Source: Chlorobium sp. (lineage in GTDB: Bacteria > Bacteroidota > Chlorobiia > Chlorobiales > Chlorobiaceae). From it: a stretch of DNA of 64,000 bases. Where the stretch lies: positions 62,001-126,000 of the forward strand of contig SZXW01000003.1 in the NCBI GenBank assembly GCA_005862285.1, given 5' to 3'. Below, one piece after another: positions 1-64,000 of the stretch (the first letter of the stretch is position 1; each line of letters starts with the position of its first letter). The notes below the pieces were generated by a model. It was not told the DNA's origin, searched no databases, and worked only from the letters and a program-made list of their open reading frames with translations. The position numbers and the translations under genes were made by a program.

Positions 1-245
1 CCGAAAGCGTCCCAGCCCATTGGGTGCAGCACGTTGAATCCCCGGCTTCTTTTGTACCGGGCGATGATGTCCGATGCCGTATATCCTTCGAGGTGTCCGA
101 CATGAAGCCCTGATCCGCTGGGATAGGGAAACATGTCGAGCACATAGTATTTAGGTTTTTCCCTGTTTTCGGAGGATTTGAACGTTTCGTTTTTTTCCCA
201 GTAAGCCTGCCATTTCTTTTCTATGGCTGAAAAATCGTACTTCAT
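1..245 (-). CDS. leuS: Leucyl-tRNA synthetase, N-terminal fragment (partial)
   Basis: This is the first 81 codons of a class I aminoacyl-tRNA synthetase that charges tRNA-Leu. The gene runs off the left edge of the window. The peptide starts [17 protein letters not shown] and carries the HIGH-type ATP-binding signature as HVGHL after the [15 protein letters not shown] block, which is typical of the bacterial LeuRS N-terminus. The start is the ATG at 243-245. The editing domain and KMSKS loop lie outside the window. The family call is secure, but nothing can be said about integrity of the rest. Confidence 0.93.
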
Positions 246-333
246 GATGATAGTTTCACTTGCATGTTACATTGCCCGTCATAAAAAATTACAGGCAATT
301 CAGCGATACTTACGGTACGCTTTCTGATACCAA

Positions 334-369
334 TAAAAAAGCAGCGCATGATTTACAGCACTGCTTTTT
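334..369 (-). terminator. Rho-independent terminator after pnp
   Basis: On the minus strand, just downstream of the pnp stop, GCAGTGC and GCGCTGC form a stem (one G-U pair) around a 10-nt loop, followed by TTTTTTATT. It separates pnp from leuS on the same strand. Confidence 0.7.
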
Positions 370-384
370 GTTGGCCTTTTCCGT

Positions 385-2583
385 TTATAGTGTTTCGGTT
401 CCCGGCACAGCTGGGGCCGATGCTTCCTGTTCGTTTTCCACCGCTTTCATGGACAGTGCGAAACGGGTTTTTCCGGTTCTCGGGTCCTTGCGGACATCGA
501 CCAGCTTGACCATGACCCTGTCGCCGATCTTGAGTTTGTCGCTGACTTTTGCAACGCGCTCTTTCGATATTTCCGAAATATGCACAAGTCCGTCGGTTTT
601 TGGCAGGAACTCGACAAATGCGCCGAGCTCGTCGCGGATATCGCGCACCTTGCCGAGGTAGGTAGTACCGACTTCAGGCTTTGCAAGGAGTGTCTTGATG
701 GTGTTCAGTGCGGCATGTGTGCCTTCGCAGTTCGAACAGGCGATGGTGACGGTACCGTCATCTTCGATATTGATTTCAGCACCGGTTTCCTCGGTGATGC
801 TTCGTATGGTTTCTCCACCCTTTCCGATGATGAGCCCGATGGCATCGACCGGGATCTGGATGGTCGTCATACGCGGAGCGAAACGGGCAAGCTCTTCGCG
901 GGTTTCAGGTATGGCTTCCTGCATCTTGTCGAGGATGTGGAGGCGTCCTCTGCGGGCCTGCTCGAGAGCGGTTTCAAGAATATGGTAGTCGAGGCCGTCG
1001 ATCTTGATGTCCATCTGGCAGGCCGTGATGCCGTCCCGTGTGCCGGTGACCTTGAAATCCATATCACCGAGATGATCCTCATTGCCGAGGATGTCGGAGA
1101 GGACTGCATAGGAGGAGCCTTCCTTGATGAGGCCCATGGCTATGCCGGAAACAGGCTTGCGGATAGGTACGCCGCCGTCCATGAGCGCGAGGGTGCCGCC
1201 GCAAACCGACGCCATCGACGACGAGCCGTTCGACTCGAGGATGTCGGAGACGATACGGATCGTGTACGGGAATTCCTGATCGGAAGGCGCGACCATCCTG
1301 ATGGCGCGTTCAGCAAGGTTGCCGTGCCCGATTTCCCGGCGTCCGGTGCTGCCGATCCTGCCGGTTTCGCCTACGGAAAAAGGCGGGAAGTTGTAATGAA
1401 GCATGAACCGCTTGTCGGCATTGTTCGTCAGGGTATCTACTGACTGCGCGTCTTTTTTTGTGCCGAGGGTTATGGTGACCAGTGCCTGGGTTTCACCTCT
1501 GGTAAAGAGTGCCGAGCCATGAGCCCTCGGGATAACGCCGAGCTCGATGGTAATGGGCCTGACCTCTTCAAGTTTTCTGCCGTCGAGCCTTTTCGCATCA
1601 TCAAGGATCATGTGGCGCATGACTTTCTTTTCGATGGCGTGGGTCTGCTCTTCGATGATATGTTCGTTCAGGAAAAGCGCTTTTGACTGATCGGCGGCGA
1701 TGTCGTCGCTGGAAATCTTCGCCTTGAAGTGCCCGATGACCGACTGGACGGTTTCATTGTAGATTGCGGCAGTCCCTTCCGCACGTTCCTCTTTTTTAAG
1801 CGGTGTATAGGCGAGCTCTTTCAGTCGCGCTTCGCAAGCCTGCCGGATGGTTTCAACAAGTTCCGACGGAATCTGCAGAGGATTGAACGGACGTGCGGGT
1901 TTGCCGGCCTCGGCCGCAAGTTCGCCCTGCAGTGCGCAGAGCCTGCGGATGGCATCATGGCCGAACCTGATGGCATCAACCATTTCGGCTTCGGAAATTT
2001 CCTTCATTTCACCTTCGAGCATGCAGATGGTATCCGAGGTGCCGCCGATGCAGATATCGAGGTCACTGTTGGCAAGCTCGTTCGTGTCGGGATTGATGAT
2101 GAACCTGCCGTTGATCCTGCCTACCCTGACTTCCGACATGGGATTCGGGAAAGGAATATCCGAAACCATGATGGCTGCCGATGCGGCAAGGCCGCCAAGC
2201 ACGTCGGCGTCATTGATCTGGTCGGAGGAGATGACCGTGACGATTACCTGGGTTTCGTAGTAGTAGCCGTCCGGAAAGAGAGGTCTCAGGGCGCGGTCGA
2301 TAAGCCTCGATGAGAGGATTTCCTTTTCGGATGGACGGGTTTCACGCTTGAAAAAGCCGCCGGGAAATTTACCCGCGGCGGAATATTTTTCGCGGTATTC
2401 AACCTGCAGCGGAAAGAAGTCCTGGTTCGGGGGCGGCGTTTTTTTGCTCGATACGACCGTTGCGAGGACCATCGTGTCGCCGAGGCGGACAACTGCGGCG
2501 CCGTCGGCCTGTTTTGCCATCCTGCCGGTTTCGATCGAGATTACTTTTCCCTGGCCAAGATCAATTTCTTTGTTGATAATCAT
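385..2583 (-). CDS. pnp: Polyribonucleotide nucleotidyltransferase (PNPase)
   Basis: Phosphorolytic 3'-5' exoribonuclease that degrades RNA to nucleoside diphosphates and normally acts as a trimer in the degradosome. The 732 residues match the usual bacterial length and show the full order: RNase PH domain 1, an all-alpha linker, RNase PH domain 2, a KH domain (GLIIGKGG at 583-590) and an S1 domain (about 638-714). The start is the ATG at 2581-2583, giving [13 protein letters not shown]. It has its own terminator downstream and a 247-bp leader region before panC, so it is probably transcribed alone. No damage is visible. Confidence 0.97.
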
Positions 2584-2830
2584 AAAAATCGTGTGCTATT
2601 AGTGATAAAAATACTGACTGTCTGACCTTTTCCGGCCACCCTGGTCAGTTGCCAGGGGGATTTTATAAAGCCTTTGCTATCAATGAATCAGCGTCCTCAA
2701 AAAAATCTTTTCTTCGTTCCGACGCGAAATCAGGGCTGAACTGTCAAGCCTGGATTTGAAAACCCGTCAGCGAAAGCGAAACGTAATATAAAACAAAAAA
2801 GTATTTTCCTTTCAATTCGATCAGGGCATC

Positions 2831-3685
2831 TTACCGGCAACGGAATTTTGCATTGTCGAGAAGCCGCACCGATCCAGTCCGGACTGCAAGGAGAAGCCGG
2901 TATTCTTTTTCTTTCTCTGCATGTTCCGCCGGTTCGAACGTTTCCTCATCCACGAAACTGATATAATCCGGTAATAAGCCCGGTGCAGACCGTATCATGG
3001 CATCGATTTCGGCGGCGATGGCCGAGAGATCCCTGCGTGCAGTTTCAATACATTTTCCGGCGTGAAGGATTCCCTGGTACAGGATACCTGCGGTACTGCG
3101 TTGTTCGCTGGACAGGTAAATATTTCTCGAACTGACGGCCAGTCCGTTTTCCTCCCGGACTATAGGTGCTTCGACGATGGAGACGTCAATATCAAGGTCT
3201 TTCACAAGCCTTTTGATGATTGCCAGCTGCTGGGCGTCCTTTTCTCCGAACACTGCGATATGCGGTTTCGTGATGTTCAGCAATTTTGTAACGACAGTTG
3301 CGACCCCGTTGAAGTGGTCTGGTCTGAGGGCTCCTTCGAAACGTTCAGCAAGGATTCCGCATGTCACTCCAGTCTGGTAACGATCAGGGTAGACAGAAGT
3401 ATTTTCGGGAGCGAAGAGGTAATCGACACCGGCAGCCTTTGCCAGTGCGACATCCCGGTCGAAAGGGCGGGGATAGCGGTGGAGGTCTTCTTCAGGACCG
3501 AACTGTTTCGGGTTGACGAAAATCGTGAGAATGACAGTCCCGGCCGTTTGCTGCGCAAGTTTTACAAGGCTCAGATGCCCTTCGTGCAATGCACCCATGG
3601 TCATGACGACCCCGATGAGCTGGCGGTTCAGCCGGAGTTTTTCGGCAATCGTCTGCATTTCTGCAGGATCAGTGATGATCTTCAT
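2831..3685 (-). CDS. panC: Pantothenate synthetase (pantoate--beta-alanine ligase)
   Basis: Makes pantothenate from D-pantoate, beta-alanine and ATP, the last step before the coenzyme A pathway proper. The 284-residue protein has the family landmarks: [14 protein letters not shown] near residue 27 (nucleotide-binding HxGH), [19 protein letters not shown] in the middle, and [10 protein letters not shown] (KMSKS-like loop). The ATG at 3683-3685 lies inside the end of rsmI (17-bp overlap), so the two are probably cotranscribed and translationally coupled. The other pantothenate genes are not in this window. Confidence 0.96.
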
Positions 3686-4409
3686 GGCTTTTTTCCGATT
3701 GGGTTGATTTTATGCCGGAAGGGTGAACAATAACCACGAACTCACCCCTGTTTTTTCCGCTACCGAGGTGCTCGCGGATTTCATCGATGGTTCCTGTAAG
3801 ATATTCTTCGTGGATTTTTGTCATTTCCCTGCCGATAAAAAGCTGAGCAGCCGGCAGGTTAACTTCTATTTCGTCAAGAAGCTGCATGATCCTGAACGGG
3901 GATTCATAAATAACAAACGATGTCTGCAGAGCGCAGAGATATGCAATACGGCTTTTACGGCCTTTCTTATGAGGCAGAAAACCCGCGAAAAAGAAACTGC
4001 TCAGCGGCAGGGGACAGGCTGAAAGTGCAGCTGTGAGCGCACTTGGACCCGGTACGGGGATGACCTGCAGTTCTTTTTCATAGACAGCCAGCAGCATGGT
4101 ATACCCTGGATCGCTGATCGCCGGAGTTCCGGCATCGGTTATCAGCGAAACATCAACGCCTTCCTCGAGCAGGGAAACTATCTGCCTGACGGCTTTCGGT
4201 TCGTTGTAGTTATGGTAACTTATAAGTTTTTTTCCCTGGATATCGAGATGGCGAAGGAGAATGGATGCCCTTCGCGTATCTTCACATGCTATTGCACCCG
4301 ATTCGCGTAAGGTTCTGATGGCTCTCAGGGTAATGTCTTCAAGATTGCCGAGAGGCGTAGCGACGACATAAAGTGTTCCGGTATGTTCTGGTTCGTTCGG
4401 CAAAGGCAA
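3669..4409 (-). CDS. rsmI: 16S rRNA (cytidine1402-2'-O)-methyltransferase
   Basis: SAM-dependent methyltransferase of the tetrapyrrole-methylase fold that modifies C1402 in the 30S decoding centre. Diagnostic blocks are [18 protein letters not shown] at the N-terminus, [27 protein letters not shown] and [11 protein letters not shown]. Its 246 residues are slightly short of the roughly 280 of E. coli RsmI, lacking most of the C-terminal extension. The best start is TTG at 4407-4409 because no ATG lies suitably upstream. It overlaps panC by 17 bp and is divergent from the ABC ATPase at 4501. Confidence 0.93.
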
Positions 4410-4500
4410 AATGACAATCTTCGGCGATCTGTTTTGTATGGCGAATCACAATGCTATTTAGTATAATAATAAAAATACGATAAACAGCGTTCACGTAAAG

Positions 4501-5484
4501 ATGAAGGATCAGGTCCGGTTACTCTCGGTCAAGGATTTGCGGGTGCATTTTTCCCAGAAGAAAAGCGGCGGCCTGGGAAAGCCTCTTCTGATAAAGGTCG
4601 TCAACGGGGTTTCATTCGAGGTTTTTCAGGGTGAAACGCTCGGGCTTGTCGGCGAATCCGGATGCGGTAAAACGACCCTCGGCAGGGCGATTATGCGGCT
4701 CGGCAACCCGTCGGTGACTGGAACTATCGAGTTCGACGGCAGGGAAATCAGTAAAATGGGCAATCGGGCGTTCCGTTCCATCCGGAAAGAGATGCAAATG
4801 ATTTTCCAGGACCCTTTCGGATCGCTGAACCCCCGGCTTACCGTTGGCCAGATGCTTGGCGAGGTGCTTTCCGTCCATGGCATCGCAAAGGGTGAGAAAG
4901 CCCGCGGACGAATCGACGAATTGCTCGATCTCGTTGGTCTGAACAGGGAATACTACAACCGATATCCTCACGAATTCTCCGGAGGGCAGCGCCAGCGTCT
5001 CGGTATTGCAAGGGCGATCGCGGTGAACCCGAAATTCATTATCTGCGACGAGCCGGTCTCCGCCCTCGATGTATCGATCCAGTCACAGATCATCAATCTT
5101 CTCGGTGACCTGCAACGGGATCTCGGGCTGACGTACCTGTTCATAGCCCATGATTTATCTGTTGTGGAACACATATCTGACCGGGTGGCCGTGATGTATC
5201 TCGGGAAGATTGTAGAGGTCGCCAGTTCAAAAGAACTTTATGAAAATCCCAGACACCCCTATACCAAAGCCCTTTTATCGGCAATTCCGAACCCGGAACC
5301 AGGTATGAAAAGAGAACGGATACTGCTTCACGGTGATATGCCGGGGCCGATGAATATCCCGACGGGTTGCAGTTTCCACCCCCGCTGTCCTGAGGCTCTT
5401 CCGAAGTGCAGCAGCAGGGAGCCGGTTTTCAGGGAGCTCAGGAACAATCCAGGTCATTGTGTAAGCTGTATCCTTTATGAATAA
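4501..5484 (+). CDS. Peptide ABC transporter ATP-binding protein (OppF/DppF type)
   Basis: Cytoplasmic ATPase of an oligopeptide or dipeptide importer. Visible elements are Walker A GESGCGKT (51-58), the ABC signature SGGQR (160-164), Walker B FIICDEP (179-185) and the C-terminal oligopeptide-type tail with HPYTKALLSAIP and the cysteine-containing CSFHPRCP. A single ATPase is encoded here, whereas the family usually needs two ATPases, two permeases and a binding protein. A binding protein and one permease lie at 19.4-22.2 kb. The gene ends 8 bp inside sppA. A TATAAT at 4462-4467 may be part of its promoter, but no good -35 box is seen. Substrate specificity cannot be read from sequence. Confidence 0.92.
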   Translation: MKDQVRLLSVKDLRVHFSQKKSGGLGKPLLIKVVNGVSFEVFQGETLGLVGESGCGKTTLGRAIMRLGNPSVTGTIEFDGREISKMGNRAFRSIRKEMQMIFQDPFGSLNPRLTVGQMLGEVLSVHGIAKGEKARGRIDELLDLVGLNREYYNRYPHEFSGGQRQRLGIARAIAVNPKFIICDEPVSALDVSIQSQIINLLGDLQRDLGLTYLFIAHDLSVVEHISDRVAVMYLGKIVEVASSKELYENPRHPYTKALLSAIPNPEPGMKRERILLHGDMPGPMNIPTGCSFHPRCPEALPKCSSREPVFRELRNNPGHCVSCILYE

Positions 5485-7291
5485 TCAGTCTGGTCAGAAA
5501 AAAGGGAAGGGATGTTTTCGTCCCGGTTGCATTGCTCTGGTGATTATCCCGTTACTGTTGATTGCCGTGCTTTTCATATGTTTTCGCTCTTCACGTTCGC
5601 TTCCTGACCGTTTTGCACTTCTTGTGCCCCTCGGCGGCACTATTGATGAAATACGGCGTGAAAGCGGCTTGCCGCCATTTATTGCTTCCCGTGAACCTCT
5701 TTCGCTTCAGGACATCCTTTTTATTCTCGATCATGCTTCCGGCGACAAGCGGGTAAGCGAAGTGCTGCTTACTATCGGAGAGCTGAAAACAACACCGGCT
5801 AAAATCACCGAACTTCGGCAGGCTATCGAAAAAGTCAGGTCTCGAGGCAAAAAGGTCACGGCATTCCTGCATTCCGCGGGCGACAGCGATTATCTCCTTG
5901 CATCGGCTTGCGACTCGGTCGTTATCGAGCGAGGAGGCTTTCTGCTGCTTGACGGCCTGAAGGCGGAGACGCTGTTTTATGCAGGAACTCTCGGGAAAAT
6001 CGGTGTAGGGTTCCAGGCAGCGCAGTGGAAAAAATACAAAAGCGGGATCGAACCGTTTGTCAGGACAGGACCGAGCAGGGAATATCTCGAAGAGGTGAAC
6101 TCGCTGCTTTCGGAGGTCTACGATGATTATCTTGCATATGCTTCCCGACGCCGGGGGATAAGCCGCGATTCCCTTGCCTCGATCATCGACCGCGTTGCGC
6201 TCATGACATCCGAAAAGGCGAAAAGTTACGGGCTTGTTGACGGCATTTCTTCATTGTGGCAGCTTCAGCGCACCATGACCAGAAAAATTACCGGAAAGGA
6301 GGGTGCCCAAATCGAAGATGCTTTCGTTGGTGCCGACCGCTACCGCCTCGCTTTCAGTGAAGCGATGAAGCCCGATATTCATGAAAGTATTGCCGTCATA
6401 ACCATTGCCGGAACGATCGTCCGTTCTGCAGGAGAGATGATGGAGGATTTTGGACAATCCGTGGATGTTCAAACCGTGAAAAATTCCGTCGAAGCCGCGC
6501 TCGATGAAAAATCCGTCAAGGCAATCGTTCTCCGTATCGACAGTCCCGGAGGAGACGCTCTCGCTTCCGCTGAAATGCTTGAAATGCTCGATTCGGCGGC
6601 CGCGAGAAAACCTCTTGTCGTTTCCATGTCGGGAGTGGCCGCATCGGGTGGTTACATGGCTGCACTTGCCGGAAAAACGATTTATGCTGCACCCCTTACC
6701 ATTACCGGTTCGATCGGAGTGTTTGCACTGAAACCCGATATCAGCGCACTGGCGAAAAACATTGGCCTTGAGCGGGATGTCGTGACACGGGGCAGATTCG
6801 CAGATGCGAACACACCGTTCAAGCCACTTGAGGGAGAAGCTCTCGACAAGTTCATTGCCGCATCAGGCGATATTTATCAGGACTTCCTCAGAAAAGTAGC
6901 CGCTTCAAGGAAAATCACGGTTGCTGAAGTCGATTCGGTTGCGGGCGGAAGGGTCTGGACCGGCAGTCAGGCGATAAAAGCCCGGCTGGTTGACCGATCC
7001 GGCGGGCTTTTCGATGCGATAAAAGCCGCACAGGCACTTGCAGGGATCGAAAAGTCAAAAACACCGCGTCTGTTGTTCTATCCCGAAGAGAAAAACTGGC
7101 TTGAAAACCTTCTGAAACCTGGTAAAGGCGGTCTTTCAGCCCGGTTATCCGCTTCGCTGAGAAAACAGATACTCCGGGATCTCGTTCCCGAAAGTCATGT
7201 CACCTCCCTCAAGGCTTTCTACAGGATGCTTGTGAAAAAAGGCGGAGTGCAGGTGCTTGCTGTGATGCCCCAGGAGATCGTGGTTTACTGA
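5477..7291 (+). CDS. sppA: Signal peptide peptidase SppA, long (67K) type
   Basis: Membrane-anchored Ser/Lys protease that degrades cleaved signal peptides. The 604 residues have one N-terminal membrane helix (about residues 11-34, rich in V/I/L) followed by two tandem SppA domains, as in E. coli. The candidate general-base lysine lies in KYKSGIEPF in the first repeat and the nucleophile serine in VAASGGYMAALAG in the second. The ATG at 5477 overlaps the stop of the upstream ABC ATPase, suggesting coupled expression. No defect is visible. A functional link between peptide import and signal-peptide degradation is possible but is only inferred from adjacency. Confidence 0.94.
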   Translation: MNNQSGQKKGKGCFRPGCIALVIIPLLLIAVLFICFRSSRSLPDRFALLVPLGGTIDEIRRESGLPPFIASREPLSLQDILFILDHASGDKRVSEVLLTIGELKTTPAKITELRQAIEKVRSRGKKVTAFLHSAGDSDYLLASACDSVVIERGGFLLLDGLKAETLFYAGTLGKIGVGFQAAQWKKYKSGIEPFVRTGPSREYLEEVNSLLSEVYDDYLAYASRRRGISRDSLASIIDRVALMTSEKAKSYGLVDGISSLWQLQRTMTRKITGKEGAQIEDAFVGADRYRLAFSEAMKPDIHESIAVITIAGTIVRSAGEMMEDFGQSVDVQTVKNSVEAALDEKSVKAIVLRIDSPGGDALASAEMLEMLDSAAARKPLVVSMSGVAASGGYMAALAGKTIYAAPLTITGSIGVFALKPDISALAKNIGLERDVVTRGRFADANTPFKPLEGEALDKFIAASGDIYQDFLRKVAASRKITVAEVDSVAGGRVWTGSQAIKARLVDRSGGLFDAIKAAQALAGIEKSKTPRLLFYPEEKNWLENLLKPGKGGLSARLSASLRKQILRDLVPESHVTSLKAFYRMLVKKGGVQVLAVMPQEIVVY

Positions 7292-7464
7292 GGGGGTACC
7301 TGCTTTATTTGTTCCGAAGCTCGATTGCTGCATCGGGTGGTGCTTGAAATCCTCATCCCGAAAGCTTTCAAGACTCCGGTTTTGGAGTTTATCTGTGGTG
7401 CCATTGAGCAAGATGGAAGAATGGGACTGCAGGGGCGGAAAGGACCAGCATGAATGGAAACAAA

Positions 7465-7489
7465 CAGCTCCGGCATTGCCGGAGCTGTG
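7465..7489 (-). terminator. Terminator of the porin gene
   Basis: ACAGCTCCGG and CCGGAGCTGT form a perfect 10-bp stem around a 5-nt loop. On the minus strand it is followed by TTTGTTT, so it terminates the porin transcript arriving from 7505. The plus strand has no T-run, so sppA is not clearly served by it. Confidence 0.75.
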
Positions 7490-7504
7490 ATGTTAAAAAA
7501 GCGT

Positions 7505-8878
7505 TCAGAATTTGTAGGTCATTGAACTCTGCGCCCTTACTGCTTCGCTCCTTGGAGCCCCCATGTAATCAGTTATCCATTCTCCAAGCTGGAACCCGAT
7601 AATGAAGTTCGGGGTAACCTGGTTGATGACGTTTGCAAAGATGGTCCGGTTGAGCGTTCTCGGCTTTGTTGTAACAGCCGCTGAATAGCCGGCAAGATCA
7701 TTATCGTCCGGATCATCGATACCGGCACCAAGGCTTATGGTCGTTGTCGGGTTCACGGAATACTTAAGCGCAGCCCATCCTCCATGTGAACGGATATTCC
7801 AGAAATTGGATTTGGTGTCCAAACCGGTATTTACGCCCTGACCGATCCCTCCGTAGAAATCGTCGAGATTTGATCCTGTAAAGTATTCGCCGGCAAAGAG
7901 AAGCTGCTGGCTGAGCGGAAGCGAAAGCTCCAGATTGCAGGACCAGGTGTCGAGCGTTTTGTGAGCGTCACTGGTATTGGTATCCCACTGTTCCTGTCCG
8001 TAATGACCTGAAACAGCGATGGTTGCAGGTTTGTTCTCCACGATGGCCGGACCGCTGAGGGCTATCCGCCCCTGAATGGTCGGCATATCTGCATCCCTTC
8101 CGGTATCGAAACCGGTTATGCCATCTTTTTCTCCGATCGTTCTCGATGCTGCGACAGCCAACTCGAGACGGCTTTTTTCACCGGTTGAGAAACCTTTGGT
8201 CAGGCGAAGCTGAGGATGGCGTCCTCCGATGTTACCTGCATCCCACATGATCGCCGGATCGTCCGTGAAAGGTATCAGCGAACCGATGACATCCCAGGTC
8301 TGTCCTGCGATGATACTGAAATCCGAAGCCGGCCAGTATGCTTTCAGATAGGCATGGCGCATTCTCGGGTTCTGGTTGTTTTCCGTGCCTCCACCAGTGA
8401 AGTCGATCTCGATGTTTCCCGTAAGTTTCAGTTTTTCAGTGTCTGGCCCGCTGAAGTTGAAGCCGAGACGGGTTGCGCCTGCGGTCAGGTTCCATTCACC
8501 GTCATTTCTTCCCAGGCCTTGCGGCTGGGCCCAGAGGGCTATGTTGCCTGGGTAAACCTGTCCGCTTTCCCAAAGGGCATCGAGACGGGCAAAGCCGTAA
8601 AGCTGAGCTTTGACCCCTGATCCGAGCGAAACTGTGGTCGGACTCTGAGGTTCGGATTTGGGAGCCGGAGCTGCGGCTGTTACAGGTGCAGGCAAGACGA
8701 CCGGGGCAGCGGCTGGTTTTTCCCTGACTAGGGCTTTGAGTTCAGCGAGTTCCTTTTCGAGCCGGGTGATGCGCATCTCGACGGTTTCCTTTGCATCAGC
8801 GGCGAAAGACGGAGAGGAAACTGCCAGCATCGAGCCCGCAAGCAGAAGGCTGTAATGGAGTTGTTTTCCTTTTTTCAT
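7505..8878 (-). CDS. DcaP-like outer membrane porin
   Basis: Predicted outer-membrane beta-barrel channel. The 457-residue protein begins with a clear signal peptide (cleavage after SPSFA), then a short coiled-coil segment (RITRLEKELAELKALV) and a Pro/Ala linker, then alternating aromatic/polar strands, ending in SSMTYKF with the terminal Phe expected for BAM recognition. The coiled coil followed by a barrel containing GATRLGFNFSGPDTEKLKLTG and AGQTWDVIGSLIPF resembles the DcaP trimeric porin family. The solute is unknown. It is monocistronic: its own terminator lies downstream and a 129-bp region separates it from comM. Confidence 0.82.
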   Translation of the reverse strand: MKKGKQLHYSLLLAGSMLAVSSPSFAADAKETVEMRITRLEKELAELKALVREKPAAAPVVLPAPVTAAAPAPKSEPQSPTTVSLGSGVKAQLYGFARLDALWESGQVYPGNIALWAQPQGLGRNDGEWNLTAGATRLGFNFSGPDTEKLKLTGNIEIDFTGGGTENNQNPRMRHAYLKAYWPASDFSIIAGQTWDVIGSLIPFTDDPAIMWDAGNIGGRHPQLRLTKGFSTGEKSRLELAVAASRTIGEKDGITGFDTGRDADMPTIQGRIALSGPAIVENKPATIAVSGHYGQEQWDTNTSDAHKTLDTWSCNLELSLPLSQQLLFAGEYFTGSNLDDFYGGIGQGVNTGLDTKSNFWNIRSHGGWAALKYSVNPTTTISLGAGIDDPDDNDLAGYSAAVTTKPRTLNRTIFANVINQVTPNFIIGFQLGEWITDYMGAPRSEAVRAQSSMTYKF

Positions 8879-9007
8879 GGAGATTGTCCCGGCAGGGCGG
8901 GATGTTTTGGTTAGTTGATGTGTGTGTGAAACGTTTTTATCGTGAACGGAAATATAGTGACAGAGAGGGCATTTTTTTGATTATTATTTGCAGCCGTTCT
9001 CTTTCGT

Positions 9008-10570
9008 TCAGGGAGAGAAACTCCAGAAATCGCGGTCGAGGTTGCGGTACTGGATGCCCTGGATAAGGTGTTTCATCTGGATCTGTTCCGAGCCGTCAAG
9101 GTCGGCTATCGTGCGGCTTACTTTCAGGATGCGGTCATGCGCGCGGGCGGAAAGGTTCAGGCGGTTCATGGCATCCATGAGCTTCTGGGCGCTTTCATGG
9201 TCGAGCCTGCAGAACGTCCTGATGAGGCGGGTGTTCATCTGTGCATTCGTATAGATTTTCGGAGAGGTTAGCGCGCAGAACCTCTCCATCTGGATTTTTC
9301 TTGCCTTCATGACCCTCTCGCGTATGGTTTTCGAGTTCTCCGAGGATGATGATGAGAACAGTTCGGTGTTTTCAACCTTCGGCACGTCGATATGGATGTC
9401 GATCCGGTCGAGCAGGGGGCCTGAGATTTTCGAAAGGTATCGCTGGATCTGCAGTGGCGATGCGGTCAGGTTGCCGTCACGGTCCTTGAGCGCTCCAGCC
9501 GGGCTCGGGTTCATAGCTGCAACAAGCATGAACCCTGCAGGGTACCTCGTCGTAATGGTGATCCTCGAAACGGTGACCTCGCGGTCTTCGAGCGGCTGTC
9601 GAAGCACCTCGAGTGCGCTGCGGGTGAATTCCGGCAGTTCGTCGAGGAAGAGAATGCCGTTGTGGGCAAGGCTCACTTCTCCCGGCCGCGCCGTCGAGCC
9701 GCCGCCTATCAGGGCGATGTTGCTGGTGGTGTGGTGGGGGCTTCTGAACGGCCGGATGACCATGAGAGGCCGGTCTTTTTCAAGCAGGTTAGCCACGGAA
9801 TAGATTTTCGTGGTCTCCAGCGATTCTTCGAAGCTCAGCGGCGGGAGTATGCCGGGAAGGGCTTTTGCAAGCATGGTTTTGCCGCTGCCTGGCGGTCCTA
9901 CCATGATGAGATTGTGCCCGCCTGCCGCGGCAATTTCAAGTGCTTTTTTTGCTGCGGTCTGTCCCTTGATGTCGGCAAAATCGACCGGGTATTCGGGTTC
10001 ACGGTCAAAAAGCTCTTCGACATTGACGGTCACCGGTGAAAGCTCTGATTTTCCGTTTACCAGCGCAACCGTTTCATTCAGGGTTTCGACCCCGTAAACC
10101 TTGACGCCAGTGCCTGAAGCGGAAACCGCCACGGCAGCCTCCGCTGCATTCGAAAGAGGAACGATCAGGCGGGCAATTCCTTCCTTTCCCGCCATGATGC
10201 CGACCGGCAGGGCTCCGTTGATTCGTCTGACCGTGCCGTCGAGCGCGAGTTCCCCCAGGATCAGGGTATCTTCGAAACGGCTTGTGACAAGCTGGAGAGA
10301 ACCGAGCAATCCTATTGCGATCGGGAGATCGAATGCTGTTCCTTCCTTCCGGATATCGGCAGGAGCAAGGTTGACCGTGATTTTTTTCGGAGGGACTTCG
10401 AAACCGGAATTTTTTATTGCCGTGAGAATCCGTTCACGGCTTTCCTTGATGGCATTGTCGGGCAGCCCGACAACCGTGAACGACGGAATGCCGCCGGTTA
10501 CGTTGGTTTCGACGTCTACCTTCATGGCGTCGATGCCGATAAGTGCGGCGGCGTTTAGTCTCGTGAGCAT
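9008..10570 (-). CDS. comM: YifB/ComM family Mg-chelatase-like AAA+ ATPase
   Basis: AAA+ protein of the family whose ComM members are branch-migration helicases in natural transformation. The 520 residues show an N-terminal Lon-protease-like ChlI region (MLTRLNAAALIGIDAMKVDVETN), a central Mg-chelatase ATPase with Walker A GPPGSGKTMLAKALPG and Walker B ILFLDELPEF, and a C-terminal domain. The start at 10568-10570 (ATG) begins the family-typical MLTRLNAAALIG. It is not the BchI subunit of chlorophyll synthesis, which lacks the N-terminal region. No competence genes are adjacent. Confidence 0.92.
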   Translation of the reverse strand: MLTRLNAAALIGIDAMKVDVETNVTGGIPSFTVVGLPDNAIKESRERILTAIKNSGFEVPPKKITVNLAPADIRKEGTAFDLPIAIGLLGSLQLVTSRFEDTLILGELALDGTVRRINGALPVGIMAGKEGIARLIVPLSNAAEAAVAVSASGTGVKVYGVETLNETVALVNGKSELSPVTVNVEELFDREPEYPVDFADIKGQTAAKKALEIAAAGGHNLIMVGPPGSGKTMLAKALPGILPPLSFEESLETTKIYSVANLLEKDRPLMVIRPFRSPHHTTSNIALIGGGSTARPGEVSLAHNGILFLDELPEFTRSALEVLRQPLEDREVTVSRITITTRYPAGFMLVAAMNPSPAGALKDRDGNLTASPLQIQRYLSKISGPLLDRIDIHIDVPKVENTELFSSSSSENSKTIRERVMKARKIQMERFCALTSPKIYTNAQMNTRLIRTFCRLDHESAQKLMDAMNRLNLSARAHDRILKVSRTIADLDGSEQIQMKHLIQGIQYRNLDRDFWSFSP

Positions 10571-10656
10571 CCTGGAAAAGGTAACGGATTGAAGAGTATC
10601 CTAATAATATAATACGCTAAAAATCCGTTTCTTTTGCAAGAATTATGCGATAATTC

Positions 10657-13425
10657 CTATCCCGTCGTACGCAGTCCTCCGGAAATGGCATTGACCGACA
10701 GGAAAAGCTCCGGCAGTATTCTGTCTGCTTCTGTCTGTTGTCCGTTTCGCAGCAGTTCCCGCCACTCTTTCAGCAGGCTGATCTGGTGACGGTGGAGCAT
10801 TTCGAGGCCTTCACGCCGCAGAGAGACAAACCTGTTGACGCTTTGGCGCTGGGTTTCAAGCGGTCCGGCGAACAGCATGTCGATGAATTTCCTGGTTCTC
10901 CGGTACTCGGCTTCGATCATACCGAGAATTCTGTCCCGCACCGTGACGTCGCCGACAAGCGCGGCATACTGGTGCATGATGTTCAGGTCTGCTGAGGAGA
11001 TACCTGTATCGGCATTGCTGATGATGTAACGGAGTGGAGGCCAGTCGAAGTATCGTGTCCTGATCTCTTTGAAAACTTCGGGCTGGCTGTCGTGCAGATA
11101 CTCGAGGGCCGATCCGACTCCATACCAGCCGGAAATGGAGTACCGGGCCTGGTTCCAGCTGAAAACCCAGGGTATGGCCCGGAGATCTTCAAGGCTGGCT
11201 TTGCCGCTACGGCGGGAAGGACGGGAGCCGATTCTTGTCGATTCAATGATATCGATCGGAGTGGCTTCACGGAAAAAGTCGAAGAATCCTTCAGCTTCAA
11301 TTAGTGACCTGTATGCCATGTTGCTTTTTGCTGACAGCGTGTCCATTGCCGTTTCGAGCGGAAGAGCCGCTTTCTGTCCGTTTTTCTGCCTGATCATGAT
11401 ACCGGCAACCCCTGCCATGAAGAGTTCGAGATTATAAACGGCGCTGATCCTGTTGGCATATTTCTGGGCAATGGTTTCGCCCTGTTCGGTAAAGGAGATG
11501 CCTGCATCGAAGGAACCGAAAGGTTGCGCCTTGACGAAACTGTGCGTCGGTCCCGCTCCCCGGCTGATGCTTCCGCCGCGGCCATGGAAGAACAGGATAT
11601 CCGTTTCGCAGTATTTTCCGGCTTCAAGCATCTTTTCCTGTGCACGGTAGAGCGACCAGATACTGGTGAAAATTCCACCGTCCTTGTTGCTGTCGCTGTA
11701 ACCGATCATCACCTTCTGCACTTTCCTGCGCTGGCTGTTGGTTGTTTTCATATATTCGAGACTTCTCACGGTCACCGGATGAGTAAGAAATTCCCTGAGA
11801 ATCGCCGGACTTTTTTCCAGGTCGCCGATCGTTTCAAAAAGCGGAACAACCGGCAGCATGCATACGGCACCTTCATCGGTTTCGGTCATCATGCCGACTT
11901 CCCTGGCGAAGAGATAGACCGTAAGAAGGTCTGAAACATCCCTCGTCATGCTGACGATGAGGGAGCCGATTCCTTCGTAACCGTATTTTTTTCCATGGTT
12001 GAGCAGAACCCTGTAACAAGCAAGTACCGCCTCGGCTTCAGGACCAGCGATCATATCGGGATGGGTGAAGGGCCTTGGAGAATGCAGTTCCCTGTCGAGA
12101 AACTCCCTTCGTTTCGCTTCGTCCCATATCAGAAAATCTTTTCCGTTCATACCGGCGGCGGTCATGAGCTGGGATAGCGCAAGTTCATGAAATTGGCTGT
12201 TTTGCCGGATATCGAGTTTTCCGAGGTGGAATCCGAATGTCTGCACAATCCTGTAAACGGGCACGATCTCGTTTTCAGCGATATGTTCCGCACCTATGGC
12301 GAGTAGTGATTCCCGCAGCAGTTCGAGGTCATCCAGCAATTCACGGGAGTTCCTGTAGCGGAAATGTTTCTCGGGACTGTGGATGCCTTCACCTGATTGC
12401 ATTTCATCGGGAAGTGCCGAGAGAACGAGGTTGAGGAACTGGCGCCATGGTTCATGCCGGTTTCTTTCGATTGCATGGCGGCCCTTTTCTTCAAGTCCGT
12501 CGGCAAGGGTTCCGATTCGTTCGATGACAGGATTGAAAGGTGCCTGCAATCTTTCGGAAAGGCTCAGTTTTGAAGCAAGTTCCCTGAGACGGGAACGGAT
12601 GAGCGTCATTGCATGCTTGCGCATTTCTTCAAGGGTTTCCTGCGTAACTTCCGCCGTTACGAGCGGATGGCCGTCGCGGTCACCACCGACCCAGCTTCCG
12701 AAACCGAGCCGGGGAAAGGACCTTGGGTTTGAGAGTTTCCTGCAGTCGAACCCGCTCTCCTTCCATGCCTGGAGGAAGCGCTTGTCGAGCATGGGCAGAA
12801 CTTCAGGAAAAATATTGTAGAGATAGTGGATAACATTTCTCCGTTCAGCTGAAACCTCAGGTTTGTCGAAAAGGATTTCACCGGTTCTCCAGAGCCTTTC
12901 GAGGACGACATTGATGCTGAACCTGATGTCACGCTGTTCAAGCGGGGTCCACATCTGGTTTTCCCGTTTCACGAGAAGCAGATAAAGTTCGCGGTGCAGT
13001 TCAAGCACGGTTTTCCGCTTCGCTTCGGTAGGGTGGGCGGTAAGAACGGCTTCTACGGAAACACCAGAGAGGAGTGAAGCGATTTCGGCGTCCGGTATGC
13101 CGATTTCCCTGAGGCGCTTGAATGTTCTTCCCCAGAGCCCTGTAAGATGGGATAACCCTTTTTCGGTTTCGAGGTGACGGCGGTTCTGTGCCGCCGAGTT
13201 TTCCTCCGCCATGTTCAGGAGCTGGAAAAAAATCGAATAAGCCTGAAGTGCTCGTTCAGCGCACGGGTAATGCCCGATGGGCAGTCCTGCTTCCTGCCAG
13301 GGAAGGTGATCTGCGATTTCATCTTCTCCGAGATCCCTGAGCACATCACGGAAACAGCCGAGCAGGAATGAAAAATCCCGGTCAGCCTTTTCGAAATCGA
13401 TGCTGCTGCTTGCTGTCGTAATCAT
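10657..13425 (-). CDS. ppc: Phosphoenolpyruvate carboxylase
   Basis: Carboxylates PEP with bicarbonate to oxaloacetate, an anaplerotic step that feeds the reductive TCA cycle in green sulfur bacteria. Landmarks are the catalytic His131 in VLTAHPTEAKRKTV, FHGRGGSISRGAGPT and GYSDSNKDGGIFTSIWSLY, all conserved in active PEPC. The 922-residue length is normal. The C-terminus reads SGGLRTTG, where most bacterial enzymes end in QNTG; the terminal Gly is kept. Transcribed alone, with an 86-bp gap to comM. The start is ATG at 13423-13425. Confidence 0.96.
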   Translation of the reverse strand: MITTASSSIDFEKADRDFSFLLGCFRDVLRDLGEDEIADHLPWQEAGLPIGHYPCAERALQAYSIFFQLLNMAEENSAAQNRRHLETEKGLSHLTGLWGRTFKRLREIGIPDAEIASLLSGVSVEAVLTAHPTEAKRKTVLELHRELYLLLVKRENQMWTPLEQRDIRFSINVVLERLWRTGEILFDKPEVSAERRNVIHYLYNIFPEVLPMLDKRFLQAWKESGFDCRKLSNPRSFPRLGFGSWVGGDRDGHPLVTAEVTQETLEEMRKHAMTLIRSRLRELASKLSLSERLQAPFNPVIERIGTLADGLEEKGRHAIERNRHEPWRQFLNLVLSALPDEMQSGEGIHSPEKHFRYRNSRELLDDLELLRESLLAIGAEHIAENEIVPVYRIVQTFGFHLGKLDIRQNSQFHELALSQLMTAAGMNGKDFLIWDEAKRREFLDRELHSPRPFTHPDMIAGPEAEAVLACYRVLLNHGKKYGYEGIGSLIVSMTRDVSDLLTVYLFAREVGMMTETDEGAVCMLPVVPLFETIGDLEKSPAILREFLTHPVTVRSLEYMKTTNSQRRKVQKVMIGYSDSNKDGGIFTSIWSLYRAQEKMLEAGKYCETDILFFHGRGGSISRGAGPTHSFVKAQPFGSFDAGISFTEQGETIAQKYANRISAVYNLELFMAGVAGIMIRQKNGQKAALPLETAMDTLSAKSNMAYRSLIEAEGFFDFFREATPIDIIESTRIGSRPSRRSGKASLEDLRAIPWVFSWNQARYSISGWYGVGSALEYLHDSQPEVFKEIRTRYFDWPPLRYIISNADTGISSADLNIMHQYAALVGDVTVRDRILGMIEAEYRRTRKFIDMLFAGPLETQRQSVNRFVSLRREGLEMLHRHQISLLKEWRELLRNGQQTEADRILPELFLSVNAISGGLRTTG

Positions 13426-13659
13426 TTGGAAGTATATATTATGCTTGATCTGACCTTGATGATGCAGTATTCTAAAAAATCGGTTGAGTTACAAATCCTG
13501 AAGTGTGGTCGATTTTATCGATGAATTGACAAAAAGAAAAGCGAATACGTTTTTTTGACGCATGCTTTTTAAGGTTTATGTTTGCCGCCTTTACTAATTA
13601 TGCTTATCTTGACTAATAAATTTTCGGGTAAGCCAATAACACCTAATTCATTACCTGTC

Positions 13660-14301
13660 ATGGACAACAAATCAAATGTTAAGCTTATTGCGTTGGCAAT
13701 TTGCGGGGCAGCTTGCATGGGGGCGGCGTTTTACGGTTTGTCATTCTTAACCGGGTACCAGGTGCCGGCGCCAAATATTTCAGAAGACCTGACCCCGTTG
13801 CGTTCCTTTGCGGGCTGGTTTCTCCTGATATTCTGTGCTTCAATGATCATCAGGACGCTTGGAAGGATGTCTTCCAGGATCAGTGATAGGTGGTTCCTGA
13901 GTTTTCCTCTCGGTGCTCTCGGTATCGTTCTTCTCATGTTCGTTGTTCTCTGGCTCAGACCTTCCGGAATTCTCCTTTCGACTACCGGACGCACCACAAC
14001 TCTCGACGGAAAGTATATCCGCTCGGTTGAAGAGCTGAAAGCCTTCCAGTCCAAAGCCATTCTTTCACCCAACGTTCCTCTCGCACCTGCTGGCTTTGAT
14101 TTCAATGCAGCCAAGACCCTTTGGAAAGAGCGTTGCAACAAGTGCCACACTTTCGATTCCGTTGCCGATGTTTTCAAATCGAAATACAAGAAGACAGGCA
14201 AGATCGATCTTATCGTAAAACGCATGGCGGATTATCCGACCTCGGGCATTACTCCGGAAGAATCGAAGAGTATCCAGATGTACCTGAACGAAAAGCTCTA
14301 A
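13660..14301 (+). CDS. pscC: Photosynthetic reaction centre cytochrome c (PscC, cytochrome c-551/cz)
   Basis: Membrane-bound monoheme cytochrome that donates electrons to P840 of the type I reaction centre. The 213-residue protein has three N-terminal membrane helices (around residues 7-27, 44-62 and 77-97) and a C-terminal soluble heme domain with CNKCH at 159-163. Met189 in KRMADYP is the likely second axial ligand. The architecture and phrases such as SFLTGY, LTPLRSF.GWFLLIFCAS and GRTTT.DGKYIR fit the PscC family. I place the start at MDNKSN (13660) rather than the longer in-frame ATG at 13582 because homologs begin there and the extra 26 residues are low-complexity. It stands alone, with no other reaction-centre gene nearby. 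Confidence 0.93.
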   Translation: MDNKSNVKLIALAICGAACMGAAFYGLSFLTGYQVPAPNISEDLTPLRSFAGWFLLIFCASMIIRTLGRMSSRISDRWFLSFPLGALGIVLLMFVVLWLRPSGILLSTTGRTTTLDGKYIRSVEELKAFQSKAILSPNVPLAPAGFDFNAAKTLWKERCNKCHTFDSVADVFKSKYKKTGKIDLIVKRMADYPTSGITPEESKSIQMYLNEKL

Positions 14302-14327
14302 AAGGTATCCCGGGAATATTTCATATC

Positions 14328-14357
14328 AAAAAAGCCTCAGGTTTCTGAGGCTTTTTT
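14328..14357. terminator. Bidirectional terminator between pscC and queF
   Basis: AAAAAAGCCTCAG, a GTTT loop and CTGAGGCTTTTTT form a 13-bp perfect hairpin with a T-run on either strand, serving the convergent pscC and queF genes. Confidence 0.9.
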
Positions 14358-14368
14358 GATTGCATGTT

Positions 14369-14716
14369 TCAGGATGCGCTGTAGTTGACCGAAACGGTCT
14401 CGGTTATGCCTCCTCTTGCTTTCCATTCCGTTATGATCGTCATCGATCTCGGCTTTACAAGTCCTGCAAGGTCGTCAAGGATCCTGTTGGTTATATTCTC
14501 GTAAAAGATGCCGGCGTTGCGGAACTCGAGGAAATAGTATTTCAGGGATTTCAGTTCGATACAGGTTTTATCGGGCACATACCTGATAGTGATGGTTCCG
14601 AAATCGGGAAGCCCTGTTTTTGGACAGACGGATGTAAATTCCGGATTCACAATTTCGATTGTATAATCCCTGTCTGGATAGCTGTTTTCGAAAACTTCGA
14701 TGAGCTCTTTTTTCAT
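14369..14716 (-). CDS. queF: NADPH-dependent 7-cyano-7-deazaguanine reductase (QueF, type I)
   Basis: Reduces preQ0 to preQ1 in queuosine biosynthesis. The 115-residue form matches the single-domain type I enzyme. The active-site Cys is in FTSVCPKTGLPDFGTI, and the QueF motif is seen as IELKSLKYYFLEFRNAGIFYENITN. I chose the ATG at 14714-14716 (MKKELIEVFENSYP), the usual homolog start. The frame stays open for another 50 codons upstream (to 14866), but that extension does not look like QueF. No preQ1 riboswitch was recognised upstream, and no other queuosine gene is adjacent. Confidence 0.93.
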   Translation of the reverse strand: MKKELIEVFENSYPDRDYTIEIVNPEFTSVCPKTGLPDFGTITIRYVPDKTCIELKSLKYYFLEFRNAGIFYENITNRILDDLAGLVKPRSMTIITEWKARGGITETVSVNYSAS

Positions 14717-14914
14717 TGCGTGTGGAATAATATTGCGTTTGACAATTACTACTGATTTACCAGAAACGGTTTTGCCGGTGCAAGAGTTTTTTCTGGTTGC
14801 ATGGAAAATAGAAATCTGCGGAGATTTTTCTTTAACGGTATATTTTTTAAGCCGGGCAAACATCAATTATTACAGTGGCAACTACAGGTCGAAGACGGGT
14901 ATGAGCTTTTTCCT

Positions 14915-14993
14915 GTCATTCCGTAATGAAATGCAGTGAAGCATCTATTTCTGGCTTTGCCCATTATGGATTCTTCACTTCGTTCAGAATGAC
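14915..14993. repeat. Short palindromic repeat element with GTCATTC/GAATGAC ends
   Basis: A 79-bp element bounded by GTCATTC and its reverse complement GAATGAC. The inner parts also pair (GTGAAG near the left arm, CTTCAC in the right arm), so it can fold into a long imperfect hairpin. It belongs to the same type as the larger element starting at 15043. There is no coding capacity. Confidence 0.7.
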
Positions 14994-15042
14994 AAGAAAA
15001 GACAGCATTACAAAAGCAAGGAGTTTGTTCCGAAAGATCGGT

Positions 15043-15228
15043 GTCATCCTGAATGAAACGCAGTGGAATGAAGGATCCATTTTTTTTTAAAAAAAAGCAC
15101 AGGGATTCTTGGCTCCGCTTTCCATGAACAGGAATTGCTTTCAGAATATTAATTTCCCCCGAAATTTACGACTTTATTGTTCATGGTCCGTGAGCGGTAG
15201 CGGCTGGATACAGGGGACTCAGGATGAC
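15043..15228. repeat. MITE-like element with 10-bp perfect terminal inverted repeats
   Basis: GTCATCCTGA at 15043-15052 is the exact reverse complement of TCAGGATGAC at 15219-15228. The 186-bp interior has no gene and contains a T/A tract palindrome near 15080-15097. Its right end (15184-15231) resembles 49449-49496 at 39 of 48 positions, so at least part of it is dispersed in the genome. Confidence 0.6.
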
Positions 15229-15355
15229 AAGCAACTATGAGTTTTTCCCGGAATACCCTTCAATCGCCGGAGTAATAATACCTTCAATCGTTCGAGCCAA
15301 AAAGTTTTTTTATTATGCCTCATCGTTTTTGTAATAAGTAATAAAAAAGTATATC

Positions 15356-16057
15356 ATGCCGTTCAGTACCGGGAACATCAGCAGGGAGTCACGGGACCTT
15401 TATCAGGAACTTGGTGAGGAATATGATCTCGATGAAAGAAGTTATAATTTCGGCGGCCGTCTGTTCAGTGTGCTCAGCGTTCTTGACAGTTATGCCCTGC
15501 TTGACAGGATCGATCCCGAAGAATTTGTCAAAGATGAACAGATGCCCTACTGGGCTGAAATATGGCCTTCGGCAGTGACGCTTTCCGCTTTCATTGCGGA
15601 TGAGCTTGATATGGAGAGCAAACGGGTAATAGAAATAGGGGCAGGGGTTGGTCTTGTATCGCTTGTCGCTTCCTGGAAAGGGGCCAGTGTTCTCGCAACG
15701 GACTATTCTTCAGAAGCGCTCCGGTTTTTGCGTTACAATGCATGGAAGAACGGGCTCGAGCTTGACCTTGAAAGACTTGACTGGAGAAATGTTCAATGCA
15801 GTGAACAGTTCGATCTGCTCTTTGCAGCCGATGTTCTCTATGAAAGGGTAAACCTGCTTCCCATAGCGAATGCTCTCGATAAATTGCTGAAACCCGACGG
15901 TCGGGCTTACATTGCCGATCCGCGCAGGAGTCTTGCGGAACAGTTTCTCGGGATAGCTTCCGAAAACAATTTTTCCATAACCTCCTGTGCGAGGAGTTAT
16001 CCCGGAAGCGAACAAGGGGTACATGTCAATATTCATATGCTGGAAAGGAAACGCTGA
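15356..16057 (+). CDS. Class I SAM-dependent methyltransferase (METTL/ETFB-lysine-methyltransferase-like)
   Basis: Seven-beta-strand methyltransferase of the group that includes METTL20/21-type protein lysine methyltransferases. The SAM-binding motif I is seen as VIEIGAGVGLVSLVAS, followed by the acidic strand-2 position in VLATDYSSEALRFLRYNAWKNG. DLLFAADVLYERVNL occupies the place of the post-II motif. AEIWPSAVTLSAFI upstream is typical of this branch, which mostly methylates proteins; the target here is unknown. 233 residues, ATG at 15356. It is followed after 3 nt by the DUF4905-like gene and probably shares its transcript. Confidence 0.8.
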   Translation: MPFSTGNISRESRDLYQELGEEYDLDERSYNFGGRLFSVLSVLDSYALLDRIDPEEFVKDEQMPYWAEIWPSAVTLSAFIADELDMESKRVIEIGAGVGLVSLVASWKGASVLATDYSSEALRFLRYNAWKNGLELDLERLDWRNVQCSEQFDLLFAADVLYERVNLLPIANALDKLLKPDGRAYIADPRRSLAEQFLGIASENNFSITSCARSYPGSEQGVHVNIHMLERKR

Positions 16058-16060
16058 GCG

Positions 16061-16927
16061 ATGGCAAGTGGAATGAAAAAGAAGTTTCAGGTATTGTGGC
16101 GTTATCACGCAGGGCCTGGAGCTGTAATCTGGCAGATGATGTTTACCGGTTCAGGATGCCTTGCCGGACAGAAGAGGTTTCCCGAAAGCCGCCGGCTGCT
16201 TTTATTTTCTGTAGATACCCCGTCAGGCAAAGTACTCGCCGATGATTGCAGACTGATTGATCCCCTGAGCTCGATGCCCGTAGGGGATGGTTGGCTAACC
16301 GGTTTCGAAGCTGCAAACGAAAATCTTGTTTTCTGTCATGCCTATCAGGCGGACAGTCCGGAACACCGTGGGATATGGGCTTTCGATCCTGCAGCCGGAA
16401 GTGTGGTATGGGGGCGTCCGGATATCGTTTTTGCAGCGTATCTCGGCAATGAACTTCTGGTTTACAGGCCATCCGTTTTTTCAGGATTTCCCGAACGTCA
16501 TTTTTTTCTTGTCGATCCTTCCAACGGATCGGTAAAACGTGAACTTGGAATCGATAATCCGGAAATCAATGATCTGAGGCAGAACTCTCTGACGGAGGAA
16601 GAGCGGCAGCAGGTTATTCTTCCGGAGTTTGCCGGTGAAGAAAAAAGGACGGAACTCTCCCTTCCTGCCGGCTCAGGTATAGCTGCACAGGCTCCATGCG
16701 AGTATCTGGAAACTGGAGACGTGAAGGTTATCGCCCTGCATGAGCCAGGAACGGTCCCCGATACATGGAGTTCAGCTCTCCATATTTTCAAGGAGGGGTG
16801 CAGGGTTTATCATGAAACAATGGCCTCTGCATCCGGTCGTCCGGCGATGAACAATTTTCTCATCAGAGGCGATAATTTGTATTACATTAAAGAGAAAGAA
16901 GAACTTGTCTGTGTTTCACTGTCATGA
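16061..16927 (+). CDS. Conserved hypothetical protein (DUF4905-like)
   Basis: A 288-residue protein without signal peptide or membrane helix. Repeated patterns such as [45 protein letters not shown] and [15 protein letters not shown] look like blades of a beta-propeller, with a value followed by a turn and a strand. I associate it with the DUF4905 family of Bacteroidota/Chlorobiota from memory, not from a search. It starts 3 nt after the methyltransferase stop and overlaps xerC by 4 bp (ATGA). MKKKFQV at 16073 is an alternative start. Function unknown. Confidence 0.65.
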
Positions 16928-17934
16928 AGGAACAATCTCCGAATCAGTCAGATTCTTTCTTTAATGAAAGTACTGTTCCGGTAAGCGATTTTCTTGAAAC
17001 GCTCCGGAGCAGAAAAAATCTTTCACTTCACACCATTACCGCATACAGGACTGACCTTGTTCATTTTTTTTCTTTTCTTGCCGGGCGTTACGGGCTGTCC
17101 GGTCTGAACGGTTTCGATACGGAATGTGTTTCCATTGCTGATGTCAGACTTTATATGGGATCATTGCTGAAACGAGGGGTGAAGCCCGTATCGATTGCCC
17201 GCAAAGTCTCTTCGGTCAGAAGTTTTTACCGGTATCTGCAGGATAGAGGACTCATCAGCCATTCGGTGTTTTCCCTGATAGATATGCCGAAATATTCAAA
17301 GAACGTTCCGGGATTTCTAACGGAAAAGCAGACGGAGAAGCTTTTCGATGAAGTTTTGCAAGGGGTTATCAGCGGCCCGTTGAAAAAGGGAAAACATGAA
17401 CTTGCTGATTCCTTTGAGCGGAATCGCGATCGCTGTATTCTCGAGCTCCTCTATGGCTGCGGACTTCGTGTTTCGGAGCTTATCGGGCTGAAAAAGGAGG
17501 ATGTTGATCTTCAGGCGGGATTCGTAAAGGTAACGGGCAAGGGGAGTAAACAGAGAATAGTTCCGCTGGGGTTACCCGCGGTTTCAGCATTGAAAATTTA
17601 TTTTGAAGTCCGACTAAACTTCTTTAGAATAATATCAAATGGAAATACCGAGCCTTTTTCATTTGTGTTCATGACAAAAAAGGGAAAAAAAATTTATCCC
17701 ATGTTTGTCCAGAGGCTTACCGGAAAGTATCTCGTTTTCGTCACGGAACAGAAAAAGAAAAATCCACATATTCTGCGTCACAGTTTTGCAACTCATCTGC
17801 TGAACAGCGGTGCGGATATCAACAGTGTAAGCGAGATGCTCGGGCACAGTAATCTTTCGACAACGGAGATTTACACGCATGTTACTTTCGAGCGCCTGAC
17901 GGAGGTATACCGGAAAGCGCATCCTTGCGCATAA
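16924..17934 (+). CDS. xerC: Tyrosine recombinase XerC
   Basis: Site-specific recombinase that resolves chromosome dimers at dif. The N-terminal SAM-like core-binding domain ([25 protein letters not shown]) is followed by the catalytic domain. The catalytic residues are visible: Arg in GCGLRVSEL, Lys in [12 protein letters not shown], His-x-x-Arg in [12 protein letters not shown], His in LGHSNLSTT and the nucleophile Tyr in EIYTHV. At 336 residues it is about 30 longer than typical XerC, mainly through insertions around [17 protein letters not shown] and after SNGNTEPF. It lies just before hpf, an order I recall from related genomes. No dif site was identified. Confidence 0.92.
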
Positions 17935-18013
17935 AGTTTATGATGACTTCGTACGGTCAGGATTGCGGGGTCTTGTTCCTTTATCATATTCACATCTTTC
18001 AAGGGAGGTCATT

Positions 18014-18334
18014 ATGACAAAAACTGCAGTCAATGATCAGGTCAATATTAAGATCACATTGCGCCATTCGAACAATCACAACAATATTGAGGAATATGCC
18101 CGCGATGCGGTACAGGGCCTTGTGAAATTTTTCCCGAATATCATGAGCTGCCATGTGATTCTGGATCATCAGAAAAATGATTTTGAAAAGAACAAGCTTG
18201 CCGAAATAACGGTACATGTGCCCCAGAACGATTTTGTCTCCAAGGAAGCCGGAATTGCCTATGAACCTGCAATCGACAATTGTATAGCGGCACTGACCAA
18301 GCAACTTCAGAAACACAAGGATAAGATGCAATAA
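18014..18334 (+). CDS. hpf: Ribosome hibernation promoting factor, short form
   Basis: Small protein that binds the 30S decoding region and keeps idle ribosomes inactive (HPF/YfiA fold). 106 residues, with the family pattern of VNIKITLRHSNNHNNIEEYARDAV, a central strand block and YEPAIDNCIAALTKQLQKHKDK. The start at 18014 is fixed by the strong AAGGGAGG ribosome binding site at 18001-18008; the in-frame upstream start at 17963 would add an unrelated tail. The lack of the C-terminal dimerisation domain makes it a short HPF. A strong terminator follows. Confidence 0.93.
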   Translation: MTKTAVNDQVNIKITLRHSNNHNNIEEYARDAVQGLVKFFPNIMSCHVILDHQKNDFEKNKLAEITVHVPQNDFVSKEAGIAYEPAIDNCIAALTKQLQKHKDKMQ

Positions 18335-18347
18335 AAGAGAGTATGTT

Positions 18348-18395
18348 ACAGCCGCAATGCTTTGGATGACCATCAGCATTGCGGCTGTTTTTTTT
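18348..18395 (+). terminator. Terminator after hpf
   Basis: ACAGCCGCAATGCT pairs perfectly with AGCATTGCGGCTGT (14-bp stem) around a 13-nt loop, followed by a T8 run. It ends just before hprK, so hprK needs its own promoter or read-through. Confidence 0.92.
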
Positions 18396-18415
18396 ACACA
18401 TCGATTGCTGAATCC

Positions 18416-19411
18416 ATGAATTTCGATCAAAAGGGACTAAAGAAGCGATCAATAACGGTCGCATATTTTTTTAATAATATCGGCAAGAAGCACGATATCA
18501 AGCTGAGACGCCTCAACAATGTCGATGAGCAGAAGCGTCGGATTTTCGAACGCGACCTGCATCGTCCGGGGCTTGCACTTGCCGGTTTTACCAACCTGTT
18601 CACCTACAAGCGTGTTCAGATTCTTGGAAATACCGAGACGAGATTTTTGAACCATCTTGAGGAACATGAGAGGTGGCGCGTCTTTGAAAATCTTGTACGG
18701 TTCAAAATACCCTGCATTATTCTGACCAGCAACAACCGGTTGCCTGAAGATCTTATCGATATGGCGACCAAAGCCGGAATCCCGGTTTATATCACTCGCC
18801 ATTCTTCCACGAAGACCATCTATCTTGTTACCGATTTTCTTGATGATCAGTTTTCTCTCTATCAGCAATATCACGGCTCCATGGTCGATGTCTATGGCGT
18901 GGGAGTGCTTCTTACCGGTAAAAGCGGCCTTGGTAAATCGGAAATCGCTCTCGATCTTGTCGAACGGGGACATGGCCTTGTAGCTGACGATGCGGTTGTC
19001 ATAAGACGGAAAGGTGAATCTCCCACCCTCGTAGCCAAAAGAAACGAAATCGTCGATCATTTCATGGAGATAAGGGGTCTTGGTGTCGTGGATGTGAAAG
19101 CGAATTTCGGGATCAGGGCTATCAGGGATATAAAGGAAGTGCAGGTTGTTGTCGAACTTCTTGAATGGAACAACGAGATGGCTTATGAACGCCTCGGGCT
19201 CGATACGAAATTTCTGAAAATCCTTGGAGTTGATGTTCCGCTGGTCGAATTACCTATATTCCCCGGTAAAAACATTACCGTAATCATTGAAGTGGTTGCA
19301 CTAAATTTCCTGCTTAAACGGTATTCGAACTATGTTGCCGCAGAAGCGCTGACCGAAAGGATAAAAAACGTTATAAACAATGAGAAAGCCCAGGGTGAAA
19401 CGAATGATTGA
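18416..19411 (+). CDS. hprK: HPr kinase/phosphorylase
   Basis: Bifunctional enzyme that phosphorylates HPr on a serine and reverses it. The 331-residue protein has the variable N-terminal domain, then His153 in YHGSMVDVYG, the P-loop GKSGLGKS (168-175), VADDAVVI and the HprK signature EIRGLGVVDVKANFGIRAI. I use the ATG at 18416 because an upstream in-frame start (18362) lies inside the hpf terminator. No PTS gene is in this window. In PTS-poor Gram-negative bacteria HprK usually belongs to a regulatory PTS; here that is inference. Confidence 0.94.
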   Translation: MNFDQKGLKKRSITVAYFFNNIGKKHDIKLRRLNNVDEQKRRIFERDLHRPGLALAGFTNLFTYKRVQILGNTETRFLNHLEEHERWRVFENLVRFKIPCIILTSNNRLPEDLIDMATKAGIPVYITRHSSTKTIYLVTDFLDDQFSLYQQYHGSMVDVYGVGVLLTGKSGLGKSEIALDLVERGHGLVADDAVVIRRKGESPTLVAKRNEIVDHFMEIRGLGVVDVKANFGIRAIRDIKEVQVVVELLEWNNEMAYERLGLDTKFLKILGVDVPLVELPIFPGKNITVIIEVVALNFLLKRYSNYVAAEALTERIKNVINNEKAQGETND

Positions 19412-21188
19412 CAAACTCTTGCGAAGAAATGCCTTATGTTTCATGCTTGCACTTGCTGTTCTGTTCCTTTCATCCTGCAGCAAGCCTCAAGGCCCGGGCG
19501 GAAGTGCTGCCAAAAACCATGCTGCCATGGATTCAACCCTGGTAATCGCGATGCTTGGCGATGCTGATTATCTCAACCCGGTTCTTGCTTCTACCGTTAC
19601 TTCCAGCGAGATCATCGGTTTGCTCTATCCCTCACTGGTCCAGGCTGAGTTCGATACTACATCAGGTCTCCTGAATTACCTTACCCTCGAAAAAAAGCTC
19701 AAGGATGTATCTCCCGGTCAGCTCAGGAAATCTCCGAAAGGAGCGATAGCAAAACGATGGACCATGTCGCCTGACAACAAATCGATTACCTACATTCTCA
19801 GAAGCGACGCTTTCTGGAATGACGGTAAACCGATTGTTTCGCGTGATTTCAAGTTTTCCTACATGCTTTACGGCAGCCCGGTCATTGCAAGCACCAGGCA
19901 GCAGTTCCTTGCCGAACTGGTCGGTGCGGATAAAGGACATGTCGATTTCGACAAGGCTATAGAAACTCCAAATGACACCACGCTTGTTTTCAGGTTTTAC
20001 AAACCTGTTCCCGAACATCTGGCTCTGTACCATACCTCTCTCACGCCACTGCCTGAACATTTGTGGAAAGATGTGAAACCCGCGGATTTCAGGCATTCTC
20101 CGCTCAATCAGAACCCTGTAGGTGCCGGGCCATACACACTTCGTTCATGGAAGCAGCAGGAGGAACTCGTCATCGCATCGAACCGCAAATCGAACCTGCC
20201 GAAACCGGGAAATATTCCTGCAATCTCGTTCAGGATCGTTCCCGATTATACGGTAAGGCTTGCACAGCTTCAGACAGGACAGTCAGATGTTGTTGAAAAT
20301 GTGAAACCCGAGGATTTCACTGCGCTCATGAAGGCCAACCCGAACATAGAGATAAAAACTATCGGCCTGAGGGTATATGATTATGTAGGGTGGTCAAACA
20401 TCGATCAGGATGCCTATGGCAAAAATGGCACCATCAAGCCGCACCCGCTGTTCGGTTCCCCGAAGGTCAGGCTTGCACTGACGAAGGCGATCGACCGTCA
20501 GTCGATTATTGACGGTTACCTCAAGCAGTACGGTGTCATATGCAACACCGACATTTCACCTTCCCTGAAATGGGCATATGACAACCGGATAACTTCCGTA
20601 TCCTACGATCCCGACGGAGCTGTGGCACTGCTCAAACAGGAGGGATGGCAGCCCGGGCCTGACGGTATTCTCCAGAAAAACGGCCGGAAATTCAGTTTCA
20701 AGCTCTTTACAAATTCGGGCAATGCAAGAAGGAACTACGCCAGTGTGATCATCCAGCAGAATCTCCGTGCGATCGGTATCGACTGCAGGCTTGAGACCCA
20801 GGAATCGAACGTCTTTTTCAACAACCTCCAGAACAAGAAGCTCGATGCATGGATGGCCGGATGGGCTATCGGCCTCGAAATCGATCCGCTCGATGTCTGG
20901 GGATCGGACCTGAAGAAGAGCCCTTTCAACATGACCGGTTACCAGAACCCGAGGGTAGACGAATTATGCGAGCTGGCGAAACAGAAGATGAACCATACGG
21001 ATGCCAGGCCATACTGGCTCGAGTATCAGCAGATTCTTTTCCGTGACCAGCCGGTGACGTTCCTTTACTGGATTCGGGAAACTCACGGATTCAGCAAACG
21101 GATCGAGGGTGAAGAGCTGAATATTTCCGGATCATTCTACAATGTCGACGACTGGAACCTGCGTCCTGCAAGAAATATTACGCATTAG
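19404..21188 (+). CDS. Peptide ABC transporter substrate-binding lipoprotein (SBP_bac_5)
   Basis: Extracytoplasmic binding protein of the OppA/DppA family. It has a lipoprotein signal peptide with lipobox LSSC near residue 25, followed by the class C binding-protein fold. Typical blocks include KRWTMSPDNKSITYILRSDAFWNDGKPI, NPVGAGPYTLRSW, KVRLALTKAIDRQSIIDGYL and WMAGWAIG. The start at 19404 (594 aa) has AGGGTG just upstream; 19380 would overlap hprK by 32 bp. It is followed 6 nt after the stop by a DppB-type permease, forming half of an importer. The ligand cannot be inferred. Confidence 0.9.
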   Translation: MIDKLLRRNALCFMLALAVLFLSSCSKPQGPGGSAAKNHAAMDSTLVIAMLGDADYLNPVLASTVTSSEIIGLLYPSLVQAEFDTTSGLLNYLTLEKKLKDVSPGQLRKSPKGAIAKRWTMSPDNKSITYILRSDAFWNDGKPIVSRDFKFSYMLYGSPVIASTRQQFLAELVGADKGHVDFDKAIETPNDTTLVFRFYKPVPEHLALYHTSLTPLPEHLWKDVKPADFRHSPLNQNPVGAGPYTLRSWKQQEELVIASNRKSNLPKPGNIPAISFRIVPDYTVRLAQLQTGQSDVVENVKPEDFTALMKANPNIEIKTIGLRVYDYVGWSNIDQDAYGKNGTIKPHPLFGSPKVRLALTKAIDRQSIIDGYLKQYGVICNTDISPSLKWAYDNRITSVSYDPDGAVALLKQEGWQPGPDGILQKNGRKFSFKLFTNSGNARRNYASVIIQQNLRAIGIDCRLETQESNVFFNNLQNKKLDAWMAGWAIGLEIDPLDVWGSDLKKSPFNMTGYQNPRVDELCELAKQKMNHTDARPYWLEYQQILFRDQPVTFLYWIRETHGFSKRIEGEELNISGSFYNVDDWNLRPARNITH

Positions 21189-21194
21189 AACGTC

Positions 21195-22160
21195 ATGGTG
21201 ATTTATATATTCAAACGCCTGCTTATCGCGGTACCTCTCATTTTCGGGGTGCTGACCCTTACTTTTTTCATTATAAGGCTTGCTCCCGGCGATCCGGCGG
21301 CATTTTTCATCCAGCCCGGTATCAGTCCGAACGTTGCCGAACAGATCAGAACCCAGTATGGCCTCAACGACCCTCTTCCGGTCCAGTATGTAAAATGGCT
21401 TGCCAGCGTGCTGCAGGGGGATTTCGGCCGGAGCTTCAGCCGTGCACAGCAGCCGGTTATCGAAGTGATCGCCGAAGCGCTTCCGGTAACCGTGACGATA
21501 GCTCTTCTCACTCTTGTCGCCAATTTCGTTTTCGGTATTCTGATCGGGATTATTTCAGCGGTCAGACAGAACAGTTTTCTCGACAGATTTCTGACGATTT
21601 CCGCCCTGTTTTTCTATTCGATGCCCGAGTTCTGGTTCGCGCTCATGATGATCATCCTCTTTGCCCTGAAATTCCCGTTTTTCCCGGCTTCCGGACTTAA
21701 CGAGATCGGCGCTGAAAATCTCGGCCCCCTTGCTTTTACACTCGACCGGATATGGCATCTTGTTCTTCCGGTAACCGTGCTGAGTATAAACGGATCGGCA
21801 GGCATAGCGCGATACGTCAGAGGGAGTATGCTCGAGGTGATCAGGCAGGATTATATAAGGACGGCAAGGGCCAAGGGGCTTCCTGAAAAGATCGTCATAT
21901 TCAGGCATGCACTTCGTAACGCACTGCTCCCGGTCGTTACCCTGATGGGCAGTTCTCTTCCGTTCATTTTCAGCGGAGCTTTGTTCATCGAAGTGATCTT
22001 TGCCTTTCCGGGGATGGGCAGAGTGACTGTCGAAGCCATTTTTGCCAGGGATTATCCGCTGATAATTGCCGATACCTTTATTTCCGGCTCACTGATCGTT
22101 ATCGGCAACCTTGTAGCCGATGTTCTTTATGCCGTCGTGGATCCGCGGATAAAGCTCTGA
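21195..22160 (+). CDS. Peptide ABC transporter permease (DppB/OppB family)
   Basis: Inner-membrane channel subunit of a peptide or nickel-type importer. 321 residues with six predicted helices, the first at YIFKRLLIAVPLIFGVLTLTF, the conserved LAPGDPAAFF after it, and the EAA loop as YIRTARAKGLPEKIVIFRHALRNALLPVVT. The C-terminal DVLYAVVDPRIKL is typical of DppB. Only this permease is found; the DppC partner and ATPases do not follow, since ruvB comes next. The lone OppF-like ATPase at 4501 may be one missing part. Confidence 0.92.
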   Translation: MVIYIFKRLLIAVPLIFGVLTLTFFIIRLAPGDPAAFFIQPGISPNVAEQIRTQYGLNDPLPVQYVKWLASVLQGDFGRSFSRAQQPVIEVIAEALPVTVTIALLTLVANFVFGILIGIISAVRQNSFLDRFLTISALFFYSMPEFWFALMMIILFALKFPFFPASGLNEIGAENLGPLAFTLDRIWHLVLPVTVLSINGSAGIARYVRGSMLEVIRQDYIRTARAKGLPEKIVIFRHALRNALLPVVTLMGSSLPFIFSGALFIEVIFAFPGMGRVTVEAIFARDYPLIIADTFISGSLIVIGNLVADVLYAVVDPRIKL

Positions 22161-22194
22161 TCGCATATTCCACTTAACCTGTAAGGATTGCTGT

Positions 22195-23232
22195 TTGAGA
22201 ATAGAACTGCTCAATACTCCTCCCGATGCCCAGGAAACGAGAATCGAGGAACAGCTTCGGCCATTGCGCATGGGTGATTTTACAGGCCAGCAGCGATTGA
22301 CCGACAATCTTAAAGTTTTCATTTCGGCTGCGAAAATGCGTGGCGATGCTCTTGACCATGTTCTGCTTTCCGGACCGCCCGGGCTCGGCAAGACAACGCT
22401 TGCCTATATTATCGCTTCCGAAATGGGAAGCAATATCAAGGCTACTTCAGGTCCATTGCTCGACAAGGCGGGAAATCTCGCCGGTCTTCTGACCGGACTC
22501 CAAAAAGGGGATGTACTGTTCATCGATGAAATCCATCGTATGCCTCCCGCTGTGGAAGAGTACCTGTATTCAGCGATGGAAGATTTCCGCATAGACATCA
22601 TGCTTGACAGCGGACCTTCGGCCAGGGCTGTACAGCTTCGAATCGAGCCGTTCACCCTTGTCGGGGCAACGACCCGTTCAGGACTGCTCACTTCGCCTTT
22701 GCGTGCAAGGTTCGGTATCAACAGCCGGTTCGACTACTATCCTCCCGAGCTTATTGAAAAAATCATTGTGAGAGCATCCGGAATTCTTGGTATCGGCATC
22801 GATACAGATGCTGCAGCTGAAATTGCAGGCCGTTCACGAGGTACTCCCCGGATAGCCAACAGGCTGCTCAGAAGAGCAAGGGATTTTGCACAGGTAGAGG
22901 GAGCTTCGCTGATCACACGCAATATTGCAATGAAAACCCTCGACTGCCTGGAAATCGATGAAGAAGGGTTCGACGACATGGACAAGAAGATTATGGAAAC
23001 CATTGTCAACAAATTCAACGGTGGTCCTGTCGGCATTGCCTCTCTTGCTGTATCGGTGGGAGAGGAACAGGATACCATCGAAGAGGTTTATGAACCATAT
23101 CTTATTCAGGCCGGCTACCTGACAAGAACACCGAGGGGGCGTGTTGCAACACGCCATGCTTTCAAACGGTTTTCAACCGGAGGAACAACCCTGCAAGACT
23201 ATCCCCTTTTCAATGAAACGCAGGACCAGTAA
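22195..23232 (+). CDS. ruvB: Holliday junction branch migration ATPase RuvB
   Basis: AAA+ motor that drives branch migration with RuvA. Walker A GPPGLGKT is at 60-67, Walker B DEIH at 111-114, sensor 1 within LVGATTRSGLLTSPLRARFG, and the C-terminal winged helix ends PRGRVATRHAFKRF. 345 residues, full length. The start is TTG at 22195, preceded by AAGGA at 22183-22187; the next ATG would remove the conserved N-terminus. ruvA and ruvC are not in the window. It overlaps the TPR lipoprotein gene by 20 bp. Confidence 0.96.
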   Translation: MRIELLNTPPDAQETRIEEQLRPLRMGDFTGQQRLTDNLKVFISAAKMRGDALDHVLLSGPPGLGKTTLAYIIASEMGSNIKATSGPLLDKAGNLAGLLTGLQKGDVLFIDEIHRMPPAVEEYLYSAMEDFRIDIMLDSGPSARAVQLRIEPFTLVGATTRSGLLTSPLRARFGINSRFDYYPPELIEKIIVRASGILGIGIDTDAAAEIAGRSRGTPRIANRLLRRARDFAQVEGASLITRNIAMKTLDCLEIDEEGFDDMDKKIMETIVNKFNGGPVGIASLAVSVGEEQDTIEEVYEPYLIQAGYLTRTPRGRVATRHAFKRFSTGGTTLQDYPLFNETQDQ

Positions 23233-24946
23233 TTTCTTTTTACCGTCAGGGAACTGCCGGGCCGTGCAAATCATGCTGACAACGGTGCTTCTGTTCTCTT
23301 CACTTGCTCTTGCGGCATGTTCTTCACGTTCCATACTGTCCGAAAATACAGCAGTTCGCGATAGCAGTGCCGAATCGTCGCAACAAGCGTTCGTTGATGC
23401 ATCTTTAAAAAACATCAAAGGTGATCATCGCGGTGCCATCCAGGGATACTTGAAGCTGCTGAAAAAGCAGCCGGAAAATGCAGCGATCAATTATGCGATT
23501 TCTAAAAACTTTGTCGGCCTGGGAATGCTTGATTCAGCAAGGTATTACAGTGAAAAAACCCTGCAGCTTGAACCTTCCAACACATACTACCTGAAATATC
23601 TTGCGGTACTGTCACACAGGATGAACGACTTTTCCCGAGCGTCGGTTCTTTTCCGGAAGCTGGCCGATCTCGAACCCGGCAACATTGATAACCTTTCATT
23701 GCTTGCACTGGAATATCTTTCAGCTGACCAGCCGGAAAAATCCCTTGAGGTATTCCAGGAGATACTCAGGCTCGATCCGAAAAATAAAGCGGCAAGAGCC
23801 CAGGTATTGCTGATGGAAATACAGCTCAGTCATTATAAGGATGCAATCGGTACCCTTTCAAGCTTGATCGACAAGAGTGACGGCCAGGAAAAACTCCGAC
23901 TTACCCTCGGTGAACTGTATATACAGACCGCTCAGTACGAACTCGCATACAAAACGTTCAGAGAACTTATCATGGACAATCCGGATTTTATTCCTGCATG
24001 GCTTTCCTTGCTGGAAGTTTCCGTCAAAAAGAAAGAAAACACGGTATTTGCCAATGATCTTGATCAGTTCTTTTCAAGAGGCAAGATACCTCTGAAACAG
24101 AAAATAGATCTCGCAAATCTTTTTCTTGTCCGCTCATCCCGTGATACAACCTTTACGGCTCCTGCCCGAACCATGATTTCGGTAATCAGCAGGCTTTATC
24201 CCTCGAACAGTGAGGTTTTAATGCTCAGCGCCAGGTTCAGGATTCAGCAGAAGGAAGCGGTTGCTGCGGAACAGGAACTGAGGAGGGCCCTTATACTGAA
24301 TTCCGAAGATATTGATATATGGGAAGAGCTCATCTCTTCACTTTTTGTTCAGAAGAAGTTCACTGAGGCAAGGGAGCTTGTTTACAGGATAAAAAAACAT
24401 TTTCCAGCTCTTAAGACCAGAAACATGGTTATCGAGAGTGAGGTACTGTTCCAGACAGGCAGATATAAAAATTGTGCGAGCCTGCTCGAAAAAGCCCTTG
24501 TTCAGAAAGATATCAGAAAGGAAAAGTGGCTTTTTGTTCAAGCGGCGACCATTCTTGCATTCTGCTATGACAGGCTCGATATGCCTGATAAAAGCATCGC
24601 CATTTATGAAAAGATTCTTGAGGTCGATCCCGGTAACAATCTCATGATGAACAACCTCGCCTATGTACTGGCACTTCAGGGCAAGGAATTACAGAAAGCC
24701 AAAGAACTGGCCTTAAAAGCTGTACGAGCCGAACCGGAGAATGCCAGTTTCATCGATACGCTCGGCTGGATCTATTACATGCAGGGTGAATATGAAAGAG
24801 CCAGGGAAGAGCTCGAGAAGGCAGCTGCCCTCAATGGAAATGAGCCTGAAATTCTTGATCATCTCGCTGATGTATACGAAAAGCTTGGTAATCCGCAGAA
24901 AGCGAGGGAATTGAAAGAAATAGCGGCAAAACTGCGAGCGGGATGA
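23213..24946 (+). CDS. Tetratricopeptide-repeat lipoprotein
   Basis: A 577-residue exported TPR protein. The signal peptide is hydrophobic (VQIMLTTVLLFSSLALAAC) with a lipobox LAAC, predicting a lipid anchor. About ten TPR-like units follow, for example AINYAISKNFVGLGMLDSARYY, PENASFIDTLGWIYYMQGEYERA and NEPEILDHLADVYEKLG. I chose ATG 23213 inside the end of ruvB, which gives a proper signal peptide; the longer start at 23141 would bury it. It probably scaffolds an envelope complex. No catalytic domain is seen and the partner is unknown. Confidence 0.8.
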   Translation: MKRRTSNFFLPSGNCRAVQIMLTTVLLFSSLALAACSSRSILSENTAVRDSSAESSQQAFVDASLKNIKGDHRGAIQGYLKLLKKQPENAAINYAISKNFVGLGMLDSARYYSEKTLQLEPSNTYYLKYLAVLSHRMNDFSRASVLFRKLADLEPGNIDNLSLLALEYLSADQPEKSLEVFQEILRLDPKNKAARAQVLLMEIQLSHYKDAIGTLSSLIDKSDGQEKLRLTLGELYIQTAQYELAYKTFRELIMDNPDFIPAWLSLLEVSVKKKENTVFANDLDQFFSRGKIPLKQKIDLANLFLVRSSRDTTFTAPARTMISVISRLYPSNSEVLMLSARFRIQQKEAVAAEQELRRALILNSEDIDIWEELISSLFVQKKFTEARELVYRIKKHFPALKTRNMVIESEVLFQTGRYKNCASLLEKALVQKDIRKEKWLFVQAATILAFCYDRLDMPDKSIAIYEKILEVDPGNNLMMNNLAYVLALQGKELQKAKELALKAVRAEPENASFIDTLGWIYYMQGEYERAREELEKAAALNGNEPEILDHLADVYEKLGNPQKARELKEIAAKLRAG

Positions 24947-24985
24947 CAATAACAAGGAAATGATGACGGCCTTTTGCCGGCAGAA

Positions 24986-25018
24986 ACAGAAAACGGCGGG
25001 AAATCCGCCGTTTTCTGT
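24986..25018. terminator. Bidirectional terminator between the TPR gene and PFOR
   Basis: ACAGAAAACGGCGG and CCGCCGTTTTCTGT form a 14-bp perfect stem with a GAAAT loop, between the convergent TPR lipoprotein and PFOR genes. The U-run is inside the stem on both strands. Confidence 0.85.
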
Positions 25019-25031
25019 CATGAGATTTCTT

Positions 25032-28000
25032 TTACTTCAGCTCATCGAATGTCCGGGCTGCAAGATATTCGTAATGTGCCCACCTTGCGTCCACCTCTTT
25101 CTGGATGGCCTTGAAATATTCCTCGGCAAGAGCAGGATGGCTCTTTTTCAGCATCCTGAAACGGTTTTCCATGTTCAGGAACTGTGCAATAGGAATTTTC
25201 GGTTTCTTTGAATCGAGTATGAGCGGATTCTTTCCTTCCTTGAGCCTTTCCGGATTATAGCGGTACAGTATCCAGTGACCTGAGTCAACGGCAGCCTTCT
25301 GGTTTTCGAGTGCATTCGACATGTTGATGCCATGAGCGATGCAGTGCGAATAAGCGATGATGATAGACGGTCCGTTATAGGCTTCGGCTTCGAGGAATGC
25401 CTTCAGGGTCTGCTCGTCACGTGCTCCGAAAGCTACAGAAGCTACATAGGCATTGCCGTAGCTCATGGAGATCATGCCGAGGTCCTTTTTTGTAGCGGTC
25501 CGGCCGGCCATAGCGAATTTCGCCACCGCGGCTTTCGGTGTGGCTTTCGAAGCCTGCCCTCCGGTATTGGAGTAGACTTCGGTATCGAGAACCAGGAGAT
25601 TAACGTTCTTGTCGCTCGCCGTTATATGATCGACGCCGCCGTAACCGATATCGTATGCCCATCCGTCACCGCCAACACCCCATACGCTCTTCTTGACAAG
25701 CATATCAGCAATCGAGAGCAGGTTTTTCGCATCGGGAGTATCAAGCTGGCGGATCCTGTCTTTCAGCATCGCTACCCGTTTCCTCTGCTCGAAGATCTCA
25801 GGTTCGGAGTTTTCACTGGCTTCGAGGATTTCGGCAGTGAGGGTATCGCTGATCTCTATGGACATCTTTTTCAGAAGCTCGCGTGCATATTCGCGCTGCT
25901 TGTCGATCGACACCCTGAAGCCAAGTGCAAACTCGGCGGTATCCTCGAAGAGCGAGTTCGACCATGTCGGGCCGCGGCCGTCTGTATTGGTGGTGTAAGG
26001 CGTAGTCGGCAGGTTGCCTCCGTAAATCGACGAACATCCCGTTGCATTGCCGATAACAAGCCGGTCACCGAAAAGCTGGGTCAGCATCTTGATATACGGG
26101 GTTTCGCCGCATCCCGAGCATGCGCCCGAAAATTCGAAGAGCGGTACCTGGAGCTGCTGTTCCTTGATCAGCCTGGTATTTATCCTTGTTCGGTCGAAGT
26201 CGGGAATGTTGAGGAAATAGTTCCAGTTGTCCACTTCGGTTTCACGGAGGGGCTGCTGCAGGCTCATGTTCAGCGCCTTTCTTTCATGGTTGTTCTTGTC
26301 CCTCGACGGGCAGACATGAGCACATAATTCACATCCGGTGCAGTCTTCCGGAGCCACCTGGATGGTATATTTCATACCTTCCCAGTTGCTGCCCTTGGCA
26401 GGTATGGATTTGAAGGTATGCTGGGCATTTGCCAGGTAATTCGATTCGTAAACCTTGGCGCGAATCGAGGCATGCGGGCAGACAAGGGTGCATTTTGCGC
26501 ACTGGATACAGAGATCCGGTTCCCAGACGGGTATGTTTTCCGCAAGGTTGCGCTTTTCAAATTTTGCGGTTCCGGTCGGATACGTGCCGTCAGCAGGAAA
26601 ATCGCTTACCGGAAGACTGTCGCCTTCACCCGCAATGACTTTTGCAAGGACGTTGCAGACGAAATCGGACGCTTCTCCAACAATGCAGGCACGCATTTCC
26701 TTCTTGCTCGTCGCGACTGCGCCGATGGTGACCTGATGCAGGTTGGATAGGGTGTCGTCGACTGCCTGGATGTTCTGATTGACAACCTCGTCGCCTTTTT
26801 TGCCGTAGGTTTGCCTGATGGACTGCTTGATTTTTTCAATAGCCTCTTCACGCGGCAGAACGCCGGAAATGGCAAAGAAGCAGGCCTGCATGATGGTATT
26901 GATGCGCTGACCCATCCCGCTTGCCTGCGCTACTTTAAGGGCGTCGATGGTATAGAGCTTTGCCTCCTTGGTGATCAGGTGCTCCTGAACGTTTCTCGGC
27001 AGCTTCTTCCAAAGCTCTTCAGGAGCGTAATGGGAATTCAACAGCAGCGTGCCTTCTTTCTTGAGGTTTTTCACCAGGTCGACCATTTCGAGGAAGGTCC
27101 AGTGGTGGCATCCTATGAACTGTGCTTCGGTGATCAGATAGGTCGAATGGATCTGATGGGGTCCGAAACGCAGGTGGGATGTCGTGATCGATCCCGCCTT
27201 TTTCGAGTCGTACACGAAATAACCCTGGGCGTAGTTATCGGTGTTTTCGCCGATGATCTTGATCGTGTTCTTGTTGGCGCCGACCGTTCCATCTGAACCG
27301 AGGCCGTAGAACAGGGCCCGGAATATTTCATCGGGTTCGATGGAGAACGTATGGTCGAATTCAAGGCTTGTACCTGTCACGTCGTCGATTATGCCTATTG
27401 TGAAATGGTTTTTCGGTTTCTCGGCGGCCATGTTCTCGAAAATCGCCTTGACCATCGCCGGAGTGAACTCCTTTGAAGAAAGGCCGTAGCGTCCTCCCGT
27501 GATGGAAGGCATTGCCTTGATCAAGCCGTTCTGGAACCCTTCGAGAAGAGCGTTGACTGTATCGAGGTAGAGCGGTTCGCCGGCGCTTCCCGGTTCCTTG
27601 ATCCTGTCGAGAACGGAAACCGATTTAACGGTTTTCGGAAAAGCTTCCACGAACCGGGTGATATCGAACGGGCGGAAGAGACGTGCATTGATCACACCGA
27701 CTTTTTCACCCTGTCTGTTGAGGTATTCGACGGTTTCACGGACGGTCTCGACACCGGAACCCATCAGGACGACCACTCTTTCAGCATCGGGAGCTCCGTA
27801 GTACTGGTAGAGCTTGTAGTGGCGTCCGGTGAGCTGTCCGAACCTTTCCATGACCTGCTCGGTAATGTCCGGACAGGCATTGTAATAACTGTTGACCGTC
27901 TCCCTGCCCTGGAAATAGACGTCCGGGTTCTGGGATGTTCCGCGAAGAACCGGAGCGTCGGGAGTCATGCGGCGATTGCGGTGCGCGATGACAAGATCGT

Positions 28001-28592
28001 CTTTCATCATTTCCCTGATGACCTCATCGGGAAGGACCTCTATCTTGGATACTTCATGCGATGTCCTGAAACCGTCGAAGAAATGGAGGAAAGGTATTCT
28101 CGACTCGAGTGTGGCAACAGCGGTAATAAGCGCCATATCCATGACTTCCTGTACCGATGCCGATGCGAGAAGGGCAAAACCTGTGCCGCGGACGGACATG
28201 ACATCGCCGTGATCGCCGAATATGGAGAGCGCCTGGCAGGCAAGGGAACGGGCCGACACATGGATCACACAGGGGCTCAGTTCTCCTGCGATCTTGTACA
28301 TGTTCGGGATCATGAGCAGAAGGCCCTGTGCCGCTGTGAATGTGGTAGTCAGCGCTCCGGTCTGCAGTGAGCCGTGTACGGCAGCAGCGGCACCGGCCTC
28401 GCTCTGCAGTTCATCTACCTTTGGTACAGTGCCCCAGATATTCTTCTTTCCTTCTGCCGCCCATGCATCGGAATATTCGCCCATGGGCGAGGCCGGTGTA
28501 ATGGGGTAGATACAGATAACTTCGCTGGTTCTATAAGAGACATGAGCAAGGGCCTCATTTCCTTCCATTGTCTTGTACGTCGTACGGCTCAT
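25032..28592 (-). CDS. nifJ: Pyruvate:ferredoxin (flavodoxin) oxidoreductase, single-chain (pyruvate synthase)
   Basis: Interconverts pyruvate + CoA and acetyl-CoA + CO2 using ferredoxin. In green sulfur bacteria it mainly runs as pyruvate synthase after the reductive TCA cycle. The fused protein (about 1186 aa) shows the N-terminal pyrimidine domain (YKTMEGNEALAHVSYRTSE), a two-cluster ferredoxin domain (CIQCAKCTLVCP; CTGCELCAHVCP), the proximal cluster and TPP region (FSGACSGCGETPY, NATGCSSIYGG) and TPP/Mg binding in GGDGWAYDIGYGG with DTEVYSNTGGQASK. Start: a TTG at 28643 is also open, but the family normally begins at the MSRTTYKTMEGN residue used here (ATG 28590-28592). No ribosome binding site decides it. 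Transcribed alone. Confidence 0.95.
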   Translation of the reverse strand: MSRTTYKTMEGNEALAHVSYRTSEVICIYPITPASPMGEYSDAWAAEGKKNIWGTVPKVDELQSEAGAAAAVHGSLQTGALTTTFTAAQGLLLMIPNMYKIAGELSPCVIHVSARSLACQALSIFGDHGDVMSVRGTGFALLASASVQEVMDMALITAVATLESRIPFLHFFDGFRTSHEVSKIEVLPDEVIREMMKDDLVIAHRNRRMTPDAPVLRGTSQNPDVYFQGRETVNSYYNACPDITEQVMERFGQLTGRHYKLYQYYGAPDAERVVVLMGSGVETVRETVEYLNRQGEKVGVINARLFRPFDITRFVEAFPKTVKSVSVLDRIKEPGSAGEPLYLDTVNALLEGFQNGLIKAMPSITGGRYGLSSKEFTPAMVKAIFENMAAEKPKNHFTIGIIDDVTGTSLEFDHTFSIEPDEIFRALFYGLGSDGTVGANKNTIKIIGENTDNYAQGYFVYDSKKAGSITTSHLRFGPHQIHSTYLITEAQFIGCHHWTFLEMVDLVKNLKKEGTLLLNSHYAPEELWKKLPRNVQEHLITKEAKLYTIDALKVAQASGMGQRINTIMQACFFAISGVLPREEAIEKIKQSIRQTYGKKGDEVVNQNIQAVDDTLSNLHQVTIGAVATSKKEMRACIVGEASDFVCNVLAKVIAGEGDSLPVSDFPADGTYPTGTAKFEKRNLAENIPVWEPDLCIQCAKCTLVCPHASIRAKVYESNYLANAQHTFKSIPAKGSNWEGMKYTIQVAPEDCTGCELCAHVCPSRDKNNHERKALNMSLQQPLRETEVDNWNYFLNIPDFDRTRINTRLIKEQQLQVPLFEFSGACSGCGETPYIKMLTQLFGDRLVIGNATGCSSIYGGNLPTTPYTTNTDGRGPTWSNSLFEDTAEFALGFRVSIDKQREYARELLKKMSIEISDTLTAEILEASENSEPEIFEQRKRVAMLKDRIRQLDTPDAKNLLSIADMLVKKSVWGVGGDGWAYDIGYGGVDHITASDKNVNLLVLDTEVYSNTGGQASKATPKAAVAKFAMAGRTATKKDLGMISMSYGNAYVASVAFGARDEQTLKAFLEAEAYNGPSIIIAYSHCIAHGINMSNALENQKAAVDSGHWILYRYNPERLKEGKNPLILDSKKPKIPIAQFLNMENRFRMLKKSHPALAEEYFKAIQKEVDARWAHYEYLAARTFDELK

Positions 28593-28855
28593 ATTGGCAG
28601 TCGCTGGATTTGTATTGATGAAAATCTGTGCAGAGCACTGCAAAGTTAACCACGGAGGTTCCTTGAAAGTTACATCCGCAGCTAAATAAATTTTTCAGCT
28701 GGAGCGATTCTAAAAATATTAAAAAAATCGATTATTGATAAATTTATTTAAATTCGCGTTTCCGGATGCGGAGGCCTTGATGAATGTGCGATACCGGGAA
28801 TTGCACCAGGCTGTCCGGCAACGGTTCATCTTCATTATTACGGTAAAGGGGGGTT

Positions 28856-29602
28856 ATGTCAGGAGAACACACAGAAAATATCGTCTACGGCAGAAATGCC
28901 GTGATCGAGCTTCTCCAGAAAAAACCCGAGAGCATCGAGAAAATTTATTTCCAGTTCAACACATCCCATCCGAAGCTCAAGGAAATCGTCATAACGGCGA
29001 GACGCCACCGGATCGCGAGCGGCAAAGCCCGGCTCGAAAAGCTCTCACTGATCGCTGGAACGAACAAGCACCAGGGCGTATGTGCGATCATCAGTCCTGT
29101 CACCTATTATGCTCTTGAAGAGGTGATTTCGGCCCCGAGAAACACCTTCCCTCTGCTTGTCATACTTCCGGGTCTCGACGATCCGCACAATATCGGAGCC
29201 ATTATCCGAACGGCAGAAGCTGTGGCCGCAGATGCAGTGGTGCTTGTCGAAGGAAAAGGTGCTCCTCTGGGTGCGGTCGTGCACAAAGCTTCTGCAGGAG
29301 CACTAACCCATATGCGGATATGCAAGGTGAAAAGCCTGGTCCGCGCCCTTGAATATCTGCGTGAGCACCATGTTCGTATCGTTGCCGCCGATATGGAGGC
29401 CGAGGTCAATTATACCGATATCGATATGAAAAAAGCCACGGCACTGCTTCTTGGAAAAGAGGGAAGCGGGCTCGGACCCGAAGTCCTGAAATGCTGTGAC
29501 CATGTCGTGAGGATTCCCATGGCAGGCTGTGTCGAATCCCTGAATGTCAGCGTCACGGCAGGTGTCCTGCTCTACGAGGCGATGAGGCAGAGGCTTGCCT
29601 GA
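28856..29602 (+). CDS. rlmB: 23S rRNA (guanosine-2'-O)-methyltransferase, TrmH/RlmB family
   Basis: SPOUT-class RNA methyltransferase, probably acting on G2251 of 23S rRNA. The N-terminal substrate-binding domain (IVYGRNAVIELLQKKPESIEKIYF) precedes the knotted SAM domain with LPGLDDPHNIGAIIRTAEA, LLLGKEGSGLGPEVL and IPMAGCVESLNVSVTAGVLLYE, the three SpoU motifs. 248 residues. The ATG at 28856 has a GGGGGG-rich ribosome binding site (AAAGGGGGG) close upstream. A tRNA target cannot be fully excluded, but the N-terminal domain favours RlmB. Confidence 0.9.
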   Translation: MSGEHTENIVYGRNAVIELLQKKPESIEKIYFQFNTSHPKLKEIVITARRHRIASGKARLEKLSLIAGTNKHQGVCAIISPVTYYALEEVISAPRNTFPLLVILPGLDDPHNIGAIIRTAEAVAADAVVLVEGKGAPLGAVVHKASAGALTHMRICKVKSLVRALEYLREHHVRIVAADMEAEVNYTDIDMKKATALLLGKEGSGLGPEVLKCCDHVVRIPMAGCVESLNVSVTAGVLLYEAMRQRLA

Positions 29603-29732
29603 AGAGTTTTTCTGCCAGTTTTTTCAGGTGATTCTTCCTGCTTCACGTTTCAACGCATTGAAAAAAGTATTACCTTGACTTTCGCAAAGAGCCCGTACCT
29701 ATGCAACTCCAATAACTCACATTTATTCAGCC

Positions 29733-30116
29733 ATGCTTATTCCTGAAGACCTTCGTTATACCAGAGACCATGAATGGATCAAACTGCTTGAAGACGGCAG
29801 CACAGCCCTGGTCGGCATTACGGATTTTGCCCAGCATGAACTTGGGGACATAGTTTTCGTCGAACTGAAATCCGCCGGGACAAAGGTGAAGGATCACGAA
29901 GTTTTCGGTACGGTTGAAGCTGTTAAAACCGTAGCAGACCTTTTTGCTCCGGTTGCAGGGGAGATCATTGAACTGAATTCGCTTCTCGACAATGCCGAGA
30001 TCGTCAACCAGGACCCTTACAGCAACGGATGGCTTGTCAAAATGAAACTCGAAAATCCAGCATCTCTCGAGTCGCTTCTCGATGCTGCGGCCTATCATAA
30101 GCTTACCGGCGAGTAA
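29733..30116 (+). CDS. gcvH: Glycine cleavage system H protein
   Basis: Lipoyl carrier that shuttles the aminomethyl group between P, T and L proteins. The lipoylated Lys is in [21 protein letters not shown]. The N-terminal [32 protein letters not shown] and the C-terminal [16 protein letters not shown] are standard. 127 residues. It lies 28 nt before gcvPA and is probably cotranscribed with it. gcvT and gcvPB are not in this window. Confidence 0.96.
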
Positions 30117-30144
30117 CATTTCATTCAATTACCACTTAGCAGTA

Positions 30145-31479
30145 ATGTCATTCATTGTCAACACCGCCGCTGAAAGAGAGGAGATGCTAAAAGCCATCGG
30201 AGCCGGTTCTTTCGATGAGCTCATCAGGGATATTCCCGAAGAGATCCGCCTGAAAAAACCGCTCGATCTGTTTCCTCCACTCGATGAGCCGAGAGTGCGC
30301 AAGCTGCTTGAATCCCTTGCATCGGCAAACAGGAGCACTTCAGATTACGTGAGCTTCCTCGGTGCAGGAGCCTACGATCATTTCATTCCGGCAGCAATCG
30401 GTACCATTGTTTCCAGAAGCGAATTCTATACCGCCTATACACCTTACCAGGCAGAAATATCACAGGGCACCCTGCAGGCGATTTACGAATACCAGAGCCT
30501 CATCTGCCGCCTCTACGGAATGGATGTCGCCAACGCTTCGATGTATGACGGGGCGACAGCCCTTGCCGAAGCGGTCCTGATGGCCATGAACATCACCGGC
30601 CGCCATCAGGTCGTGATTGCCGGAAAACTGCATCCGAACAATACCGCTGTTCTTAAAACCTACCTCGAGGCTGCCGGTCAGGAGGCTGTCGTGGAAAACA
30701 CGCTCGAAAAAGGTATAGGCAGCGTCGATACTCTCCGGGAGATTGTCAGCGGTTCTACCGCAGCAGTTGTGGTACAGCAGCCGAACTTCTACGGATGTAT
30801 TGAAGAGGTCGAGGCGATCGGAGCGATTGCCCGTGAAAAAGGCGCGCTGTTCATCGTATCGGCTGATCCTCTCTCACTTGGCGCGCTTGCGTCTCCCGGC
30901 AGCTACGGCGCAGACATTGCGGTCGGAGAGGGCCAGCCGCTCGGCAGTGCTCAGAGTTTCGGCGGCCCGTACCTCGGCATATTTTCGGTGAAGCAGGACT
31001 ATGTCCGCAAAATACCCGGAAGACTTGTCGGCATGACAAAAGACCGTGACGGAAAGGACGGGTTCATCCTTACCCTCCAGACCCGTGAGCAGCATATCAG
31101 GCGTGAAAAGGCTACCTCGAACATCTGCAGCAACCAGGCCCTGAATGCTCTTCAGGCCGCGGTTTACCTTTCGCTTCTCGGAAAGCAGGGTCTGCAGGAA
31201 GTCGCCTCTCAATCGGCAAGGAAAGCATATTACCTTGCACAGAAAATTGCCGGAATCCCGGGATTTTCGCTGAAGTTCAGCACGCAGTTTTTCCGGGAGT
31301 TCGTTGTGGAAACTCCGGTTGCCGCATCATCGATTATCGAGCGGATGCTTGAAAAACAGGTATTTGCCGGTTATGACCTTTCAGTGCATGGAGAAACCGG
31401 ATTGCTTGTCGCCGTGACTGAAAAGAGAACAAAAGAAGAGCTCGACAGTTTTGCTGACGCTCTCGCCGCTTTGCAGTGA
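30145..31479 (+). CDS. gcvPA: Glycine dehydrogenase (decarboxylating), subunit 1
   Basis: Alpha half of the split, PLP-dependent P protein, which decarboxylates glycine and loads the H protein. 444 residues starting [19 protein letters not shown], with SYDH-like [34 protein letters not shown] and [14 protein letters not shown], all usual in GcvPA. The ATG at 30145 is preferred; the longer in-frame start at 30082 would overlap gcvH. The PLP-binding lysine normally sits in the beta subunit, which is not encoded here. A strong terminator follows. Confidence 0.94.
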
Positions 31480-31528
31480 CAGGATGAAGCCTTGAATCGA
31501 GGGCTGCTGCTCAGAGGAAGATACTGGA

Positions 31529-31564
31529 AAAGAACCCACCCCGGCATGCCGGGGTGGGTTCTTT
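31529..31564. terminator. Bidirectional terminator between gcvPA and dapA
   Basis: A 36-bp perfect palindrome: AAAGAACCCACCCCGGCA and TGCCGGGGTGGGTTCTTT. T-runs occur on both strands (TTTCATTTT on plus, CTTTTCC on minus), separating convergent gcvPA and dapA. Confidence 0.9.
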
Positions 31565-31569
31565 CATTT

Positions 31570-32460
31570 TCAGATCAGGCCGAGCGCCTGGAGCTCGTTG
31601 TCGAGGATGACCTTGTTTTCAGAGGAAAGGGGCACAAGCGGCAGCCTGTAGATTTCCTTGATCATGCCCATGCGTGCAAGAGCGTATTTTACCGGCACAG
31701 GGTTGCTTTCAATGAAATTCAGCCTGAAAAGCTTTCTGCATGTGCGGTTTATCGATCGCGCTGTTTCGATATCTCCCGCAGCGAGCGCATCGACGAGCTG
31801 CTTTACACGGGCAGGTATCTGGTTCGCCGCTACTGAGATCACGCCGTCACCGCCCATGGCCATGAAGGGAAGAATCAGTGAATCCTCTCCGGTCAGTACG
31901 GAAAAATGTTCCGGCCGGTCTTCGAGCAGTTCCGCAATCTGGCTCATGTTTTCGGTCGCTTCCTTGACTGCCGCGATGTTTTTGAAATTTCTCGCGAGCT
32001 TCAGTATTGTCGAAGCGGCAACGTTGCATCCGGTCCTGCCCGGCACGTTGTAAATGATGATAGGAACGGAAACCGCTTCGGCTATATGCCTGTAATGCTG
32101 GTATATTCCTTCCTGCGAAGGTTTGTTGTAATACGGTGCAACTGAAAGAATGGCCGCAGCGCCGGCTTTTTCAGCGTTTATGGCAAGCTCGACGGCCTCG
32201 TTCGTTGCGTTTGTACCGGCACCGGCCGCAACCATGATTTTTCCTCCGGCTTCCTCCTTGACGGTACGGATGATTTCAAACTGTTCCTGTCCAGTCAGCG
32301 TCGGGGACTCTCCCGTCGTGCCGCATGGAATGATGATGTCGGTACCAGCCTCGATATGAAACTGTACCAGCTTTCTCAAAGATTCAGTATCAACAGTGCG
32401 GTCCTCGTTGAACGGGGTTACAAGCGCGACGGCTGAACCTGAAAGGTATCGTGTAGACAT
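31570..32460 (-). CDS. dapA: 4-hydroxy-tetrahydrodipicolinate synthase
   Basis: Condenses pyruvate and aspartate semialdehyde in the lysine/diaminopimelate pathway. TIM-barrel landmarks are [20 protein letters not shown], the Tyr of [14 protein letters not shown] and the Schiff-base Lys in [13 protein letters not shown]. 296 residues is normal. The start is ATG at 32458-32460. It stands alone on its strand; dapB, the next pathway enzyme, is at 36.6 kb on the other strand. Confidence 0.97.
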
Positions 32461-32634
32461 TCTTTCTTTTGCTTGTTGATGGTGACTGTCCGGTTCTCCT
32501 GTTTTCCGGTATCATATGCGGAAAGATACTGAAAGGAAGAGGATAAAATGAGAAATGATAACTGAAAAGGAAAATATTTTTTTTGTGGAATCGACGCAGG
32601 GATTTAAAGGTATGTCAGGAAAAACTGCCCTTCT

Positions 32635-34017
32635 TCAGAGCAGTATGCCGCCTAAAATCATTGATGCGACACTGAAATAGATAACGATTCCCGTTACGTC
32701 GACAAGGGTTGCAACAAAAGGTGCGGATGAAACTGCCGGATCGAGCCCCAGACGTTTCAGAAGAAGTGGCAGCATCGAACCGGACAAGGTCCCGAAAAGC
32801 ACGATACCGACAAGTGACAGGCCGATTGTCACAGCGATATAAGCCCATTGCATATTGAAATGGCCGAATATCATCGCCCAGGCTACTACCCGGACCATGC
32901 CGATCAGACCGAGAATGAATCCGAGGGCAAGTCCTGAAAGGATCTCGCGGCGCATGACTGCCCACCAGTCCATGATGGTTATTTCGCCGATGGAAAGCGA
33001 CCGAATGATGAGCGATGCCGCCTGTGATCCCGAGTTTCCTCCGCTTGACATGATAAGCGGGATGAAGGTTGCAAGCACGATCGCTTTTGCAAGTTCATCC
33101 TGGAAAAAAGCCATCGCGGTAGCGGTGAGCATTTCTCCAAGGAAAAGAATGACGAGCCAGACTGCACGTTTTTTTACAAGCTGATGTATCGGCAGGTCCA
33201 TATAGGGTTCTTCGAGGGCTTCGATACCGCCGAATTTCTGGATGACTTCCGTTTCCTCCTCTTCAGCGACGTCGAGCATATCGTCGATCGTCACGACACC
33301 GATCAGGTAGCCGTTTGAATCCACGACGGGAAGAGCGACCCTGTCATACCGTTTGAATGCGTCGAGCGCATCCTGCTGGTCCTGTGACGCGGTCAGTGTG
33401 ATAATTTTTTCATCTGATACGATTTCTTCGACCTTCTTGTCGGGTGAGGAAAGCAGCAGATCCCTTGCTGACAACTCTCCGGTAAGCTTTCCGGCGTCAT
33501 CGACGACATAGATCACATTGAGTGTTTCACTCTCATGGCCGTAAGTGCGGATATAATCGAGGACCTGGTTGAAATCCCAGTCTTTCTTGACGCTCAGAAA
33601 ATCGGGAGACATGAGCCTTCCGACGCTCTCTTCAGGATAGGCAAGAAGGGTTTTGGCAATCTTGAATTCCTTGAACGACAGGAGCTTCAGCAGTTCCTGG
33701 GAAACCGGTCCTGGCAGTTCCTCGAGCAGCGCCGTCCGGTCGTCTGCGGACATGCTGTTGAGGATCTGGCTGACATGCTTCTTGGTGAGTGCTTTCAGCA
33801 GGTTCTGCTGGGAATCGAAATCGAGGTATTCAAAGGTCTCGGTTGCGAGGTCTTTCGGTTGCAGCCTGAAAAGGATAGCCTGTTCGTCTTCCGGAAGGTC
33901 GGAGATGAGTTCAGCGAGATCGACAGGCAGCCAATCGTGAAAAATCCGCTGCAATGCGCTGAAGTTGCGCTTCTCGATCAGTTCCCTGATTTCCGGTAAC
34001 AGTGACGTTCCGATCAT
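32635..34017 (-). CDS. mgtE: Magnesium transporter MgtE
   Basis: Mg2+-gated Mg2+ channel of the inner membrane. The 460 residues show the order N domain (MgtE_N superhelix, about 1-130), two CBS domains ([19 protein letters not shown] and [20 protein letters not shown]) and a C-terminal five-helix pore with [24 protein letters not shown], the selectivity region. The start is ATG at 34015-34017. No Mg-responsive leader element was recognised in the short upstream region. Confidence 0.95.
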
Positions 34018-34118
34018 TGCGGAAAACAGTTAGTGAATAGTATACTTGACGTTCAACAGGTGCAGACTAAAAAAGAATTTTTTCGGGACTTTCCAATGCA
34101 TTATGAATTTTTTATGAA

Positions 34119-34709
34119 TTATGCCGTCCGTGTTTTCGATACGTGCGGATTTTCGATGATGAATTTGCGCCAGGGAAGTTCACGGCTTTTCGAAATACCG
34201 ATTCTGCGGCTCGTGCCGATAAGTCTGCCGGGTACGGGCGGGGCGTTTTCAAGAAAAAATTCATCACCGAAAAGGTTCTCTCCGTTGCATGCGCTTTCTA
34301 TTGCAAGTGCCCGGGTAAGTTTTCCGGGACCGCTCATCAGGCTGGTCAGCTTTTCCATTCCTCTCTGCCGCTGCATGACAGACAAGCCTTCAAGCGGTTC
34401 CATGGCACGGATCAATACGGCGCCTGCCGTGTTTTCAGGTTCACTGACTATGTTGAGCATGTAGTGGTTCCCATAGGTAAAGTACACATAGATTGTTCCG
34501 GGTGACTGGAACATCGCCTGGTTCCTTCTCGTTTTTCCTTTCCATGCATGGCACGCCTCGTCATTTTCCGCAAGGTATGCTTCCGTTTCGACAATTCTTC
34601 CTTTCAGAACGACATTTCCCGGCAGCCTTCGGACGAAGATTTTTCCGAGAAGTTTTTCGGCCGGTGCAAGTGTAGGAATTTCATAGAATTGCCTTGGGAG
34701 CCGTTCCAT
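34119..34709 (-). CDS. 3-methyladenine DNA glycosylase (AAG/MPG family)
   Basis: Base-excision repair enzyme that removes alkylated purines. The 196-residue protein has [15 protein letters not shown], the catalytic Glu region [19 protein letters not shown], and the strand [22 protein letters not shown] containing the Tyr residue that intercalates into DNA. The C-terminal [11 protein letters not shown] is also typical. The start is ATG at 34707-34709, divergent from parA. Confidence 0.93.
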
Positions 34710-34735
34710 TGACTGCGATTAATATTTGGAAATAT

Positions 34736-34763
34736 TTGTAATAGTTTTCTTATGTATTATAAT
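34736..34763 (+). promoter_or_regulatory. Probable sigma-70-type promoter of parAB
   Basis: TTGTAA (34736-34741), a 16-nt spacer and TATAAT (34758-34763), about 50 nt upstream of the parA ATG, in the divergent region with the glycosylase gene. This is consensus matching by eye only. Confidence 0.45.
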
Positions 34764-34814
34764 GTAACAAGTCATGACGGAACTTCAACTGCTGTTAATT
34801 TCCCTGTTTAATAC

Positions 34815-35612
34815 ATGGGCAGAGTCATTGCGATTGCAAATCAGAAGGGGGGAGTCGGAAAGACGACCACTTCTGTGAATATAGCGGCCTCTATTGCTAT
34901 TTCTGAGTTCAAAACATTGCTCATAGATATCGATCCCCAGGCAAATGCCACTTCCGGCTTCGGTATCGAAACCGGTGACGAGATCGACAATACCTTTTAT
35001 CAGGTTATGGTAAAAGGCGGAAACATAGAAGATGCCATAAAATCGACCAGCCTCGAATATCTCGATGTCCTCCCCTCGAATGTTAATCTTGTCGGCATGG
35101 AGGTTGAACTGGTGAACATGCGGGAACGCGAGTACGTCATGCAGAAAGCCCTCAAGGATGTCAGGTCCCGTTATGACTATGTTATTATCGATTGTCCGCC
35201 GTCGCTGGGACTGATCACACTGAATTCGCTTACTGCCGCCGATTCCGTTCTGATCCCGGTTCAGGCTGAATATTATGCGCTCGAGGGACTCGGGAAATTG
35301 CTCAATACCATCAGTATCGTTCGGAAACATCTCAATCCGAAACTCGAAATAGAAGGTGTTCTTGTTACCATGTACGATGCAAGGCTCCGTCTTGCAACGC
35401 AGGTTGCCGAAGAAGTCAGGAAGTTTTTCAAGGACAAGGTTTACAGAACGTATATTCGCAGGAATGTCCGGCTTTCCGAAGCGCCGAGCCATGGAAAACC
35501 CGCCCTGCTTTACGATGCGCAGAGCCTTGGTTCCAAGGACTATCTCGATCTTGCCCAGGAGATTTTCGAAAGGGACGGCAACATAAACAAATTTAAAGTA
35601 CGTCAGCATTAA
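34815..35612 (+). CDS. parA: Chromosome partitioning ATPase ParA (Soj)
   Basis: Walker-type ATPase that moves ParB-bound origin regions along the nucleoid. The deviant Walker A is seen in [20 protein letters not shown], with [16 protein letters not shown] (A' box) and [16 protein letters not shown] (Walker B). 265 residues without an N-terminal regulatory HTH, so chromosomal type. It is followed 24 nt later by parB, with which it forms an operon. Confidence 0.95.
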
Positions 35613-35636
35613 CTGAATGGCAAGACGGTGGGCGAT

Positions 35637-36524
35637 ATGGCAAAAAAAGCGTTAGGAAGAGGTCTAAAGGCACTTATTCCGGATGAAGGGTTTGTTTCCG
35701 TCTCCAAAGAAGAGGAACAGGAACCTGCTCATGACGGTACGATAGGCAGTCTTTCGATTGAAAAGATACGTGTCAACCCTTTTCAGCCCCGCAAGGAATT
35801 CGATGAAACCGCACTTCAGGAGCTAAAGAACTCCATCATTGAAAACGGTGTGATCCAGCCGGTAACGGTATGCAGGGACGGGGAGGGCTACCAGCTCATC
35901 AGCGGCGAGCGCCGTCTGAGGGCGGTCAAGCAGGCCGGGTTCAAGTTCATTCCCGCTTATGTGATTGAAGCCCCTGACGATTCGAGCAAGCTCGAACTTG
36001 CTCTCATCGAAAATATTCAGAGGGAGGACCTCAATGCCATCGAAATTGCCCTTGCCCTGAAGAGCCTTACGACCAAATGTCGTCTCACGCAGGACGAGGT
36101 CGCTCAGAAAGTCGGGAAAAACCGTTCGACCGTCAGCAATTTTCTCAGGCTCCTCAAACTGCCTTCCCAGGTGCAGCAGAGTATCCGCAACCGCGAAATT
36201 TCATCCGGCCATGCGCGTGCGCTTGTCAATCTTCCCGGTGAACAGCAGCAGCTGAAAGTATGGAAACAGATCCTTGCCCGTCAGCTTTCCGTCCGCCAGA
36301 CAGAGGCCCTTGTCAATCATATGTTCAAGGAGCAGCCGAAACTTCTGCAGGGAGTTTCGGAGAACCGTTCGACCCATGTTGTGCAACTGGAATCAAGGCT
36401 TCGGGACAGGCTTGCAACGAAGGTACGCATTCTCGAAAAGAAAGGCGGAAAAGGCGAAATTCACATCCTGTATTTTTCTAACGATGATCTTGACAGGCTC
36501 CTCGATATCATCAATCACGAATAA
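35637..36524 (+). CDS. parB: Chromosome partitioning protein ParB (Spo0J)
   Basis: CTP-dependent parS-binding clamp. 295 residues: N-terminal KALGRGLKALIPD, the ParB/Srx nuclease-like domain with INPFQPRKEFDE-type sequence (IRVNPFQPRKEFDE) and GERRLRAVKQAG (CTP-binding), an HTH region (TQDEVAQKVGKNRSTVSNFLRLL) and a C-terminal dimerisation segment. The start at 35637 matches homologs; GTG at 35628 is also in frame. No clear parS (consensus TGTTTCACGTGAAACA) was found in the window. Confidence 0.95.
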   Translation: MAKKALGRGLKALIPDEGFVSVSKEEEQEPAHDGTIGSLSIEKIRVNPFQPRKEFDETALQELKNSIIENGVIQPVTVCRDGEGYQLISGERRLRAVKQAGFKFIPAYVIEAPDDSSKLELALIENIQREDLNAIEIALALKSLTTKCRLTQDEVAQKVGKNRSTVSNFLRLLKLPSQVQQSIRNREISSGHARALVNLPGEQQQLKVWKQILARQLSVRQTEALVNHMFKEQPKLLQGVSENRSTHVVQLESRLRDRLATKVRILEKKGGKGEIHILYFSNDDLDRLLDIINHE

Positions 36525-36529
36525 TTGGT

Positions 36530-36549
36530 CCGGTTCAACCGGTTTTTTT
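36530..36549 (+). terminator. Possible weak terminator after parB
   Basis: CCGG, a TTCAA loop and CCGG are followed by T7. The stem is only 4 bp, so termination may be partial and dapB could be read through from parAB. Confidence 0.35.
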
Positions 36550-36578
36550 AAAAGAAACAGTTTATTGAAGCATTTGTT

Positions 36579-37325
36579 ATGAAGTTCACTCTTGTAGGAA
36601 ACGGCAGAATGGGCCGGCAGGTTGACTCGGTTGTCGGGCAATCAGGCATCCATGAAGTTGCTGCCGTGCTCGATGTCGATACCCTGATCACTCCCGAATC
36701 TTTTCAGGGCAGCGATGCAATCATAGATTTCACAGTTCGTGACGCTTTTCTCGCCAACCTTCCTGCCATACTTGCTTCCGGTGTTCCTGTCGTGGTCGGA
36801 ACGACCGGCTGGGATGATGTCCGGGAAGAGGTCGTGAGTCGGGTCAAGGCAGCGGGCGCATCCCTGTTGTATTCGGCAAATTTTTCACTCGGCGTTAATA
36901 TTTTTCTGCGTACTGTGCGCGAAGCGGCACGGCTGATCTCGCCGTTTGAACAGTTCGATATCGCTTTTGCCGAACAGCACCATACAGGCAAGGCCGATTT
37001 TCCCAGCGGCACGGCGCTCAGGGCGGCAGATATGATACTTTCGGCAAACAGCCGGAAGAAAACAATCACGGCACAGCTTTCACCAGACCGTAAACTTGCT
37101 CCCGAAGAACTGCAGGTAGCAGCGATAAGGCTCGGCAGCGTTTTCGGAAAGCATTCGGCCTTCATCGATTCGGAATCGGACGAAATCATGATATCGCATA
37201 CGGCAAAGAACCGTTCCGGCTTTGCCTTGGGAGCTGTCGAGGCGGCGGCATGGCTTGCCGGGCGACATAAAACCGCTCCGGGATTTTATACAATGGACGA
37301 TTTTCTGAACGAAAGGTTTTCCTGA
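36579..37325 (+). CDS. dapB: 4-hydroxy-tetrahydrodipicolinate reductase
   Basis: NAD(P)H-dependent second committed step of lysine/DAP synthesis. The Rossmann start is [15 protein letters not shown]. The catalytic region [20 protein letters not shown] carries the catalytic His and the Lys of the KxDxPSGTA motif. VVGTTGWDD is the usual mid-protein block. 248 residues. It is followed 6 nt later by a membrane-protein gene. Confidence 0.96.
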
Positions 37326-37331
37326 GGAGTT

Positions 37332-37877
37332 ATGGCTGTCGATAAACCGGAACAATCTGTTCTGCCATCCGAGGGAAGGTTGAATGCTGTGCTGACAGGA
37401 GCTTTTATCATATTGCTTACTACGACGGTACCTTATCTCACTATCCTGAATATCTTCCTTTTTTCAGGCATTTTCCTTGCCGGAGCGTTTGCGCTCAATC
37501 GCACCATCCTGCGTTTCCAGGTAAGGCTCTCTTACAGTGAGGCCTACTTTGTGGGTTGCCTGGCTGGTCTCGCCGGCGGAGCGCTTTCCGAGATCGCCGG
37601 TTATATCTGTATGCAATATTTCAATTATAGACCGGGTACGGAGAGCTTTTCCCTTGTTATCGACTGGATGATCGGGATGGCGAAAGGAAAACCGGAGCTG
37701 CAGGAGCAGGTTCAGCAGCTTGTCGAAGCTGAAAAGCTTGCCATTGCGCCGCTCAAGCTGAGCTTCACGGATCTTCTGATCAATATGGGCGTATCAGGTG
37801 TCATGTACGGTCTTATCGCGGGTATCGGAGGAGTTTTTGCGGTATTCCGTCTGAAACGGAAGGCTGCAAGGGGTTAA
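37332..37877 (+). CDS. Hypothetical membrane protein (DUF4199-like)
   Basis: 181 residues with four likely membrane helices: around 20-40 (VLTGAFIILLTTTVPYLTIL), 43-58, 72-92 (YFVGCLAGLAGGALSEIAGYI) and 149-172 (MGVSGVMYGLIAGIGGVFAVF). Between helices 3 and 4 is a charged, Gln/Glu-rich loop (GKPELQEQVQQLVEAEKL). The layout recalls DUF4199 proteins of Bacteroidota/Chlorobiota, but this is from memory. Translation is probably coupled to dapB. No function is assigned. Confidence 0.65.
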   Translation: MAVDKPEQSVLPSEGRLNAVLTGAFIILLTTTVPYLTILNIFLFSGIFLAGAFALNRTILRFQVRLSYSEAYFVGCLAGLAGGALSEIAGYICMQYFNYRPGTESFSLVIDWMIGMAKGKPELQEQVQQLVEAEKLAIAPLKLSFTDLLINMGVSGVMYGLIAGIGGVFAVFRLKRKAARG

Positions 37878-37889
37878 TGATTGCTTTTT

Positions 37890-39311
37890 TTACAGCTCCA
37901 TAGCGAGTCTGCTGTAGTGCTGCCTGTCGGTTTTCTGGGAACCGGGTAGCACTTTCCACTCCGTTACATGGAAATATTTTGCCGGAGTTTTCAGGCTGCC
38001 GAGCAGTGAACGCAAGGCCTGATCGATTTCACGTTCATCAGGCCGGTTTTCAGAACATGTCCTGATAAATGCCGCCGGCCGTTTTCCGTATTCCCTGTCA
38101 GGGATCGGCACCACAAGCGCTTCAAGGATGCCGCCGACCGTCATGAGGGCTTTTTCGATCTCTTCCGGATGGATGTTTTCGCCTCCGGATATGAACATAT
38201 TGTCTTTTCTTCCCAGTACCGTTACCTTGCCATCGTCGTCGATATGTCCGATATCATTGGTATGGAACCATCCTTCACTGTCGGTTTCCCGGCTGATGGT
38301 GCCATTGTTCAGATAACCGGAAAAAAGGCATTTTCCCCTGACCAGAAGCTCCCCCTCTTCCGAAACGGTCATTTCCCTGTAGGGCAGCACTTTGCCGCTG
38401 TCCTGCATCAGGCCGTTTATCGGTGCCGGTGTGGTTGCGATCTGAGATCCCATCTCGGTTGAACCGTAGCTGAGGTACACCGGAATCCGGTTTTTCACCG
38501 CATCCTCTATAAGCGATTTCGGTGCCGGACTGCCCCCGAGCAGAACCGCTTTCATCGAACGGAGAATGGCCGCGGTTTTCATGTCTGCGAGCAGGCGGAA
38601 CAGTTGCGTCGGCACCAGCGAAACATGGGTGATCGGGAACTGTTCCAGCAGCGTTGCGAGCTGGTCATCTGGATTGCCCAGAGCCATGGATGCGCCGGAT
38701 ACCAGTGACCGGAACAGGATGGCATATCCGCCGACATGGTAAAACGGCAGTGAAAGAAGCCAGCAGTCTCCCTGACCGAAGGGAATGTTTTCGTTTGAAC
38801 CGAGTGCGTTGAACCAGTGGTTCGCGAAGCTGTGAACCGCAGCTTTTGCCGATCCGGTGCTCGCCGAAGTATGGATGATCGATACAGGCCGGTCCATATC
38901 CGCCGGAACTGTAAAGGTTTCCGGGAGATCAAGGGTTCCGGCCTCATCAAGAACCGAGGCTATTTTCGCTACGCAGGCATTCTTTACCGAAACCGGTTTA
39001 TCAATGCCGGTGAGGATCAGCCGGGGATTGAGCTTTTCAAGGGTGCTGGTTATGAGCCGGTCGGGAAACCTGCAATTGAGCGGTGCAGCGATCATTCCTG
39101 CTTTCAGGAGGCCGAGCAACATCATCGCCATTTCTGCGGTATTGGGTGAAACGAGAGCGACGATATCGCCAGGGAGCAGGCCTTGACGGGCAAGAGTGAT
39201 TGCGATGCGTGACGACAGAAGATCACACGCTTCGAATGACAGGATCTGTTCCGTTGTCCGCAATGCAGGCAGGTCTCCGAAACATTGTGCAGCCTGCCCT
39301 ACAAGGTCCAT
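37890..39311 (-). CDS. menE: o-Succinylbenzoate--CoA ligase
   Basis: ANL-family adenylating enzyme that activates o-succinylbenzoate in menaquinone synthesis. The P-loop is IIHTSASTGSAKAAVHS, with YGSTEMGSQIATTPAP (A5) and GWFHTNDIGHIDDDGKVTVLGRKDNMFISGGENIHPEEIEKAL in the hinge/C-domain. 473 residues. The final A10 region contains PGSQKTDRQHYSRL, where the catalytic Lys would be expected as GK: here it reads SQKTDR, so Lys is kept. The substrate is assigned mostly from its place at the end of menH-menB-menC-menE. It overlaps menC by 13 bp. Confidence 0.92.
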   Translation of the reverse strand: MDLVGQAAQCFGDLPALRTTEQILSFEACDLLSSRIAITLARQGLLPGDIVALVSPNTAEMAMMLLGLLKAGMIAAPLNCRFPDRLITSTLEKLNPRLILTGIDKPVSVKNACVAKIASVLDEAGTLDLPETFTVPADMDRPVSIIHTSASTGSAKAAVHSFANHWFNALGSNENIPFGQGDCWLLSLPFYHVGGYAILFRSLVSGASMALGNPDDQLATLLEQFPITHVSLVPTQLFRLLADMKTAAILRSMKAVLLGGSPAPKSLIEDAVKNRIPVYLSYGSTEMGSQIATTPAPINGLMQDSGKVLPYREMTVSEEGELLVRGKCLFSGYLNNGTISRETDSEGWFHTNDIGHIDDDGKVTVLGRKDNMFISGGENIHPEEIEKALMTVGGILEALVVPIPDREYGKRPAAFIRTCSENRPDEREIDQALRSLLGSLKTPAKYFHVTEWKVLPGSQKTDRQHYSRLAMEL

Positions 39312-40372
39312 ATCGAGGCAAGTTTGAGGGCGCGGCGATTGATCCTCTGTCCATTCAGGTAGGTTTTCCGGGTATCGATCATGCTGCTGTCGCTTCCGAA
39401 TGGTGATTCAAGAAGGTCATGTTCGAGGTAACGGAAAGTATCGAGGCCGCAAGCAACGGGTGTTCGGGAACTTGAAGCCGCAAGCCATGCATAAACGCAG
39501 AGGCTTATCCCGCTTTCAAATGCCGAACTGAATACTGCCTGCAGACCGTTCTTTTCGGCATGTCGGACAAGGTCAAGAGATGCCGAGATACCTCCGAGCC
39601 GGTTTGGTTTCAGGACCAGTGCACGCAGGGCTTCAGACGGGATGGAATAAAGCAGTTCCGGTCGTTGCCAGAGGGTTTCGTCAAGTGCTGATTTGATTGC
39701 CGTTCGTGCATGGAATTCCCCGATACCGGAAGCATCCTGCAGAGGCTCTTCAATATAGGAGACGCTGTCTTCAGGTATCCTTCGCGCGAAAGCCAGAGCT
39801 TCATCGAATGAAAAAGACTGGTTGGCATCAAGACGCAGCTCGATCTGACCTCCGAACCTGCGATGCAGTATGCCGATACTTTCAAGGGCATTGATGGTGT
39901 TTCCGGAAGCAACTTTCAGCTTGAAAACACGGTAGCCGAGCTCGAACAGTTTTTCCGCTTTTTGCACTATCGAATCCGGGTCTCCGAAAAGCAGTGCATT
40001 GAGCGGCAAGTATTCCAGTGCCTCTGTTTCAGGAAAAATGGACGGAGGATTTCCCGATACCGCTGCTTGGTAGTTGAGCAGTGCAATTTCAATTCCGGTT
40101 CGGACAGAGGGGAACAGGCCCTCAGGGAGCGGACCGGAAAAGGTATATTCGTGCCGGGAAAGCAGATCGAAAAGCTGCGCTTCGGCAGCGGAAAGCGTCT
40201 CCCGGTGAAGGCCAGGAAGCGGTGCTATTTCACCGTATGCGGTAACATCTCCTTCCCGGCTTTTCAAAGCGAGGACAATACCTTCCCTTTGCCGAAGCCG
40301 GTGGCCTTTCACTGACACCGGTTCGGTAAGGGGGATGGTATACCGGTAAAGAAGTACGTGAGAAACGTTCAA
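39299..40372 (-). CDS. menC: o-Succinylbenzoate synthase
   Basis: Enolase-superfamily dehydratase that makes o-succinylbenzoate from SHCHC. The catalytic Lys lies in FKLKVASG, and the metal ligands in [17 protein letters not shown] and SALDETL, followed by LKPNRLGG. 357 residues. The start is TTG at 40370-40372, overlapping the menB stop as TTGA, so it is translationally coupled. No ATG lies near. Confidence 0.93.
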
Positions 40373-41190
40373 GGTCTCTTTGGAAATTTGCCGAAATCCG
40401 GCTTCCGTTTTTCAACGAAGGCGTTTCTGCCTTCCTGTGCCTCTTCACACATATAATAGAGCATGGTGGCGTTTCCTGCAAGCTCCTGCAGTCCGGCCTG
40501 ACCGTCGCAGTCGGCGTTGAGGGCTGATTTCAGGCAGCGGATCGCGAGCGGGGAATTGGCGAGGATTTCACGGCACCACTGGACCGTTTCCTCTTCAAGC
40601 TGTTCGAGAGGCACCACGGTGTTGACAAGTCCCATGTCGAGCGCCTGTGCGGCATTGTACTGGCGGCAGAGATACCAGATTTCACGGGCTTTTTTCTGCC
40701 CCACAAGGCGGGCCATATAGCTTGCACCCCATCCTCCGTCGAATGAACCCACTTTCGGGCCGGTCTGGCCGAAGACTGCATTTTCCGCAGCGATGGTAAG
40801 ATCGCAGAGCATATGCAGGACGTGTCCTCCTCCGATGGCATATCCGGCAACCATGGCGATGACCGGTTTCGGGCAGGTGCGTATATCCCTCTGGAAATCG
40901 AGGACGTTCAGGCGGTTTGTGCCTTTCGCATCGGCATAGCCGGCATAGCCGCGGATTTTCTGGTCGCCGCCCGAACAGAAGGCTTTGTCTCCCGCTCCGG
41001 TCAGAATGACGACACCGATCGTTTCATCGTTACGAGCGTCAGAAAGCGCTGTTATCATCTGTTCGACGGTCTGCGGACGGAATGCGTTACGGACCTCTGG
41101 ACGATTGATGGTGATTTTTGCAATGCCTTCAGCTTTATGATAGAGAATGTCGGTAAATTCACCGGCGGGAACCCAGTTTACAGTGCTCAT
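40369..41190 (-). CDS. menB: 1,4-Dihydroxy-2-naphthoyl-CoA synthase
   Basis: Crotonase-fold enzyme closing the second ring of the naphthoquinone. Landmarks: [58 protein letters not shown] and [23 protein letters not shown], the latter with the Asp typical of MenB. The 273-residue form starts at [12 protein letters not shown] (ATG 41188-41190). A longer in-frame start at 41364 would overlap menH by 170 bp and adds unrelated sequence. Confidence 0.96.
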
Positions 41191-41191
41191 G

Positions 41192-42010
41192 TCAGCTTTT
41201 TTGATGTGTATTGAAAAATTCTTTCGTCCGGTCAATGAACTGCTCACTGTTTTCCAAATGCAGCGTATGACCGCAGCCCGGGAAGAACTCCAGGGCGGAA
41301 TCAGGGCATAAATTAACCATTTGACGGCCAATCTCAACGAATTTAACGTCTTTTTCACCGACAAAAAATCGAACGGGCACCTGATTATCCTTCAGTTTTT
41401 CCCAGAAAGAAGGCTGGCATCCTGTGCCGAGCAGTCGTAAAGAAGCAGCAAGGGCTTCAGGGGAACTCTGTTTTCTGCGGTTTTCTATTTCCCGGAAAAC
41501 GGGATGGGTTTTAAGGGTTGCAAATAGCGGCTGATCATACCATGTTTCGATGAAACCGTCAAAATTCCGTTCTATTTTTCTCGCGATGCCTTCATCACCC
41601 GATTTACGGTCTGACCGCTCTTTTTCCGTCGAAAGTCCCGGAGAGGCTGAAACAATGACCGCTTTTTCAAAAAGCCGGGGATAGCGCAGCAGCAGGGCGA
41701 GTGCGATCCTGCCGCCCATCGAGTAACCTGCAAGACAGCATGGGGCATATCCTTTAAGGTTCAGTTCATCTGCAATCGCATCGACGGTATCTGAAAAAAA
41801 TGTTTCAGGGTCCCTTTCGGCTGATATTCCTGTTTCACCATGTCCGGGCAGGTCTATGAGCAGGCTGCAGTAATCGAGTGCGAGCCGTTCCGCGAAAGGG
41901 ATCCAGTCGCTTCCCGAACCGAGGAATCCATGCAGAAACAGGATTTTTGGATGGGACGGGTTCCCGACGGTTGTAATATGAAAAGGTGATTTCGTAGAAC
42001 CGGGCTGCAT
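41192..42010 (-). CDS. menH: Alpha/beta hydrolase, probable SHCHC synthase
   Basis: Pyruvate-eliminating step that makes SHCHC from SEPHCHC. 272 residues of an alpha/beta hydrolase: oxyanion [12 protein letters not shown], nucleophile Ser in [13 protein letters not shown], late Asp in [10 protein letters not shown] and the terminal His in [10 protein letters not shown]. The function is assigned from fold and place ahead of menB; family sequence alone would not prove it. The ATG at 42008-42010 follows a 274-bp gap, so a promoter is likely there. Confidence 0.87.
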
Positions 42011-42284
42011 AGGAAAAGAATCTGAAGCTATGGATTTACGATAATATTTTCGGGTAAGATATCATAATGAATAAATATATGAAGTGAATCCATCTGCAGG
42101 AATTTCACGCATGGTTTTTATGCATCAACAGGGGCTGGAAACGTTTTTTGTAAATAGGAACTATCATTTTTTTATGTTTAAATTGTAGTTTTATTATAAA
42201 GCATTCATTCTTTGGATGTTTTTGGATAAAAAATGCAGAAACCCCCGGCAATTCTCAGGATGAAAGCTGGATGTACGTAAGAAT

Positions 42285-42652
42285 ATGGGTATCCAGTTCA
42301 AAACAAAAGCCGAAGAGGATATTCTTTTCGTATCTGCATCCGGTTTCGATGAAAGCCTGGAAGATGTAGAGCAATATGCAACGGGTGTTCTCGATGCATG
42401 CCTGGAGAGCGGAATCAAACGTGTTCTGTGTGACGAAACCGGGATCGATTACCGTCCTGGCTCTCTCGATCTGTATGAACCGGGCAATTTTTTTCCGATA
42501 ATGTTCCTGCTGCAGTAAGAGTTGCAATAGTCTGCAGGCCGGAATCTCTTTCATATACCAGTTTTTTTGAAAATGCAGTTGTAAATCGCGGACAACGTCT
42601 GAAGTTGTTCAGTGACAGCGAGACTGCAAAAAGTTGGCTTATCAGCTCTTGA
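42285..42652 (+). pseudogene. Frameshifted paralog of the neighbouring small STAS-like gene
   Basis: A 77-codon reading frame starts MGIQFKTKAEEDILFVSASG and stops at 42518. The rest of the protein (VAIVCRPESLSYTSFFENA, VVNRGQRLKLFSDSETAKSW) continues in another frame to TGA 42650-42652. Adding one T to the T7 run at 42488-42494 would join both parts into 122 residues matching the intact copy at 42742-43107 along its length. It is therefore a paralog broken by one homopolymer base, or a sequencing error, or a site of slippage. It lies antisense within the men cluster. Confidence 0.8.
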
Positions 42653-42741
42653 TTCGTTCAGAAAGGCGCGATCTTGAAGTTGTCGTGCATTTAATGTCTT
42701 ATGGTAAACATTGTGACTGACAAGCAGAAAAGTGTCAAAGT

Positions 42742-43107
42742 ATGGGGATTCAATACACGTTGAAAATAGATGGCGATATTCTTTTCGTGACCGCCTCGGG
42801 TTCCGACGAAAGCCCGTCCGATGTCGAAGAATATACCTCAGCACTTCTCAAAATATGCCTTGAGAACGGCGTCAGGCGTGCATTGTGTGACGAAACAGCT
42901 GTAACGACAAGCCTCAATACTCTTGATACGTATGAAATCGGTATGTTCCTTTCAAAAACCATCCCGACCTGGCTCAAGATTGCAATCGTTTTCGATCCGG
43001 ACACATCATTCGATCTGCGTTTCTTTGAGAGCCTTGTTGTCAACAGGGGTCAGCAGATCAAGATTTTCGCCGATACCGGTTCCGCAATGACCTGGCTTCT
43101 GGACTGA
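42742..43107 (+). CDS. Small STAS/SpoIIAA-like protein
   Basis: 121 residues without signal or membrane helix. The order of strands and helices (GDILFVTASGSDESPSDVEEYTSALLKICLENGVRRALCDE, then a second half ending VVNRGQQIKIFADTGSAMTWL) looks like a SpoIIAA/STAS-like fold. This is a structural guess. It is the intact member of a tandem pair with 42285-42652. It sits on the strand opposite to the flanking menD and menH and converges on menD with a 47-bp gap. Function unknown. Confidence 0.7.
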   Translation: MGIQYTLKIDGDILFVTASGSDESPSDVEEYTSALLKICLENGVRRALCDETAVTTSLNTLDTYEIGMFLSKTIPTWLKIAIVFDPDTSFDLRFFESLVVNRGQQIKIFADTGSAMTWLLD

Positions 43108-43154
43108 TAATCATCACCTATTTTGCAGTTTGATTTTCCGGTTCCAGGGTGGAT

Positions 43155-44903
43155 TTATAAATCTGTAAAAATAGCAGCTGCATGAACTGCGATCCTTGCC
43201 TGCAGGTTGCGGTGCTGTTCCAGATTGTCCTGGCGGGTTCCTTTCACTTCAATGACAATACTTTTGCCGTCAGAGGAAGCTTCTGTATAGATATCGGCAA
43301 ATTCACGGTTTGTGGAAGGGCAGGAGTACCTGATGCCGAAGGTCTCTGCCGCGAGCCGGACACTGTAGTCCTGCGGGGTGGCGAAGTGGGTTTCGAAAAC
43401 ATCGGTGCATCCTGAAACGGGCAGGAACGAAAATATTCCCCCGCCGTTATTATTGAGCACGATGATCTGCAGGGGAAACCCGAGATTGCGGAGCAAAGTC
43501 AGGGCGTTCAGGTCGTGCAGGAAGGCGATGTCGCCGATGAGAAGCGTAACGGGTCTGCCGAGCCCTTCTGCGAACCCTGCAGCACTGGAGATGATGCCGT
43601 CGATGCCGCTTGCGCCGCGGTTGAGGCCGACAGGAATTTCATCCTGACAGATCGTACCGGCAAAGCTGTCCATATCCCTGACCGGCATGCTGTTTGAAAG
43701 AAACAGTGCCTGCGGAGGTTTTATGAAACGTGAAACGAGCCGTGCGGCTGAAATCTCGGTTACCGCTTTTTCAGGCAGTGTCTCGGCATCGATTTCAATC
43801 GAGGCATTCCTGAAAAATTCATCAGCAGCTTCGCAGGTAAAACTTTTTCCTGTTCTGCATCCTTTGAGCATCTCTGCGGTTCGAGCAATCGATGCTTCAA
43901 TGCTCATCGTCACGTTGTGGTCGGGAGAAAAACGGCTTGGATGCGGCCTCACGACGATATAGTTTTCCGGCTTCCATTCCCGTAATGCGGCAGCCGGATG
44001 TTTTGCAACCAGGTGTCCTCCGAAGTGCAGGACGAGGTCCGGCCTGAAACGGTTGCGGAATTCGGAAAACGGCATTGCAAGCTGCCAGGGGCACGTTGTC
44101 TGGTTCAGCCTTAATCCTGAAGACAGGTCGGCATATAAAGGAACATGCAGTTCCTCAGCGAGTTTTTCTATGGTTCCGGCTTCAGTCTGAGAAAGGCTCC
44201 CTGCAACAAAAAGCGGCTGGTCCGCTTCTGCAAGCAGCCTGCGTAGCTGGTCAATGGCAGTTGATTCAGGTTGTTTCTCAGGAAGAACCGCCAGTGTCGA
44301 AGGCTTTCCGTTTATATGCCACGATTGGAGCGGTTCGAACCAGGGGCCCGTATAATCGGGATCCTCAGGTTCAAGCGGTTCGCGGAAGGGCTGGTTCAGG
44401 TGGACAGGGCCGGCAGGGGAGCCGCATGCTTTCGCAACAGCATAACCCGCAGTTGAAAGCAGCGAATTCAGCGGAACCTCTTTCGACGGTGACGGAAGCT
44501 GCATGTTCCATCTGGTATAGCTCCCGAAGATGTTTTCCTGTCTGATGGTCTGGTTTGCGCCACATTCGAGAAGTTCGAACGGGCGGTCAGCCGACAGGAT
44601 GAGCATGGGCTGGCAATCCATCGAAGCTTCGACAACGGCAGGAAAGTAGTTTGCAACAGCTGTACCCGAAGTGCAGATAAGAACGGCAGGCTTGCCTGCA
44701 GCCCTTGCATAGCCGAGTGCGAAAAAACCGGCAGAACGTTCATCGGGAAATATTTTCCATCTCGCTTTCGGGTTTCTTGCAACGGCAACAGTGAGGGGTG
44801 TCGAACGTGATCCGGGAGAGATGCAGAAGAAATCAGCACCTTGCCGGACAAGTTCTTCAATGATGATGGTGCTCCACAACGAGGTGATTTTGCGGCTGTT
44901 CAT
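43155..44903 (-). CDS. menD: SEPHCHC synthase (MenD)
   Basis: TPP-dependent enzyme that joins isochorismate and 2-oxoglutarate. The N-terminal TPP pyrimidine domain has [18 protein letters not shown] with Glu following in [26 protein letters not shown]; the pyrophosphate-binding part has [18 protein letters not shown] and [15 protein letters not shown]. 582 residues, usual length. It overlaps menF by 4 bp, so both are translationally coupled. The next men gene on this strand (menH) lies more than 1.1 kb away beyond two opposing small genes. Confidence 0.95.
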
Positions 44904-46330
44904 ACTTCCTGCCGGGTTATTGCCAAAAGGTCACCTATTTTCTGATCCACTTCCTCCCATTCGGAAGCAGGATCGGAGCCCTTGACAAGTCCGGCTCCGG
45001 AATAAAGATAGGCAACATTTCCACTGACAAGGGCGGAGCGGATTCCTACGGAAAATTCTGCTGCGTTCCTGCTTATCCATCCGACAGGTCCTGCATACCA
45101 TCCGCGGCTGAACGGTTCGAGCTCCATGATATGTATGAGTGCCGGTGCTTTGGGGACACCGCCGACTGCAGGGGTAGGATGCAGTGACTTCAAAACGGCA
45201 CTGTCGTTTTCGAATTCAGGTTTCAGTTTTGCCGAGCAGCAGGTATAGAGATGGGCGAGACGATTGAGCTGGAGCACCCTTACATCTTCTTCCATATCGA
45301 TATCGCTTGATACCTCGAGAAGTTCCTCGTAAATCATGTCTTTAACGAACTTGTGTTCTCTGATATCTTTTTCCGAGTTCAGCAATGCTTCGGAAGCGTC
45401 ATTATGGTCGCCATTGATTGTTTCCTTCGAACAGGTGCCGGCAAGGGCTTCGGTAAGAAGCATGTTGCCGTCTCTGCGGTACAGGCGTTCAGGGGTAAAA
45501 CTGAAAAAGGCATTATTTTCCGAAGGCTCGAAATAGAAATTGTAGATAGCGTTTTCCGGGTAAGGGTAACGAATCAGGAAAAGAAAAGGCGAGAAATCGC
45601 TTTTGAATTCGAGAACGGTTTGCCTGGCAAGCATGATTTTTTCCATGTAACCTGATTCAAACGTCTCTAACGCTTTGAGGCAGGTCTCATGCCAGTTCTT
45701 TTCGTCAGGGTTGTACGAAAGGTTCAGAAGCTCCGGCAGCTTCATCGATGGACATTCGGTACTGCAGTTCACCCTGTCGAGTGCTGCTGTCAGAGCTGCA
45801 ATTTTTTCACTGGTATGTTCTTCATGTTCGATCCAGAGATTGCAGGAAAGATGGTATGCACTATTTTCAAAACTCAGCTGCACAAGGGGAAGTACAAAGT
45901 AAAAGGAAGAGAATTCTTTCCAGATAGGTTCCTGAATTTCGATGCTGTTAAACCTGAAACCACCGTAATAAAGTGCCTCCGGGTTTTTTTCCGACATTAC
46001 TTTTCCAAACTCGCTGAAGATTGATTCATTGTTTCCCGTTCCTTCAGACCGAATAGAATCAGCAATGCCAATGCCTGCAAGAGCAAAGTCCTTTTCTCGG
46101 TTCATCCAGAACAGACGGGGATAGATAGTCTGGTTAAAGAGCCAGTTTTTCAGGTCTGATGATTCCACAGGCTGAGAAAACCTGACAAAACGGCTGTGTT
46201 TCCGGCCGTTCAAAGACAGACTCTGAGAATCATAACGGATCACAGCAGCTTTAAGGCTTGATACCGCCTCGGCTAAAGACAATGGCTTTTCTGAAGGTGT
46301 AAAGATATAGTAACGCTCACTCATATGCAT
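44900..46330 (-). CDS. menF: Isochorismate synthase (MenF)
   Basis: Chorismate-utilising enzyme that opens menaquinone synthesis. The C-terminal domain shows [37 protein letters not shown] and [37 protein letters not shown], all conserved in the isochorismate/salicylate synthase group. 476 residues. Two close starts are possible, ATG 46328-46330 or the third codon (MSERYY). It is the first gene of menF-menD. Confidence 0.93.
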
Positions 46331-46459
46331 TTGTCGGCATTGAAACTCACAAACACTTCGGTTATATGTTTTCCGTATAATGATGGTACTGCGAAACAGC
46401 AGTAAGAGTTTCCGAAAATAAAAATATCACCTTGCCACCTTGCCGGAAAACATCCTCAT

Positions 46460-47065
46460 TCAGTTACCTTTATTTGCTTTCTTCAGATGGTTCTGCAGTG
46501 AAAAAGCAAGATAATTGTTTTTGTCGAGAAGCCATTCATAAATCGCCTGTGCTTCTTTCTGCTTTCCGGTACGTATATAGCAGACTCCAAGATTATAATA
46601 TGCTTCGACAAATACCTTGCTGTTTTCTATGGCGGCGTTGTATGCATCCGCAGCTTTGTCGAACTGCTGCAACTGCATATAGGTGTTGCCGATATCGTAG
46701 AGTCTCAGGGAGTCTTTCGGGGAACGCTCGAGGTATTTCTGAAAATAGTCCAGGGCCTGGGAATAATTTCTCTGGTTGAAAGCAACCGCCCCAAGAGCAT
46801 GAATTGCTATTTCGCGTTCCGGATTCAGGGCAAGTGTATTTTTAAACGCTTCCGTGGCTTCGCTATAGCGCTGATGCCGGGCAAAAGCATTACCGAGCTT
46901 CATATATGCTTCGGCGTCTTTCGGGTTCTTCCAGACTTTCTGCTGCAGCTTGTTTATTTCATCATCTTTCGGAGTGCATGAACTAAACAGGATCAGAATG
47001 GAAAGCAGAATGATGGAGGGAAGACGCGAAAGACCGGTTTTTAAATGTATCGATGAAGGAATCAT
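46460..47065 (-). CDS. TPR lipoprotein
   Basis: 201 residues with a lipoprotein signal (SIILLSILILFSSC lipobox) and four TPR units such as AEAYMKLGNAFARHQRYSEATEAF, ALGAVAFNQRNYSQALDYFQKYL, LYDIGNTYMQLQQFDKAADAY and AYYNLGVCYIRTGKQKEAQAIY. Probably a lipid-anchored adaptor in the periplasm. No partner can be inferred from the neighbours, and no terminator was seen after it. Confidence 0.8.
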   Translation of the reverse strand: MIPSSIHLKTGLSRLPSIILLSILILFSSCTPKDDEINKLQQKVWKNPKDAEAYMKLGNAFARHQRYSEATEAFKNTLALNPEREIAIHALGAVAFNQRNYSQALDYFQKYLERSPKDSLRLYDIGNTYMQLQQFDKAADAYNAAIENSKVFVEAYYNLGVCYIRTGKQKEAQAIYEWLLDKNNYLAFSLQNHLKKANKGN

Positions 47066-47204
47066 AATATGCGAATATAAACACTTCCTGCATTATCCGG
47101 CAATTTCCTCGATGCCCGGTTTTTGATTTTTCAGAGAATATTTCAGATTGGCCTTTTGTGTACGTAACTTGTGCAGTAATACGTTTTACATATGCAACGA
47201 TAGA

Positions 47205-47420
47205 ATGGCAGTTATGAAAAGTGAACTGAAAGTAACCGGCATGAAGTGCAGCGGTTGTGAGCTGCTTGTCACGGAAGCCCTCGAAGTACTCGATGGTGTT
47301 GAAAATGTGGCAGCTTCATATCAGAAAGGGACAATTTCAATTGAATATGATCCTGCCCGGGTCAGCATTGATGGCATAAAAGCTGTGGTGAGTGAACAGG
47401 GGTTCAGCGTTGAGGGGTGA
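47205..47420 (+). CDS. Heavy-metal-associated (HMA) domain protein, CopZ-like
   Basis: 71-residue single HMA domain with the metal motif MKCSGC (Cys15, Cys18) in KVTGMKCSGCELLVTEALEVLDGV and the closing ISIEYDPARVSIDGIKAVVSEQGF. It is probably a cytosolic copper or zinc chaperone. Two ATGs (47205 and 47214) are possible and neither has a good ribosome binding site; a longer in-frame start at 47148 is not supported. No P-type ATPase or metal regulator is adjacent. Confidence 0.82.
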   Translation: MAVMKSELKVTGMKCSGCELLVTEALEVLDGVENVAASYQKGTISIEYDPARVSIDGIKAVVSEQGFSVEG

Positions 47421-47466
47421 TCCTTTCATCTGCAAACGGGAGCCGGTAACAGGAGTCAGAAATACT

Positions 47467-48210
47467 ATGGCAGCTGAAAAAACAGAACGTCTTGCTGTGC
47501 TTATCGATGCAGATAATGCACAGCCGGCAATTGTTGAAGGGCTTCTCGCTGAAATTGCGAAATATGGCACAGCGAGCGTGAAAAGAATTTATGGCGACTG
47601 GACCTCGACAGCGCTCAGGGGGTGGAAGGAAGTACTTCTGGAACATTCAATACAGCCTATCCAGCAGTTCGGTTACACGAAAGGAAAAAACGCAACCGAC
47701 AGCGCCTTGATCATTGATGCAATGGACCTGCTTTATACCGGCAAATTCCATGGGTTCTGCCTGGTGTCGAGTGACAGTGATTTCACGAAGCTTGCATCGA
47801 GGATCAGGGAGTCGGGCCTGCTTGTGTATGGTTTCGGCGAGAAAAAAACTCCTGCAGCCTTTGTTTCGGCCTGCGATAAATTTATCTATACCGAGGTACT
47901 CAGGGCCAAGATCAATGAAAACGATTCGATTGCAAGGAAATCCATGGCGGAACTCAAACAGGATACCCGCCTGGTCCGTCTGCTGCGCAATGCTGTCGAA
48001 GCGTCGTCGGACGAGAGCGGCTGGGCGCACCTTGCTACCACAGGGAGCAATATTGCGAAGCAGTCGCCCGAATTTGATCCGAGAAATTATGGATATGTCA
48101 AACTTGGGGAGCTGATGGCGGCCACGAAGCTTTTCGACCTCGAAGAGAGGATTATCGGCGAAGGACAGTCGAAAGCCATCTACCTGCGTGACAAGCGTAA
48201 AAAAACATAA
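47467..48210 (+). CDS. NYN-domain nuclease-like protein with C-terminal LOTUS/OST-HTH domain
   Basis: 247 residues. The N-terminal half is a NYN (LabA/DUF88) PIN-like domain with the acidic pattern AVLIDADNAQPAIV, ATDSALIIDAMDLLYTG and CLVSSDSDFTKLASRIRESG, matching the Asp residues of the predicted metal site. The C-terminal half (LVRLLRNAVEASSDESGWAHLATTGSNIAKQSPEFDPRNYGYVKLGELM) looks like an OST-HTH/LOTUS RNA-binding domain. Together they suggest an RNA-processing or RNA-decay enzyme, not proven. The ATG at 47467 has AGGAG at 47451-47455. It starts 46 nt after the HMA gene. Confidence 0.87.
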   Translation: MAAEKTERLAVLIDADNAQPAIVEGLLAEIAKYGTASVKRIYGDWTSTALRGWKEVLLEHSIQPIQQFGYTKGKNATDSALIIDAMDLLYTGKFHGFCLVSSDSDFTKLASRIRESGLLVYGFGEKKTPAAFVSACDKFIYTEVLRAKINENDSIARKSMAELKQDTRLVRLLRNAVEASSDESGWAHLATTGSNIAKQSPEFDPRNYGYVKLGELMAATKLFDLEERIIGEGQSKAIYLRDKRKKT

Positions 48211-48237
48211 TACAAACAATGAGAGGAGGCTTTCTCT

Positions 48238-49251
48238 ATGAAACATGTCAGGGCCATTCTGGTGATGTTGTTTATTACCTTGCTGCTTCCTGCCAGTCAG
48301 TCCTATGCGGCAGATCTCCCTGGCTCCAGGGACAGCCCTCTGTTGCGAAGGTTCATAGGTTCGGAAATAGTCGGCTACCAGGCAAAGCGATTTGACGAGT
48401 ATGAACTTCAGTCCTCCACCTTCAGCCGTTACAATCTTGAAACCAGGAAACGCGAATTTGTCAAGGCTCCGCTCAAGCCGGAGGGCAAGATCACGCGCAT
48501 CTGGTATGAATCCGCCGGAGATACAAGTTCCCTTGAAATATACCGGAACTACCTCAACGAGCTCATATCGAAAGGGTTCGTGATCCTTTACGATTCGAGG
48601 AAAGACCCTGCTGCAACCCGATGGACCAACTACCTGGCACCTTTCGGTTCGATGGATATTCAGACGAACCGCAGCTACTATATTTTCTTTGCCGCAGACC
48701 AGAAAAACATCTGCGTTGCCAGCGCAAAGAAAAATCGTCCGGAAGGTGATGTCTATGTCCAGATTATAGCAGTGGAATGGGCTAAAAATGAGCCGGTTTA
48801 CAAAGCGAAACGAGGTGCTTACCTTGCGCTTGATATCATCGAGACACAGCCGATGGTGCAGAAAATGGTTACGGTAACCGCCGATCAGATGTCGCAATCG
48901 ATATCCGCGACGGGGAAGGTCTCATTGTATGGTATTTATTTCGATACGAACAAATCGGAGATCAAACCCGAATCACGCCCCGCACTCCAGGAAATCGCGG
49001 CTTTGCTGAAAAAGCAGCCGGCTTTGAAGCTGCATGTTGTTGGTCATACCGACAATGTCGGGGGCTATGAGTTCAATATGGGGCTTTCGAAACGCCGGGC
49101 CGATGCAGTGGTGGCGGCGCTCGTGAAAGATAACGGTATAGCAGCTCAACGCCTGACGGCAAATGGTGTGGGTTACCTTGCTCCGGTCGCACCTAATACA
49201 GCGGAACCGGGAAGGGCAAAAAACCGCCGGGTCGAGCTGGTGCCGAGGTAG
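48238..49251 (+). CDS. OmpA-family outer membrane protein with C-terminal peptidoglycan-binding domain
   Basis: 337 residues with a Sec signal peptide (cleavage near SQSYA), an N-terminal region I do not recognise with certainty (it recalls DUF4892) and a C-terminal OmpA domain: GIYFDTNKSEIKPESRPALQEIA, LHVVGHTDNVGGYEFNMGLSKRRADAV and NRRVELV. The OmpA domain should bind diaminopimelate of peptidoglycan. The start has an excellent ribosome binding site, GAGAGGAGG, just upstream. No beta-barrel is evident. Confidence 0.88.
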   Translation: MKHVRAILVMLFITLLLPASQSYAADLPGSRDSPLLRRFIGSEIVGYQAKRFDEYELQSSTFSRYNLETRKREFVKAPLKPEGKITRIWYESAGDTSSLEIYRNYLNELISKGFVILYDSRKDPAATRWTNYLAPFGSMDIQTNRSYYIFFAADQKNICVASAKKNRPEGDVYVQIIAVEWAKNEPVYKAKRGAYLALDIIETQPMVQKMVTVTADQMSQSISATGKVSLYGIYFDTNKSEIKPESRPALQEIAALLKKQPALKLHVVGHTDNVGGYEFNMGLSKRRADAVVAALVKDNGIAAQRLTANGVGYLAPVAPNTAEPGRAKNRRVELVPR

Positions 49252-49556
49252 AGTTCACTTATAATCGCTGTTTTATCCGCATTTTTTGTTAACCGGACAG
49301 AGCCTGAACGATGTTCACTGAAAAGCGTCATCTTTCAGGCTTCACGGTTTTAAGGGAATATTGCTCCCGGGAAGGGCAATGAGAATGATTACAGACAAGT
49401 ACTGCTCTTAGTAAATTCACTGCCCAAAATTAACGGATTAATTGCTCTTGGTCCATATGCGGTAGCTACCGGATACAGGGGACTCGAAATGACAAGATCA
49501 GAGCTATTGTTGCTGACAAGGATTGAAAGTTTTAACGCTGGATGGTTAAAACAGAA
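49252..49556. other. Gene-free region between the OmpA-family gene and tRNA-Asp
   Basis: No gene is seen. It contains a partial copy (49449-49496) of the right end of the 15-kb repeat element. An imperfect hairpin (ATTGC/GCAAT near 49361-49381) might end the OmpA-family transcript, but it lacks a T-run. Confidence 0.6.
49449..49496. repeat. Partial copy of the dispersed repeat element
   Basis: 39 of 48 positions match 15184-15231, including an uninterrupted GGATACAGGGGACTC and ending ATGACAAG. The left end of the element was not found here, so this seems to be a remnant. Confidence 0.6.
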
Positions 49557-49577
49557 AAGCCCTGCAATGCAGGGCTT
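49557..49577 (-). terminator. Terminator of tRNA-Asp
   Basis: AAGCCCTGCA and TGCAGGGCTT form a near-perfect palindrome directly after the tRNA on the minus strand, followed by TTCTGTTTT. Confidence 0.75.
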
Positions 49578-49582
49578 CGTTG

Positions 49583-49657
49583 CGGAGCTGACGGGGCTCG
49601 AACCCGCGACCTCCTGCGTGACAGGCAGGCGCTCTAACCAAACTGAGCTACAGCTCC
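49583..49657 (-). tRNA. tRNA-Asp (anticodon GTC)
   Basis: The 75-nt minus-strand sequence folds as a cloverleaf: acceptor GGAGCTG/CAGCTCC, D-stem GCTC/GAGC, anticodon stem CCTGC/GCAGG with loop CTGTCAC (anticodon GTC), T-stem GCGGG/CCCGT (one G-U pair) with TTCGAGC loop, and discriminator G. The genome encodes CA next, but not a full CCA. Confidence 0.95.
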
Positions 49658-49994
49658 GTTAATGAGTTGTAAATGTATCGACACGCCGAATAATATCCAA
49701 AAAGTATTTTCCTTTTTTTTCTTTTTATATTTGACCTGCGGTTCGAGCTTTTTTGCCCGTAGTCTCTTTTAAAGGTTGTCCTTAACGGTGACGCTGGTGA
49801 CTGTTTCCCCGTTTTGTCTGCATCGGCTCGATGATCGGTTTCCGGATGTTATCTGATAAATAATAATCTATCTTTTTCCTCTCTGTATTTCACAGGATTT
49901 TTATAATTTCGTGCACTGGCAGAACAGGTGGCGTATCTGGAGGAAAACAGTATCCGCCGGTAAAGGTTTTCAAAAATCATTAGAGAGTACCAAT
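49658..49994. other. 337-bp gene-free region between tRNA-Asp and citrate synthase
   Basis: AT-rich and divergent, so it should carry the promoters of the tRNA and gltA. TATAAT occurs on the plus strand near 49900, but a matching -35 box was not found. The frame upstream of gltA (from 49911) has no similarity to the enzyme. Nothing else is recognised. Confidence 0.55.
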
Positions 49995-51338
49995 ATGGCC
50001 GAAACAGAGTCCAGAAATTCTCTGACTGTTACAGATAACCGGACAGGGATGACTTATGAAATTCCAATCGAAAATGGTTCGATTCTTACTGCTGAGTTGA
50101 GGAAAATCAAGGTTTCCGAGGATGATTTCGGTTTGCTTGGCTATGATCCGGGCTATATGAATACCGCTTCCTGCAAGAGTTCCATTACCTATATTGACGG
50201 AGACAAGGGCATCCTTCGCTACAGGGGCTATCCGATCGAGCAGCTTGCCGAAAAGAGCACGTTCCTCGAAACAGCATACCTGCTTATCAAGGGAATGCTG
50301 CCCGACAAGGAGAGGCTCGCCGTATGGACCTACAATATCAGGCACAATACCCTGACCCATTCCAATATGAGGAAGTTCATGGACGGCTTCCGCTATGATG
50401 CCCACCCGATGGGAATCCTTTTAGGCACAATCGGTGCGCTTTCGACCTTTTATCCCGATGCTAAGGATGTCGGCCACGAGGAGTCGCGCAAGCTGCAGGT
50501 ACGCAGGCTTATCGGAAAGATTCCGACCCTTGCAGCCCTGAGTTTCAGGCACAGCATGGGTTTTCCCTATGTTCTTCCTGACGATGAACTGAGCTATACC
50601 GGCAATTTTCTGTCGATGATGTTCAAGATGACGGAACCTCATTACAAACCGAACCCGGTTTTCGAGCGTGCTCTCGATGTTCTCTTTATTCTTCATGCCG
50701 ATCATGAACAGAACTGTTCGACCAGCGCCGTCAGGGCTGTCGGCAGTTCCGGCGTGGATCCCTATTCCGCTATAGCGGCAGGTTGTGCTGCACTTTACGG
50801 ACCTCTTCACGGGGGAGCGAATGAGGCGGTTATTCACATGCTCAAGAAAATCGGATCGATCGAAAAGGTTCCGGAGTTCATCAAATCGGTGAAAGCCGGA
50901 GAAGGCCGTCTGATGGGATTCGGTCACAGGGTATATAAAAATTACGATCCGAGGGCGAAAATCATCAAGGATATCGCTTTCCAGGTGTTCGAGGAAACCG
51001 GACGCAGCCCGTTGCTCGATATCGCGATCGAGCTTGAAAGGATCGCGCTCGAGGATGAATATTTCGTTTCCCGCAAACTCTATCCTAACGTCGACTTTTA
51101 CTCGGGACTGATCTATATGGCGATGGGATTTCCGCTTGAAATGTTCCCGGTGCTTTTTGCCATCGGACGTGTGCCGGGATGGCTGGCACAATGGATCGAG
51201 CAGGTCAGGGATCCGGAGCAGAAAATTGCAAGGCCGCGCCAGATCTACCTTGGCGATGATAGCCGCGATTACGTTCCGATCGAACGGCGTCCTAAGGTCA
51301 GGCCGGACGAGCAGAAATTCGGTATCTGCAGGTTGTAA
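49995..51338 (+). CDS. gltA: Citrate synthase
   Basis: Condenses oxaloacetate and acetyl-CoA to citrate. 447 residues with the catalytic landmarks GPLHGGANEAVIHML (His), MGFGHRVYKNYDPRA (His) and DFYSGLIYMAMGFPLEMFPVLFAIGRVPGWLAQW (Asp). YLDGDKGILRYRGYPIE-type sequence (YIDGDKGILRYRGYPIE) at the N-terminus marks the bacterial type. I start it at MAETESRNS (49995); homolog alignment and an AGAG upstream favour this over 49911. In a reductive-TCA organism the role may be reverse citrate cleavage, biosynthesis or mixotrophic acetate use. Confidence 0.95.
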   Translation: MAETESRNSLTVTDNRTGMTYEIPIENGSILTAELRKIKVSEDDFGLLGYDPGYMNTASCKSSITYIDGDKGILRYRGYPIEQLAEKSTFLETAYLLIKGMLPDKERLAVWTYNIRHNTLTHSNMRKFMDGFRYDAHPMGILLGTIGALSTFYPDAKDVGHEESRKLQVRRLIGKIPTLAALSFRHSMGFPYVLPDDELSYTGNFLSMMFKMTEPHYKPNPVFERALDVLFILHADHEQNCSTSAVRAVGSSGVDPYSAIAAGCAALYGPLHGGANEAVIHMLKKIGSIEKVPEFIKSVKAGEGRLMGFGHRVYKNYDPRAKIIKDIAFQVFEETGRSPLLDIAIELERIALEDEYFVSRKLYPNVDFYSGLIYMAMGFPLEMFPVLFAIGRVPGWLAQWIEQVRDPEQKIARPRQIYLGDDSRDYVPIERRPKVRPDEQKFGICRL

Positions 51339-51392
51339 GAAGCGGTTATGCAGGGTATCCCGTGTGTATTTAATTTATCAGGAGATTGAATC

Positions 51393-51680
51393 ATGTCTGT
51401 TACAACGAAAGATGTTACTTATATCGCCGAGCTGGCAAGGCTCAGGTTTACCGATGAAGAGATGGTTACCATGACAAGTGAGCTCAACAACATTCTCCAT
51501 TATATCGATAAACTCAACGAGGTAAATACCGAAGGGGTCGCTCCTCTGAGCGGAATCCATGACCCGGCAAATTTTCTGCGTGAGGATGTCGTAGCCGGTT
51601 CACTTACGAGAGAAGAGATTCTGCACAATGCTCCCGATAGCCAGGACAGGTTTTTCAAGGTTCCAAAGGTTATCGGATAG
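51393..51680 (+). CDS. gatC: Asp-tRNA(Asn)/Glu-tRNA(Gln) amidotransferase subunit C
   Basis: Small stabilising subunit of the GatCAB complex. 95 residues, with the standard VTYIAELARLRFTDEEM and VAPLSGIHDPANFLREDVV. A clear AGGAG ribosome binding site lies upstream. gatA and gatB are not in this window. Confidence 0.94.
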   Translation: MSVTTKDVTYIAELARLRFTDEEMVTMTSELNNILHYIDKLNEVNTEGVAPLSGIHDPANFLREDVVAGSLTREEILHNAPDSQDRFFKVPKVIG

Positions 51681-51687
51681 GGTACCG

Positions 51688-51981
51688 GTGATCGATCTTC
51701 GTGAAAAAAACGGCAATGCGATATTTACGGTCAGGGTTCAGCCCCGTTCATCAAAAAGCGTGATCTGCGGTGAATTCAATGGCGGGCTCAAGGTTGCCCT
51801 CAAGTCGGCACCTGTCGATGATGCAGCAAATGAGGAATGCTGCAGGCTGTTAGCCGGGATTTTCAAAGTGCCTGCCGCGAGGGTGCATATCATATCAGGC
51901 AGGACATCCCGTAGTAAAACGGTGGCGGTTGACGGGGTCAGTTCCGGAGATGCCGCCGTTGTTCTTAAACCCTATTGCTGA
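51688..51981 (+). CDS. YggU/DUF167 family protein
   Basis: 97 residues with the family order FTVRVQPRSSKSVICGEFNGGLKVALKSAPVDDAANEECCRLLAGIFKVPAARVHIISGRTSRSKTVAV. The start is GTG at 51688, 7 nt after gatC; a start at 51628 would overlap gatC by 53 bp and adds no family sequence. Members are small conserved proteins of unknown role. Likely an operon with gatC. Confidence 0.85.
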   Translation: MIDLREKNGNAIFTVRVQPRSSKSVICGEFNGGLKVALKSAPVDDAANEECCRLLAGIFKVPAARVHIISGRTSRSKTVAVDGVSSGDAAVVLKPYC

Positions 51982-52000
51982 ATACTCGAAAAAAATTATT

Positions 52001-52453
52001 ATGAGAGCTGTTGTCCAGAGAGTGCTGAAAGCGGGTGTATCGGCTGAAGGCGGACGGCATGCCGAAATTGGTCCGGGAGTTCTTGTCCTGCTCGGCGTCG
52101 CACCTGGAGACGGAGATGCCGAGATTGCCTGGATGAGCCATAAGATTGCCGCTCTGCGGATTTTCAGCGACCGGGAAGGTAAGATGAACCTTTCACTCAG
52201 GGATACAGGAGGAGATGCGATGGTTGTATCCCAGTTCACTCTCTATGCCGATACGACCCGGGGAAACCGTCCCGGATTTTCGGGATCGGCCGGTTTCGAG
52301 GCCGCCCTGCCGGTTTATGAGCACTTTATCAGAAATTTTGAGCGGCAGCTTGAAAAACCGGTCCAAACCGGCTGGTACGGAGCGGAAATGCAAGTTTTTC
52401 TTGTCAACGATGGTCCTGTTACTTTGCTAATTGATTCACCTGAACATACATGA
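52001..52453 (+). CDS. dtd: D-aminoacyl-tRNA deacylase
   Basis: Removes D-amino acids (and glycine) from mischarged tRNA. 150 residues: MRAVVQRVLKAGVSAEG, GVAPGDGDAEI, MVVSQFTLYADTTRGNRPGFSGSA (the SQFTL active site) and GWYGAEMQVFLVNDGPVTLLID. The ATG at 52001 is the homolog start. It overlaps kdsB by 4 bp (ATGA). Confidence 0.95.
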   Translation: MRAVVQRVLKAGVSAEGGRHAEIGPGVLVLLGVAPGDGDAEIAWMSHKIAALRIFSDREGKMNLSLRDTGGDAMVVSQFTLYADTTRGNRPGFSGSAGFEAALPVYEHFIRNFERQLEKPVQTGWYGAEMQVFLVNDGPVTLLIDSPEHT

Positions 52454-53193
52454 ACGTTGTAATTATTATTCCTGCGAGATTTGATTCGACACGCCTTCCC
52501 GGTAAAATGCTTGCCGATATCGAGGGGTTGCCGCTTGTCGTGCGTACCTGGCGCCGTGCTCTCGAGTCCCGGCTGGCCAGCAAGGTTGTTGTAGCCACCG
52601 ACATGCCGGAGATCGCCGCTGTTCTTCGAGAGCATGGCGCTGAAGTTGTCATGACCTCATCAGATCCCATATGCGGTACGGAAAGGATAGCCGAAGCTGC
52701 CCGTCTGACAGGGGGCGATATTATCGTGAACCTCCAGGGGGATGAACCGCTGATCGTGCCAAATGATATCGATCTTGCGATTGAACCGCTCCTTTCAGAC
52801 AATCCTCCCGATTGTACGACGCTGGTTTATTCCATGCCGCCCGATGATACACTCCAGATCGATGATCCGCATGTGGTCAAGGTGGTTATGGATGTAAACG
52901 GTTATGCCCTTTACTTTTCGCGCAGTCCGATCCCGTTCAGGCGCATTGCTCTGCCGGAAACGCCGTTTTACCGTCATATAGGTCTTTATGCGTTCACTCC
53001 CCGGGTACTGGAGCAGTTTGCAGCGCTTCCGCCTTCGCCACTTGAACTGTCAGAATCACTCGAACAGCTGCGTATTCTGGAAAACGGGTTGCGGATGAAA
53101 TGTATCGTAACCAATATCGATTATCCCGGGGTCAACACGTTTGAAGAGCTGGAACTGGTTCGAAGCATCATCAAGGGCGAAAATCCTGACTGA
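52450..53193 (+). CDS. kdsB: 3-Deoxy-manno-octulosonate cytidylyltransferase (CMP-KDO synthetase)
   Basis: Activates KDO for lipopolysaccharide core synthesis. 247 residues: VIIIPARFDSTRLPGKMLADI (nucleotide-binding), VNLQGDEPLIVP, FSRSPIPFRR and the C-terminal IDYPGVNTFEELELV. Coupled to dtd by ATGA. Its end overlaps the end of xseA (convergent) by 23 bp. Confidence 0.96.
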   Translation: MNVVIIIPARFDSTRLPGKMLADIEGLPLVVRTWRRALESRLASKVVVATDMPEIAAVLREHGAEVVMTSSDPICGTERIAEAARLTGGDIIVNLQGDEPLIVPNDIDLAIEPLLSDNPPDCTTLVYSMPPDDTLQIDDPHVVKVVMDVNGYALYFSRSPIPFRRIALPETPFYRHIGLYAFTPRVLEQFAALPPSPLELSESLEQLRILENGLRMKCIVTNIDYPGVNTFEELELVRSIIKGENPD

Positions 53194-54379
53194 TTACCGC
53201 CGGAAGCGAGCCGTCATGGAAGAGAAGGTCGACCGGGTCGGAAGGTTTCACCTGTTTTGATCCGGTTATGAACCTTCCCTCCTTTTTTACAAGCACATAA
53301 CCTCTTTCCAGTGTTTTCCGGTAATCGAGCAGAGCAAGCTGCTGTGTTACCGAAGCATAGTGCTCTGCAGTCCGGCTGAACAAGGTTGAAAGACTACGTG
53401 ACATGAGTTCGGCGAGCGAATCGATACGGTCGTTGAACTGCTGCATCTGGAGCGGAGGACGGTTGAACGCGTAACTGCTGCAGATCGAATATATCTGACG
53501 TTCCGCACCCTCAAGCCTTGCCTGTACGAAATTTTCCTGTCTCGAAACGAGGGTATCGATTCCCTTGAGCAGCTGGGCGGTGTCCGGGACGGCCAGTTCT
53601 GCCGCTATGGAAGGTGTTCCGGCTCTCAGGTCGGCCACCATGTCGGCGATCGTGAGGTCGGTCTCGTGACCGATTGCGCTGATGACCGGTATCGAAGAAC
53701 GGTAGAGCGCATCTGCGACAAGTTCGCTGTTGAATGCCTGCAGGTCTTCCAGAGATCCTCCTCCCCTGGCGATAATGATCACATCCGGCCTGTGGCTTCT
53801 CTGTTTTGATGCGTTGAAATATGCGAGAGCCGCGGCAACGGATTCGGCAGCGTTAGCGCCTTGGACTTTCACCGGGTAGAGCATGAGGCGCGCTGCCGGA
53901 AACCTGCGTGAGAGGACGTTGCTCATATCCTCGATCACGGCACCGGTCGAGGAGGTGATAAGGCCGATGGCTTCCGGTATTGCCGGAATCGGTTTTTTCC
54001 TCTCGGTACTGAAATAGCCTGCTTTCGAGAGTTTCAGAAGCAGTTCGGCGAAGGCCTGCTGCAGAGCGCCCTGCCCTGCTTCGGCAACCGACGTGCAGAT
54101 AAGCTGGTATCGGCCCGACGGGGGGTAAACTTCAAGCCGTCCTTCGGCTATGACTTCAATGCCGTCCCTCAGTTCGGCCTGCAGGAAACTTGCGGTGTTT
54201 TTCCAGATGACAGCCGGTATCTGGGCGCCATCGTCTTTCAGGGTCAGATAGATATGGCCCGAACTGTGGCGTTTGAAGTTCGAAATTTCACCCTTGACCT
54301 TCACCCTTGGAAAAAGGGCTTCAAGTTCTGATTTGATCTGCAGGGTGAGTTCGCTGACCGAGAGAATTTCCGCTGCCAT
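53171..54379 (-). CDS. xseA: Exodeoxyribonuclease VII large subunit
   Basis: Catalytic subunit of ExoVII, which degrades single-stranded DNA. 402 residues: an N-terminal OB domain (VKVKGEISNFKRHSSGHIYLTLKDDGAQIPAVIWKN) and the catalytic region with GLITSSTGAVIEDM, IIIARGGGSLEDLQAFNSE and SAIGHETDLTIADMVADLRAGTPSIAAEL. The C-terminus keeps RGYVLVKKEGRFI. The small subunit xseB is not recognised nearby. Confidence 0.95.
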   Translation of the reverse strand: MAAEILSVSELTLQIKSELEALFPRVKVKGEISNFKRHSSGHIYLTLKDDGAQIPAVIWKNTASFLQAELRDGIEVIAEGRLEVYPPSGRYQLICTSVAEAGQGALQQAFAELLLKLSKAGYFSTERKKPIPAIPEAIGLITSSTGAVIEDMSNVLSRRFPAARLMLYPVKVQGANAAESVAAALAYFNASKQRSHRPDVIIIARGGGSLEDLQAFNSELVADALYRSSIPVISAIGHETDLTIADMVADLRAGTPSIAAELAVPDTAQLLKGIDTLVSRQENFVQARLEGAERQIYSICSSYAFNRPPLQMQQFNDRIDSLAELMSRSLSTLFSRTAEHYASVTQQLALLDYRKTLERGYVLVKKEGRFITGSKQVKPSDPVDLLFHDGSLPAVISQDFRP

Positions 54380-54577
54380 AGCCGGTAAAAGGGAATAAGT
54401 GTCTGAAAAGGTAGTTCAGCAAATTTATGGACGTGCGGTATAATAAGCAAAAAGGGCCGATCTTCCGTGCTCTCTGTTCGGGATAGCATGCGGCCTCGCG
54501 TCCGTGGTTTTAGCGGCGGAAGTGTTATATTCGTTTTTTTAACAGGAAGATGCCGACCCTCTATGATATCAGGTGAC

Positions 54578-55633
54578 ATGAAAACAGCCGATGGCCTTGC
54601 CGGGGACCTTGCCTCATCGCTTGGCATCGAGTTGCCTGAAGCGCAGCGTCTTCTCGACGGATTTTCGAAGGCCCTGACCGGTGAGCTTCTTTCCGCGAAG
54701 CGTGTCTCTCTCGGCGGGGCCGGGGCTTTTTCCATTACCTACATTCCTTCCGAAAAGAAAAAGGATGCCGAGGGCATTGTCTACACACCACCCCGCAACA
54801 CCCTGATTTTTCACGAAGAGCCTTCGGGCAGCGACGATACGCTACGTCTTGCCGTTTCACGGATGGCTTTGTCCCAGGAGGATGCAGAACGTTTCAGCCC
54901 GGCGTTTCTTTCCCTGCTCGGTGATGCCGTGAAGCAGCAGAGAGCGTTCAGCCTGAAAGGATTCGGCAGATTCGGTTTCGAGGACGGAAAATACCTGTTT
55001 TGCTCCGACCGCTCATTTGACGAACTGCTGAACAGGGAGTATCTGAACCTCGATCAGGTTGTTCTTCCGCTGCATGAAGCTTCCGGCAGGACAACGGCCG
55101 GAAAAAAAACTGTCGCCCTTGTATTGACGATATTGGTGCTGGTTGCCGGGATATCGGCAGCTGTCTGGTATTACCTGCAGCCTGAAAGTCCTTTGCGTGC
55201 CTCTGCGATGGAAGAACCGGCAAAGAATACCGGTCTGAAAATCGCAGATAAAGTTTCCCGCCCCGAGACTGTCCAACCCGAAATTGTCCAGCTCCCGGAT
55301 CCGGCCGCGCTCAAAGCTGAAGAGCATAAGGAAACTGCGGCAGCCGATTCGCTGGTTCTTGCAAAAGGTGATTATACCATTGTGCTTGGTACATTCAGGA
55401 AGGAAACGACGGCAGTCAAAGAAAGCAGACGGTTGCATGCAGAGGGAATCAGCGCTTTTGTCTGGCCGGCCATGGTGAATGGAACGAAATACTACAGGCT
55501 TGCGACAGGGAAATTCAGGACAGGCAGTGCCGCAGCAGGAGAAATGAAGGAAATGCCGGGGAATATGGCCCGCGGCGCATGTATTCAACAGGCTATAAAA
55601 GGGGTTGTCATTCATGGAGAACAGCAGTTGTAA
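54578..55633 (+). CDS. HU/CCDC81-like N-terminal and C-terminal SPOR-domain membrane protein
   Basis: 351 residues. The N-terminal half (ASSLGIELPEAQRLLDGFSKALTGELLSAKRVSLGGAGAFSITY, then a second similar block) resembles the HU-CCDC81 bacterial domains. A membrane helix follows (VALVLTILVLVAGISAAVWYYL), then a Pro/Glu linker and a C-terminal SPOR domain (GDYTIVLGTFRKETTAVKESRRLHAEGISAFVW) that should bind denuded peptidoglycan at division sites. I chose ATG 54578 with AGGTG just upstream; 54563 is possible. A link to septation is inference. It overlaps bchY by 20 bp. Confidence 0.78.
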   Translation: MKTADGLAGDLASSLGIELPEAQRLLDGFSKALTGELLSAKRVSLGGAGAFSITYIPSEKKKDAEGIVYTPPRNTLIFHEEPSGSDDTLRLAVSRMALSQEDAERFSPAFLSLLGDAVKQQRAFSLKGFGRFGFEDGKYLFCSDRSFDELLNREYLNLDQVVLPLHEASGRTTAGKKTVALVLTILVLVAGISAAVWYYLQPESPLRASAMEEPAKNTGLKIADKVSRPETVQPEIVQLPDPAALKAEEHKETAAADSLVLAKGDYTIVLGTFRKETTAVKESRRLHAEGISAFVWPAMVNGTKYYRLATGKFRTGSAAAGEMKEMPGNMARGACIQQAIKGVVIHGEQQL

Positions 55634-56858
55634 TTGCAAGACGTTGCATCCGCAGTCGATGTGTCCCGCGTTCGGCGGGTTGAGGGTGCTCATGAGGATC
55701 GACGGTGTGCAGGTGTGCATGGCTGCCGACCAGGGCTGTCTTTACGGTCTTACATTCGTGTCGCATTTCTATGCGGCGCGCAAATCCATCATCTCTCCGG
55801 AACTAATGAACGTCCAGATTGCCGGGGGCAGCATGATCGACGATCTTCGGCGGACGATCGAGGAAATCGCGAAGGACCCCGCAGTACGGTTCATACCTGT
55901 GGTGAGCACCTGTGTCGCCGAAACCGCCGGGATAGCTGAGGAACTGCTGCCCAAGAAGGTTGGCAATGCGGAGGTCCTGCTGGTGCGCCTTCCGGCATTC
56001 CAGATCAGGACCCACCCGGAGGCGAAAGACGTGGCCGTTTCCACACTGATGAAGCGGTTCGGAGCGTTCGATGCCCATAAAAAGCCGAAATCGCTTGTCG
56101 TGCTTGGCGAGATCTTCCCGGTCGATGCCATGACGATCGGTGCTGTTCTGCAGAAGATCGGCGTCGAGTCAGTCATCACCCTTCCCGGTACGGCCCTTGA
56201 GGATTACATCGATGCCGGTCAGACCGAAGCCTGCGCGGTGCTCCATCCTTTCTACGAACGCACGGTATCTCTGTTCGAAGAGAAGGGTGTGAAGATCATC
56301 AAAGGCAACCCGATCGGCGCGAACGGCACAGCGCAATGGATCAGGCGCGTTGGTGAAGCGCTCGGGCTCGATCCGGCTGAGGTAGAAGCTGTCGCCGCCG
56401 AAGAGGCTGGAAAGGCAAAGGAGATCATGGGACGGTTCGGCTCCATGCACGGCAAGGTGATCGTTGCCGGGTACGAAGGCAACGAGCTGCCGGTTGTCCG
56501 GCTCCTGCTCGAAGCAGGGCTTGACGTGCCCTATGCATCGACCTCCATTGCAGAGACATCCCTTGGCGAGGAGGACCACAGGGTGCTCTCCATGCTCGGA
56601 ACGGAGATCCGCTACCGCAAATACCTCGAAGAGGATATGGAAGCGGTGGTGCGTTACGAACCTGACCTCGTGATAGGTACGACATCACTCGACAGTTTTG
56701 CCAAGGAGCGGGGGATACCTGCCATCTACTACACGAACAACATCTCTGCCCGCCCGCTTTTCTTTGCCGCCGGAGCCGCTACCGTGCTCGGCATGATCAG
56801 CGGCCTGCTCGCCAGGAAGGATGTATTCCGGAAAATGAAGGAGTATTTCGAGGATTAA
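55614..56858 (+). CDS. bchY: Chlorophyllide a reductase subunit Y
   Basis: Nitrogenase-like subunit of chlorophyllide a reductase (with BchX and BchZ), which reduces the C7-C8 bond in bacteriochlorophyll synthesis. 414 residues with the three Cys that bind the cluster with BchZ: MCPAFGGLR (Cys17), DQGCLYGLTFV (Cys42) and VSTCVAETAG (Cys100). The run VCMAADQGCLYGLTFVSHFY is BchY-specific. The start is ATG 55614 after AAAAGGGG; a TTG at 55605 is also in frame. Neither bchX nor bchZ is beside it. Confidence 0.94.
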   Translation: MENSSCNCKTLHPQSMCPAFGGLRVLMRIDGVQVCMAADQGCLYGLTFVSHFYAARKSIISPELMNVQIAGGSMIDDLRRTIEEIAKDPAVRFIPVVSTCVAETAGIAEELLPKKVGNAEVLLVRLPAFQIRTHPEAKDVAVSTLMKRFGAFDAHKKPKSLVVLGEIFPVDAMTIGAVLQKIGVESVITLPGTALEDYIDAGQTEACAVLHPFYERTVSLFEEKGVKIIKGNPIGANGTAQWIRRVGEALGLDPAEVEAVAAEEAGKAKEIMGRFGSMHGKVIVAGYEGNELPVVRLLLEAGLDVPYASTSIAETSLGEEDHRVLSMLGTEIRYRKYLEEDMEAVVRYEPDLVIGTTSLDSFAKERGIPAIYYTNNISARPLFFAAGAATVLGMISGLLARKDVFRKMKEYFED

Positions 56859-56881
56859 GGAGCCTGGGGTAATACAGCAGA

Positions 56882-56905
56882 AAAAGCCGGGGATTTCCGG
56901 CTTTT
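56882..56905. terminator. Bidirectional terminator between bchY and frr
   Basis: AAAAGCCGG, a GGATTT loop and CCGGCTTTT lie between convergent genes, with flanking A/T runs on both strands. Confidence 0.85.
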
Positions 56906-56935
56906 CTGTTGTGTGTGTGGTTGTGAAGCGGTCGT

Positions 56936-57496
56936 TTACACTTCCATGATCTCTTTTTCTTTCTGGACGATCAGGTCGTTCAGCTGCTTCTCGAATTTAT
57001 GCACAAGTTCGTCGGCATCCTTTTTGCCGCGGTTCTTCTCATCCTCGCTGACGACCTTGTCCTTTTCGAGCTTTTCGATCTCGTGGATCATGTCGCGGCG
57101 GAGGTTGCGGAGCGAAACCTTCGAGTCCTCGCCGAATTTTTTCGTAAGCTTCACGAACTCTTTCCGGCGCTCTTCGGTAAGCGGCGGTATGCTGATCCTG
57201 ACATTCTGTCCGTCAGCGGTCGGGTTGAGGCCGAGGTTGGCATCGCGGATAGCGCGCTCGACGGGACCGACCATGGATTTGTCCCAGACCTGGATGACAA
57301 GGGTGTGCACATCGAGCACGCCCACGTTACCGACCTGCTTCAGCGGCATCTGCTGGCCGTAGGCTTCCACTTTCACGCGGTCGAGCAGTGCCGTCGTGGC
57401 TTTTCCTGTCCTGATCGAAGCGATTTCATGCTGGAAAGCCTCGATGGTTTTCTTCATTCTCGGCTCGAATTTCTGATGAACATCCCTGACACTCAT
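56936..57496 (-). CDS. frr: Ribosome recycling factor
   Basis: Splits post-termination ribosomes with EF-G. 186 residues with the RRF phrases MKKTIEAFQHEIASIRTGKATTALLDRVKVEAYG, PLKQVGNVGVLDVHTLVIQVWD, IRDANLGLNPTADGQNVRISIPPLTEERRKEFVK and a C-terminal long helix. The start is ATG at 57494-57496. rpmE lies upstream on the same strand with a 40-bp gap. pyrH, a common neighbour of frr, is not here. Confidence 0.96.
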   Translation of the reverse strand: MSVRDVHQKFEPRMKKTIEAFQHEIASIRTGKATTALLDRVKVEAYGQQMPLKQVGNVGVLDVHTLVIQVWDKSMVGPVERAIRDANLGLNPTADGQNVRISIPPLTEERRKEFVKLTKKFGEDSKVSLRNLRRDMIHEIEKLEKDKVVSEDEKNRGKKDADELVHKFEKQLNDLIVQKEKEIMEV

Positions 57497-57536
57497 GGCT
57501 GTTGTAAATGAGGTTGGCTGTTAAGTGACCGTTCCG

Positions 57537-57761
57537 TTATTTCGCGGCTTTGGCCTGTGCCGATTTTGCGAAACGCTTGTTGAAGCGGTCGACACGGCCG
57601 GCGGTATCGAGAATCGTCTGCTTTCCTGTGTAGAAAGGATGGCAGTTATTGCAGATATCGACCTTGATGGTCGGCCTGGTTGAACGGGTTTCGAATGCGT
57701 TGCCGCAGTTGGCGCAGTTCACGGTGACGGGTTTATACTTCGGATGAATATCTGGTTTCAT
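57537..57761 (-). CDS. rpmE: 50S ribosomal protein L31
   Basis: 74-residue zinc-binding (C+) form of bL31: Cys16, Cys19, Cys37 and Cys40 in [14 protein letters not shown] and [15 protein letters not shown]. The typical [12 protein letters not shown] start is at ATG 57759-57761. Probably transcribed with frr. The zinc-free paralog (YkgM type) is not in the window. Confidence 0.95.
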
Positions 57762-57860
57762 GACTTTCGTTGACTTTGTCGTAGAATAAATGATATGACC
57801 GGCATTAAATTGTAAAGGTGCAAATATACGAGAAATTACATCCAGTTACAACCAATTATT

Positions 57861-59981
57861 ATGTCTGCATCCAATTCGCTTTCCTGCCTGAAGGGAGTCG
57901 GTCCGAAAAAGGCCTCGATCCTGAATGAGGCGGGCATTGCAACGATCGAAGACCTGTTCGACTGCTTTCCCCGGCGCTACCTCGACCGGCGGGCCATGAA
58001 AAGGATCGGAACACTCAGGGACGGTGAAACGGTGACGGTTGTCGGCAGGGTGCTGAAAACGCAAGTCGAAGGAAACAACCGGGGCAATGCCCGTTTCAAG
58101 GCCTGGATCAGCGACGATACGGGAGTTCTCGAACTGACATGGTTCAGGGGAGTACGTTATTTTTCACGGGTTATCCTTAGCGGAGAGGAGTTTGCCGTGC
58201 ACGGGAAAGTGAATTTTTACGGCCATCAGGCCCGGATGCAGCATCCGGATTACGACCGGCTCAGCCTGACCATTCATGACCGCACGGGGGGGGGGCAGAG
58301 CGATATCGAGCTGTACCAGACGGGAAAGATCATCTCCCTCTACCCGACAACCGAGGCGATGAGGGAAGCCAGCATGACATCGCGCCAGATGCGCACGATC
58401 ATGGCGCGTGCTTTTGAAGCCTTTCCGCCGGGCAGGGCGGAAAATCTCAGTGCGGCAATCATCGCTTTGAACGGCCTCCTGCCGCTCGATCAGGCCTACC
58501 GGGAAATTCATTTTCCCTCGTCCCCGGAGATGCTTCAGAGGGCCAGGAACCGCATGAAGTGGACTGAGCTGTTTTTCGCGCAGCTTCTGTTCGCCCTGAG
58601 GCACAACGATATCCGCAGGCACAGGACAGCGGTGAAATTCACTCATTCAGGCACAGTTACGGAGAAGCTTTATTCGAGCATTCCATATGATCTTACCGAT
58701 GCGCAGAAAAATGCCGTCAGGGAGATTTACCGTGACCTGAGGAGCGGCAGCCCGATGAACCGGCTTCTGCAGGGCGATGTAGGGTCGGGAAAAACCATCG
58801 TGGCCATGTTTTCCATGGCGCTTGCCGCCGATAACGGTTTCCAGTCGGCCTTCATGGCGCCGACGGAAATTCTTGCCGTGCAGCATTACCTTGTCATGAA
58901 ACGTTATTTTCTTCCGCTCGGCCTGCGGGTGGGGCTGGTGACCGGCAAACAGAGGAAAACGGAGCGCCAGGCCGTGCTTTCCGGTCTTGCTTCAGGCGAA
59001 CTGAACATCGCTCTGGGAACGCACGCCTTGATCGAAGAAGGCGTGAACTATGCATCGCTCGGCCTCGTTATCATCGATGAACAGCACCGCTTCGGCGTTC
59101 TGCAGCGCAAGTCGCTCCTGGAAAAAGCCGTGAACCCTCATGTGCTGCTGATGACGGCGACACCCATCCCGCGAACGCTAGCCATGGGAGTGTTCGGCGA
59201 CCTTGACGTATCGGTGATCCGGCAGATGCCGTCCGGCCGAAGCCCGGTAAAAACTGTCCTCAGGAATGAAAACGAGCGTGAGAAGGTTCATGATTTTCTT
59301 CGTGCGAGTATTGCCGAAGGCAGGCAGGGATACATTGTCTATCCGCTTGTCGAAGAGTCGGAAAAAATTGACCTTAAAGCCGCGGTTGAAAGTTTCGAGG
59401 AGCTTTCGACAGAGATATTCCCGGACCTCCGGCTCGGTTTGATCCACGGCCAGATGACCCCGGACCAGAAGGAAGATGTGATGGATCGGTTCCGTAAAGG
59501 TGAGCTGCACCTGCTCGTCGGCACGACGGTTATCGAGGTGGGTGTGGATGTTCCGAACGCGACCGTCATGGTCATCGAGCATGCGGAGCGGTTCGGGCTT
59601 GCCCAGCTGCATCAGCTCCGGGGGCGTGTCGGGCGCGGGGAGCACCGCTCGACCTGCTTCATGCTCTATGCCAGAATGACCGATGACGCCCGCGAAAGGC
59701 TCGAAGCGATGGTGTCGACGACGGACGGGTTCGTTATTTCCGAAATCGACGCAAGGATCAGGGGGACGGGAAATATCCTCGGGAAAGAGCAGTCCGGCCC
59801 ATTGAGCGGACTGAAGATTGCCGATATCAATACGGATTTTGCTATCATGCAGTCAGCGCGTAAAGCGGCATTCGATCTCGTCGCAGAGGATCCCCGTCTC
59901 GAAAGGGCGGAAAACGGCATGATCAGGTCGCATTATCTGCGCCATTATCATGAAAGGTTCACGCTCGCAGATGTCGGGTGA
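57861..59981 (+). CDS. recG: ATP-dependent DNA helicase RecG
   Basis: Rescues stalled replication forks and migrates Holliday junctions. 706 residues: a wedge/OB domain at the N-terminus (LKGVGPKKASILNEAGIATIEDLFDCFPRRYLDRR), helicase motif I GDVGSGKTIVAMF, motif II DEQHRFGV, motif III LLMTATPIPRTLAM and motif VI HQLRGRVGRGEHRSTC. A G10 tract at 58286-58295 encodes Thr-Gly-Gly-Gly in the N-terminal domain; the frame is intact as given. The start is ATG 57861. Confidence 0.96.
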   Translation: MSASNSLSCLKGVGPKKASILNEAGIATIEDLFDCFPRRYLDRRAMKRIGTLRDGETVTVVGRVLKTQVEGNNRGNARFKAWISDDTGVLELTWFRGVRYFSRVILSGEEFAVHGKVNFYGHQARMQHPDYDRLSLTIHDRTGGGQSDIELYQTGKIISLYPTTEAMREASMTSRQMRTIMARAFEAFPPGRAENLSAAIIALNGLLPLDQAYREIHFPSSPEMLQRARNRMKWTELFFAQLLFALRHNDIRRHRTAVKFTHSGTVTEKLYSSIPYDLTDAQKNAVREIYRDLRSGSPMNRLLQGDVGSGKTIVAMFSMALAADNGFQSAFMAPTEILAVQHYLVMKRYFLPLGLRVGLVTGKQRKTERQAVLSGLASGELNIALGTHALIEEGVNYASLGLVIIDEQHRFGVLQRKSLLEKAVNPHVLLMTATPIPRTLAMGVFGDLDVSVIRQMPSGRSPVKTVLRNENEREKVHDFLRASIAEGRQGYIVYPLVEESEKIDLKAAVESFEELSTEIFPDLRLGLIHGQMTPDQKEDVMDRFRKGELHLLVGTTVIEVGVDVPNATVMVIEHAERFGLAQLHQLRGRVGRGEHRSTCFMLYARMTDDARERLEAMVSTTDGFVISEIDARIRGTGNILGKEQSGPLSGLKIADINTDFAIMQSARKAAFDLVAEDPRLERAENGMIRSHYLRHYHERFTLADVG
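58286..58295 (+). repeat. G10 homopolymer inside recG
   Basis: Ten consecutive G residues encode part of the TGGGQ segment. Loss or gain of one G would truncate RecG. It is the longest G run noticed in the window. Confidence 0.9.
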
Positions 59982-60044
59982 TGTTTCAGAATCCGTTAAA
60001 AAAAGAGATTTCATGAAATCAGGAAGGAATTGCACAGTTTTAAG

Positions 60045-61004
60045 ATGAACAGCAGAGTCGGGCAGGAAGTATTGCTTGAAGGTATGGTTACCGAGTCTGC
60101 CGGTGCTTCGTATATCGTCACGGCCGGGAACGGGATAATCTACCGCTGCCGGACATTTCCCGGCACGAAAACGGAAAACGAGGACTCTTCGCTTGTCGCG
60201 GTCGGCGACCGTGTAATGCTGAAAGTCACCGAATCGGGAAGCGATATGTGCGAAGCTATCATAACACAGGTGCTTTCAAGAGCGAGCGCGCTCACGAGAA
60301 AACGGGATATCCGCCGGAACAGGAGCAAGGAGACGACCCAGGTTATTGCAGCGAACATCGACCGGTTGGTCGTTGTGGTTTCCGCTTTCGAACCGCCGCT
60401 CAATAAACGCCTGATCGACCGTTACCTTGTTTTTGCCGAATCGGAACGGCTCGAAGCCATAATCGTGGTGAACAAGATGGACCTCGAAGATTCGGGGGAG
60501 ACACGGGAGATCATGGAGCCGTACCATGCGCTCGGTTACCGTGTTCTGTACACAAGCTTCACGGATTTGACGAGCATTTCGGAACTGGGGGAAGCGCTTG
60601 CGGGAACGGTTTCCGCTTTCAGCGGCCATTCGGGCGTAGGTAAATCCACCCTTATCAATCTTCTCATCGGCGAGGAACGGCTGAAAACCGCTGAAACCAG
60701 CGTGAAAAGCGGCAAAGGGGTTCATACCACCAGCAGTGCGGTCATGGAGGCACTGCCCGGGGGCGGGTATGTGATCGATACGCCCGGCATCAGGGAGTTC
60801 AATCTTTCAGGAATCACCAGGGAAAATCTGCGGTTCTACTTCAGGGAATTTCTATTTTTCATGCAGCATTGCGCTTATTCGTCCTGCACGCATACGGTCG
60901 AGCCAGGATGCAATGTCGTAAAAGCGGTTGAAACCGGGCTTGTTGATTCTTCACGGTACGAGAGTTATCTTACAATACTGGAAAGCCTTGATCAGGAAAG
61001 CTGA
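60045..61004 (+). CDS. rsgA: Ribosome small-subunit-dependent GTPase RsgA
   Basis: Circularly permuted GTPase that assists late 30S maturation. 319 residues: N-terminal OB domain (IITQVLSRASALTRKRDIRR), then G4 NKMDLE, G1 GHSGVGKSTLINLL, G3 DTPGIREFNL and a C-terminal zinc site HCAYSSCTHTVEPGC. An upstream TTG (60030) has a Shine-Dalgarno-like AGGAAGG too close to it, so I prefer ATG 60045. It follows recG by 63 bp. Confidence 0.93.
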   Translation: MNSRVGQEVLLEGMVTESAGASYIVTAGNGIIYRCRTFPGTKTENEDSSLVAVGDRVMLKVTESGSDMCEAIITQVLSRASALTRKRDIRRNRSKETTQVIAANIDRLVVVVSAFEPPLNKRLIDRYLVFAESERLEAIIVVNKMDLEDSGETREIMEPYHALGYRVLYTSFTDLTSISELGEALAGTVSAFSGHSGVGKSTLINLLIGEERLKTAETSVKSGKGVHTTSSAVMEALPGGGYVIDTPGIREFNLSGITRENLRFYFREFLFFMQHCAYSSCTHTVEPGCNVVKAVETGLVDSSRYESYLTILESLDQES

Positions 61005-61108
61005 TTTTCCTGTTTATGCCGGATTTGACACGGCTTGTTTCTTTTTCCGTAATGCCGGGTACGGAGGTTCTCTCCGCTACATTTTTTTCATCAATAACAT
61101 ATAAAGGG

Positions 61109-62488
61109 ATGATTACAACGATTAATCCGTCAACCGGCGATATCATAAATGAATACGCAACCATGGGTTGTGCGGAGGTCGAAAAGGTCATAGACCTCAC
61201 TCAGCAGGACCATCTTTCCTGGAGGAAATGTTCTTTCTCCGAAAGAAGCGTCCTAATGAAGCGTCTTGCCGAACTTCTGCGGCATGAAAAGGAGATTCAT
61301 GCCGCATTGATCAGTACCGAAATGGGCAAACCTGTTGCCCAGGCGGTTGGTGAGGTGGTGAAATCGTCCTGGGTCTGCGATTATTTTGCCGACAACGCAG
61401 AACGCTATTTACAGCCGGAAGAGACCGATCTTGACGGGATACGCGGAGTCGTGAAATTCGAACCTCTTGGGATCGTGCTCGGTATCATGCCCTGGAATTT
61501 TCCCTTCTGGCAGGTTTTCCGGTTTGCCGTACCGGCCATCATGGCAGGAAACGGCGTGATTGTCAAACATGCACCCAATGTAACCGGTTCAGCCATTGCC
61601 ATAGAAAAACTTTTCCGTGATGCAGGCTTTCCTGAAAATCTCTACCGGACGGTCCATATCGCTCTCGAAGATGTCGACCGGCTGTCAGGCTTCCTGATCG
61701 ATCATCCTTCGGTCAAAGCTGTATCGGTGACGGGCAGTACAGCCGCCGGCCGGGCGGTAGCCGTGAAAGCAGGCAATGCTCTGAAGCCATGCGTGCTCGA
61801 ACTTGGAGGCAGCGACCCCTATATCGTTCTCGATGATGCCGATATCAGCCAGGCGGTCGAAGTATGTGTCGCAGCCCGTCTGCTCAACGCAGGGCAGAGC
61901 TGCATATCGGCGAAGCGCTTCATTGTGCACTCAAGCATCATCGGGCAGTTCGAGAACATGCTCCTGCACGAGCTTCAATCCGCAGTCATTGGCGATCCTT
62001 TCGATAACGGTGTCCAGATAGGGCCGATTGCCAGGCAAGATCTGCGTGACCAGCTTGATCGGCAGGTTTCGCAGAGCATCAGGGAGGGAGCCAGGCTGCT
62101 CTGCGGAGGTGAAATACCCTCCGGAAAGGGATTTTACTATCCGCCTACGCTGCTTTCGGGAGTCCGCAAGGGAATGACCGTTTACAGCGAAGAGACCTTC
62201 GGACCGATAGCCACGCTGATAGAGGCGGCAAACGACAATGAGGCGGTTCAGATTGCCAACGATACACCCTACGGTCTTGGCGCTGCGATTTTATCCACCA
62301 ATCTCCAGCGGGCCCTTGCAGTTGCTGAGCAGCTCGAGGTTGGCAGCTGTTTTATCAACAGTATGGTGAAATCCGACCCGAGAATGCCGTTCGGCGGCGT
62401 GAAACAGTCAGGATATGGCCGCGAGCTTTCTGCCTACGGGATCAAGGAGTTCGTCAATGTCAAGTCTTATTGCTTTAACGGACAGTGA
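61109..62488 (+). CDS. NAD(P)-dependent aldehyde dehydrogenase, succinate-semialdehyde type
   Basis: 459 residues of the Sad/YneI branch of aldehyde dehydrogenases. Landmarks: GIMPWNFPFWQVFRFAVPAIMAGN (cofactor), the Glu of LELGGSDPYIVLDDAD and the nucleophile Cys in LNAGQSCISAKRF, ending GRELSAYGIKEFVNVKSY. Succinate semialdehyde is the likely substrate from the motif set, but the exact aldehyde is uncertain. The start at 61109 has AAAGGG just before it; an open frame from 61016 adds no family sequence. No GABA or 2-oxoglutarate decarboxylase gene is beside it. Confidence 0.87.
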   Translation: MITTINPSTGDIINEYATMGCAEVEKVIDLTQQDHLSWRKCSFSERSVLMKRLAELLRHEKEIHAALISTEMGKPVAQAVGEVVKSSWVCDYFADNAERYLQPEETDLDGIRGVVKFEPLGIVLGIMPWNFPFWQVFRFAVPAIMAGNGVIVKHAPNVTGSAIAIEKLFRDAGFPENLYRTVHIALEDVDRLSGFLIDHPSVKAVSVTGSTAAGRAVAVKAGNALKPCVLELGGSDPYIVLDDADISQAVEVCVAARLLNAGQSCISAKRFIVHSSIIGQFENMLLHELQSAVIGDPFDNGVQIGPIARQDLRDQLDRQVSQSIREGARLLCGGEIPSGKGFYYPPTLLSGVRKGMTVYSEETFGPIATLIEAANDNEAVQIANDTPYGLGAAILSTNLQRALAVAEQLEVGSCFINSMVKSDPRMPFGGVKQSGYGRELSAYGIKEFVNVKSYCFNGQ

Positions 62489-62623
62489 TTAAGGGATTTG
62501 AAAAGCTTTTATCAAAAAAAGACCGGAAAACGAGGGAGGTTGCTTAAGGTATTAAAAATTAATATCTTATAATATAATCAACGTCTTTAGGGTCATCATT
62601 TCTTCTCACGTGAAGGAGGAATT

Positions 62624-63118
62624 ATTACTTTTGCGCATTTACCAGTGGGTTATATCACCTGCAGATTGATGTTCGATCATTTCGAACAACGTATAAAATC
62701 CTACCGGTCATATCTGTTCTGGGGTTTGTCTGGTGCTGTCGCCCCGGATACTGATGTGCTTTATAACATTCTGCTCGATCCGAAGCAGACAAATCATCAT
62801 AACTATTTCACCCACTATTTTTCATTCTGGGGGCCATTACTTCTGTTTTCATTATTTCTGCTTTTGATCTCGAAAAAAAGCAACCAATATCCGGTTTTTT
62901 TTCTGCTGTTCAGTTTCGGCGGTTTTTTTCATCTGATGCTTGATATGGTGTCAGGATATATTTTTATACCGGCACCCTTCTTGTACTTACCTTTCGGGGC
63001 CTACCTTGAAAAAAATCATCATGATCGGGAATATTGTATTGAAGCATCGATAGTCATCTGGGCACTTTATCTGCTGATCAGGGATAAAAAAATCAGGGAC
63101 TATAATCCTGAGAGATAA
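62624..63118 (+). CDS. YdjM-like membrane protein with probable ATT start
   Basis: 164 residues with membrane helices around LLLFSLFLLLISK and FFLLFSFGGFFHLMLDMV. It carries the acidic/His pattern GAVAPDTDVLYNIL, HHNYFTHYF, HLMLD of the YdjM/LexA-binding hydrolase-like family. The frame has no ATG. The first standard start is GTG 62645, but a strong GAAGGAGGA at 62612-62620 points to ATT at 62624 (ATT 62621 is also possible), which restores MTFAHLPVGY with the family-typical N-terminal AHL. The upstream in-frame stop is TAG 62588. Metal-dependent hydrolase activity is unproven. Confidence 0.78.
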   Translation: MTFAHLPVGYITCRLMFDHFEQRIKSYRSYLFWGLSGAVAPDTDVLYNILLDPKQTNHHNYFTHYFSFWGPLLLFSLFLLLISKKSNQYPVFFLLFSFGGFFHLMLDMVSGYIFIPAPFLYLPFGAYLEKNHHDREYCIEASIVIWALYLLIRDKKIRDYNPER

Positions 63119-63135
63119 TGGTGCGTGTCTCTTAT

Positions 63136-63381
63136 TCAGTATTTTGGAGGGCAGAGAAAAATATCTTCCATATTATCCCACATCCATGTTCCGCCTGAAA
63201 TATTTCCCCAGGAACCGATTTCAGCCGATGCTTTCTGTATTTCCTCGATGGTGCAGGAAAAACCTTCTTCCTGGATAGCATGCATTCGTTGGGCGAGATC
63301 TTCAATGGCAAGAATGCGGAGGCGGAAACTGTCGTCTGTTTTCATTTTGTCGATCAGTGCTATAGCCTGTTTTATTGACAT
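63136..63381 (-). CDS. Nif11-type leader peptide precursor 1 (putative RiPP)
   Basis: 81 residues. Residues 1-64 look like a Nif11-family leader (MSIKQAIALIDKMKTDDSFR, then AIEDLAQRMHAIQEEGFSCTIEEI) ending in the double glycine ISGG (63-64), the usual cut site of peptidase-containing exporters. The remaining 17 residues, TWMWDNMEDIFLCPPKY, would be the core: two Trp, one Cys, several acidic residues. The start at 63381 has GGAGG close by. No modification enzyme or exporter is adjacent, so the product is unknown. It is a close relative of the next gene (36 of 64 leader residues identical). Confidence 0.75.
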   Translation of the reverse strand: MSIKQAIALIDKMKTDDSFRLRILAIEDLAQRMHAIQEEGFSCTIEEIQKASAEIGSWGNISGGTWMWDNMEDIFLCPPKY

Positions 63382-63428
63382 GGAAACCTCCGTTTCAAAA
63401 TTTTGACAGAATAAATCGTCAGTTGTAT

Positions 63429-63665
63429 CTATGTTTCCCAGATAGTAGAAGGGAAAATATCCTCCAGCCAGGAACCGCCCGAAATATCATCCCTGGGGCC
63501 GATTTCGGAATTTGCCTGTTGTATTTCTTCTATGCTGCAGGTATACCCTGCATCGATGATAGCTCGAAGTCGTGCATTGACATCTTCTATCGCCAGAATG
63601 CTGAGACGAAAATTCTCATCGTATTGAAGCTTTTCAATAAGTGCTTTTGCCTGTTCGACTGACAT
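63429..63665 (-). CDS. Nif11-type leader peptide precursor 2 (putative RiPP)
   Basis: 78 residues with a Nif11-like leader (MSVEQAKALIEKLQYDENFR, AIEDVNARLRAIIDAGYTCSIEEI) and ISGG at 61-64. The core would be SWLEDIFPSTIWET (14 residues), sharing SW/TW after the GG and EDIF with the first copy. It lacks Cys, so lanthionine or disulfide ring types are unlikely. It is 47 bp upstream of the first precursor on the same strand and probably cotranscribed. No clear ribosome binding site is seen. Confidence 0.75.
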   Translation of the reverse strand: MSVEQAKALIEKLQYDENFRLSILAIEDVNARLRAIIDAGYTCSIEEIQQANSEIGPRDDISGGSWLEDIFPSTIWET

Positions 63666-63773
63666 GGCGTACTTTATTTGATGGTAATGGTAACAGAAAT
63701 GGATAATGAATACAGATGATCCTTCAACAAGTATAAAATAATCATTCGTTTGAATGCAGACAATAAATATTGG

Positions 63774-63802
63774 ATTATAATCTTTCTCTGAACGGTTGGA
63801 AA
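63774..63802 (-). promoter_or_regulatory. Possible promoter of the Nif11 peptide pair
   Basis: On the minus strand, TTTCCA, a 17-nt spacer and TATAAT lie about 110 nt upstream of the 63665 start. The -35 box is a 4/6 match. By-eye consensus only. Confidence 0.3.
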
Positions 63803-63845
63803 AAGAAGGCTTCAGGTTTTGGATGACTGGCAGGGTTCGATAATG

Positions 63846-64000
63846 TTAGTTAATAGCGGCGCCAGAAGTATTATTACCGAGATATTTTATCAAGACCTGC
63901 TCAAGGTCTGCTTTTTTGAAAGGTTTGGAAATATAGTCGTCCATACCGGCACTGATGCATTTTTCACGATCACCTTTCATTGCATGCGCTGTCATGGCTA
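63846..64000 (-). CDS. C-terminal end of a response-regulator receiver-domain protein (partial)
   Basis: The last 51 codons of a gene running off the right edge. [19 protein letters not shown] and [16 protein letters not shown] form the end of a CheY-like receiver domain: the Thr of MTAHA and the Lys of SKPF are conserved. The Ala-Met-Lys-Gly-Asp pattern is typical of receiver domains at the end of hybrid sensor kinases, but whether a kinase is attached lies outside the window. Stop TAA at 63846-63848. Confidence 0.85.

What the first reader, a model, noticed from the sequence alone, without database searches (positions are those of the whole stretch)
63136..63665. Two tandem Nif11-leader peptides with short Trp-rich acidic cores
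Two small proteins share a Nif11-like leader (36 of 64 positions identical) ending in ISGG. Each then carries a different short tail: TWMWDNMEDIFLCPPKY and SWLEDIFPSTIWET. Conservation drops sharply after GG except for the aromatic residue at core position 2 and EDIF, as expected for precursor and variable core. Only one Cys occurs in the two cores, which argues against lanthipeptides, while Ser/Thr/Lys plus Asp/Glu would allow ester or amide crosslinks. No maturase or exporter is in the last 1 kb, so the pair may act with enzymes encoded elsewhere, or beyond the receiver-domain gene. This is the best candidate here for an undescribed system.
Basis: partly seen in the sequence, partly recalled or inferred. 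Interest (0 to 1): 0.85.

Follow-up and report, generated by a model that had tools for sequence, protein, structure and literature searches.

The report
Orphan pair of exported Nif11 peptides
Two neighbouring genes in a green sulfur bacterium encode small precursors that most likely are cut and exported by a peptide transporter encoded elsewhere in the genome; they are a new but ordinary-looking branch of a known peptide family, with the small twist that one relative keeps its peptide after losing that locus's modifying enzyme.

Summary
P1 (63136-63381, -) and P2 (63429-63665, -) are real Nif11-leader precursors (TIGR03798 E 4.6e-14 and 8e-14) with the cores quoted; P2 is clearly under purifying selection. 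They belong to Chlorobiaceae. The pair sits in a variable slot between a FIST/hybrid-kinase operon and a convergent aldehyde dehydrogenase. Five genomes carry such peptides there; in other genomes with this operon the slot is empty or holds other genes, so the kinase link is probably positional. No maturase or exporter lies nearby. The same genome has an NHLM export locus (radical SAM, HlyD, C39 peptidase-ABC, second ABC) whose own Nif11 precursor shares the P1/P2 leader lineage (SH-aLRT 94). All five carriers have the C39 exporter (22 of 86 family genomes do), but the five are close relatives. In relative G007 a deletion removed that locus's precursor and nearly all of its radical SAM gene, yet exporter and P2 ortholog remain. 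Best reading: double-glycine peptides cleaved and exported in trans by the NHLM exporter, that radical SAM enzyme not being essential. New member of a known kind.

The parts
63136..63381 (-). P1, 81-aa Nif11-leader precursor
   Evidence: ORF; HMM hits; ortholog DNA alignment
63190..63381 (-). P1 Nif11 leader, 64 aa, ends ISGG
63139..63189 (-). P1 predicted core TWMWDNMEDIFLCPPKY; EDIFLCPPKY conserved in G064 and G065
   Evidence: cleavage after GG is inferred
63387..63391 (-). GGAGG ribosome-binding site of P1
   Evidence: sequence; kept in G064 and G065
63429..63665 (-). P2, 78-aa Nif11-leader precursor
   Evidence: ORF; HMM hits; selection
63474..63665 (-). P2 Nif11 leader, 64 aa, ends ISGG
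63432..63473 (-). P2 predicted core SWLEDIFPSTIWET
   Evidence: cleavage after GG is inferred
63774..63802 (-). promoter-like site TTTCCA-17-TATAAT upstream of P2; both hexamers also present in G064 (spacer 16)
   Evidence: consensus match only, promoter count near the shuffle expectation
63846..63998 (-). C-terminal end of the 874-aa hybrid histidine kinase of the FIST/kinase operon (neighbour, probably not a partner)

Best explanation
P2 and P1 form a small two-gene unit encoding short secreted peptides. Each is made with a Nif11 leader; the NHLM exporter encoded at C1:250-258 kb of the same genome recognises the leader, its C39 peptidase cuts after the double glycine, and the 14-17 residue acidic, aromatic core leaves the cell. 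The genes inserted between convergent housekeeping genes, away from the export locus, and duplicated there. The radical SAM enzyme of the export locus may act on some members but is not needed for the upkeep of the P2 type. The released peptide most likely acts outside the cell as a signal or against competitors. Shown: precursor identity, selection on P2, shared leader lineage with the exporter's own precursors, exporter in all carriers, loss of the radical SAM gene in G007. Inferred: export in trans, cleavage site, extracellular role.
For: TIGR03798/PF07862 above cut-offs. Own genome holds one C39 exporter at E <= 1e-10, with HlyD, ABC1 and ABC2 above the TIGR03794/03796/03797 cut-offs. All five carriers (G000, G064, G007, G065, G058) have C39, against 22 of 86 family genomes. 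The ten peptides of this locus form one clade (SH-aLRT 83), joined in a 15-member clade (SH-aLRT 94) by the four export-locus precursors of the same genomes plus one further G065 peptide. P1/P2 and the export-locus precursors share unusual pre-cleavage residues (aliphatic at -4, no Leu at -7 or -12; sequences). G007: exporter open with catalytic Cys/His/Asp kept, the locus's own precursor gone and the radical SAM gene reduced to about 50 frameshifted codons, no other homolog of that enzyme, only two Nif11 hits in the genome, one being the P2 ortholog and the other a protein without GG.
Against: The five carriers are close relatives, so co-occurrence may be one event. P2 lacks the hydrophobic -7 and -12 residues that LahT uses (PMC6363468). 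The G007 loss may be recent, so selection seen on its P2 may predate it. G007 is a MAG (99% complete). No expression or mass data.
Confidence: 0.6

Rival explanations
1. The pair are full RiPP precursors modified in trans by the export-locus radical SAM/SPASM enzyme, for instance at the conserved Trp/Phe or the single Cys, then exported.
For: Shared leader lineage with that enzyme's own precursor; the enzyme is intact in G000, G064, G058 and G065; Trp at core position 2 and IF are invariant in the seven-sequence alignment.
Against: G007 lost this enzyme and kept the peptide and exporter. P2 of the window has no Cys, and the P2 core does not resemble those of the export-locus precursors (7-36% identity).
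Confidence: 0.2
2. The peptides are intracellular regulators working with the adjacent FIST (NosP-like) sensor and hybrid kinase.
For: Same strand, 180 bp downstream of the kinase, in synteny in four genomes, with a fifth cut off by its contig end; FIST and kinase resemble NosP/NahK (below curated cut-offs).
Against: Most genomes with the FIST/kinase operon lack the peptides; the slot is empty or holds unrelated genes. Promoter-like site in front of P2. GG cleavage motif kept in P1 and P2.
Confidence: 0.1
3. The genes are decaying leftovers of a former peptide cluster with no present function.
For: No local machinery; the G065 P1 copy has a long branch and SAG instead of GG; P1 leader pN/pS G000/G064 is 0.55 on few changes.
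Against: pN/pS of 0.07-0.22 for the P2 leader, conserved core, open frames in all five genomes.
Confidence: 0.1

Closest known systems
Nif11-derived peptides (TIGR03798) with NHLM exporters, Haft et al. 2010 (PMC2887384)
   Same: Leader family, GG motif, exporter family, Chlorobium hosts
   Different: Genes lie away from exporter and maturase; cores are short, acidic, with at most one Cys, and conserved among orthologs
Prochlorosins (ProcA/ProcM; PMC10783134)
   Same: Nif11 leaders with a GG motif for cleavage and transport, several precursors per genome
   Different: No LANC-domain synthetase in carrier genomes; cores lack multiple Cys
Nif11 peptides with TIGR04064-like radical SAM (own locus C14)
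   Same: Same genome, Nif11 leaders, GG motif
   Different: C14 leaders are only 22-38% identical to the P1/P2 and export-locus group and have Cys-rich cores

Membership tests
Nif11-leader precursor (TIGR03798/N11P) | Nif11 leader above curated cut-off | tested here: met
Nif11-leader precursor (TIGR03798/N11P) | Gly-Gly type motif followed by a short C-terminal tail | tested here: met
   ISGG in P1 and P2
Nif11-leader precursor (TIGR03798/N11P) | C39/NHLM exporter in the genome | tested here: met
   at C1 and not local
Nif11-leader precursor (TIGR03798/N11P) | Core hypervariable relative to leader (a usual trait, not part of the formal definition) | tested here: not met
   ortholog cores nearly as conserved as leaders
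RiPP (modified peptide) | Modification by a cognate enzyme | tested here: inconclusive
   No cis enzyme; trans radical SAM possible but lost in G007
Class II lanthipeptide (prochlorosin type) | LanM/LANC synthetase in genome | tested here: not met
   a control genome rang
Graspetide | ATP-grasp ligase in genome | tested here: inconclusive
   no MvdD pre-ATP-grasp domain, but controls silent
TOMM/LAP | YcaO in genome | tested here: not met
   controls rang

The most novel reading that the evidence does not exclude
These are Nif11-leader peptides that are exported essentially unmodified: a Gram-negative counterpart of double-glycine pheromones or class II bacteriocins, with an acidic aromatic core ([ST]W...IF...) conserved across species.
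Probability: 0.3. Interest if true: 0.5.

Novelty: new member of a known kind. Interest (0 to 1): 0.35.

Why it matters
If P1/P2 are exported without modification, the Nif11/NHLM machinery is not only for modified products, and orphan Nif11 genes become testable candidates for secreted signals in green sulfur bacteria. G007 is a natural deletion that separates the exporter from the maturase. Otherwise this is a modest extension of a known precursor family.

Tried and rejected
Kinase partnership: rejected as the main reading because other genomes fill or empty the slot freely. Lanthipeptide, TOMM and NHLP routes: no LANC, no YcaO, no TIGR03793 hit (the NHLP control was silent). Graspetide: nothing found, control silent. 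Solved-structure search with the family profile: no hit. Defence library: no hit. Co-occurrence of peptide and C39 exporter was not used as a statistic because the five carriers are close relatives. A conserved promoter across all five orthologs was sought; only G000 and G064 align clearly. Searching for GG-type small ORFs beside the C2 radical SAM pair gave no convincing precursor. Structure prediction was not run: it would not decide between the readings.

Full report
Setting. The window is C9:62001-126000 of a 2.61-Mb, 15-contig genome. Close orthologs come from records named Chlorobiaceae bacterium. P1 and P2 are the minus-strand ORFs 63136-63381 and 63429-63665, 47 bp apart.

The observation. 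Both proteins pass Pfam Nif11 and NCBIfam TIGR03798 cut-offs. Their leaders are 56% identical. P2 changes against orthologs fall mostly at third codon positions, with leader pN/pS of 0.07-0.22 and about 0.3-0.45 for the first eight core codons; the P1 leader pair G000/G064 gives 0.55 on few changes. So these are real genes, and P2 is clearly under purifying selection.

Orthologs. Peptides at the same place occur in G064, G007, G058 and G065 (named records). P2-type cores: SWLEDIFPSTIWET, SWLENIFPPTIWET, SWLLDIFPCPPW, SWLLEIFPCPWYT, SWLLEIFPCPWYS. P1-type cores: TWMWDNMEDIFLCPPKY, AWMENMEDIFLCPPKY and, in G065, SFSEDIFLCPPKYSF after a diverged but in-frame leader. G058 and G065 carry a further peptide with core SLCWTNFCFN. 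Core conservation is close to leader conservation among orthologs, so the 'variable core' prediction holds between paralogs only.

Neighbourhood. Upstream lie a hybrid histidine kinase and a FIST protein resembling NahK and NosP, both below their curated cut-offs. The FIST protein is found in 22 of 86 family genomes. In thirteen further FIST/kinase loci read, the stretch after the kinase has no Nif11 gene: it is closed (L130, L131, L133), holds a 705-aa gene (L126, L127, L128, L132, L134), holds other genes (L129, L135, L137, L138), or runs to a contig end (L136). Where the aldehyde dehydrogenase is present it faces the kinase. The peptides therefore look like a clade-specific insertion between convergent genes, and a promoter-like site precedes P2.

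Machinery. No maturase or exporter lies within C9:118000-137999. At C1:250-258 kb the genome has a Nif11 precursor, a radical SAM/SPASM protein, NHLM HlyD, the C39 peptidase-ABC and the second ABC. In a tree of 103 Nif11 leaders the ten peptides of this locus form one clade (SH-aLRT 83) and join the export-locus precursors of G000, G064, G058 and G065 and one more G065 peptide in a 15-member clade (SH-aLRT 94); the Cys-rich C14 precursors of the same genome fall outside. The alignment is short and the tree a quick search, so this is moderate support. [quoted passage not shown] P1, P2 and the export-locus precursors of G000, G064 and G058 keep an aliphatic residue at -4 and have no Leu at -7 or -12, which fits a shared exporter with its own preference but is not proof.

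The informative relative. In G007 the NHLM locus keeps HlyD, C39-ABC and ABC2 with catalytic residues intact. The segment that holds the Nif11 gene and radical SAM gene in G058 and G065 (about 2.3 kb) is reduced to about 0.18 kb, leaving some 50 frameshifted codons of the radical SAM 5' end. No homolog of that enzyme is found elsewhere in G007; of its two SPASM hits, side by side, one lies in a CXXX-repeat radical SAM maturase above its cut-off and the other in its partner gene. Its only Nif11 hits are the P2 ortholog and a protein without GG beside a BchG-like gene. So exporter and P2-type peptide persist together without that maturase. Limits: G007 is a metagenome-assembled genome, and the loss could be recent.

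Conclusion. P1 and P2 are best read as double-glycine peptides exported in trans by the NHLM system. Whether the cores are modified is open; lanthionine and azole chemistry are unlikely. The exporter and leader families are known, including in Chlorobium (PMC2887384), so this is a new member of a known kind.

Noticed in passing
L124 (G000:C1:788000-794500): A SynChlorMet cassette: ScmF radical SAM (TIGR04251, 557.6 bits) and ScmD (TIGR04248, 114.7 bits) above cut-offs, with a small Cys/Gly-rich peptide between them.
   Followed up: partly
L009/L010 (G000:C14, 24-36 kb): Two Nif11 precursors with Cys-rich cores near a TIGR04064-like radical SAM gene.
   Followed up: partly
L125:5223-8914 (G000:C2): Two radical SAM genes flanking a gene that resembles ornithine acyltransferases, with no evident Nif11 precursor beside them.
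   Followed up: no
L012:6895-7395 and L113:6883-7182: A Nif11-domain protein beside BchG-like and B12-type radical SAM-like genes in two genomes; the G007 copy has no GG and ends in LWGNRIIG. It may have a non-secretory role.
   Followed up: no
L123 (G007:C5:77000-83000): A CXXX-repeat peptide maturation system (TIGR04115, TIGR04119 above cut-offs).
   Followed up: no
window 62645-63118 (+): A predicted membrane protein of the YdjM family (PF04307) between the aldehyde dehydrogenase and P1.
   Followed up: no
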